Shown: one piece after another, positions 1 through 33,374 of the stretch
Numbering within the stretch: position 1 is the first letter of the stretch
Layout: each line of letters begins with the position of its first letter
NCBI GenBank assembly: GCA_020725525.1
Contig: DYEX01000007.1
Location: forward strand, 1-33,374
Source: Desulfovirgula sp.
GTDB taxonomy: Bacteria; Bacillota; Desulfotomaculia; Desulfotomaculales; Desulfovirgulaceae
Length of the DNA stretch: 33,374 nucleotides
Direction of reading: 5' to 3'
The notes under the pieces: model-generated
The model's input: the letters and a program-made list of their open reading frames with translations, nothing else
Told to the model about the DNA's origin: nothing
The model's database searches: none
Position numbers and translations under genes: made by a program

Positions 1-1539
1 ACCCTGGGTCATGAACTCCAGGGGAAGGCCCGAACATCAAGTCAGAGGTGAGACCGATGCGTTCGCGAGAAGGGCGAAGACAGCAGAAAACCCCGGAAGG
101 GGCCTGCCCGCGGGAGGAAGTGGTGAAGCCACGGGGGACCGCGGGAGGGCCGAGTCCTTCTCCGGCACAAGGCGGGGCGACACCTCGCGGGGGTCAGGAT
201 AGCGGCCTGATGGAGCAGGTGGTGGCCAGGGAGAACATGCTGGCCGCCCTGAAGCGGGTAGAGCGAAACGGAGGCGCGCCCGGCGTAGATGGCATCCCGA
301 CCGAACGGCTACGGGACCAAATCCGTGCCGAATGGCCGCGCATCCGGGAGGAACTGCTCGCAGGTACCTATAGACCGATGCCCGTGCGCCGGGTCGAAAT
401 CCCGAAACCCGGGGGAGGCAAACGGCTATTAGGGATACCCACCGCAATGGACCGCCTGATCCAGCAGGCGCTCCTGCAAGTATTGACGCCCATCTTCGAC
501 CCGCAATTTTCAGAGGCCAGTTACGGGTTTCGGCCTGGGAGGAGAGCCCATGACGCGGTAAGGAAAGCGCGTCAATACGTGGAAGAAGGATACGAATGGG
601 CGGTGGACCTGGACATAGAGAAATTCTTTGACCGGGTAAACCACGACATTCTCATGGCCCGTGTGGCCCGGAAAGTGACGGATAAGAGGGTACTCACCCT
701 TATCCGCCGCTATCTCCAGGCAGGCGTCATGGTGAACGGAGTGGTCATAGAGACGGTGGAAGGGACGCCGCAAGGTGGACCTTTAAGCCCGCTCCTGGCT
801 AACATCCTGCTGGACGACCTGGACAAAGAACTGGAAAAGAGGGGCCACAAGTTTGTCCGTTATGCCGATGACTGTAACGTATATGTCAAAAGCAAGCGGG
901 CGGGAGAAAGGGTCATGACCAGTATCCGTAAGTTCCTGCAGGAGCGGTTGAAGCTCAAAATTAACGAGCAGAAAAGCGCGGTAGACCGGCCATGGAAACT
1001 GAAATTCCTGGGGTTTAGCATGTACAAAGCCAAAGCAGGGCAAATCCTTATCCGCCTAGCACCGCAAACCATCAAACGGGTGAAGATGAAAATCCGGGAA
1101 ATAACCTCCCGGAATAAACCCGTAAGCATGGCTGAGCGCATAGAGCGGTTAAACGCTTACCTGGGCGGGTGGATGGGCTACTTTGCCCTGGCCGAAACGC
1201 CCAGCATTTTCAAGAACCTGGAAGGCTGGATGCGGAGGAGGCTGCGCATATGCCTCTGGAAGCAGTGGAAGCGAGTGCGGACAAGGTACCGCGAGCTACG
1301 TGCACTGGGACTGCCTGAATGGGTAGTACATGAATTCGCCAACGCTCGCAAAGGGCCATGGCGGATGGCCCACGGGCCAATGAATAGAGCCCTGGGCAAC
1401 GCTTACTGGCAGTCCCAGGGCCTGATGAGCTTAACCGGGCGCTATCAAAGTCTTCGTCAAGCTTGGTGAACCGCCGGATGCGGACCCGCATGTCCGGTGG
1501 TGTGAGAGGACGGGGGCTAGCCGCCCCCTCCTACTCGAT
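1..1539 (+). mobile_element. Group II intron, 3' part (5' end outside window)
   Basis: The stretch carries an intron-encoded reverse transcriptase/maturase, followed immediately by a sequence that folds as domain V (about 1468-1502: stem arms ACCGCCGGA and TCCGGTGGT, inner TGCG/CGCA hairpin, two-base bulge). A domain VI-like hairpin (GGGGGCTAGCCGCCCCC) follows, with the 3' end CTACTCGAT at 1531-1539. A CCCTGG/CCAGGG hairpin at 2-23 is part of the RNA upstream of the ORF. Domain I and the 5' splice site (GUGYG) must lie left of the window. The lack of an HNH endonuclease domain in the protein fits bacterial class C or similar introns, but I cannot assign the class. Confidence 0.85.
48..1469 (+). 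CDS. ltrA: Group II intron reverse transcriptase/maturase
   Basis: This multifunctional intron-encoded protein aids splicing and copies the intron RNA into DNA at new sites. The 473-residue product has a full reverse transcriptase region. It shows the GTPQGGPLSPLLANILL block and the catalytic YADD (in KFVRYADDCNVYVKS), then the maturase X domain ending in ALGNAYWQSQGLMSLTGRYQSL. No C-terminal HNH/endonuclease zinc motif is present, so mobility would be endonuclease-independent. The start used is GTG at 48; an in-frame ATG at 57 is an alternative. The stop is two bases from domain V, the usual arrangement for an ORF in domain IV. The gene looks intact. Confidence 0.93.
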   Translation: MRPMRSREGRRQQKTPEGACPREEVVKPRGTAGGPSPSPAQGGATPRGGQDSGLMEQVVARENMLAALKRVERNGGAPGVDGIPTERLRDQIRAEWPRIREELLAGTYRPMPVRRVEIPKPGGGKRLLGIPTAMDRLIQQALLQVLTPIFDPQFSEASYGFRPGRRAHDAVRKARQYVEEGYEWAVDLDIEKFFDRVNHDILMARVARKVTDKRVLTLIRRYLQAGVMVNGVVIETVEGTPQGGPLSPLLANILLDDLDKELEKRGHKFVRYADDCNVYVKSKRAGERVMTSIRKFLQERLKLKINEQKSAVDRPWKLKFLGFSMYKAKAGQILIRLAPQTIKRVKMKIREITSRNKPVSMAERIERLNAYLGGWMGYFALAETPSIFKNLEGWMRRRLRICLWKQWKRVRTRYRELRALGLPEWVVHEFANARKGPWRMAHGPMNRALGNAYWQSQGLMSLTGRYQSLRQAW

Positions 1540-1763
1540 ACCAGGTTTTTTCTTTTCCCACGGAGGTTTGCCGGGTTGCACCCGTTGACCCGACGACAAG
1601 GGGGCTGAAATCACAGGCTGTGAGTACAGGTGCATACCCATGGGAACATATGAGAGAAGCAATTAATTCGCCCTTCTCGGGCGAAGCCCCGCTCAATCCA
1701 TAGCACAAGGCTTTGGGTTTTCAGGGGCGTCTTTCTACAAATAAAACGGGGGGAGTATTATTC
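1540..1763 (+). other. Intergenic region after intron; structured, no gene seen
   Basis: No convincing ORF lies in these 224 bases. There is a perfect TTCGCCC/GGGCGAA hairpin with a TTCTC loop (1667-1685) but no T-run, and a run of short GC-rich complementary segments at about 1565-1660. The region could be the 3' exon of the intron plus the malic enzyme leader, or a relic of another intron's domain I. I cannot decide from sequence alone. Confidence 0.4.
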
Positions 1764-3188
1764 ATGGGCCTTTTTCTAAACGTGGTTATCAGACTAAAAC
1801 TGGCCAACCGCCCGGGGGTACTGGCCGGGGTGCTGGAAGTTATTGCCGCCGAAGGGGGGAACCTCGGTGCCATAGACCTGGTTTCGGCTACGCCACGGTA
1901 TATCATCAGGGATTTAATGGTGAGGCTGGATGCCGCGGAGAGCCTGTCCAGGTTGGCCGGGCGCTTGAGGGAGCTTTCCGGGGTGGAGGTGCTCCACATT
2001 GCGGACAGGATTTACTTAAAGCACCTGGGAGGCAAGATTGAGGTAAAATTGAAAAAAAACATTGCCGACTGGGAGGACCTTTCGCTCGTTTACACTCCCG
2101 GTGTAGCCCGCATATCCAGGGCATTGGCTGAAAATCCCCTGGCGGCCTACAAGCTCACCATGAAGGGCAATTTTGTGGCCATAGTTACCGATGGCTCGGC
2201 CGTGCTGGGGCTGGGCAACCTCGGCCCCGTGGCCGCCCTGCCCGTGATGGAGGGTAAAGCCGCCCTTTTTAAGCAGTTCGCCGGTGTAGATGCCATCCCC
2301 ATCTGCCTGGACGTACACGAACCCGAAGAGATAATTAGCGCGGTGGTGGCGTGTGCCCCCGCCTTTGGCGGTATAAACCTGGAAGACATCGCCGCCCCCA
2401 AATGCTTTACCATAGAAGAAAAATTAAGGGAGCTTTTGGATATACCCGTTTTCCACGATGACCAGCACGGGACGGCCATTGTGACCCTGGCGGCTCTCAT
2501 TAATGCTTTAAAGGTGGCCGGGAAAAACATTAACGCTATAAAAGTAGTTATTAGCGGTGCCGGTGCCGCAGGGCTGGCCATCGTCAAAATCCTCAAAAGT
2601 GCCGGGGTGCAGCAGATCATCGTTTGCGACAGAAAAGGGGCCATTGCACGGGATAACCCGCCCAAAGAACCGCACAAGCAGTGGATTGCCGCCAACACCA
2701 ACGAGCAGTGTGTCCACGGCAGCTTAAAGGAGGTACTCCAGGGGGCGGATGTGTTTATTGGGGTCTCAGGACCGGGCCTCTTAAAGCGGGAGGACATCAT
2801 GAAAATGGCCCCCCGGGCCGTGGTCTTTGCCCTGGCAAACCCGGACCCGGAGGTGGAGCCGGAGGAAATTTACGGGGTGGCTGAGGTCATCGCCACCGGA
2901 AGGTCCGATTATCCCAACCAGGTGAACAATGCCCTGGCCTTTCCCGGGGTCTTCCGGGGGGCTTTAAACTGCCACGCCCGGACCATAAACGAGGAGATGT
3001 GCCTGGCCGCAGCATATGCCCTTGCCGGCGTTATATCCGGTGACCAGCTTAACGCAGAGAATATCATCCCCTCGGTATTTAACGGGGACGTGGTGGCTGC
3101 CGTGGCCAGGGCCGTGGAAGAAGCTGCGGAGCGCACGGGAGTGGCAAGGAAGGATTATGGGTTGTTTGGCTTCATGGAGGAAAAATAG
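1764..3188 (+). CDS. NAD(P)-dependent malic enzyme with N-terminal ACT domain
   Basis: The enzyme decarboxylates malate to pyruvate oxidatively. Residues about 3-75 form an ACT regulatory domain (FLNVVIRLKLANRPGVLAGV), followed by the malic enzyme N-domain (SLVYTPGVA, GLGNLGPVAALPVMEGKA) and the NAD-binding domain (GAGAAG; FALANPDPEV; YPNQVNNALAFPGVFRGAL). The ATG at 1764 is preceded at good spacing by a G-rich Shine-Dalgarno (about 1748-1755). A longer TTG start at 1713 would add a tail outside the ACT fold and is not preferred. Length is about 474 residues. The ACT domain suggests allosteric control by a small ligand, probably an amino acid, but the ligand is not evident. A strong terminator follows, so it is probably monocistronic. 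Confidence 0.93.
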   Translation: MGLFLNVVIRLKLANRPGVLAGVLEVIAAEGGNLGAIDLVSATPRYIIRDLMVRLDAAESLSRLAGRLRELSGVEVLHIADRIYLKHLGGKIEVKLKKNIADWEDLSLVYTPGVARISRALAENPLAAYKLTMKGNFVAIVTDGSAVLGLGNLGPVAALPVMEGKAALFKQFAGVDAIPICLDVHEPEEIISAVVACAPAFGGINLEDIAAPKCFTIEEKLRELLDIPVFHDDQHGTAIVTLAALINALKVAGKNINAIKVVISGAGAAGLAIVKILKSAGVQQIIVCDRKGAIARDNPPKEPHKQWIAANTNEQCVHGSLKEVLQGADVFIGVSGPGLLKREDIMKMAPRAVVFALANPDPEVEPEEIYGVAEVIATGRSDYPNQVNNALAFPGVFRGALNCHARTINEEMCLAAAYALAGVISGDQLNAENIIPSVFNGDVVAAVARAVEEAAERTGVARKDYGLFGFMEEK

Positions 3189-3198
3189 TCCCTGCACG

Positions 3199-3229
3199 AA
3201 CCCCCCCTTTCCCAGGGGGGTTTTTTTTC
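3199..3229 (+). terminator. Intrinsic terminator after malic enzyme
   Basis: A CCCCCC / GGGGGG stem with a TTTCCCA loop is followed by eight T residues, directly downstream of the malic enzyme stop. Confidence 0.9.
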
Positions 3230-3295
3230 CGACAGGAATTTTCCCGGTGATACAGAATTAAAACAATTAGAAAAAATATTCTGGAGAGAAAGCCC

Positions 3296-4468
3296 ATGCG
3301 GATGATCAGCAAATTTGTGGCTCCCGAAATTATTTTCGGCCTGGGAGCCTTAAGCCAGGTGGGTGAAAGCGCCCTGCGCCTGGGAGCGACCAAACTTTTT
3401 GTCATCAGCGACCCGGGGGTGGTGGCCAACCGGTGGGTGGACAGGGCCATCGACCGGCTCAAGGAGGCCGGCCTCTCCTTTGAGGTGTGGTTCGAGGTGA
3501 CCAGCAACCCGAAGGATTACGAGGTGATCGAAGGGGTCAAGCGCTACCAGGACACGGGCTGCGATGCCATTCTGGCCGTGGGAGGAGGCAGCCCCATTGA
3601 CGTGGCCAAGGCCGTGGCCATCCTGGCCACCAACGGGGGAGTGATCCAGGATTATGAAGGGGTCAACAAGATCACCCGCCCCCTCCCGCCGTTGCTGGTT
3701 GTGCCCACCACGGCCGGTTCGGGGTCCGAGGTCACCCAGTTTGCCATCATCGTTGACACCCGGCGCAAGGTCAAAATGACCATTATTTCCAAATCCCTGG
3801 TGCCCGACATAGCCATTATCGACCCTGTGGTACTCCAGACCAAGGACGCCAGGCTGACGGCCGCTACCGGGCTGGATGCTTTAAGCCACGCCATCGAGTC
3901 CTTTGTATCCCTGGCTGCAACCCCCCTTACCGACGTAAATGCCTTGAATGCCATACGCCTGGTTGCCAGGTACCTGCGTCCATCGGTTGCCTGCCGCTCC
4001 AACCTGGAGGCCAAGTCGGCCATGGCCATGGCTGCTTTACAGGCCGGTCTGGCCTTCTCCAACGCCATTTTAGGGGCCACCCATGCCATGGCCCACCAGC
4101 TGGACGCGCAGCTGGATTTGCATCATGGAGAAACCAATGCCATCCTTTTGCCATATGTAATGGAATTTAACATGATCGCCTGTGTGGAAAAATTCGCCCG
4201 GATAGCCGAGGCCATGGGCGAGAATATTGCAGGACTGAGTACATGGGAGGCGGCGGAAAGGGCCATCCAGGCGGTACGCAGGCTGGCCCGGGATCTTGAT
4301 ATACCGGATAAAATTACCGTGGGGGACCTGTCGGAGGAGCGTATAAACAATCTTGCCCAAAACGCCCTGAAAGACGCCTGCATTATTACCAACCCGCGGG
4401 ATGTAACCGAAAGGGATTTGGATAACCTTTTTGCTCTGACCTTGAAGAGAGGGATTCAGGTTGATTGA
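3296..4468 (+). CDS. Iron-containing (group III) alcohol dehydrogenase
   Basis: NAD(P)-dependent oxidoreductase interconverting alcohols and aldehydes. The 390-residue protein has the family's nucleotide site (AVGGGSPIDVAKAVAIL, then TTAGSGSEV). The four metal ligands are at expected positions: D194 and H198 (TGLDALSHAIESF), H263 and H277 (THAMAHQLDAQLDLHHGE). A GGAGAG ribosome site precedes the ATG. Its stop overlaps the start of the histidine kinase by a few bases, so the dehydrogenase and the two-component pair are cotranscribed. That suggests the regulator senses or controls alcohol/aldehyde metabolism. The substrate cannot be read from sequence. It is a paralogue of the dehydrogenase at 7815-8978. 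Confidence 0.93.
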   Translation: MRMISKFVAPEIIFGLGALSQVGESALRLGATKLFVISDPGVVANRWVDRAIDRLKEAGLSFEVWFEVTSNPKDYEVIEGVKRYQDTGCDAILAVGGGSPIDVAKAVAILATNGGVIQDYEGVNKITRPLPPLLVVPTTAGSGSEVTQFAIIVDTRRKVKMTIISKSLVPDIAIIDPVVLQTKDARLTAATGLDALSHAIESFVSLAATPLTDVNALNAIRLVARYLRPSVACRSNLEAKSAMAMAALQAGLAFSNAILGATHAMAHQLDAQLDLHHGETNAILLPYVMEFNMIACVEKFARIAEAMGENIAGLSTWEAAERAIQAVRRLARDLDIPDKITVGDLSEERINNLAQNALKDACIITNPRDVTERDLDNLFALTLKRGIQVD

Positions 4469-5819
4469 CGACAAAGCCAGGCTGATTGAGAATTTGACGG
4501 GAGTCAGGTCATCCAAGCTGAATTATTACGTGGAGTTGAAAAAACGCAACCGGGAAATTGTTATCCAGAACCGCCGCCTGGAGATCATCCACCAGTTGAG
4601 CCGGGATATCAATATTGATATGTCCCTGGAAATGATCGTGCAGAGAGTTTATGAAAACCTTCCCCTGGTTATTCCGTGTGATTTTCTGGGCCTGATCACG
4701 CTGGAAGGCAGTGAGCTGCGCCTGGTGGCCACGCAGCCTCCGTTGCCGTGCAACGGCCTGGTGGTGCCCCGGAATTCGGTGCTCTGGGAGATCATTAGAA
4801 AACAGCAAGAACAGGTGTACCTGTGTATTGCCGGCGACGGGAAAATTCTTGAGGAGCTTCCCGTGCGGCAGTTCGAACTCAATTGCCTGATCCTGGACCC
4901 CCTTAAGGTGAAGCAAAACATCATTGGTATGCTGGTAATCGGCACCCGGGAAAAGAATATCTACTCGCAAAATGATTTAACTTTTGCCCGGCAGCTGGCG
5001 GATCAGCTGGCCATCTGCATCCAGAACCGCCGGCTTTACGAGGAAGTGGTCCAGGCCAAGCGGGAATGGGAGGAAGCCTTCCGGGCGCGGGTGCAAATGC
5101 AGGCTCAACTGATCCAGTCGGCCAAGCTGGCGGCCATAGGTGAAATGGCCGCGGGAGTGGCCCACGAACTTAACAGTCCCATGACCGTGATCATTGGCAA
5201 CGCCCAGATGCTGCAGCGTGAGCTTGAGCCTGAACACCCGGCTTCCCAGTTGCTCAAGGATGTCGTTACCTGCGGCCTGCGCTGCAAAAAAATAATCCAG
5301 AACCTGCTCACCTTTGCCCGCCAGGAGCCGCCGGTGGTAGCTCCCACCGACCTCAATGAGGTGGTGGAAAGGGTGCTGAGCCTGGTTAAATATCAGATTA
5401 ACCGGAACGGGATAAATGTCTACACGGACCTGGCCCCGGACCTGCCCAGGGTGGCCGCCAACGGGCAGCAGCTCGATCAGGTCTTGATCAACCTGTTGCT
5501 CAATGCCCGGGATGCTTTAGAAGGGGTGGAAAGGGAAAGGTATATTCATATCCGCACCGGGGTGCGCAGGGATGAAAACGGGCGGCGTTATGTAGTCGTG
5601 ACTGTTCAGGATAACGGGCAGGGAATTTCCCCTGAAAATATGAGCCGGGTTTTTGATCCCTTTTTTACGACGAAAGAAGCTTCCCGGGGTACCGGGCTGG
5701 GGTTGAGCGTGAGCCTTGGCATTGCCCGGGCCCACGGGGGGACCATCGAAGTAGAGAGCCGCCCGGGGGAAGGAAGCACCTTCACGCTGGTCCTCCCTTT
5801 GGAGGAGGGCCGGTCCTAG
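4461..5819 (+). CDS. Soluble GAF-domain sensor histidine kinase (NtrB-like)
   Basis: Autophosphorylating kinase, the likely partner of the sigma-54 activator downstream. Residues about 45-195 look like a GAF sensor domain. A helix leads into the dimerisation domain with the phospho-accepting H235 (AAGVAHELNSPM). The ATPase domain follows with N box (QVLINLLLNARDAL), G1 (VQDNGQGIS), F box (DPFFTTK) and G2 (GTGLGLSVS). No transmembrane segment or signal peptide is visible, so it should sense a cytoplasmic cue. The start is TTG at 4461, inside the 3' end of the dehydrogenase gene, with a GAGAGGGA ribosome site. The ligand is unknown; an aldehyde, redox or metal signal is inference only. Confidence 0.9.
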   Translation: MIDDKARLIENLTGVRSSKLNYYVELKKRNREIVIQNRRLEIIHQLSRDINIDMSLEMIVQRVYENLPLVIPCDFLGLITLEGSELRLVATQPPLPCNGLVVPRNSVLWEIIRKQQEQVYLCIAGDGKILEELPVRQFELNCLILDPLKVKQNIIGMLVIGTREKNIYSQNDLTFARQLADQLAICIQNRRLYEEVVQAKREWEEAFRARVQMQAQLIQSAKLAAIGEMAAGVAHELNSPMTVIIGNAQMLQRELEPEHPASQLLKDVVTCGLRCKKIIQNLLTFARQEPPVVAPTDLNEVVERVLSLVKYQINRNGINVYTDLAPDLPRVAANGQQLDQVLINLLLNARDALEGVERERYIHIRTGVRRDENGRRYVVVTVQDNGQGISPENMSRVFDPFFTTKEASRGTGLGLSVSLGIARAHGGTIEVESRPGEGSTFTLVLPLEEGRS

Positions 5820-5868
5820 GTTTTTCATGCTTTAGTTCTAAATTCAGCCTGTTCCCGGAGGGATTATT

Positions 5869-7425
5869 TTGTCTCTTCAGGCACGTATCCTGGTGGTAGA
5901 TGATGAAGTGGAGGTAGGCACCTTTTTCCGTTGCCTGCTGGAAAGAAAAGGGTACCGGGTAACCGTAGCTACAAGTGGCCGGGAGGCCCGCGAGGCCATT
6001 AACGACCAGAAGTTTCACGTGGCGGTGGTTGATTTAAAGCTGCCCGATTTCGATGGCCTGTTCCTGCTCCAGGAGGTAAAAAAGGTGCAGCCCGGCTGTG
6101 AAGTCATTATCATGACGGGGTACAGCACTACCAGGACGGCCGTGAGGGCCATTCAACTGGGGGCTTACGATTACATTGAAAAGCCCTTCGAGGACATTTC
6201 GCAAATCGAGGCCTTGATCGATAAAGCCCTTGATTTTGCCGGTGGTGCTGAAGAGAGGAAAAAAAGGCTTTCCACCGCCGAATGGGGTCATATTGCCGCC
6301 CGGGCGGGAATAATTGTCGGGAACAGCCGGGCCATGAACCAGCTTCTTTCCGTGGCTTTTAAAATTGCCCGCAAGGATGTTAACGTGCTCATCCAGGGGG
6401 AAACCGGCACCGGCAAGGAAGTGCTGGCCCGCTTCATCCATGCGGCCAGCCACCGGAGCGACCGCCCCTTTATTCCCGTTAACTGCGGTGCGCTGCCGGA
6501 AAATCTTTTAGAAAGCGAGTTGTTTGGCCACGAAAAGGGTGCCTTTACCGGCGCCACCGGCCAGCGCAGAGGCATTTTCGAGCTGGCCAACCATGGTACA
6601 CTATTCCTGGATGAAATTGGTGAGGCCAGCCTGTCCATCCAGGTTAAGCTCCTCCGGGTGCTGGAAACCGGGGAGTTCATGCGGGTGGGGGGAGAAAAGC
6701 CCATTAAAACCGATGTCCGCGTAATTGCCGCCACCAATGTGGATCTGGAGCAGGCCGTCAGGGAAAAGAGCTTCCGGGAAGATTTATTTTACCGGCTTGA
6801 CGTGGTGCGGCTGCATCTTCCCCCTTTAAGGGAACGCAAAGAAGATATTCCGGTGCTGGTCAATCATTTTTTGAAGGAGCTTGCCGGACATGGAACAGGC
6901 CAGAGTATAAAAATCTCCCCTGAAGCAATGAAAATCATGATGCAATATTCCTGGCCGGGCAACGTGCGGGAACTGGTTAATGCCATCCACCAGGCCGCGG
7001 CCCTGTGCGACGGCACGGTAATTTTACCCGGCCACCTCTCCAGCCGCATAACCGGTGCTCTGAACCGTTTCAAAAAGCCGGGGTCAGCGTCCCCGGATGA
7101 TCGACCGGAAGGCTCGCCTTCTTTGGCCCAACTGCAAAACCTGGTGCGTTCGAAGGATTTCCTGGCCGGCCTCGAGGACGGGGAACTGCCACGGGTTTTT
7201 CATTTGTTAAAGGTACTGGAAAAAAGGGTGCTGGAAGTGATGTCCCGCAGGGGCCTGCCCTGCCCGCCTCCCGCAACCATTGAGGAAATGGAAAGGGAAG
7301 CCATCAATCAGGCCCTGGTTTATTCCCGCGGCAACATTACCCTGGCCGCCCGTATACTGGGTATCGGCCGGAATACCCTCTACCGGAAATTAAAAGAAAT
7401 GCAGGGCGAGGCAGGAAACAGCTAA
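5869..7425 (+). CDS. NtrC-family sigma-54 response regulator
   Basis: A transcription activator that opens sigma-54 promoters using ATP. Domain order: receiver domain with phospho-acceptor D55 (VVDLKLPDFDG); AAA+ domain with Walker A GETGTGKE (about 177-184), the sigma-54 contact loop GAFTGA (224-229) and Walker B LFLDEIGE; Fis-type helix-turn-helix at the C-terminus (NITLAARILGIGRNTLYRKL). The start is TTG at 5869 behind GGAGGGA. It is the last gene of the operon and lies next to a -24/-12 promoter at 7700-7715 driving the second alcohol dehydrogenase, its most likely target. An insert of about 90 residues between the AAA+ and Fis domains is less conserved. Confidence 0.93.
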   Translation: MSLQARILVVDDEVEVGTFFRCLLERKGYRVTVATSGREAREAINDQKFHVAVVDLKLPDFDGLFLLQEVKKVQPGCEVIIMTGYSTTRTAVRAIQLGAYDYIEKPFEDISQIEALIDKALDFAGGAEERKKRLSTAEWGHIAARAGIIVGNSRAMNQLLSVAFKIARKDVNVLIQGETGTGKEVLARFIHAASHRSDRPFIPVNCGALPENLLESELFGHEKGAFTGATGQRRGIFELANHGTLFLDEIGEASLSIQVKLLRVLETGEFMRVGGEKPIKTDVRVIAATNVDLEQAVREKSFREDLFYRLDVVRLHLPPLRERKEDIPVLVNHFLKELAGHGTGQSIKISPEAMKIMMQYSWPGNVRELVNAIHQAAALCDGTVILPGHLSSRITGALNRFKKPGSASPDDRPEGSPSLAQLQNLVRSKDFLAGLEDGELPRVFHLLKVLEKRVLEVMSRRGLPCPPPATIEEMEREAINQALVYSRGNITLAARILGIGRNTLYRKLKEMQGEAGNS

Positions 7426-7526
7426 TTACAGGGCACGTCGTCGCACCCTCGCTCCGGCGTTTTTCGTGATGTACACCCTGCGCCCGGTATCCACCGGCGA
7501 GTTTGGCTTTTCACACACGGCAGGCC

Positions 7527-7558
7527 AACCGCTTTCCCGCCGAAAGCGGTTTTTTTCT
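7527..7558 (+). terminator. Intrinsic terminator after response regulator operon
   Basis: A perfect 10-bp stem AACCGCTTTC/GAAAGCGGTT with loop CCGCC runs into a T-run. It ends the adh-kinase-regulator operon and isolates the next gene, which therefore needs its own promoter. Confidence 0.92.
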
Positions 7559-7569
7559 TGACAGGACCG

Positions 7570-7605
7570 CTTCAAAATTCGTTTCAAAATTTACTAAATT
7601 GAAAC
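7570..7605 (+). promoter_or_regulatory. Candidate upstream activator sequence for the sigma-54 activator
   Basis: An inverted repeat GTTTCAA (7581-7587) / TTGAAAC (7599-7605) lies about 100-120 bp upstream of the -24/-12 promoter, the normal distance for an enhancer-type site. A half-copy TTCAAAATT also occurs at 7571-7579. Assignment to the adjacent regulator is inference. Confidence 0.5.
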
Positions 7606-7699
7606 TCCCCGCTCCAAATTGGCTTAGCTTTTGTCCCGTAATGGAACGCTGTCAACGCAGGGTTGCCTTAAACGCAGCGAATTTCAAGATTTTTATCTC

Positions 7700-7715
7700 T
7701 GGCATGAATATTGCC
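7700..7715 (+). promoter_or_regulatory. Sigma-54 (-24/-12) promoter of second alcohol dehydrogenase
   Basis: TGGCATGAATATTGCC has GG at 7701-7702 and GC at 7713-7714 with exactly 10 bases between, the defining sigma-54 spacing. It matches the TGGCAY-N5-TTGC consensus closely. It lies about 100 bp upstream of the start codon and directly downstream of a gene for a sigma-54 activator. Confidence 0.82.
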
Positions 7716-7751
7716 TTACTTTAAATAATCGAAAAATAAAAATTCTTGCAA

Positions 7752-7785
7752 GGAGAGGAATAAATATGATTGTTTATTCCTCTCC
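7752..7785 (+). promoter_or_regulatory. Perfect 13-bp hairpin in leader of second alcohol dehydrogenase
   Basis: GGAGAGGAATAAA (7752-7764) pairs perfectly with TTTATTCCTCTCC (7773-7785), loop TATGATTG. There is no T-run, so it is not a terminator. It sits between the sigma-54 promoter and the true ribosome site. Its left arm contains a Shine-Dalgarno-like GGAGAGG and the loop an ATG, both masked when folded. It may stabilise the mRNA or act as an RNA control element. Confidence 0.6.
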
Positions 7786-7814
7786 CAAAACATTAAGTAC
7801 AGGAGGCGGTTTTA

Positions 7815-8978
7815 ATGGCATTGGGTGAACAGGTTTACGGGTATTACATCCCTACGGTGAACCTCATGGGTATTGGGGCTCACAAAAAGGTTGGCGAACA
7901 GGTGAAAATTCTCGGCGGCAGGAGGGTGCTCATTGTAACGGATGCCTACCTGGCCAAATCCGGCATGGCCGACCAGATTAAGGCGCAGGTGGAAGAGGCC
8001 GGCGCCGAGGCCATTATCTTTGCCGGGGCCGAGCCCAACCCCACCGACATCAACGTCCATGACGGCTTAAAAGTGTTCCAGGAAAACCAGTGCGACATGA
8101 TCATTTCCCTGGGTGGCGGTAGTTCCCACGATTGCGCCAAGGGTATCGGCATTGTAGCCACCAACGGGGGCAACATCCGGGATTATGAAGGCGTGGACAA
8201 GTCCAGCAAACCCATGCCCCCCTTCATTGCCGTGAACACCACCGCCGGGACGGCCAGCGAAATGACCCGTTTCTGCATTATTACCGATACCGACCGGAAG
8301 GTAAAAATGGCCATTGTGGACTGGCGGGTTACCCCCAACGTGGCCATTAACGACCCGCTGCTCATGGTGGGCATGCCCCCGGCCCTCACCGCCGCTACCG
8401 GGATGGATGCTTTAACCCATGCCGTGGAAGCGTATGTTTCGACCATGGCCACCCCGGTTACCGATTCGGCGGCCCTGATGGCCATGAAGTTAATTGCCGG
8501 CAACCTGCGCCAGGCCGTGGCCAATGGCCAGAACATGGAAGCCCGGGACAAGATGGCCTATGCCGAGTTCCTGGCCGGCATGGCTTTCAACAACGCCAGC
8601 CTGGGTTACGTCCACGCCATGGCCCACCAGCTGGGCGGCTTCTATAATCTTCCCCATGGGGTGTGCAACGCCATCCTGCTCCCCCATGTCTGCCGCTTCA
8701 ACCTGATTGCCTGCCCGCAGCGGTTTGCCGACATTGCGGTGGCTTTAGGCGAAAACATTGAGGGGCTTTCCGTGCGCGAGGCCGCTGAAAAGGCTATTTT
8801 CGCCATTCAGAAACTGTCGGAAGATGTGGGTATTCCTTCCGGTCTCGCCGGCCTGGGAGTGAAGGAGGAAGACCTGGCCATTATGGCCGAAAACGCCATG
8901 AAAGATGCCTGCAGCCTGACCAACCCGCGCCTGGCCACCCTGGACGATATAATTGACATCTACCGGCAGGCAATGTAA
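7815..8978 (+). CDS. Iron-containing (group III) alcohol dehydrogenase, second copy
   Basis: A NAD(P)-dependent alcohol/aldehyde oxidoreductase of 387 residues, intact. Nucleotide-binding motifs are [11 protein letters not shown] and [13 protein letters not shown]. Metal ligands are D198 and H202 ([13 protein letters not shown]), H267 ([10 protein letters not shown]) and H281 (NLPHGVCNA). A strong AGGAGGCGG precedes the ATG. The gene stands alone between terminators, with a sigma-54 promoter and a leader hairpin, so it is probably highly and conditionally expressed. The neighbouring tungsten AOR suggests a paired alcohol-aldehyde-acid route. Compared with the first copy, it has SSHD instead of SPID at the nucleotide site. 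Substrate range is not determinable. Confidence 0.95.
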
Positions 8979-8984
8979 AATGTA

Positions 8985-9030
8985 ATCATCAGCTGATGAT
9001 AGGAGAGTCAAATCTCTCCTATCATTTTTA
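8985..9030 (+). terminator. Intrinsic terminator after alcohol dehydrogenase, overlapping a palindrome
   Basis: ATGATAGGAGAG (8996-9007) pairs perfectly with CTCTCCTATCAT (9014-9025), loop TCAAAT, followed by a short T-run. Its 5' arm overlaps a perfect 16-base palindrome ATCATCAGCTGATGAT at 8985-9000, so the two structures compete. Confidence 0.85.
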
Positions 9031-9142
9031 GTGAAAGTGTCCTGTTGTGATGCTGGTGCCCTGTAATGGAGCAGGTAGGGCGTATCAAAATGGTGCATTA
9101 CTTATGTATGTGGCGAAGGCATACGGCAGGATTTATGCAGGG

Positions 9143-9178
9143 TGGCATAAAAATTGTATAAGAGTTTGTATAAGAGTT
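9143..9178 (+). promoter_or_regulatory. Probable sigma-54-like promoter and tandem 12-bp repeat before first AOR
   Basis: TGGCATAAAAATTGTA closely resembles the promoter at 7700 (shared TGGCAT and TTG at the same spacing), but the -12 dinucleotide is GT instead of GC. Overlapping it, TTGTATAAGAGT occurs twice in exact tandem (9154-9165 and 9166-9177). The remaining 9031-9243 is AT-rich and holds no gene. Confidence 0.5.
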
Positions 9179-9243
9179 TATGTATAGATAAAAAATGTAT
9201 GGCTTAGGAAAAACAAAAAGATTAAAAAAGGAGGAAAAGAACG

Positions 9244-10971
9244 GTGTCCAAGTTCCTGCGAGTGAACATGACCACCGGGGAAGTCAAGTTTGAAGAAGTT
9301 CCGGAAAAGTACCTTACCCTTGGGGGTAGGGGGCTGACGTCCCAGCTGGTTTTAGAAGAGGTGCCGCCCACCTGTGATCCTCTCGGTCCCTACAACAAAC
9401 TGGTCATCGCCCCGGGACTGCTCTCCGGCACCAATGCTCCGTCATCGGGCCGCCTGTCTGTGGGAGGCAAGAGCCCCCTCACCGGAGGGATTAAGGAAGC
9501 CAATGCCGGCGGTATTACTTCTCAAAAGCTGGCCAGCCTGGGCATCAAGGCCATCATTCTGGAGGGCAAACCCGCAGGCAGCGATTGGTATTTGCTTAAG
9601 GTTACTCCAGATGGGGCGGAATTATTGCCCGCCAACGACCTGGCCGGCAAGGGTACCTATGAGGTGACGGCCATCTGCCGGGAGCGGTACGGTCAAAAGG
9701 TGGGCGTAATTACCATTGGTCCTGCCGGGGAAATGCTCATGCTTGCCGCAGGAGTAACCAATAACGACGGCGAAGGCAACAGCAGCCGTTATGCCGGCCG
9801 GGGCGGCCTGGGGGCGGTAATGGGCTCCAAGAAAATTAAGGCCATCGTGGTGGACAGCCCCGCCACCTTTGATGTCCCGGTCAAAGAACCCGAGCGGTTT
9901 AAGGCGGCGGCCAGGAAGTTTGCCCAGATTTTACAAAGCCACCCCGTAACCGGGCAGGGCCTGCCCAATTATGGTACCAACGTGCTGATGAACATCATCA
10001 ATGAGGCGGGCACCCTCCCCACCAGAAACTTCCGCTTTGGCCGTTTTGACAAAGCTGCTGAGGTCAGCGGGGAGAAGCTGGCCGAGGTGGCCGTTGCCCG
10101 CGGCGGAAAGGCCACCCATGCCTGCCACCCCGGCTGCGTCATGCGGTGTTCAAACGTATATCCCATGCCCGACGGCAAGGTCTGTGCCCCCATTGAATAT
10201 GAAACCGCCTGGTCCTTTGGGCCGAACCTGGAAATCGGCGACCTGGATGTAATCGCCAGACTGAACTACATCTGCAACGACGTGGGCCTGGACACCATTG
10301 AGACAGGGTGCACCCTGGGTGTGCTCATGGAGGCCGGGGTGATACCTTTTGGCGATGGTGAAGCTGCTGTTAAGGCTTTAGAAGAGGTGGCCAAGGGTAC
10401 ACCTCTGGGGCGGATTATCGGCAGCGGTTCGGCCAACGCCGGCCGGGTTTACGGTGTGACCCGCGTGCCCGCTGTGAAGGGCCAGGGCATCCCCGCCTAT
10501 GACCCGCGGGCCTGCAAGGGTAACGGCGTTACCTACGCCACCACGCCCATGGGAGCGGATCATACCGCCGGGTACGCCGTAACGGCCAACATCCTCAAGG
10601 TAGGCGGCTATGTGGACCCGTTGAAACCTGAAAGCCAGGTGGAGCTTTCCCGGAACCTGCAAATTGCCACCGCGTTCATAGACAGTACCGGATTGTGTCT
10701 CTTTGTGGCCTTTGCCGTCCTGGACAACCCCGAGGGAATGCCCACCATTGTGGAATTGCTTAACGCCAGGTACGGCCTTGCCTTAACGGTGGATGACGCG
10801 CTCAACCTGGGCAAGCAGGTATTGAAAGTGGAAAGGGAATTTAACCTTAAAGCCGGGTTCACCAGCGCCGACGACCGGTTGCCGGAGTTCTTCAGCCTGG
10901 AAGAACTGCCGCCCCACAACACGGTCTTTGACGTCAAGGAGGAGGAACTGGATCAGGTATTTAACTTCTAA
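9244..10971 (+). CDS. aor: Tungsten-containing aldehyde:ferredoxin oxidoreductase
   Basis: Cytoplasmic tungstopterin enzyme oxidising aldehydes to acids, or the reverse, with ferredoxin. The 575-residue protein has the AOR N-domain (GGRGLTSQLVL, APGLLSGTNAPSSGRLSVGGKSPL), the pterin-proximal GGLGAVMGSKKIKA, and the [4Fe-4S] ligands C294, C298, C302 (CHPGCVMRC) with the distal C485 (STGLCLF). The first spacing is C-x3-C rather than the textbook C-x2-C of the hyperthermophile enzyme. The start is GTG with AAAGGAGG upstream. It leads a likely operon with MoaD- and MoeB-like genes. It shares only the family framework with the second AOR at 12725-14662, so the two probably differ in substrate. Confidence 0.93.
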   Translation: MSKFLRVNMTTGEVKFEEVPEKYLTLGGRGLTSQLVLEEVPPTCDPLGPYNKLVIAPGLLSGTNAPSSGRLSVGGKSPLTGGIKEANAGGITSQKLASLGIKAIILEGKPAGSDWYLLKVTPDGAELLPANDLAGKGTYEVTAICRERYGQKVGVITIGPAGEMLMLAAGVTNNDGEGNSSRYAGRGGLGAVMGSKKIKAIVVDSPATFDVPVKEPERFKAAARKFAQILQSHPVTGQGLPNYGTNVLMNIINEAGTLPTRNFRFGRFDKAAEVSGEKLAEVAVARGGKATHACHPGCVMRCSNVYPMPDGKVCAPIEYETAWSFGPNLEIGDLDVIARLNYICNDVGLDTIETGCTLGVLMEAGVIPFGDGEAAVKALEEVAKGTPLGRIIGSGSANAGRVYGVTRVPAVKGQGIPAYDPRACKGNGVTYATTPMGADHTAGYAVTANILKVGGYVDPLKPESQVELSRNLQIATAFIDSTGLCLFVAFAVLDNPEGMPTIVELLNARYGLALTVDDALNLGKQVLKVEREFNLKAGFTSADDRLPEFFSLEELPPHNTVFDVKEEELDQVFNF

Positions 10972-10977
10972 TTCAGT

Positions 10978-11012
10978 GGCAGGCAGGGTACCCCGGGCAG
11001 GGGTGTCCTGCC
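10978..11012 (+). other. Hairpin between AOR and MoaD-like gene
   Basis: GGCAGG (10978-10983) can pair with CCTGCC (11007-11012), followed by only three T residues. It may be a weak attenuator or processing site between a highly expressed enzyme gene and its maturation genes. Confidence 0.35.
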
Positions 11013-11040
11013 GCCTTTCGTAATAACGGGGGTATGTTGC

Positions 11041-11280
11041 TTGCGGCTGGAAGTGCGAGTTTTCAGCGGACTGGAGAAGTACATTCCCGGGGCCCGTTTC
11101 GGCCGGAGTATAGAAGTAGAGTGCCCGGAAGGAAGTACCGTGGCCGAACTTGTGGACAGCCTGGGCATTCCCCGAAACCAGGTCTTTACGGCCCTGGTCA
11201 ACGGGCGCCACGCGGCCATGGATGCCGTTTTGCAGCCCGGCGACCGTGTTTCCCTGTTCCCGCCGGTAGGTGGGGGATAA
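11041..11280 (+). CDS. MoaD/ThiS-family ubiquitin-like sulfur carrier
   Basis: A 79-residue beta-grasp protein ending in the free -GG tail typical of MoaD/ThiS (LFPPVGGG). The family is adenylated and thiocarboxylated at that tail and donates sulfur to make the dithiolene of molybdopterin/tungstopterin, or thiamin thiazole. Next to AOR and a MoeB-type gene, the pterin role is most likely. The start is TTG at 11041 after a G-rich site. The following MoeB-like ORF could begin inside this gene's end, so translation is probably coupled. Confidence 0.85.
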   Translation: MRLEVRVFSGLEKYIPGARFGRSIEVECPEGSTVAELVDSLGIPRNQVFTALVNGRHAAMDAVLQPGDRVSLFPPVGGG

Positions 11281-11305
11281 GACAGGTAAAGAGGTGTTGG
11301 GGAAT

Positions 11306-12052
11306 ATGCAGGAACTGACCCGGGAACAGCAGAAGCGCTACCAGAGGAACATCCTCCTCCCCGGCGTGGGCATTGAGGGGCAGAAGAAGCTGTTGCGCGG
11401 CGGGGTACTGGTGGTGGGGGCCGGCGGCCTTGGTTCACCGGTGGCCTACTACCTCGCCGCTGCCGGGGTGGGGCGCCTGGGTTTGGTGGATGCCGACGTG
11501 GTGGATTTGTCCAACCTCCAGCGGCAAATCCTGCACCGCACCGGCGATATCGGCCGGCCCAAGGTGGAATCGGCCAGGGATAAGCTGGTGGCTCTAAACC
11601 CGGACGTGCAGGTGGAGGTTTTCCCTGAGCGTTTGAGCGCCGCCAGTGCCGTGTCCTTGATCGAGAGGTATGACATTGTTGTTGACTGCACCGATAATTT
11701 TGCCACCCGTTTCCTGCTCAACGAAACCTGCCTGCGCCTGGGGAAACCCTTTATCTACGGCGGTGTGCTGGCTTTTGCCGGGCAGGTGATGACCATGATG
11801 CCGGGGGCGGGTCCCTGCCTGCGCTGTATTTTCCCGCACGAACCGGATCCGCACGTCCCCGGTTGCGCGGAACTGGGGGTCCTGGGGGCCGTGCCGGGTG
11901 TTATCGGTACCATCCAGGCCACGGAAGCCATCAAGTACCTCCTGGGACTTGGCGATTTGCTGGTCGGCCGTTTGCTCACCTATGACGCCCTGTCCATGAC
12001 CTTTTATGAAGTTTCCATAGATCGGGACTCCGGATGCCCGGCCTGCGGCTAA
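11306..12052 (+). CDS. MoeB/ThiF-type adenylyltransferase (E1-like)
   Basis: Activates the C-terminal glycine of a MoaD/ThiS partner by adenylation. The sequence has RYQRNILLPGVG, the ATP-binding GAGGLGSPVAYYLAAAG, DVVDLSNLQRQ, the VDCTDNFATR block and GAVPGVIGTIQATEAIKYLLG. Paired zinc-type cysteines occur as CLRC and CPAC near the end. The start chosen is ATG 11306 (MQELTREQQ), with GAGGTG nine bases upstream. A GTG at 11270 overlapping the MoaD gene would add 12 residues with no family match. Length is about 248 residues. It lies between two MoaD-like genes, so it may serve one or both. Confidence 0.9.
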   Translation: MQELTREQQKRYQRNILLPGVGIEGQKKLLRGGVLVVGAGGLGSPVAYYLAAAGVGRLGLVDADVVDLSNLQRQILHRTGDIGRPKVESARDKLVALNPDVQVEVFPERLSAASAVSLIERYDIVVDCTDNFATRFLLNETCLRLGKPFIYGGVLAFAGQVMTMMPGAGPCLRCIFPHEPDPHVPGCAELGVLGAVPGVIGTIQATEAIKYLLGLGDLLVGRLLTYDALSMTFYEVSIDRDSGCPACG

Positions 12053-12069
12053 AAGGCGAGGTGACGGCG

Positions 12070-12351
12070 ATGGCCAGAATAGAACTGCGGGCCTTCGGCC
12101 CGTTGATGAAAATTTTTTCCCACCGGGGCTGGCCTTTCCCCCTGCATGTGGAAATCGCTCCCGGTGATACTCCCGGGGCTCTATTAAAGCGTCTGGAAAT
12201 ACCTGAAGAGCAGGTGGAAGTGGTCTTTGTCAATGGCCGGGTGGAAAAAATGAGCCATCTCCTGCAGGACGGCGACCGGGTGGCTTTCGTCCCGCCGGGA
12301 ATACCGTCCATTCACAGGGTCATGCTGGGGTTTTACGGGAAAAAGGCATAG
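12070..12351 (+). CDS. MoaD/ThiS-like protein lacking the terminal GG
   Basis: A 93-residue beta-grasp protein (VEIAPGDTPGALLKRLEIPEEQVEVVFVNGR, DGDRVAFVPPG) with a MoaD/ThiS-like core. Instead of ending at -GG it continues from PPG into an extension, IPSIHRVMLGFYGKKA. That removes the normal thiocarboxylation site, so it may be a structural or processed variant tied to AOR maturation. The ATG at 12070 has GAGGTG upstream. A longer start at 12034 would overlap the MoeB-like gene and lacks family similarity. It is the last gene before a terminator. Confidence 0.8.
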   Translation: MARIELRAFGPLMKIFSHRGWPFPLHVEIAPGDTPGALLKRLEIPEEQVEVVFVNGRVEKMSHLLQDGDRVAFVPPGIPSIHRVMLGFYGKKA

Positions 12352-12369
12352 TTCAAGTTCCTTTTGTAC

Positions 12370-12392
12370 AACACCTTCACGGTGTTTTTTAT
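12370..12392 (+). terminator. Intrinsic terminator after AOR-MoaD-MoeB operon
   Basis: AACACC/GGTGTT stem with a TTCAC loop followed by six T residues. Confidence 0.75.
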
Positions 12393-12463
12393 TTGCGTAC
12401 GGCAGGTTATCGGGGGCTGACCGGAGAAATTCTTAGTTGACGTTATTTTCGGGGGGTACGTTC

Positions 12464-12709
12464 ATGGCCAAGGAGCTGGCGGTCAACCCCGGCAAGTGTA
12501 CCGGCTGTTGCACCTGTGCCCTGACCTGTGCCATTACCCACCATGGCGAGTTCAACCTTACCAGAGCCTATATTTTTGTTACCAGGCATGAGTTTGACGG
12601 TACATTTGCCATTACCTTTTCATCCTGTTGCCACGGCTGCAAAAAATGTGCCCTGGCCTGCCCTGCGGGAGCCCTGCGGGTGGTTGAAGCAGCCGGGGCG
12701 GCGGGATAG
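12464..12709 (+). CDS. Dicluster [4Fe-4S] ferredoxin-type protein
   Basis: An 81-residue electron carrier with two CxxCxxCxxxC sets: C12, C15, C18, C22 and C56, C59, C62, C66 (the second ends CP). About 33 residues with aromatic and hydrophobic character separate the clusters, longer than in a minimal clostridial ferredoxin. This resembles the small iron-sulfur subunits linked to AOR-like enzymes. It starts at ATG 12464 behind GGGGGG and ends 15 bp before the second AOR, so it is probably its redox partner or subunit. Confidence 0.88.
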   Translation: MAKELAVNPGKCTGCCTCALTCAITHHGEFNLTRAYIFVTRHEFDGTFAITFSSCCHGCKKCALACPAGALRVVEAAGAAG

Positions 12710-12724
12710 AGAGGGGGTAAATGC

Positions 12725-14662
12725 GTGTACGGTTACAGCGGCAAAATCCTGGATATCGACCTCACTGCCGGGAAAATAAGGGAACGCCAGGTGGAGCAGG
12801 ACTGGGCCGGGGAGTATTTAAGCGGCCTGGGGTTTAACGCCCGTTTGCTGTATGAAGAAATTCCCGCCGGTGCCGACCCCCTTGGTCCGGAAAATGTCCT
12901 TGCCTTTAATGTGGGAGTGCTGGTGGGGACGACGGTGCCCACCGCTTCCCGCACCGAAGCTTCCGCCCTCTCGCCCGCCACCGGCCTGTTTGGCACGGCC
13001 AACTCCGGCAACTTCTGGGGGAGCGAGCTTAAGTTTGCCGGATTTGACGGGGTGATCATCCGGGGAAAGGCTGCCGCGCCGGTTTATGTATGGATCTGTG
13101 ACGGCCAGGCAACAATTTTACCGGCGGGCCACCTCTGGGGGCGGGATGCCTGGGAGACGGTGCGCCGGATCCGCCGGGAACTGGACGATGACGCCATCCA
13201 GGTGGCGGCTATTGGCCAGGCCGGCGAAAACCTGGTCCGCTTTGCCAGTATAGAAAACGGCCCTTTTGATGCCTGGGCCCGCACGGGGCTGGGGGCGGTA
13301 ATGGGCAGCAAGAACCTGAAGGCCGTAGCGGTTCGGGGCCGGGGTGCCGTGCGGGTGGCTCACCGGAAGGATTTCCTGCAGGCGGTGGATGACACCCGTA
13401 AGGCCATCTTTTCTTCTCCCTTTTACGGTTCCTTTTCCCGCTTCGGCACCATGCTGGCCAGCCTGCCCTACCAGGAGTTTGGGGCCCTGCCGGGGCGCAA
13501 TTACCAGCGCGGTGCCATTGACGGCTGGGTGGAAACCCGCAGCCGCAAGGTCCTGCCCGGGTACAGTACCCGCGGTGTGGCCTGTATGGCCTGTCCCATT
13601 GCCTGTGCCCACTGGGTGGAAGTGAAGGAAGGACCTTACGCCGGCCTGAGACTTAAAGATCTGGAAATTACACCGGTGATCGGCTTTGGAGCCGGGTGTG
13701 ATATCAACAACCTGCCGGCCATCGCCATGCTTACCGAAACCTGCCAGCGCCTGGGCATGGATATGGTTTCCGCAGCGGCGGTGGTGGCCTTTGCCATGGA
13801 GTTGTACGAAAAAGGGCTGATCGGGGAAAAGGATCTGGGATTCCCCCTCACCTGGGGAGACGAACGGGCTACCATCTCTTTACTCGACATGATTGCCCAC
13901 CGCCGGGGTATGGGGGATGTGCTGGCCGAAGGCGTCAGGAGGGCGGCGCGGCATTTTCCCGGAGCATCAAGATATGCCGTGGAAGTCAAGGGGCTGGAGT
14001 GTTTCCTTTTAGACCCCCGGGCCCGCTGGTCCACCTGGACGCTGGGGTACATCACCAGCGTGCGCGGCGGGGATCACCTGCGCACCCGGAATCCGGTGGA
14101 AAATCTCCGTTACAACGAAAACCCCGTCCCTTACCTTACCGAGAAGTTTGGTTTCCCGGAGGAGATGTACGACTGTCTGGATATGCCGGACGAGTTGAAG
14201 AAAGAGATTTTTGATCCGGTTACCCGGGATGTAAACATACCCAAAATGTCCCGGTGGGCGGAGGATCTCATTGCCGTTTACAACGCCCTGGGGATGTGCA
14301 TCCGCCCTCCCGTGCTGCATACCGTGGGTCCCACCCTTTTTGCCCGCCTGTATGCCAGCTTGACCGGCATTGGTATTACACCGGCGGAAGTGATCAGGGC
14401 GGGAGAGCGCATCTGGAACCTCCAGAAGCTGTTCAACCTGCGCCACGGGGAAAAACCCGCCGATTCCGATTACCCCTCCCGTTTTTACGACGAGCCGGTG
14501 ACGGCTGGTCCCGCCGCCGGGCGCAGGCTGGACCGGGATAAGGTGCGGGAGGTGCTGCGGCAATATTACCTGGCGCGGGGGTGGGATCCGGATACGGGCG
14601 TACCCGGTGCGGCAAAGCTGGCGGAGCTGAATTTACAATCCTACACCCACCAAAGGAGTTGA
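12725..14662 (+). CDS. Tungsten-containing aldehyde:ferredoxin oxidoreductase, second
   Basis: A 645-residue AOR-family enzyme, about 70 residues longer than the first. It has the N-domain pattern (YSGKILDIDLTAG, GVLVGTTVPTASRTEASALSP), GLGAVMGSKNLKAVAVRG, and the classical cluster motif C287-x2-C290-x3-C294 (CMACPIAC) with distal C525 (GMCIRPP). The extra length is mainly in the C-terminal third. The start is GTG 12725 with GAGGGGG upstream. It sits between its ferredoxin and the tungstate permease gene, which supports tungsten as the metal. The substrate is unknown; aromatic or short-chain aldehydes are only guesses. Confidence 0.93.
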   Translation: MYGYSGKILDIDLTAGKIRERQVEQDWAGEYLSGLGFNARLLYEEIPAGADPLGPENVLAFNVGVLVGTTVPTASRTEASALSPATGLFGTANSGNFWGSELKFAGFDGVIIRGKAAAPVYVWICDGQATILPAGHLWGRDAWETVRRIRRELDDDAIQVAAIGQAGENLVRFASIENGPFDAWARTGLGAVMGSKNLKAVAVRGRGAVRVAHRKDFLQAVDDTRKAIFSSPFYGSFSRFGTMLASLPYQEFGALPGRNYQRGAIDGWVETRSRKVLPGYSTRGVACMACPIACAHWVEVKEGPYAGLRLKDLEITPVIGFGAGCDINNLPAIAMLTETCQRLGMDMVSAAAVVAFAMELYEKGLIGEKDLGFPLTWGDERATISLLDMIAHRRGMGDVLAEGVRRAARHFPGASRYAVEVKGLECFLLDPRARWSTWTLGYITSVRGGDHLRTRNPVENLRYNENPVPYLTEKFGFPEEMYDCLDMPDELKKEIFDPVTRDVNIPKMSRWAEDLIAVYNALGMCIRPPVLHTVGPTLFARLYASLTGIGITPAEVIRAGERIWNLQKLFNLRHGEKPADSDYPSRFYDEPVTAGPAAGRRLDRDKVREVLRQYYLARGWDPDTGVPGAAKLAELNLQSYTHQRS

Positions 14663-14668
14663 AGGAGT

Positions 14669-15367
14669 TTGGAAATCTTCTGGCAGGGTCTTGTGGAGGC
14701 CGTTCGTTTACTGGCGACAGGCGATCCCGAGGTTCTGGATATTACCTTACGCACTTTAAAGATCTCGGGTTTCGCCACGCTGATCAGTGTTTTAATTGGC
14801 GTTCCTTCCGGTACTCTGTTAGCCCTGACCAATTTCCCCGGCCGCCGCTTCCTGGTCAGTGTGGTTAACTTCGGCATGGGCCTGCCGCCGGTGGTGGTGG
14901 GGCTGGCCGTATGGCTTACCCTTACCCGGTACGGGCCCCTGGGTTTTCTCGACCTCCTTTACACCCCTGCAGCCATGGTGGTGGCCCAGGCCATTATTGC
15001 TTCCCCTATAGTGGCCGGCTTTACCGTGGCTGCCATGCAGTCCCTCAACCCCAGGATTCCCCTGCAGATCCTGGCCCTGGGGGCTTCCCGGGTACAGCTG
15101 CTGTGGCTTCTGGTGCGGGAGGCCCGGCTGGGCCTGCTGGCGGCGGTTATGGCCGGGTTTGGCGGGGTGATTTCCGAGGTGGGCGCCTCCATGATGGTCG
15201 GCGGCAACATCGCCGGCAGCACCCGGGTGCTCACCACGGCCACGGTACTGGCAGTGGGCCAGGGCAAGTATGAGCTGGCCACCGCCTTGAGCATCATTTT
15301 GCTGCTCCTGGCCTACGGCATTACCGCCTTCTTAACCATGGCCCAGCAGCGCGGCAGCCATGCCTAA
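14669..15367 (+). CDS. tupB: Tungstate ABC transporter permease
   Basis: Membrane subunit of a tungstate importer. The 232-residue product has about five to six hydrophobic segments and the permease coupling loop (GASRVQLLWLLVREARLGLLAAV, then EVGASMMVGGNIAGSTRVLTTA) typical of TupB/WtpB-like subunits. The start is TTG 14669, six bases after the AOR stop, with AAGGAG sites upstream. Its binding protein and ATPase (TupA, TupC) are not adjacent but encoded 5-7 kb away on the opposite strand, so the transporter is split over two transcripts. Confidence 0.9.
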   Translation: MEIFWQGLVEAVRLLATGDPEVLDITLRTLKISGFATLISVLIGVPSGTLLALTNFPGRRFLVSVVNFGMGLPPVVVGLAVWLTLTRYGPLGFLDLLYTPAAMVVAQAIIASPIVAGFTVAAMQSLNPRIPLQILALGASRVQLLWLLVREARLGLLAAVMAGFGGVISEVGASMMVGGNIAGSTRVLTTATVLAVGQGKYELATALSIILLLLAYGITAFLTMAQQRGSHA

Positions 15368-15425
15368 AGATCGGAGTGGCGACCGCCGCCCTGACAGTGT
15401 TGCCATATTAAGGAGAGAATAGTGG

Positions 15426-16658
15426 ATGAAGGAATTATTTCAGGCAGTTACCATTAAAGAGGCGCGGGAAATAGTTTTAAATCATGTGTCCTTCCCCCGG
15501 GATGGGGAGAAAGTTTCATTGTTGTCCGCCCTCGACCGTTGTCTTTTGCATGATGTGGTGGCCGTTGACGATGTGCCCGGTTTTGACCGTTCCACCATGG
15601 ACGGTTTTGCCGTGCGGGCAAAGGATACCTTTGGCGCCTCCGAGGGCCTGCCCGCCTACCTGGAGGTGGCGGGGGAAGTCCTGATGGGCGCGGCGCCGGA
15701 AGGGGAGTTAAAGCCGGGCCAGGCCTGGCGCATTGCCACCGGCGGCATGCTGCCCGCGGGCGCCGACGCGGTGGTGATGGTGGAGCATACCGAGGAGCTG
15801 GATGAAAAGACCATTGGCGTTACCAGGCCGGTGGCGCCCGGGGAAAACGTCGTCCGCCGGGGTGAGGATGTCCCGGCCGGGAGCGTGGTGTTGCCGGCGG
15901 GGCACCGCCTGCGGCCGCAGGACCTGGGGATACTGGCCGCGGCCGGGGTTGTGGCGGTGGAAGTAAGACGCCCCTTGAAGGTGGGTATCATCTCCACCGG
16001 CGATGAAGTGGTTTCCCCGGAAGAAAAGCCGGCCCCGGGCCAGGTGCGGGACATCAACTCCTATACCCTTTACGGCGCGGTGGCCGCCTGTGGCGGCGAG
16101 CCCCGCCTGTACGGCATTGTCCGGGACGACTTTCACCAGCTGCAGGAACGGCTGGCCCGGGCCCTTTCCGAAAACGATATGGTGCTGCTCTCCGGGGGTA
16201 GCTCGGTGGGCACCCGGGACGTGGCGGCCCGGGTGATTGATTCCCTGGGGCGGCCGGGAATTTTATTTCACGGAGTTTCCCTGAAACCCGGCAAGCCCTC
16301 CGTGGGGGCGGTGGTGAACGGCAAACCGGTCTTCGGGCTGCCCGGGCATCCCGCCTCGGCCCTGGTGGTCTTTGAGCTGCTGGTGGCCCCTTTGATTAGA
16401 TCTTACAGTTACCCCCAGGAAAGCTTCTGGGAATTCCCCTTGAGGGCGCGGATAACCCGCAATTTGCGTTCCGCCGCCGGGCGGGAGGATTTCGTGCGGG
16501 TGAAACTGCGTTTGCAGGACGGGGAGCTTCACGCGGAGCCCGTGCTGGGCAAATCGGGCCTGATTACTACTATGGTTCGTGCCGACGGGCTGGCCCGCAT
16601 CCCGGCGGGCAAAGAAGGTGTAGAAGCAGGCGAATGGGTGGAGGTCAAGCTTTTTTGA
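15426..16658 (+). CDS. moeA: Molybdopterin molybdenumtransferase MoeA
   Basis: Inserts molybdate, or in this setting probably tungstate, into adenylylated molybdopterin. The 410-residue protein has the expected order: DRSTMDGFAVRAKDTFGAS near the N-terminus, the GGMLPAGADAVVMVEHTE block, REDV-like substrate loop (VRRGEDVPAG), STGDEVVSPEE, LSGGSSVGTRDV, then GLPGHPASALVVFE and a C-terminal barrel. ATG 15426 follows AAGGAGAG. It is followed at once by a second MoeA-type gene. Having two MoeA proteins is common in organisms handling both Mo and W, but which metal each uses cannot be read here. Confidence 0.94.
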   Translation: MKELFQAVTIKEAREIVLNHVSFPRDGEKVSLLSALDRCLLHDVVAVDDVPGFDRSTMDGFAVRAKDTFGASEGLPAYLEVAGEVLMGAAPEGELKPGQAWRIATGGMLPAGADAVVMVEHTEELDEKTIGVTRPVAPGENVVRRGEDVPAGSVVLPAGHRLRPQDLGILAAAGVVAVEVRRPLKVGIISTGDEVVSPEEKPAPGQVRDINSYTLYGAVAACGGEPRLYGIVRDDFHQLQERLARALSENDMVLLSGGSSVGTRDVAARVIDSLGRPGILFHGVSLKPGKPSVGAVVNGKPVFGLPGHPASALVVFELLVAPLIRSYSYPQESFWEFPLRARITRNLRSAAGREDFVRVKLRLQDGELHAEPVLGKSGLITTMVRADGLARIPAGKEGVEAGEWVEVKLF

Positions 16659-16664
16659 GGAGTG

Positions 16665-18608
16665 ATGGTGTTGTCTAAGGTCACGGGCAAACGGGACGTT
16701 TATCTGGACGACCGGCCCTGGGAAGAGGCCCTGGATGAATACATGGCTTACCTTGAGCAAAAGGGGGCGCTCAATCCCGGCCCGCCCGAGGCGGTGGCGG
16801 TGGAGGAGGCCCAGGGCCGGGTGACGGCGGCTCCCGTTTATGCACGGGTGTCTTCGCCCCATTACCACGCGGCGGCCATGGACGGCTATGCGGTCAGGGC
16901 TGCCCTTACCTTTGGTGCTTCCGAAACTGCTCCCAAACGGCTGGCCGTGGGCAGCGAGGCCATCATGGTCGATACGGGTGATCTCCTCCCCGAAGGGTGC
17001 GATGCGGTGATCATGGTGGAGGACGTGCATTTTGTGTCCCCGGAGGTCATTGAAATCACCCACCCGGTTTATCCCTGGCAGCACGTGCGGCCCATAGGGG
17101 AAGATATCGTCGCTACGGAAATGATCGTTCCCGCCAATCACCGGGTGCGCCCCATGGACATCGGGGGGCTCCTGGCCGGCGGGATAACGGAAATTTCCGT
17201 CCACCCCCGGCCGCGGGTGGCCATTTTGCCCACAGGTACGGAACTGGTGGAGCCGGGTCAGGAGCTGAGGCCCGGGGATATTATCGACTACAACAGCCGG
17301 ATGCTGGCAGGCCTGGTGAGCGGGTGGGGGGGCGTTCCGGTCCGCAAAAAAATCACCGCCGATGATTTTGAAGCCCTGCGCCGGTCCCTGCTCGAAGCCC
17401 TGCAGGAATCCGATATAGTGCTCATCAATGCCGGCTCTTCGGCCGGCAGCGAGGATTACACGGCGGAAGTAATCAGAAGCCTGGGCCGGGTGCTGGTGCA
17501 CGGTGTGGCCACCAAGCCGGGGAAGCCGGTGATCCTGGGGGAAGTGGACGGGCGGCCGGTGATCGGGGTGCCCGGTTACCCCGTATCGGCCTACCTGTGT
17601 GCTGATTTGTTTGTTAAACCAATCATATACAGAAAGCTTGGTTCCGTCCCGCCAGCCCGCCGGAAAATTGAAGCCACCATTTCCCGCAAGCTGGTCTCTT
17701 CCCTGGGCGTGGAGGAATTTGTACGGGTCAAGCTGGGACAGGTGGGGGACAAGATCATTGCCACACCTATATCCCGGGGAGCGGGCATCATCATGTCCCT
17801 GATCCGGGCCGACGGCATTGTGCGGGTGCCCCGGCTTTCCGAGGGTTACGGTGCGGGCCAGGCGGTGCCGGTGGAGCTCCTGCGTCCCCTGGAGGAGATC
17901 AGGGAAACCACCGTGATCATCGGTAGCCACGATATCGCCCTGGACGTCCTGGCCAATTTCCTGCGGCGCCTTTACCCCCAGGCCAGCCTGTCCAGCGCCC
18001 ATGTGGGCAGCCTGGCGGGTTTGAACGCCTTGAAAAGGGGAGAGGCCCACTGCGCCGGCACGCATCTTTTGGATGAGGAAACGGGAGAGTACAACGTTTC
18101 CTATATCCAGCGGCTGCTGCCGGACAGGGGAGTAGTGCTGGTCAACCTGGTCTACCGGGAACAGGGGCTGATTGTGGCCAAAGGCAATCCCAAAGGGATC
18201 AGGGGGCTGGAGGATCTGGCCCGGCCCGGTGTCACCTTTGTGAACCGGCAGCGGGGGGCGGGTACCCGGGTTTTGCTGGATTACCACTTGAAGCAGCTGG
18301 GGATCAGCCCGGCCCAAATAAACGGTTACGAGCGGGAGGAATACACCCACATGGCCGTGGCGGCGGCGGTGGCCGGCGGGGTGGACGCGGGGCTGGGCAT
18401 CCGGGCCGCCGCGGTGGCCCTGGGGCTCGACTTCATCCCCCTGGCCGAGGAGCGCTACGACCTCTGCATCCCCCGGGAATACTGGGATACACCCTACATC
18501 CAGCGTTTGTTGGCCGTGATGAGCCAGCCGGACTTCCGCAAAGAGGTAGAGGCCCTGGGCGGCTATGACCTGCGGGACTGCGGCAAGGTCATGTGGGAAC
18601 AGAAGTGA
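16665..18608 (+). CDS. MoeA fused to a periplasmic-binding-protein-like domain
   Basis: Residues about 1-405 are a MoeA domain (HAAAMDGYAVRAALTFGAS, DLLPEGCDAVIMVEDVHF, LPTGTELVEPGQ, INAGSSAGSEDY, GVPGYPVSAY). The remaining 220 or so residues (GSHDIALDVLANFL, HVGSLAGLNALKRGEAHCAGTHLLD, RQRGAGTRVLLDYHL, DAGLGIRAAA) are a PBP-like domain related to molybdate/tungstate or LysR effector folds. The fusion architecture occurs in archaea and anaerobic Firmicutes. The appended domain could hold oxyanion for delivery to the MoeA site (inference). Start choice is uncertain among GTG 16662, ATG 16665, GTG 16668 and TTG 16671. The GAGGAG at 16657-16662 favours the later ones. Confidence 0.9.
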   Translation: MVLSKVTGKRDVYLDDRPWEEALDEYMAYLEQKGALNPGPPEAVAVEEAQGRVTAAPVYARVSSPHYHAAAMDGYAVRAALTFGASETAPKRLAVGSEAIMVDTGDLLPEGCDAVIMVEDVHFVSPEVIEITHPVYPWQHVRPIGEDIVATEMIVPANHRVRPMDIGGLLAGGITEISVHPRPRVAILPTGTELVEPGQELRPGDIIDYNSRMLAGLVSGWGGVPVRKKITADDFEALRRSLLEALQESDIVLINAGSSAGSEDYTAEVIRSLGRVLVHGVATKPGKPVILGEVDGRPVIGVPGYPVSAYLCADLFVKPIIYRKLGSVPPARRKIEATISRKLVSSLGVEEFVRVKLGQVGDKIIATPISRGAGIIMSLIRADGIVRVPRLSEGYGAGQAVPVELLRPLEEIRETTVIIGSHDIALDVLANFLRRLYPQASLSSAHVGSLAGLNALKRGEAHCAGTHLLDEETGEYNVSYIQRLLPDRGVVLVNLVYREQGLIVAKGNPKGIRGLEDLARPGVTFVNRQRGAGTRVLLDYHLKQLGISPAQINGYEREEYTHMAVAAAVAGGVDAGLGIRAAAVALGLDFIPLAEERYDLCIPREYWDTPYIQRLLAVMSQPDFRKEVEALGGYDLRDCGKVMWEQK

Positions 18609-18651
18609 GAGGCAATCTTGATACGACCATGTTCCAGGGATATAAATTCCG

Positions 18652-18677
18652 GGCCGGTATCCATAATTTGTCCGGCC
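18652..18677 (+). other. GC hairpin between moeA-type gene and larB
   Basis: GGCCGG (18652-18657) and CCGGCC (18672-18677) form a 6-bp stem followed by TTCTTT. It could be a weak terminator, or part of the leader of larB. Confidence 0.4.
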
Positions 18678-18699
18678 TTCTTTCAGGGGAGAAGGATGA

Positions 18700-19461
18700 A
18701 TGACTAAAGATGAATTACGTCTATTGCTTGAGGATGTGCAGAGCGGCCGCCTGGAAGTGGATGCGGCTTTAGACAGGCTCAAGACCCTGCCCTACGAAGA
18801 CCTCGGGTTTGCCAAGGTGGATCACCACCGGGCGCTACGCAAGGGTTTCCCGGAAGTGATTTTCTGCCAGGGCAAGACCACGGATCAAATTGTGGAGATT
18901 ATGAAAAAGCTTTGCGGGAACAACCGGACCGTTCTGGCCACCCGGGCCAGCCGGGAGGTTTATGAAGCGGTACGGGCCGTTTTCAGCGACGCCGTTTATT
19001 CGGAACTGGCGCGCACTATTGTGGTATACCGCGGGGAGCGCCCGCAGCCAAAGGGTAAAGTGCTGGTGATGTCGGCGGGGACCGCCGATCTGCCGGTGGC
19101 CGAGGAAGCCGCCGTTACTGCCGAAGTGATGGGCAGCCATGTGCGCCGGTGTTACGATGTGGGAGTGGCCGGCATCCATCGTTTACTGGACAAGCTGGAC
19201 CTGATTCAGTGGGCGCATGTGATTATTGTAGTCGCGGGAATGGAGGGTGCCCTGGCCAGTGTGGTGGCGGGGCTGGCGGAGCAGCCGGTTATCGCCGTGC
19301 CCACCAGCGTCGGTTACGGGGCCAATTTTCACGGCCTGGCCGCCCTTCTCACCATGCTGAACAGCTGTGCTTCCGGCATTGGTGTGGTCAATATCGATAA
19401 CGGTTTTGGTGCCGCCGCCCTGGCCAGCGCCATCACCCGCATGATTGTGGGGTCGGAATAA
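18700..19461 (+). CDS. larB: Nickel-pincer cofactor biosynthesis protein LarB
   Basis: LarB carboxylates and hydrolyses nicotinic acid adenine dinucleotide to make the pyridine-3,5-dicarboxylate precursor of the nickel-pincer nucleotide. The 253-residue protein has the family N-terminal segment (LEDVQSGRLEVDAALDRLKTLP, DLGFAKVDHHRALRKGFPEVI) and the PurE-like C-terminal domain (VMSAGTADLPVAEEAAVTAE, YDVGVAGIHRLL, GMEGALASVVAGL, PTSVGYGANFHGLAALL). ATG 18700 has GGGGAGAAGG upstream. It is directly followed by larC. No larA racemase or larE sulfur-insertion gene is visible in the window. Confidence 0.93.
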   Translation: MTKDELRLLLEDVQSGRLEVDAALDRLKTLPYEDLGFAKVDHHRALRKGFPEVIFCQGKTTDQIVEIMKKLCGNNRTVLATRASREVYEAVRAVFSDAVYSELARTIVVYRGERPQPKGKVLVMSAGTADLPVAEEAAVTAEVMGSHVRRCYDVGVAGIHRLLDKLDLIQWAHVIIVVAGMEGALASVVAGLAEQPVIAVPTSVGYGANFHGLAALLTMLNSCASGIGVVNIDNGFGAAALASAITRMIVGSE

Positions 19462-20264
19462 TGAGAGTAGCGTACTTTGATTGTTTTTCCGGCATTAGCG
19501 GTGACATGTGCCTCGGAGCCTTGATTGGCGCGGGGGTGGATTTCGAACAACTGGCCGGGGAATTGATAAAGTTACCGGTGGAAGGTTACCGGTTGCGCCT
19601 GGAAAAAGTGAAGCGCAGTGGGATTTCGGCTATTAACTTCTTTATAGACGTGGATGCCCACGGCCAGCCGGACAGGCATTTAAAGGATATTGAGGAAATA
19701 ATTGCTCAAAGCTCCCTGCCCGAAGAGGTGAAAGAGAAAAGCAAAGCGGTATTCCACTGCCTGGCCCGGGCTGAAGCCAGGGTGCACGATACAACCCCCG
19801 AGCGCATTCACTTTCACGAGGTGGGTGCGGTAGATGCCATCATCGACGTGGTGGGCACCGTGCTGGGACTGCATCTGCTGGGCGTGGAAAAAGTCATCGT
19901 TTCACCCCTGCCCATGGGAAGGGGCCTTATTCGCTGCATGCACGGGTTGATCCCGTCGCCCGCCCCGGCTACGCTGGAGATTCTTTCTGAAAGGAAAGTG
20001 CCGGTCTACGGGACCGGCGTTGACGGTGAACTGGTGACGCCTACGGGGGCCGCCCTGGCGGCCACCCTGGGCGACGCCTTCGGGAAAATGCCCCCCATGA
20101 CCGTTTTCCGGGTTGGTTACGGGGCCGGAAAGAAAACTTTTAAGCACCCCAACCTGCTGCGCGTGATCATCGGAGAAGCTCAGGATAATTGTAAAAATAC
20201 CATTAACCTTGCCTTACCCGGCGGTCAATTACATGGGCCGCCCAACCATCATGGACATAATTGA
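19461..20264 (+). CDS. larC: LarC N-terminal half (nickel insertion protein), truncated
   Basis: LarC inserts nickel into the pincer nucleotide using CTP. The 267 residues match the N-terminal part (YFDCFSGISGDMCLGALIGAG, HFHEVGAVDAIIDVVG, VSPLPMGRG, GVDGELVTPTGAALAATL, NLLRVIIGE). Full LarC is about 400 residues, and in some lactobacilli LarC1 and LarC2 are joined by a programmed frameshift. Here the frame ends after a His-containing tail (LHGPPNHHGHN), and no frame downstream gives a LarC2-like sequence before the minus-strand tupC gene at 20354. It abuts larB (start overlaps its stop). Either a stand-alone LarC1 form or a deletion derivative. Confidence 0.88.
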   Translation: MRVAYFDCFSGISGDMCLGALIGAGVDFEQLAGELIKLPVEGYRLRLEKVKRSGISAINFFIDVDAHGQPDRHLKDIEEIIAQSSLPEEVKEKSKAVFHCLARAEARVHDTTPERIHFHEVGAVDAIIDVVGTVLGLHLLGVEKVIVSPLPMGRGLIRCMHGLIPSPAPATLEILSERKVPVYGTGVDGELVTPTGAALAATLGDAFGKMPPMTVFRVGYGAGKKTFKHPNLLRVIIGEAQDNCKNTINLALPGGQLHGPPNHHGHN

Positions 20265-20265
20265 A

Positions 20266-20317
20266 ACCTCAAGAGTTTGTATCCTCTTGAGGTCATCACG
20301 CCGGCATTTGGGCCGGC
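20266..20317 (+). terminator. Hairpins between convergent larC and tupC
   Basis: A perfect 10-bp stem ACCTCAAGAG (20266-20275) / CTCTTGAGGT (20284-20293) is followed by a second one, GCCGGC (20300-20305) / GCCGGC (20312-20317). T-runs are weak on both strands. Position between convergent genes makes a bidirectional terminator likely. Confidence 0.55.
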
Positions 20318-20353
20318 ACCTGTGGATGAGTCCAGGCAGGATACTGGTTTGCT

Positions 20354-21100
20354 TCACCCCGCCGCGTCGTTTTCAAAAACCCGGTAAAGGGAAGTAATGT
20401 AGTTTTCCCGGCGGGGTTTTACTTTAAATATTTCCTCAAAGGTGCCCGTTTTTACCATGCGGCCGTCCTTAAGCACGGCTATGCGGTCGGTGAGGTAGGG
20501 CACCTCCGAAAAATCATGGGTGACAAAAATAGCAGCAATCCCTGTGTCTTTTAAAAGCCTGTCCAGTTCATTGAGCAGGGTCAGGCGGGTGGGGAAGTCC
20601 AGGGCGGAAAATGGTTCGTCCAGAAACAACACTTCCGGTTCCAGGGCAAAGGCCCTGGCCAGGCTGACCCTCTGGGCTTCTCCCCCCGAGAGCTGGTGGG
20701 AGCGGCGCCCGGCCAGGTGGGCGATACCCAGCCGGTCGAGCCAGCGGTCCACCCTCTTTTTTATTTCCCCCTGGGGAACCCCCCGCAGCTTCAGTCCTGT
20801 GGCCACATTCTCATAGACCGTGGTATTTAAAAGAAGCGGTTCCTGGAACACCACGGCCATGCGCCGGCGAATGGCCAGGGCGTTTCGGGAGGTGGCCGGT
20901 ACGCCCCGGAATTCCACGGTTCCGCGGGTTGGTTTTAATAAAAGGGCCATTACCTGCAACAGGGTGCTTTTGCCGGCTCCATTTGGCCCGATCAGGGCGA
21001 TGGTTTCCCTCTCGTGAAGGGCAAAATGATCGATATTTAAAATTTTCCGGTTTCCCCGTTTGAACTGTAGATTGTGCACTTCTAAGATGGTGTTGTTCAC
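20354..21100 (-). CDS. tupC: Tungstate ABC transporter ATP-binding protein
   Basis: ATPase that powers tungstate import with TupB. The 248-residue protein has Walker A GPNGAGKST, the Q-loop region VVFQEPLLLNTTV, ABC signature LSGGEAQR, Walker B VLFLDEPFSALD and the switch histidine VTHDFSE. It lies downstream of tupA on the same strand, so tupA and tupC form one transcript under the tupA leader. The gene order tupA-tupC without tupB between is unusual, as the permease gene is at 14669 on the other strand. Confidence 0.9.
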   Translation of the reverse strand: MNNTILEVHNLQFKRGNRKILNIDHFALHERETIALIGPNGAGKSTLLQVMALLLKPTRGTVEFRGVPATSRNALAIRRRMAVVFQEPLLLNTTVYENVATGLKLRGVPQGEIKKRVDRWLDRLGIAHLAGRRSHQLSGGEAQRVSLARAFALEPEVLFLDEPFSALDFPTRLTLLNELDRLLKDTGIAAIFVTHDFSEVPYLTDRIAVLKDGRMVKTGTFEEIFKVKPRRENYITSLYRVFENDAAG

Positions 21101-21159
21101 TGGATGATCCCCACTTCTAAGAATTGCTCCATATCTTAATTAACGCAAAGCTTAAGGAA

Positions 21160-21201
21160 CCCGCCCTGCATTTATGGTTAAAATGTTTAAGGCAGGGCGG
21201 G
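21160..21201 (-). other. Long hairpin between tupA and tupC
   Basis: CCCGCCCTGC (21160-21169) pairs perfectly with GCAGGGCGGG (21192-21201) across a 22-base loop. On the minus strand it follows the tupA stop and is not followed by a clean T-run. It may protect the tupA mRNA end or lower tupC expression relative to the binding protein. Confidence 0.55.
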
Positions 21202-21218
21202 CGGTTTCATATCTATCC

Positions 21219-22112
21219 TTACTTCCCCAGTTCTTCTTCCTTTTTACCGGCATCGGGGAAGAACAACGGCTGGCCGTACTTGTCTACCCCGAACTTACCG
21301 ATGATCTGCTGGGTTTCCGGGGAAACCATGAAGTCTACAAAAGCCTTTGCTCCCCCGGCGTTAACCTTGCCGAATTTTTCCGGGTTGACCTGCATCACGT
21401 GATAGATGTTCAGCAAGGTTTTATCTCCCTCGTATAAAATTTTCAACTTCAGGTGTTTCTGGTTGGCCAGGTAGGTTGCCCGGTCACTGAGGGTATAGCC
21501 TCCCTTTTCCGAGGCAATGTTCAGAGTATTGCCCATGCCCGTGCCGGCTTCCTGGTACCATTTGCCGCCGGGGGTAATGCCGGCTTCTTTCCAGACGTCT
21601 TTTTCTTTCTTGTGGGTGCCCGATTCATCCCCGCGGGAAACAAAGGTGCTCTGGGTTTGGGCGATCTTCTTAAAGGCTTCCACAGTGTTTTGGGCCGACT
21701 TGATTCCGGCCGGGTCATTTTCCGGGCCGACCACCACAAAGTCGTTGTGCATTACCAGCCGGTAGTTGATGCCGACGCCGCTGTCCACCAGTTCCTTTTC
21801 CGCTTTGGGGGCGTGCACCAGCAGCACGTCCGCTTCACCTTTTTTGCCCATTTCCAGGGCCTGTCCCGTGCCCACGGCAATGGTTTTCACTTTATAACCG
21901 GTTTTCTTTTCAAATTCGGGAATAAGTACATCCAGGAGACCGCTGTCCTGGGTGCTGGTGGTGGTGGCCAGAATTACGTCCTGTTTTTGCGGTTTTTCCC
22001 GGGCCGGCTGTCCCTGTTTTGCTTCTTCCCGTGCGGTATTGGAAGAGCAGCCTGCAATAAGCATGAGCGCAAGGAGAAGGGTTAATACAGGGGTAAGAAT
22101 TCGCTTAAACAT
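21219..22112 (-). CDS. tupA: Tungstate-binding lipoprotein
   Basis: Extracellular solute-binding protein of a tungstate importer. The N-terminus is a lipoprotein signal (LTLLLALMLIAGC, cleavage before the Cys). The mature part has the TupA hallmark ATTTSTQDSGLLD, then VLLVHAPKAE, the FVSRGDESGTHKKE ligand loop and GMGNTLNIASEKGGYTLSDR. The start chosen is the ATG at 22112, with GAGGTG (complement of 22120-22125) seven bases upstream; an ATG at 22118 is too close to it. The gene is preceded by a leader with an aptamer-like fold and two terminators, so expression should respond to a tungsten/molybdenum signal. Confidence 0.93.
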   Translation of the reverse strand: MFKRILTPVLTLLLALMLIAGCSSNTAREEAKQGQPAREKPQKQDVILATTTSTQDSGLLDVLIPEFEKKTGYKVKTIAVGTGQALEMGKKGEADVLLVHAPKAEKELVDSGVGINYRLVMHNDFVVVGPENDPAGIKSAQNTVEAFKKIAQTQSTFVSRGDESGTHKKEKDVWKEAGITPGGKWYQEAGTGMGNTLNIASEKGGYTLSDRATYLANQKHLKLKILYEGDKTLLNIYHVMQVNPEKFGKVNAGGAKAFVDFMVSPETQQIIGKFGVDKYGQPLFFPDAGKKEEELGK

Positions 22113-22147
22113 TGTCATTCACCTCTTCAGGTATTGGAGATTGGGAC

Positions 22148-22185
22148 AAAAAAGCTGTGCTCTGGCGAAAAGGCAGAAGCACAGC
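22148..22185 (-). terminator. Second leader terminator of tupA
   Basis: On the minus strand, GCTGTGC...GCACAGC forms a stem (with an inner CTGCC/GGCAG-type extension) followed directly by TTTTTT. It lies between the first terminator and the tupA ribosome site, inside the untranslated leader. Confidence 0.8.
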
Positions 22186-22221
22186 CGTTTTCCGGGCGGT
22201 CAGGTGGTTATACGCCCGCAG

Positions 22222-22255
22222 AAAAAAACTGTGTTCTGCGGGAAACAGAACACAG
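22222..22255 (-). terminator. First leader terminator of tupA (riboswitch expression platform)
   Basis: On the minus strand, CTGTGTTCTG pairs perfectly with CAGAACACAG (loop TTTCCCG), followed by seven T residues. The 5' arm is also complementary to the GAACACAG that overlaps the 3' side of the aptamer's closing stem, so terminator and antiterminator are mutually exclusive. Confidence 0.85.
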
Positions 22256-22271
22256 GTCTACCCAAAAAGTA

Positions 22272-22375
22272 CAGCTGTGTTCTCCTTTCCGCACTGGGAG
22301 GCATACCAGTTTCCCGGCATACCCTGCCGGCCCGAAAACCATAGCCCTGGCCACAGGTAATCGGGCTCGGAGAAC
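22272..22375 (-). promoter_or_regulatory. Candidate Moco/Tuco-type (tungsten/molybdenum cofactor) riboswitch
   Basis: Read on the minus strand, the leader has a closing stem GTTCTCC (22375-22369) with GGAGAAC (22285-22279). It encloses about 83 bases with internal helices (GCCCGA/TCGGGC; a CCGG-GAAA-CTGG hairpin) and the string GCCTCCCAGTGCGGAAAGG. The 3' arm continues as GAACACAG and can instead pair with the CTGTGTTC arm of the first terminator. The fold, the terminator switch and the position before a tungstate uptake gene fit a Moco/Tuco-type RNA. I recognise the GCCTCCC...GCGGAAAGG pattern from memory and cannot align it here. Predicted logic: ligand bound, closing stem forms, terminator forms, tupA off. 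Confidence 0.6.
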
Positions 22376-22574
22376 GGTTGCTATATTGTGCCTGCCGGCA
22401 AGTTGCATGACGTAATACTTATTCGAGAGAATAAAAAGAAATCCTCCCGAAGGGACAATTTTTTTAGCCATTAAATAGTGTTCATAAAGATTCGCCCGCG
22501 GCGGCAGGGATCGGTCGTCCTTTGTAGAAATAAAAACATAAAAAGATAAATTTCTCACAGGGGAGTTGGAGAGG
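22376..22574. other. Divergent intergenic region between tupA and ferredoxin
   Basis: No gene is seen. On the minus strand, a possible -10 (TATAGC, about 22379-22384) lies just before the aptamer's closing stem. A palindrome TTATTC-GAGA-GAATAA is at 22419-22434, a possible operator. On the plus strand, TTGTAG (22522-22527) and a downstream AT-rich stretch could be the ferredoxin promoter. All are weak individually. Confidence 0.4.
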
Positions 22575-22868
22575 ATGGCCGAAGCCCAAAAACAACAAAA
22601 AGAGGTGGTCATTACTTTAAACGGTGTCCAGTTTGTAGTGCCGCCGGGGACCAAAGTAAAAGATGCCGCTGCGTCTGCGGGCGTGGAGATTCCGCCTTTA
22701 AAAGTGGATCCGGAAAAATGCAAAGGCTGCCAGATGTGCACCAAAGCCTGTGAGACCGGTGCCATCTCGGGCAATAAAAAGGAACCCCACTCCATTGACC
22801 AGGCCCTGTGTATCCGATGCGGTGAATGTCTGGCGAAGTGCAAGCTGGGTGCTATTGTTCCTGCCTGA
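22575..22868 (+). CDS. Dicluster [4Fe-4S] ferredoxin with Cys-less beta-grasp N-domain
   Basis: A 97-residue protein. Residues about 11-41 (VVITLNGVQFVVPPGTKVKDAA, AGVEIPPL) resemble the start of the [2Fe-2S] domain of NuoG/hydrogenase/formate dehydrogenase subunits, but the cluster cysteines are absent. Two [4Fe-4S] motifs follow: C49, C52, C55, C59 and C79, C82, C85, C89. ATG 22575 is nine bases after GGGGAG; an in-frame TTG at 22566 is less likely. It ends at a strong terminator. Probably an electron carrier for an enzyme that needs the pterin cofactor, given fdhD and mogA nearby. Confidence 0.85.
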   Translation: MAEAQKQQKEVVITLNGVQFVVPPGTKVKDAAASAGVEIPPLKVDPEKCKGCQMCTKACETGAISGNKKEPHSIDQALCIRCGECLAKCKLGAIVPA

Positions 22869-22878
22869 AGGCGGAATG

Positions 22879-22916
22879 TTAAAACCAGGCCCGGTGCCGG
22901 GGCCTGGTTTTAATCT
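22879..22916 (+). terminator. Intrinsic terminator after ferredoxin
   Basis: A perfect 14-bp stem TTAAAACCAGGCCC (22879-22892) / GGGCCTGGTTTTAA (22900-22913), loop GGTGCCG, with the T-run inside the 3' arm. The symmetric A/T flanks allow function on both strands. Confidence 0.88.
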
Positions 22917-22955
22917 GCCCGTTAACCCAGGTCAAAAAGCAGAGGAGGTGAGCAG

Positions 22956-23150
22956 GTGAAAGAAGAACAAAACATTTCCGTGGAACCGCGGGTTCTGGAA
23001 GCAGTAAAACAGGCAGCGGTTGACGGCCGGCTGACCTGCACGGCCGCACGACGGCTGGCCGGGGAACTTGACGTGCCGGTCCGGGTGGTAGGGGCGGCCT
23101 GCGATGCCCTGGGCATCAAGATTAAGGCCTGCGAGCTGGGTTGCTTTTAG
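22956..23150 (+). CDS. Small conserved-looking protein with C-terminal CxxxC, function unknown
   Basis: A 64-residue ORF starting at GTG 22956 with an excellent GAGGAGGTG ribosome site. The middle (RLTCTAARRLAGELDVPVRVVGAACDALGIKI) looks like a small helical, helix-turn-helix-like fold. It ends in ACELGCF, giving C59-x3-C63 at the terminus, with C28 and C49 further in. It lies between a ferredoxin and fdhD; its stop TAG abuts the fdhD stop on the other strand, forming TAGCTA. A metal-binding or regulatory role in formate dehydrogenase/pterin enzyme maturation is possible, but no function is known to me. Confidence 0.75.
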   Translation: MKEEQNISVEPRVLEAVKQAAVDGRLTCTAARRLAGELDVPVRVVGAACDALGIKIKACELGCF

Positions 23151-23942
23151 CTACGGCACGATAACCCGTTCACCATGGGTATATATGTTCATTCTGTCGT
23201 CCCGGGCAAATCCCACCACGGTGATGCCCACCGCTTTAGCCATTTCCAGGGCCAGGTCGGTGGGTGCGCCCCGGGCAATGAGAATGGGGATGCCCATGCG
23301 GGCCACCTTGACCAGAATTTCCGAAGAAACGCGGCCGCTGAAAACCAGCAGTTTATCCCTTAAGTCCATATCATCCAGAAAGGCGCGGCCAAAGATCTTA
23401 TCCACGGCATTATGCCGGCCGATATCCTCATAAAACAGCAGGCGTTCGTTCTGAGAGTACAGGGCTGCTCCATGGGTACCGCCGGTGGATTGAAACATGG
23501 CGGCTTCTTCTTCCAGCTCCCGGGCGAAGTTAAGTATTGAGTCGGCCCTGATGATCAGGGATGAGGTTACCGGTGATATACCCCGGGCATCATTGATAAA
23601 ATAAAAGGAGGTACGACCCCGGCCGCAGCAGGTGGTGATGTAGCGCTTTAAAAAGTTCTTCCGGCCTGGAACCGGTCTTGAAGTTTCCACCCAGATCAAT
23701 CCTTCCTCGGGCCGGATAAAGACACCCATTAAGTCCGTGCGTTTTTGGAGGATGCCTTCGGAGCAGAGGAAACCCACTGCCAGCTCTTCCAGGTGATCCG
23801 GCGAACAGACCAGGGTAACCAGTTCCTCATCATTCAAAAATAGGGTTACCGGTACTTCTCTGATCACCTGATCTTCGATAACCGCCGTGTGATGACCGGT
23901 TACTTTTTTTATGGTTACGGTGGTGGTTTTGGGTAAGACCAT
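23151..23942 (-). CDS. fdhD: Formate dehydrogenase accessory sulfurtransferase FdhD
   Basis: FdhD passes sulfur from a cysteine desulfurase to the bis-pterin cofactor of formate dehydrogenases. The 263-residue protein has EVPVTLFLNDEELVTLVCSPDHLEELAVGFL, the Cys loop, GGTHGAALYS, EDIGRHNAVDKIFG, FSGRVSSEILVKVARMGIP and GFARDDRMNIYTHGERVI. The loop reads TTCCGRGR (C105, C106) rather than the C-x2-C of E. coli FdhD. The ATG at 23942 follows AAAGGAGG. No formate dehydrogenase gene is in the window. Confidence 0.94.
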   Translation of the reverse strand: MVLPKTTTVTIKKVTGHHTAVIEDQVIREVPVTLFLNDEELVTLVCSPDHLEELAVGFLCSEGILQKRTDLMGVFIRPEEGLIWVETSRPVPGRKNFLKRYITTCCGRGRTSFYFINDARGISPVTSSLIIRADSILNFARELEEEAAMFQSTGGTHGAALYSQNERLLFYEDIGRHNAVDKIFGRAFLDDMDLRDKLLVFSGRVSSEILVKVARMGIPILIARGAPTDLALEMAKAVGITVVGFARDDRMNIYTHGERVIVP

Positions 23943-23966
23943 GGGGTTTACCTCCTTTACTGTCCC

Positions 23967-24005
23967 ATTTTACCCTTTTATACGTCATACTTCAACCACT
24001 TGAAG
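23967..24005 (-). promoter_or_regulatory. fdhD promoter with palindromic operator
   Basis: On the minus strand, TTGAAG (23995-23990), 17 bases, then TAAAAT (23972-23967) make a good sigma-A promoter. The -35 box is one half of a perfect inverted repeat CTTCAA-CCAC-TTGAAG (23990-24005), so a repressor bound there would block it. Confidence 0.65.
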
Positions 24006-24101
24006 GCGCATAACTACTTAGACGGCAGTCGTTTTCGTAAGTGTCCCCGGTACGGGACTTTTCAGGGGTGGCTTATTATACTTAAGCTGGAGGTTTTGGC
24101 C

Positions 24102-24593
24102 ATGTGGCGGGTAGGTATTCTCACAGCCAGTGACAAGGGCTCCCGGGGTGAACGGGAAGATAAGAGCGCGCAGGTGATCCGGGATATGGTGGCAGATATC
24201 GGCGGGGAAGTAGTGGATTACCGTATTATTCCCGATGACCTGGATGTGCTGAAAGAAACGCTGATTACTATGGTAGACCGGGGAAAACTGGACCTGGTTT
24301 TAACCACTGGAGGTACGGGTTTTAGCCCGCGGGATAACACCCCCGAGGCAACCCGGGCGGTTATTGAGCGGGAAGTGCCGGGTATTCCCGAGGCGATGCG
24401 CTACGAAAGCCTCAAAAAAACGCCCCGGGCCATGCTCAGCCGGGCTGTGGCCGGCATCCGTCACCAGACGCTCATCATCAACCTGCCGGGCAGTGCTAAG
24501 GCAGTACGGGAATGCCTGGAGGTAATATTACCGGCCCTTTCCCACGGGTTGGAAATACTGACCGGCCGGAGCGGGGAGTGCGGGGCGGACTAA
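24102..24593 (+). CDS. mogA: Molybdopterin adenylyltransferase MogA/MoaB
   Basis: Adenylylates molybdopterin before metal insertion by MoeA. The protein of 163 residues has VGILTASDKGSRGEREDKS, LVLTTGGTGFSPRDNTPEATR (the TTGGTG-RD active-site signature), RYESLKKTPRAMLSRAVAG and the NLPGSAKAVRECLEVI block. The ATG at 24102 has CTGGAGG upstream. An upstream ATG-type extension from 24000 is not supported by family length. It supplies the step between the MoaD/MoeB stage and the two MoeA proteins in this window. Confidence 0.93.
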   Translation: MWRVGILTASDKGSRGEREDKSAQVIRDMVADIGGEVVDYRIIPDDLDVLKETLITMVDRGKLDLVLTTGGTGFSPRDNTPEATRAVIEREVPGIPEAMRYESLKKTPRAMLSRAVAGIRHQTLIINLPGSAKAVRECLEVILPALSHGLEILTGRSGECGAD

Positions 24594-24601
24594 GGGGAGT
24601 T

Positions 24602-24754
24602 TTGCCTGCGGTAAAAGCTTACGGCTGGGTTTCCCAGCCGGACTACGGGGAGAAGGTGGGGGACAACAGGTCCGGCCCTGTCCCCGAGGTCACGCCCGGC
24701 GGAAGGGCGCTGGAGTTTGTTCAAGGAAACCGTGGTGGACTTATGGTGATATAA
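24602..24754 (+). CDS. Possible 50-residue peptide downstream of mogA
   Basis: A TTG-start frame of 50 codons begins nine bases after the mogA stop, behind AAGGGGAG (spacing short, about 2-3 bases). The product (starts MPAVKAYGWVSQPDYGEK, contains NRSGPVPEVTPGGRALEF) has a natural-looking composition but matches no family I recognise. It ends just before a strong hairpin. It may be translationally coupled to mogA, or simply an untranslated GC-rich tail. Confidence 0.35.
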   Translation: MPAVKAYGWVSQPDYGEKVGDNRSGPVPEVTPGGRALEFVQGNRGGLMVI

Positions 24755-24757
24755 AGA

Positions 24758-24793
24758 AAGAGAGAGCCTTGCTTTAGCAAGGTTCTCTCTTAA
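24758..24793. terminator. Bidirectional terminator between mogA and the minus-strand PPOX gene
   Basis: A 15-bp stem (24758-24772 with 24777-24791; TTTA loop) separates convergent genes. On the minus strand it is followed by a T-rich stretch, so it best terminates the PPOX operon. Confidence 0.8.
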
Positions 24794-24811
24794 TGAGTCT
24801 AGATAAAAAAA

Positions 24812-25207
24812 TCAACTGATTTTTTCTCCCGGGTTACTTACCGAAAGATCGTAAATCTCATCTATATATATTTTTACTGCTGCTTTGGGCTTGGGTACAC
24901 CCATTTGAGCAAATTCTTCAACAAAGCGTTCATAAAGGGGGCCTTCAAAAACCAACTCGGCCCGGCCAACAAATCGATAGCCTTTCATTGACTGCCGGTC
25001 GGCAACCACTACGGCAACTTTGGGGTTTTCCAGTAAGTTCCGGTAAGTTTGCTTTCCAATCGCTTCACCAAACGCCAGGGTTTGATGATCTAGCACCGCC
25101 ATGGAAGCCTTGGGGGCTGCAGACGGCTGCCCCGTTTTATCAGCAGTTACTATAAAGCACAGCTCCCTCTCAATGATGGACTTCATTTCCTCAGTAATCT
25201 CAGGCAT
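24812..25207 (-). CDS. Pyridoxamine 5'-phosphate oxidase-fold, flavin-binding protein
   Basis: A 131-residue split-barrel protein (LCFIVTADKTGQPSAAPKAS, TLAFGEAIGKQTYRNLLENPKVAVVVADRQSMKGYRFVGRAELV). The family binds FMN, F420 or haem; members include redox enzymes and stress proteins. The ATG follows AGGGGGGG. On the same strand, immediately upstream, there is a short ORF (25225-25362) and a promoter with a Crp/Fnr-type palindrome, so it is probably controlled by the adjacent regulator. Specific substrate unknown. Confidence 0.85.
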   Translation of the reverse strand: MPEITEEMKSIIERELCFIVTADKTGQPSAAPKASMAVLDHQTLAFGEAIGKQTYRNLLENPKVAVVVADRQSMKGYRFVGRAELVFEGPLYERFVEEFAQMGVPKPKAAVKIYIDEIYDLSVSNPGEKIS

Positions 25208-25224
25208 AGGTACCCCCCCTAAAC

Positions 25225-25362
25225 TTATTTCGCAGATTCATCACTTAAAAATGCCGCCTGTAATAATGCTTCGGCTTTTTCTACCTTGAACAGTACTTCA
25301 TTTTCTTTGACGCATGCTTTTCCGCTCAAGCGGTAACCGGCCTTGCCGGATGCCGCGACTAC
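25225..25362 (-). CDS. Short ORF without a standard start codon upstream of PPOX gene
   Basis: A 45-codon open frame on the minus strand reads VVAASGKAGYRLSGKACV at its start, then KENEVLFKVEKAEALLQAA, and ends 17 bp before the PPOX gene. It is preceded by an excellent AGGGGAGGTGAG, but the first codons after the in-frame stop are GTA and GTC, not ATG/GTG/TTG. The only normal start in frame is a TTG at 25329, far from the ribosome site. Either a non-standard start, a decayed gene or a sequencing error in the start codon. Confidence 0.4.
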   Translation of the reverse strand, partial: VVAASGKAGYRLSGKACVKENEVLFKVEKAEALLQAAFLSDESAK

Positions 25363-25394
25363 CTACTCACCTCCCCTTAAAAAAGCTTAACTTG

Positions 25395-25437
25395 ATATTA
25401 ACACCTGCCCGGGGAGGGAGCTGTAAAAGATTTTACA
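25395..25437 (-). promoter_or_regulatory. Promoter and Crp/Fnr-type palindrome before PPOX operon
   Basis: Minus strand: the perfect palindrome TGTAAAAGATTTTACA (25422-25437), then 21 bases, then a -10-like TAATAT (25400-25395). With a start near 25388 the palindrome centres at about -41.5, the class II activator position. Confidence 0.65.
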
Positions 25438-25451
25438 TTGTCACACGAAAT

Positions 25452-26120
25452 TTAAAAGCATCGATCACGTAAAACATAGTACTTTTCTTCCCGGTAGAGG
25501 TAATTACTCGTGGCCAGTTCTTTCAGCACCTGTGCCACCATTACCCGGGATGCTCCTACCATGGAAGCTATTTCCTGCTGAGTTAGATGGAGCTTGATAC
25601 GCGTACCTTCAGGGCAGACTTCACCGTGTTCCCGGGCCAGCCGTATTAATAAACTTAACACTTTCTCCCGGGTAGTAAGCGAATTTAATTCGGCCACCTG
25701 CTCCCAGGTAGCATAGAGACGGCTTCCCAGGCTGGCAATAACCTGCCACGCCAGATCCGGTGATTTTTTGATTTCCTCTTCCATGAGGCGTCTGCTGATG
25801 CTGCAAACTTTGGCGTCTTCTAAAGCGATGGCAGTTGCCGGATGACATTTTTCCTGAAACAGAGCAGCTTCACCGATGGTTTCGCCCCGGGTAATGATTT
25901 GCAAAATTGTCTCCCGGCCATCTTCGCTTACCCGTACCATTTTAAAACTTCCTTCCTTAACCAGGCAAACAGTATCTACTTTATCCCCCTGGTAAAAAAG
26001 AACCTCTCCCCTCCGGATATAGCGTTTTGTAGCAGCCTGGCAAATGGGCCGAAAGGTTTCCCTCTCCACACCAGTAAAAAGGGGAATATCCTTAAGGCAA
26101 AGGCAACGTTTTACTTCCAT
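25452..26120 (-). CDS. Crp/Fnr-family transcriptional regulator
   Basis: A 222-residue regulator: cyclic-nucleotide-binding-type beta-barrel (KDIPLFTGVERETF, IRRGEVLFYQGDKVDTVCLVKEGSFKMVRVSEDGRETILQIITRGETIGEAALF), long dimer helix, then a C-terminal helix-turn-helix (LTQQEIASMVGASRVMVAQVLKELATSNYL). The recognition helix has GASR-MVAQ. The start is ATG 26120 with GGG upstream; upstream in-frame codons on the minus strand derive from a recombinase relic and the intergenic region. Cysteines near the N-terminus (C6, C8) and elsewhere are not in the classic Fnr iron-sulfur pattern. The effector is unknown. Two matching palindromes flank the gene. Confidence 0.9.
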   Translation of the reverse strand: MEVKRCLCLKDIPLFTGVERETFRPICQAATKRYIRRGEVLFYQGDKVDTVCLVKEGSFKMVRVSEDGRETILQIITRGETIGEAALFQEKCHPATAIALEDAKVCSISRRLMEEEIKKSPDLAWQVIASLGSRLYATWEQVAELNSLTTREKVLSLLIRLAREHGEVCPEGTRIKLHLTQQEIASMVGASRVMVAQVLKELATSNYLYREEKYYVLRDRCF

Positions 26121-26181
26121 CTTCTTTTCCCTGCCCATCAAATTTTCATTCAACTTAATTTTGCCTGTTTCTAAACACATA

Positions 26182-26224
26182 ATTTTACCACAACTTTTTT
26201 TCAGACAATGTAAAAATTTTAACA
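26182..26224 (-). promoter_or_regulatory. Promoter and palindrome of the Crp/Fnr regulator gene
   Basis: Minus strand: TGTTAAAATTTTTACA (26224-26209, near-palindromic), then 21 bases, then TAAAAT (26187-26182). The spacing is identical to that before the PPOX operon, which points to autoregulation. Confidence 0.6.
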
Positions 26225-26243
26225 TGTAGCGTTCGTTGCCGGG

Positions 26244-26505
26244 CGGCTGGGGTACTCCAGCGTGCAGATTACCCCTGAACACATACTCCCACATCCGTCC
26301 CGACGCCCAGGCAGAGACAGTGAAAACCATCGAGAGCATCTTCAGCAAGCAGGTTTGCAAATGTTTGCAACTGGAGAAAAAAGACCGGGAAGCCTCGATT
26401 TTCGGGATTTCCCAACTCCTGTACAGATACTGCATGTATAAAAAACTTTTTTGTGGGGAAAATGTTTCTAGGGCAGCTAAGAAATGTTTGCACAAAAAGC
26501 AGTGA
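26244..26505 (+). pseudogene. Relic of a tyrosine recombinase (integrase) C-terminus
   Basis: Translated in two frames, RLGYSSVQIT (26244-26273) and then LNTYSHIRPDAQAETVKTIESIF (26275-26343) match the usual C-terminal end of phage-type integrases (LGHSS-x-IT-L-TYSH). A single extra C at about 26274 breaks the frame, and the LGH motif has become LGY. The catalytic core upstream is absent. The in-frame continuation to 26505 is not recognisable. This is a dead remnant of a former mobile element, lying between the regulator and groES. Confidence 0.72.
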
Positions 26506-26595
26506 TAACAGCTCACTGGCGGGAGAAAAAGCGAGATAATTCCCTGTAATTTCCCTTGACCGGTGAAAAAGGGGAATTAAGTCTTTTGAGGACAG

Positions 26596-26624
26596 TTGCT
26601 TTTGCCCTTCCCCCTTTATATTAT
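26596..26624 (+). promoter_or_regulatory. groESL promoter
   Basis: TTGCTT (26596-26601), 17 bases, TATTAT (26619-26624), just upstream of the CIRCE operator. Confidence 0.85.
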
Positions 26625-26636
26625 AGTACTTGGGTA

Positions 26637-26663
26637 TTAGCACTCGGTTTAAATGAGTGCTAA
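26637..26663 (+). promoter_or_regulatory. CIRCE operator (HrcA binding site)
   Basis: TTAGCACTC-N9-GAGTGCTAA is a perfect match to the CIRCE consensus. It lies at the transcription start of groES-groEL, where HrcA represses chaperonin expression except on heat stress. Confidence 0.98.
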
Positions 26664-26706
26664 CAATAGAGGAAACCAATCTCTTATCTTAAAGGAGGGG
26701 TTTTAG

Positions 26707-26997
26707 GTGAGGATTAGACCATTAGGTGAACGGGTGGTTGTCAAGCCGCTGCCCAGCGAGGAGAAGACCAAGGGGGGCATTGTGCTGCCTGAAACCGCCA
26801 AGGAAAAGCCCCAGGAGGGGGAAGTGGTGGCGGTAGGTCCGGGCCGGCTTCTGGAAAATGGTACCCGTGTGGCCATTGATCTCAAGGTGGGAGACAGGGT
26901 GCTGTTCTCCAAGTATGCCGGCAACGAGGTCAAGATAGATGATGAAGAGTATCTGATCATGCGCGAAGCTGACATCCTTGGAGTTATTGAAAAATAA
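26707..26997 (+). CDS. groES: Co-chaperonin GroES
   Basis: The 96-residue lid of the GroEL chamber. It starts [28 protein letters not shown] and carries the mobile loop and [20 protein letters not shown]. The start is GTG 26707 behind AAAGGAGGGG. It is first in the groES-groEL operon, with a CIRCE-controlled promoter. Intact and of normal length. Confidence 0.98.
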
Positions 26998-27018
26998 CTG
27001 TAGCTTTGGAACGCGTGA

Positions 27019-28665
<1,647 letters not shown>

Positions 28666-28674
28666 TTTAGCGGC

Positions 28675-28710
28675 TAAGTCCCCGTGGAGTTTCGCGGGGA
28701 CTTAATTTTT
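28675..28710 (+). terminator. Intrinsic terminator after groEL
   Basis: TAAGTCCCCG (28675-28684) / CGGGGACTTA (28695-28704) stem followed by ATTTTT. Confidence 0.88.
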
Positions 28711-28756
28711 GCTAACCGTAAATGAAAAGCAGGTTTTTTGAAAGGAGTTGAGGGTC

Positions 28757-29677
28757 TTGCCCGTCTTTAATGATATTGCGGAATTGATTGGTGGTACCCC
28801 CATGCTCCGGTTGCAAAAAGTGGCTGCCGGATTGCCTGCCGCTGTTCTGGCCAAGCTGGAATATTTTAACCCCGGCGGCAGCGTTAAAGACCGGATTGCT
28901 TACAACATGATCCGTGAGGCGGAGGAAAAAGGGTTAATCAATAAAGACACCCTGATCATCGAGCCCACCAGCGGCAATACCGGCATTGGCCTGGCCATGG
29001 TTTGCGCGGCCCGGGGTTACCGGCTGGTGCTGACCATGCCTGAAACCATGAGTGTGGAACGGCGCAGGCTTCTCGCCGCTTACGGGGCCGAAGTGGTCCT
29101 TACCCCCGGGAATGAGGGCATGGCCGGGGCCGTACGCAAAGCCCGGGAGCTGGCGGCCTCCCACCCCAATGCCTTTGTGCCGCAACAATTTGCCAACCCG
29201 GCCAACCCGGCCGCCCACCGGGCCACAACCGCTGAGGAAATCTGGCGGGATACCGGAGGGGAGGTGGATTTCTTTGTGGCCGGTGTTGGTACTGGGGGGA
29301 CCATTACCGGGGTGGCGTCCGTTCTGAAAGCCCGCCGCCCCTCCCTGAGGGCGGTGGCGGTGGAACCGGTCGCCTCACCGGTGCTTTCCGGCGGGCAGCC
29401 CGGCCCGCACAAAATTCAGGGGATCGGTGCAGGCTTTGTACCGGAAGTACTTGATACGGCGTTGTTGGACGAAGTCATTCAGGTTACCGATGAAGATGCG
29501 CTGGACACCGCCCGTCGCCTGGCCCGGGAGGAGGGCCTGCTGGTGGGTATTTCTGCGGGGGCGGCCGTCTGGGCGGCTTTACAGGTGGCCGGCCGGCCGG
29601 AAAACCGGGGTAAGACCGTGGTGGTTTTGCTCCCGGACACCGGGGAGCGTTATTTGTCTACTGAGTTGTTTGTGTAA
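28757..29677 (+). CDS. cysK: Cysteine synthase (O-acetylserine sulfhydrylase)
   Basis: A PLP enzyme making cysteine from O-acetylserine and sulfide. The PLP lysine is K44 ([11 protein letters not shown]). Other blocks are [19 protein letters not shown], the phosphate loop [12 protein letters not shown], and [16 protein letters not shown]. The start chosen is TTG 28757 ([15 protein letters not shown]), nine bases after AAAGGAG; TTG 28748 would sit at the ribosome site itself. Length is 306 residues. It appears monocistronic, between the groEL terminator and a 205-bp gap that shows no gene. Confidence 0.94.
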
Positions 29678-29882
29678 GCTCACCGTGTGAAAACCAGAGG
29701 TTTGTTCCGGTCGTAAAAACCGGGTTGTCGGCCCGTGGAGCGTCTGGTATTTTTGACAACAGCTGTTCGGGGTAGAGCTTCCGGATTTACCCGGTGGGAG
29801 TTTACTTGCCTGGCAGGAATCTCTGCCTGATTGGTAGAATATGAAGGGCAGTCCTGGTTGTTCAAAGTAGGAGACTTGATGA

Positions 29883-30827
29883 ATGAGCATGCCTCAACAA
29901 GCGCCAGAATATCGCTTTCTTGAAGAGGGGCCGGGGTTATTAACCACCGGCCTGGAGCGCCCCTTTGTCAATCCCTACCTGGCCATCCTGGTGGGGGTGG
30001 TGGGAGCCGCCTTTTCTTCCATCTTTACCAAACTGGCCATGGCCCCACCCCTGGTTATTGCCTTTTACCGGTTGGGGTTTACCGTGCTCATGATTGCTCC
30101 CATTGCCCTGACCAGGGGACGGGAAGAACTGCGATCCATGGGCCGGCGGGACATAGTGCTGGCCTGCCTTTCCGGCGTGCTGCTGGCATTGCATTTCACT
30201 GCCTGGATTACTTCCCTTGAGTACACATCCATTGCCAGCTCCACCGTGCTGGTCACCATGCAACCCTTATTTGTGGTTTTAGGTGGCTACCTGATTTTTA
30301 AAGAAAAAATCGCCCGCACGGGGCTTGTGGGGGCAGCCCTGGCTTTAACCGGCAGCACTATTGTGGGTGTGGGTGATTTTCAGATCGGCGGGCAGGCTTT
30401 TTGGGGAGACATCCTGGCTTTTGCCGGGGCCATTTTTATTGCCGGTTATGTATTGATCGGGCGCGGCTTGCGGCACCGCCTGTCATTATTCCCGTACATT
30501 TTTGTTGTTTACGGGGCCAGTACCGTGACTTTGTTCCTGGGTGCGCTGCTCACCGGCTTGTCCTTTTTTCCTTATCCGCCCTCCACGTGGTTGTGGTTTT
30601 TCCTCCTGGCCCTGGTGCCCACCATTTTCGGGCATACCATTTTTAACTGGGCCCTGCGTTATGTCAAGGCTGCCGTGGTCTCAGTGAGCATACTTGGCGA
30701 GCCGGTGGGGGCAACCATTCTGGCTTATATCATTTTTCACCAGGTGCCTTCACCTTTACAGCTTGTGGGCGGGGCGATTATTATCACGGGCCTGGCCATT
30801 TTTATCCGGGCGGCAGCAGAAAAATAG
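29883..30827 (+). CDS. EamA-family (DMT superfamily) transporter
   Basis: A 314-residue integral membrane protein with about ten hydrophobic segments and two EamA repeats (NPYLAILVGVVGAAFSSIFTKLA; GDILAFAGAIFIAGYVLIGRGL). It has the family's closing pattern ILGEPVGATILAYIIFHQ. The family exports small metabolites such as amino acids or sugars; the substrate is not predictable. ATG 29883 follows AGGAGAC. A hydrophilic N-terminal leader of about 25 residues precedes the first segment. Confidence 0.88.
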   Translation: MSMPQQAPEYRFLEEGPGLLTTGLERPFVNPYLAILVGVVGAAFSSIFTKLAMAPPLVIAFYRLGFTVLMIAPIALTRGREELRSMGRRDIVLACLSGVLLALHFTAWITSLEYTSIASSTVLVTMQPLFVVLGGYLIFKEKIARTGLVGAALALTGSTIVGVGDFQIGGQAFWGDILAFAGAIFIAGYVLIGRGLRHRLSLFPYIFVVYGASTVTLFLGALLTGLSFFPYPPSTWLWFFLLALVPTIFGHTIFNWALRYVKAAVVSVSILGEPVGATILAYIIFHQVPSPLQLVGGAIIITGLAIFIRAAAEK

Positions 30828-30860
30828 CTTGTTCTATTTTGCGGCTGTGGGGGGCATTCT

Positions 30861-31454
30861 GTGAATGGGTTTCATTTATTATCCACCAAAGCGGGCTGGG
30901 TTGGTACTGTTTGGGGTAAGCAGGGGCTGCTGGTCCTGACATTTCCCCGGCCAAGCCGGGAGGAAGCCCTGACTGCCCTGCAGGATGAACCAATGCCTGT
31001 AGAAATTGATGAAGCCGGCGAGCCTGCCGTAAAAAGGTGGCCTCTGATCCTGGAAGAAAGGCTGGACCATTACTTCCAGGGCCGGCCGGTTTCCTTTACG
31101 GATATTCCCGTGGATCTTTCCTGGTGCACCCCCTTTGTGGCCCGGGTGCTGGATTTTGTACGGCGCATCGGGTACGGTGAATTATGGTCGTACCAGCAGG
31201 TGGCGGCAGCCGTCGGCAGCCCCCGGGCCGCCCGGGCCGTGGGCGGGGCTTTGGGGGCCAACCGGGTTCCTCTGGTCATTCCCTGCCACCGGGTAATCCG
31301 CCGGGATGGATCACCCGGCGGTTTTGGCGGCGGCCTGCCCTTAAAACTGCAGCTATTGCAGCTCGAAGGCATACGACCCGGCCCCACCGGGCGATACCAA
31401 TTGACAAATGGCCCTACATGCGTTAATATAAGTAATGCGCGGTTAGTCAAGTGA
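30861..31454 (+). CDS. ogt: Methylated-DNA--protein-cysteine methyltransferase (Ogt type)
   Basis: Repairs O6-alkylguanine by moving the alkyl group to its own cysteine. The active site is C142 in VIPCHRVIRRDG, preceded by the DNA-binding RIGYGELWSYQQVAAAVGSPRAARAVGGALGANRVP. The N-domain (about 1-85) is the usual poorly conserved region. The start is GTG 30861 behind GTGGGGGG. The last 15-20 codons overlap a sigma-A promoter that faces the tRNA-Thr gene, so the extra C-terminal tail may be a by-product of this overlap. Confidence 0.92.
   Translation: MNGFHLLSTKAGWVGTVWGKQGLLVLTFPRPSREEALTALQDEPMPVEIDEAGEPAVKRWPLILEERLDHYFQGRPVSFTDIPVDLSWCTPFVARVLDFVRRIGYGELWSYQQVAAAVGSPRAARAVGGALGANRVPLVIPCHRVIRRDGSPGGFGGGLPLKLQLLQLEGIRPGPTGRYQLTNGPTCVNISNARLVK
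31401..31429 (+). promoter_or_regulatory. tRNA-Thr promoter inside the end of ogt
   Basis: Consensus-like TTGACA (31401-31406), 17 bases, TAATAT (31424-31429), 39 bp before the tRNA. Confidence 0.85.
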
Positions 31455-31468
31455 GACAACAGAAAAGT

Positions 31469-31543
31469 GCTGGTGTGGCTCAGGGGTAGAGCAGCGCACT
31501 CGTAATGCGCAGGTCGTCGGTTCGAATCCGACCACCAGCTCCA
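31469..31543 (+). tRNA. tRNA-Thr (anticodon CGT)
   Basis: A complete cloverleaf: acceptor GCTGGTG/CACCAGC, anticodon stem GCGCA/TGCGC with loop CTCGTAA (anticodon CGT), T-loop GGTTCGAATCC, and encoded TCCA end. Confidence 0.95.
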
Positions 31544-31553
31544 GAAAAGCTGG

Positions 31554-31580
31554 ACGCCGCAAGGGTTTGCGGCGTTTACT
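31554..31580 (+). terminator. Terminator after tRNA-Thr
   Basis: ACGCCGCAA/TTGCGGCGT perfect 9-bp stem with a GGGT loop and a short T-rich tail. Confidence 0.75.
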
Positions 31581-31598
31581 GTTTCTGGTATAGTAGAA

Positions 31599-31626
31599 AG
31601 CCGGGCGCCATTTTCCTACGCCCGGC
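31599..31626 (-). terminator. Terminator of the micro-protein gene
   Basis: On the minus strand, GCCGGGCG and CGCCCGGC pair, followed by TTTCT. Confidence 0.65.
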
Positions 31627-31639
31627 CTGGAGGTTTTTT

Positions 31640-31750
31640 TTACTGGGCCTGATAGGGGAAGAAGCCCTTGCCGAAGAACAGCAGGATCAGAATCAAGAAG
31701 AGAATGAAGGAGAATTGGCCGTAGTAGTAGTAGCCGGGATCAGGAGCCAT
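31640..31750 (-). CDS. YjcZ-like sporulation-type micro-protein (36 residues)
   Basis: A minus-strand ORF from ATG 31750 with a well-placed AAAGGAGG. The product starts MAPDPGYYYYGQFSF, followed by a single hydrophobic segment (ILFLILILLFFGKGFF) and ends PYQAQ. It resembles the very short, Gly/Tyr-rich YjcZ-family membrane proteins of spore formers, usually made late in sporulation. A convincing ribosome site and a downstream terminator support it as a real gene. Function is not known beyond that resemblance. Confidence 0.78.
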   Translation of the reverse strand: MAPDPGYYYYGQFSFILFLILILLFFGKGFFPYQAQ

Positions 31751-31907
31751 ATAGCTGCCTCCTTTCTATTTTTGGTATGTTGTTGGTTTCAATAATAGGG
31801 TATGAACGAAGCCTGAAAAAGGTGCAGGGCTTAAAATAAAGTTGGAGACTGGTTCCAACCACTTGTTTAATGGACAGGATGGGGGTTCCAAAAGCTCAGT
31901 ACCGTGG

Positions 31908-31985
31908 TATAATAAGATTGGTATAATAGAGAGGGAAAGCTCCGGAGGATACCCGGTCACCCCGGCAAACCTGCACGGAGCGCTC
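31908..31985 (+). promoter_or_regulatory. Tandem extended -10 promoters and a structured leader before GNAT gene
   Basis: TGGTATAAT occurs twice (31905-31913 and 31919-31927), both of the extended -10 form TGn-TATAAT. Downstream, GCTCCG (about 31938) and CGGAGC (31977-31982) can close a hairpin of about 45 bases containing CCGG segments. No known riboswitch core is clear. The rest of 31751-32004 shows no gene. Confidence 0.5.
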
Positions 31986-32004
31986 ATGAGGTGGTGGGGG
32001 TTCC

Positions 32005-32529
32005 TTGATATCGCGGGGGGAGTATCATTTTTATCTTTACTTTCCGGAAGGGGCAGAGCAAATGGGTGCCTATTTTGCCAGCCGCCTGCCGGGGGTGGGA
32101 AAGGTACCCTGGTATATTTGTGAAATTCTTTCTTGTTTGTTTGATGACCTGGGAGAGATCAATCCCGACTATCCCGGTCTTAAGAAGATGTCAGAGCATT
32201 TTGTCCTCTCCATGTTCGGCAGCGATGGCCAGCCGGTGGGGTTCTGCGTATTTATCCCGGAACGATTGGACTTAATTCAAATTGATATTATACTGATCAA
32301 AAAAGAATTGCGGGAAAGGGGGTTGGGCAGGTTATTGCTGGGTTACCTGGAGCAGGCGTTGGAACAGGGCACTATTTTGTATGTCAGACAGGTAACTAAC
32401 ATGGGGAGGAAATTTTTCACCCGTTGTGGCTTTGCCCGAGATGTGCAACTATTTAAAGTATTAAGCCATAATAATCGTTTGCTCAAAGAAAAAACCTGCT
32501 ATACGCCGGCCGCTTATGCCTGCGTATAG
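32005..32529 (+). CDS. GNAT-family N-acetyltransferase
   Basis: An acetyl-CoA-dependent transferase of up to 174 residues. The acetyl-CoA loop is ELRERGLGRLLLGYLEQAL (RxxGLG form of the Q/RxxGxG/A motif), followed by a GRKFFTRCGFARDVQLFKVL segment typical of the domain's end. The start is uncertain: TTG 32005 near a G-rich stretch, or ATG 32062, which would shorten it by 19 residues. The acceptor substrate is unknown. It is alone between the YjcZ-like gene and the tRNA cluster. Confidence 0.78.
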   Translation: MISRGEYHFYLYFPEGAEQMGAYFASRLPGVGKVPWYICEILSCLFDDLGEINPDYPGLKKMSEHFVLSMFGSDGQPVGFCVFIPERLDLIQIDIILIKKELRERGLGRLLLGYLEQALEQGTILYVRQVTNMGRKFFTRCGFARDVQLFKVLSHNNRLLKEKTCYTPAAYACV

Positions 32530-32575
32530 TTTGGTTCAGTATCCGTCGCTACCATAAATTTGCACCAAAATGTCC

Positions 32576-32604
32576 TTGACTTTTGGGAACGGGATTGTTA
32601 CAAT
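32576..32604 (+). promoter_or_regulatory. Promoter of tRNA-His/tRNA-Gln
   Basis: TTGACT (32576-32581), 17 bases, TACAAT (32599-32604), 65 bp upstream of the tRNA-His gene. Confidence 0.85.
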
Positions 32605-32668
32605 AATAAATGCTGACGGAGCAGGGGCACACCGGGAAAAGGTGCCGTTCCTGTTCGCAGCAGCATGT

Positions 32669-32746
32669 GGTGGATGTAGCTCAGTTGGTTAGAGCACCAG
32701 GTTGTGGCCCTGGGGGTCGTGGGTTCGAGTCCCATCTTCCACCCCA
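32669..32746 (+). tRNA. tRNA-His (anticodon GTG)
   Basis: Cloverleaf with anticodon stem CCAGG/CCTGG and loop TTGTGGC (anticodon GTG). The extra G at the 5' end (32669), pairing with C before CCA, is the tRNA-His identity element. CCA is encoded. Confidence 0.95.
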
Positions 32747-32749
32747 CGC

Positions 32750-32824
32750 TGGGGCGTAGCCAAGCGGTAAGGCAGCGGGCTTTGGACCCGCCATTCGTTG
32801 GTTCGAATCCAGCCGCCCCAGCCA
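32750..32824 (+). tRNA. tRNA-Gln (anticodon TTG)
   Basis: Acceptor TGGGGCG/CGCCCCA, anticodon stem GCGGG/CCCGC with loop CTTTGGA (anticodon TTG), T-arm GGTTCGAATCC, encoded GCCA end. Three bases separate it from tRNA-His. Confidence 0.95.
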
Positions 32825-32840
32825 AACAAGAAAAAAGAAG

Positions 32841-32888
32841 TAGTTGGTCGCCTGGCAGTTATATTAGCCGGCGGCCAACTATAATTTT
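32841..32888 (+). terminator. Terminator-like hairpin after tRNA-Gln
   Basis: TAGTTGG...CCAACTA with complementary GC-rich inner arms (one bulge), followed by an AT-rich tail. Confidence 0.65.
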
Positions 32889-32907
32889 ATATCTGTAAGA
32901 ATTGAGT

Positions 32908-32928
32908 GGGCCATTAGCTCAGCTGGTA
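32908..32928 (+). pseudogene. 5' fragment of a tRNA-Lys-like gene
   Basis: GGGCCATTAGCTCAGCTGGT matches the acceptor and D-arm start of a bacterial tRNA-Lys, but the following bases do not form the D stem, anticodon or T arm. The break point suggests disruption by insertion or recombination. Confidence 0.6.
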
Positions 32929-32938
32929 AGGTGGAGAC

Positions 32939-32987
32939 GGACTACTCCCTGTGGCTATATAAATTTTAAAAGGGGGTAGTCCTTTTT
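32939..32987 (+). terminator. Terminator-like hairpin after the tRNA fragment
   Basis: GGACTACTCCC and GGGGGTAGTCC pair (one G-T) across a long AT-rich loop and are followed by TTTTT. Confidence 0.65.
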
Positions 32988-32989
32988 GC

Positions 32990-33210
32990 GTATCAAAAAG
33001 AATTTACCACCAAACAACAGGGTCACGTCAAAGTAAAACTTGCCTTGTCGCTGATTGGGGTTTAGAGGATGCGACGAAGTTCGCTCGGGACTTTGGCGAG
33101 AACCTGGTTAGCTCCTTTATCTGGAATCCACCTGCGGGGAAGAGATACAGAGCTTATCCCTGGAGGAAGAAAAACCACGGCTGGTAAGCGAAGAGGGCCG
33201 GAAGCAATAG
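32990..33210. other. Non-coding or degenerate stretch
   Basis: No recognisable gene. A 69-codon frame at 33069-33278 has no ribosome site or family match and runs through the promoter at 33211. Several complementary segments (TATCT/AGATA within AGCTC/GAGCT at about 33111-33152) could fold, so an RNA is possible but unproven. Confidence 0.35.
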
Positions 33211-33239
33211 TTGACTTAGTCTATGACTTAGTCTATACT
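33211..33239 (+). promoter_or_regulatory. Strong sigma-A promoter with a tandem 12-bp repeat
   Basis: TTGACT (33211-33216), 17 bases, TATACT (33234-33239). The interval contains GACTTAGTCTAT twice in tandem (33213-33236). It drives something that starts near 33246 and may extend beyond the window. Confidence 0.8.
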
Positions 33240-33248
33240 ATCGTCAAC

Positions 33249-33297
33249 GGGGGTGAATCCGGATGCCTGTTTAGGTGAATATTCACGAGGCAAACAC
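33249..33297 (+). other. Hairpin-rich transcript start
   Basis: GGGTG and CACCC can close a helix around GCCT...AGGC and the palindrome GTGAATATTCAC, followed by ATTTTT. It could be a small RNA or a leader/attenuator for a gene beyond the window. Confidence 0.35.
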
Positions 33298-33374
33298 CCA
33301 TTTTTCCAGGCTTTTAGCGAGGGTAAAAGAGGACGAGGAAATTATAATTGCAAAAGCCGGCACGCCAGTAGCCC

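Follow-up and report, generated by a model that had tools for sequence, protein, structure and literature searches.

The tupA locus

The window analyzed here is a stretch of 33,374 nucleotides from Desulfovirgula sp. (GCA_020725525.1, contig DYEX01000007.1). On its minus strand, a leader containing a Moco RNA aptamer and two intrinsic terminators, T1 and T2, precedes tupA, which encodes a tungstate-type substrate-binding protein and starts about 30 nt after the U-tract of T2 (Table 1). Among the 80 TupA loci that we kept for comparison, the closest is from Desulfofundulus australicus (97%). The original prediction treated tupA and tupC as a unit. tupA and a gene for a tupC-like ATPase are indeed adjacent, but the permease expected of a tupABC operon is not beside them. 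A permease of family NF038017 is encoded on the opposite strand at a distance of approximately 5 kb, flanked by genes for an aldehyde:ferredoxin oxidoreductase and MoeA, and the genes of the tungstate transporter may be divided between two transcription units.

Aldehyde:ferredoxin oxidoreductases are tungsten enzymes. The window encodes two of them, along with MoeA, a MoeA-PBP fusion, FdhD and a MoaB/MogA-type protein, and these genes, together with tupA, fit a role of the locus in tungsten metabolism. ThiF-family and ThiS-family proteins are encoded between the two oxidoreductases. Three further elements of the window are included in Table 1.

Table 1. Features of the tupA leader and of the surrounding window.
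Feature	Position	Strand	Basis and remarks
Moco RNA (RF01055) aptamer, P3-less variant	22266-22384	-	cmscan
P1 5' strand, GTTCTCC	22369-22375	-	read from sequence
Switching strand, GCGGAAAGGAGAACACAGC	22274-22292	-	3' end of the aptamer; conserved GGAAAGG plus P1 3' strand
T1, intrinsic terminator stem-loop	22229-22255	-	scans and fold; U7 tract 22222-22228; -15.1 kcal/mol
T2, second intrinsic terminator stem-loop	22154-22186	-	U6 tract 22148-22153; -15.7 to -17.3 kcal/mol, depending on which bases are included
T2 5' arm and loop, GCTGTGCTTCTGCCTTTTCGC	22165-22185	-	antisense to the switching strand; predicted duplex -28.3 kcal/mol
tupA, tungstate-type ABC substrate-binding protein	21219-22118	-	NF041772 (tung_bind_TupA) 246.7 bits, below cut-off of 400; PF12849 189.3 bits
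ABC ATPase, tupC-like, 3' of tupA	20354-21100	-	best NCBIfam match NF040840 (WtpC) 191.2 bits, below cut-off of 440
ABC permease, family NF038017	14753-15304 (ORF 14669-15367)	+	260 bits
Aldehyde:ferredoxin oxidoreductases (two)	9244-10971 and 12725-14662	+	
Group II intron reverse transcriptase/maturase	48-1469	+	
Group II intron domain (RF00029)	1469-1539	+	45.1 bits; follows the maturase
Crp/Fnr-type regulator	25452-26516	-	Pfam matches from about residue 165; long N-terminal part unmatched
ORF of 298 aa	26703-27599	-	no Pfam or NCBIfam match; partly opposite a chaperonin gene; perhaps not a gene

A P3-less Moco RNA upstream of tupA

The leader contains a member of the Moco RNA family, as judged by both sequence and structure. 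It matches the full length of RF01055 (model positions 1-135) with a cmscan score of 73.9 bits, compared to a gathering cut-off of 36 (E = 2.8e-16), and lies upstream of a Mo/W transport gene. A scan with this Rfam model had been proposed as a check on the original prediction of a Moco/Tuco RNA, and the covariance-model match, the absence of P3 and the tungsten gene context all bear that prediction out. The predicted aptamer-like domain, closed by GTTCTCC (22375-22369) and GGAGAAC (22285-22279), was found on the minus strand as described; these arms form P1, and its seven pairs are without variation in all eight leaders of the clade. This is the one copy of RF01055 in its own genome assembly (3.24 Mb in 191 contigs). 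The family is present in 58 of 60 relatives and in 104 of 113 genomes of the order, and 41 of the 80 TupA loci contain a hit of our covariance model R1, although some of these loci went into building R1.

The Moco RNA class has been divided into forms with and without the P3 stem, and the P3-less form has been linked to organisms that use the tungsten cofactor (17 of 19) (PMC2408646). The model positions for P3 are deleted in the alignment of the window to RF01055, and tungsten-metabolism genes (tupA and the two aldehyde:ferredoxin oxidoreductases) are present. We infer from these two properties that the RNA is probably a sensor of the tungsten cofactor (the Tuco or Wco subtype). The gene that it is predicted to control encodes a tungstate-type binding protein, and the leader is therefore relevant to the split that has been proposed between Moco RNAs sensing molybdenum and those sensing tungsten. 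No sigma-70-like site was detected when 22100-22650 was scanned for promoters.

The element resembles described Moco RNAs in its covariance-model match, the GAAA loop of P4, the GGAAAGG near the 3' end and its gene context, and intrinsic-terminator-like stem-loops are one type of expression platform in this class (PMC2408646). It differs in having two terminators, each of them matching the switching strand, an arrangement not described in the accessible part of that account. The RNA family is already known, and the expression platform is a new variant.

Two tandem terminators

The presence of two tandem terminators after the aptamer is confirmed, each at the position originally claimed. T1 has the arms CTGTGTTCTG...CAGAACACAG (22255-22229), followed by T7 (22228-22222), and T2 has the arms GCTGTGC...GCACAGC (22185-22154), followed by T6 (22153-22148); 42 bases separate the two hairpins. 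A simple pattern scan of 22100-22650 listed T1 (one hairpin found vs 0.9 expected in shuffled sequence), and T2 was absent from its list. The 3' arm of P1 runs on into ACACAG, so that GAACACAG is complementary to CTGTGTTC of T1, as originally read. The region between T2 and tupA (22119-22153) is 36 bases in the window and approximately 180 in L002.

Hairpins corresponding to T1 and T2 recur in all eight Desulfofundulus/Desulfovirgula tupA leaders (alignment A1: the window, L002, L003, L004, L005, G001, G002 and G004), including that of L004, in which the automated scan chose other hairpins and T1 and T2 were assigned from the sequence by hand. The stem of T2 has one mismatch in L004, and its U-run has four residues in two leaders (L002 and L005) and five in two others (L004 and G002). 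In L005 and L089, the automated scan also listed a third hairpin 3' of T2. A hairpin seen in folds between the T1 loop and the spacer (CCCGCAG/CTGCGGG) was dropped, as the alignment showed it to be broken in G002 and absent from L004.

Both terminators are complementary to one strand of the aptamer

In the minimum free energy fold of the window leader up to T2, the 3' end of the aptamer was paired with the 5' arm and loop of T2. For this reason, we tested complementarity directly, comparing the aptamer tail starting at GTGCGGAAAGGAG with the 5' two-thirds of each terminator. Two controls were used: 151 background hairpins (of 236 found in the window and in L002-L005, those at or below -12 kcal/mol and outside the leaders) and 500 dinucleotide shuffles per leader.

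The switching strand is complementary to each terminator in its 5' part. For T2, the calculated duplex energies were -28.3 kcal/mol in the window (L001), -26.4 in L002, -24.1 in L003, -23.5 in L004, -25.1 in L005, -24.5 in L089, -26.4 in L105 and -26.4 in L126. None of the 151 background hairpins gave a value as low in any of the eight leaders, and 0-7 of the 500 shuffles did so (one of 500 for the window). The complementarity takes in the conserved GGAAAGG of the aptamer strand in 8/8 Desulfofundulus/Desulfovirgula tupA leaders; in the window, the T2 loop CCTTTTCGC is predicted to pair with GCGGAAAGG of the aptamer. For T1, the duplexes ranged from -19.1 to -22.5 kcal/mol, values equaled by 0-16 of the 151 background hairpins and 1-7 of the 500 shuffles, and four of the eight leaders passed a 2% background cut. 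Judged by sequence, T2 is the better match to the aptamer in each of the eight leaders, and both terminators look cognate to the single aptamer. The same complementarity argues that the aptamer strand may control T2 as well as T1.

Six of the eight T2 5' parts are nearly alike (four are identical and two have one or two edits), so that the independent evidence is thin and comes chiefly from L004 (D. thermobenzoicus) and from L005 (Desulfovirgula thermocuniculi), in both of which the upper part of T2 differs by seven edits. In both, complementarity to the aptamer strand is retained better than under random edits: the fraction of randomly edited sequences with a duplex as low was 0.005-0.013 for L004 and 0.003-0.011 for L005, depending on the indel rate. 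A control in which the upper part of T2 alone was shuffled was less impressive (0.065 for L004, 0.034 for L005 and 0.040 for the window, the three tested). Over the eight leaders, 93.3% of the cells of the T2 antiterminator helix are paired, vs 37-59% when the helix is slid. No pair was altered on both sides in either the T1 or the T2 antiterminator helix of the eight leaders. The aptamer strand is nearly invariant, being part of a conserved aptamer, and covariation is thus unusable here, for or against the helices. In both antiterminator helices, an A-U pair close to the outer end is unpaired in five of the eight leaders.

We also considered an origin in which T2 and the spacer before it are the remnant of the 3' half of a second Moco riboswitch. 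Two tandem Moco RNAs do precede tupA in L007 (3595-3890) and L008 (3632-3913), a different arrangement at the same gene, and the spacer and T2 align colinearly with the leader's own aptamer, with a shuffle fraction of 0.013-0.021 in the four close leaders. However, the resemblance is weak in L003 (0.12) and L126 (0.10) and absent in L004 (0.69) and L005 (0.55), which appear to have T2 with no trace of a second aptamer. In addition, a relaxed cmscan of 22119-22250 gave no match to RF01055 even at an E value of 10, and the genome has a single match. We have rejected this origin, which we regard as very improbable.

A proposed model in which one strand controls two terminators in turn

Based on these observations, we propose that the P3-less Moco RNA represses tupA-tupC by termination, with one strand (22292-22274) controlling the two terminators in turn; we would put the probability of this reading at about 0.5. 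When the cofactor is bound, the switching strand would be held in P1 and the aptamer core and T1 would form, and any transcripts leaking past T1 would then meet T2. When the cofactor is absent, the switching strand would pair with T1, at its 5' arm and loop, letting polymerase pass. When T2 begins to emerge, the strand would shift onto its 5' arm and loop. T1 might then zip up harmlessly behind the polymerase while T2 is blocked and tupA is transcribed. The original prediction, a Moco/Tuco switch acting through termination, is supported by our results. It provided no means of releasing T2 without ligand, a gap that pairing between T2 and the switching strand could fill. More tentatively, we suggest that a single aptamer, by passing one strand from T1 to T2 behind the moving polymerase, multiplies the shut-off with no second aptamer.

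The energies of the named states were calculated at 37 C for secondary structure alone, leaving out ligand, pseudoknots and polymerase. They serve to rank options and prove nothing, and the genus is thermophilic. The switch first proposed, a competition between P1 and T1 for the P1 3' strand, agrees with these energies: when the 5' part of T1 has just emerged, the antiterminator is favored over P1 by 6.9-13.1 kcal/mol in all eight leaders. At the U-tract of T1, the antiterminator ranges from 2.4 kcal/mol worse to 4.7 kcal/mol better than P1 with T1.

When the 5' part of T2 has emerged, the state with T1 closed and the strand on T2 is better than P1 with T1 by 3.1-12.4 kcal/mol in all eight leaders, and it is better than the state with the strand on T1 in seven, with a tie in L004. 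With T2 complete, pairing of the strand with T2 is better than P1 plus both formed terminators in two leaders (by 9.4 kcal/mol in the window and 3.3 in L126) and 0.7-4.7 kcal/mol worse in the other six. These six also favor, by 1.8-6.1 kcal/mol, the state in which the strand is still on T1 and T2 has formed over pairing of the strand with T2. The end-point energies thus leave T2 free to form in six of the eight leaders, where any blocking of T2 must be kinetic. Membership in the aptamer family, the two hairpins, their complementarity to the one strand and the retention of this complementarity in relatives are computed results; the identity of the ligand, the OFF logic in this organism and the transfer of the strand, with its kinetics, we infer.

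A different route to T2 would leave the strand on the 5' arm of T1 in the absence of ligand, so that the freed 3' arm of T1, CAGAACACAG, blocks the 5' arm of T2. The duplex between these two arms is calculated at -13.9 kcal/mol in the window, a value reached by none of 139 other terminators on either side, and at -11.1 to -13.9 kcal/mol in six of the eight leaders; in L004 it is predicted to contain 11 uninterrupted pairs. However, the duplex is weak in L003 (-6.4) and L005 (-5.7), and when the helix between the strand and T1 is enforced, the duplex is missing from the best fold at the relevant length in all eight leaders. Adding it costs 0.2-1.8 kcal/mol in seven leaders and 12.3 in L005. We consider this route improbable and have rejected it.

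Comparison with other dual-terminator leaders

The main rival to a transfer of the strand is that T1 alone is switched, while T2 serves as an unswitched damper, removing a fraction of transcripts at all times. There is precedent for such a terminator in the Bacillus cereus group, where the c-di-GMP-I riboswitch Bc1 has two terminators separated by 28 bp (PMC11218506). In Bc1, ligand is reported to unfold T1 and to leave T2 almost intact, which masks the response, and no response was seen in cells (PMC11218506). The end-point energies that favor a formed T2 in six of the eight leaders are in keeping with an unswitched T2, and the short U-runs in L002, L004, L005 and G002 (four or five U) would make its stopping leaky and hence tolerable. 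However, a plain terminator has no need of sequence antisense to the aptamer 3' strand, and such sequence reaches into the T2 loop in all eight leaders and is kept despite the seven edits in L004, and likewise in L005. We regard an unswitched T2 as a possibility to be taken seriously, if a doubtful one.

The leader is thus like Bc1 in combining one aptamer with two intrinsic terminators in a single expression platform, and the distance between them is 28 bp there and 42 bases here. The aptamers are different, and T2 is reported as unswitched in Bc1, whereas the T2 described here, being complementary to the switching strand, could be switched. If T2 is controlled as we propose, then this leader suggests a way around the problem posed by Bc1, in which the antisense of the switching strand is written into both terminators. 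Tandem, pseudo-cooperative Moco and Wco riboswitches, which a review places under multiple expression platforms (PMC9481103), also have more than one platform per leader for one ligand; there, each platform has its own aptamer (PMC9481103; PMC2408646), in contrast to the single aptamer here. The rimP leader of some Gammaproteobacteria has tandem terminators in one attenuator, with the second one upstream, but no metabolite aptamer is named in the accessible part of that report (PMC2965389). Further related work has been published (PMC2258182; PMC9337991). In the literature that we searched, mostly papers outside subscription and in part, we found no account of two terminators being served by a single aptamer strand.

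We suspect that a transfer of the strand during transcription, if it occurs, would let one ligand-binding event set two stop signals and so lower the leak in tungstate uptake. The leader would then be a clean test case for such transfer, and an antisense segment reaching into the loop of a second terminator would be a signature for finding more switches of this kind.

Distribution of the arrangement

The original prediction considered two terminators after one aptamer to be unusual. This agrees with the authors of the Bc1 study, who state that dual terminators are rarely seen within one expression platform (PMC11218506), and with our survey of Moco RNA leaders. For the survey, 382 leaders were found with a regular expression, which recovered 43 of the 51 plus-strand hits of R1 against which it was compared, and a cut on motif quality left 224. 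A single automated rule assigned at least two cognate terminators to five of the eight clade leaders, one to two of them and none to the remaining one; of the 216 other leaders, none had two and 62 had one. In a first set of 144 distinct aptamers found with the regular expression, 136 were from outside the clade, and 39 of these had at least one terminator cognate at the 2% cut. Two of the 136 passed the rule for two cognate terminators, and both were set aside: in L133+, the first hairpin overlaps the aptamer strand itself, and in L146-, the second hairpin follows a second RF01055 hit. Repeatedly, a leader had a second aptamer with a terminator of its own; in L007 and L008, for example, two Moco RNAs precede tupA.

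Other leaders share smaller features. A terminator with the sequence CTCCAGCC...GGCTGGAG, or close to it, recurs after Moco RNAs in L083, L084, L087, L088 and L135, and its CTCC is complementary to the GGAG strand of the aptamer. Several other leaders have CCTTTTGC, which is complementary to GGAAAGG, in a terminator loop.
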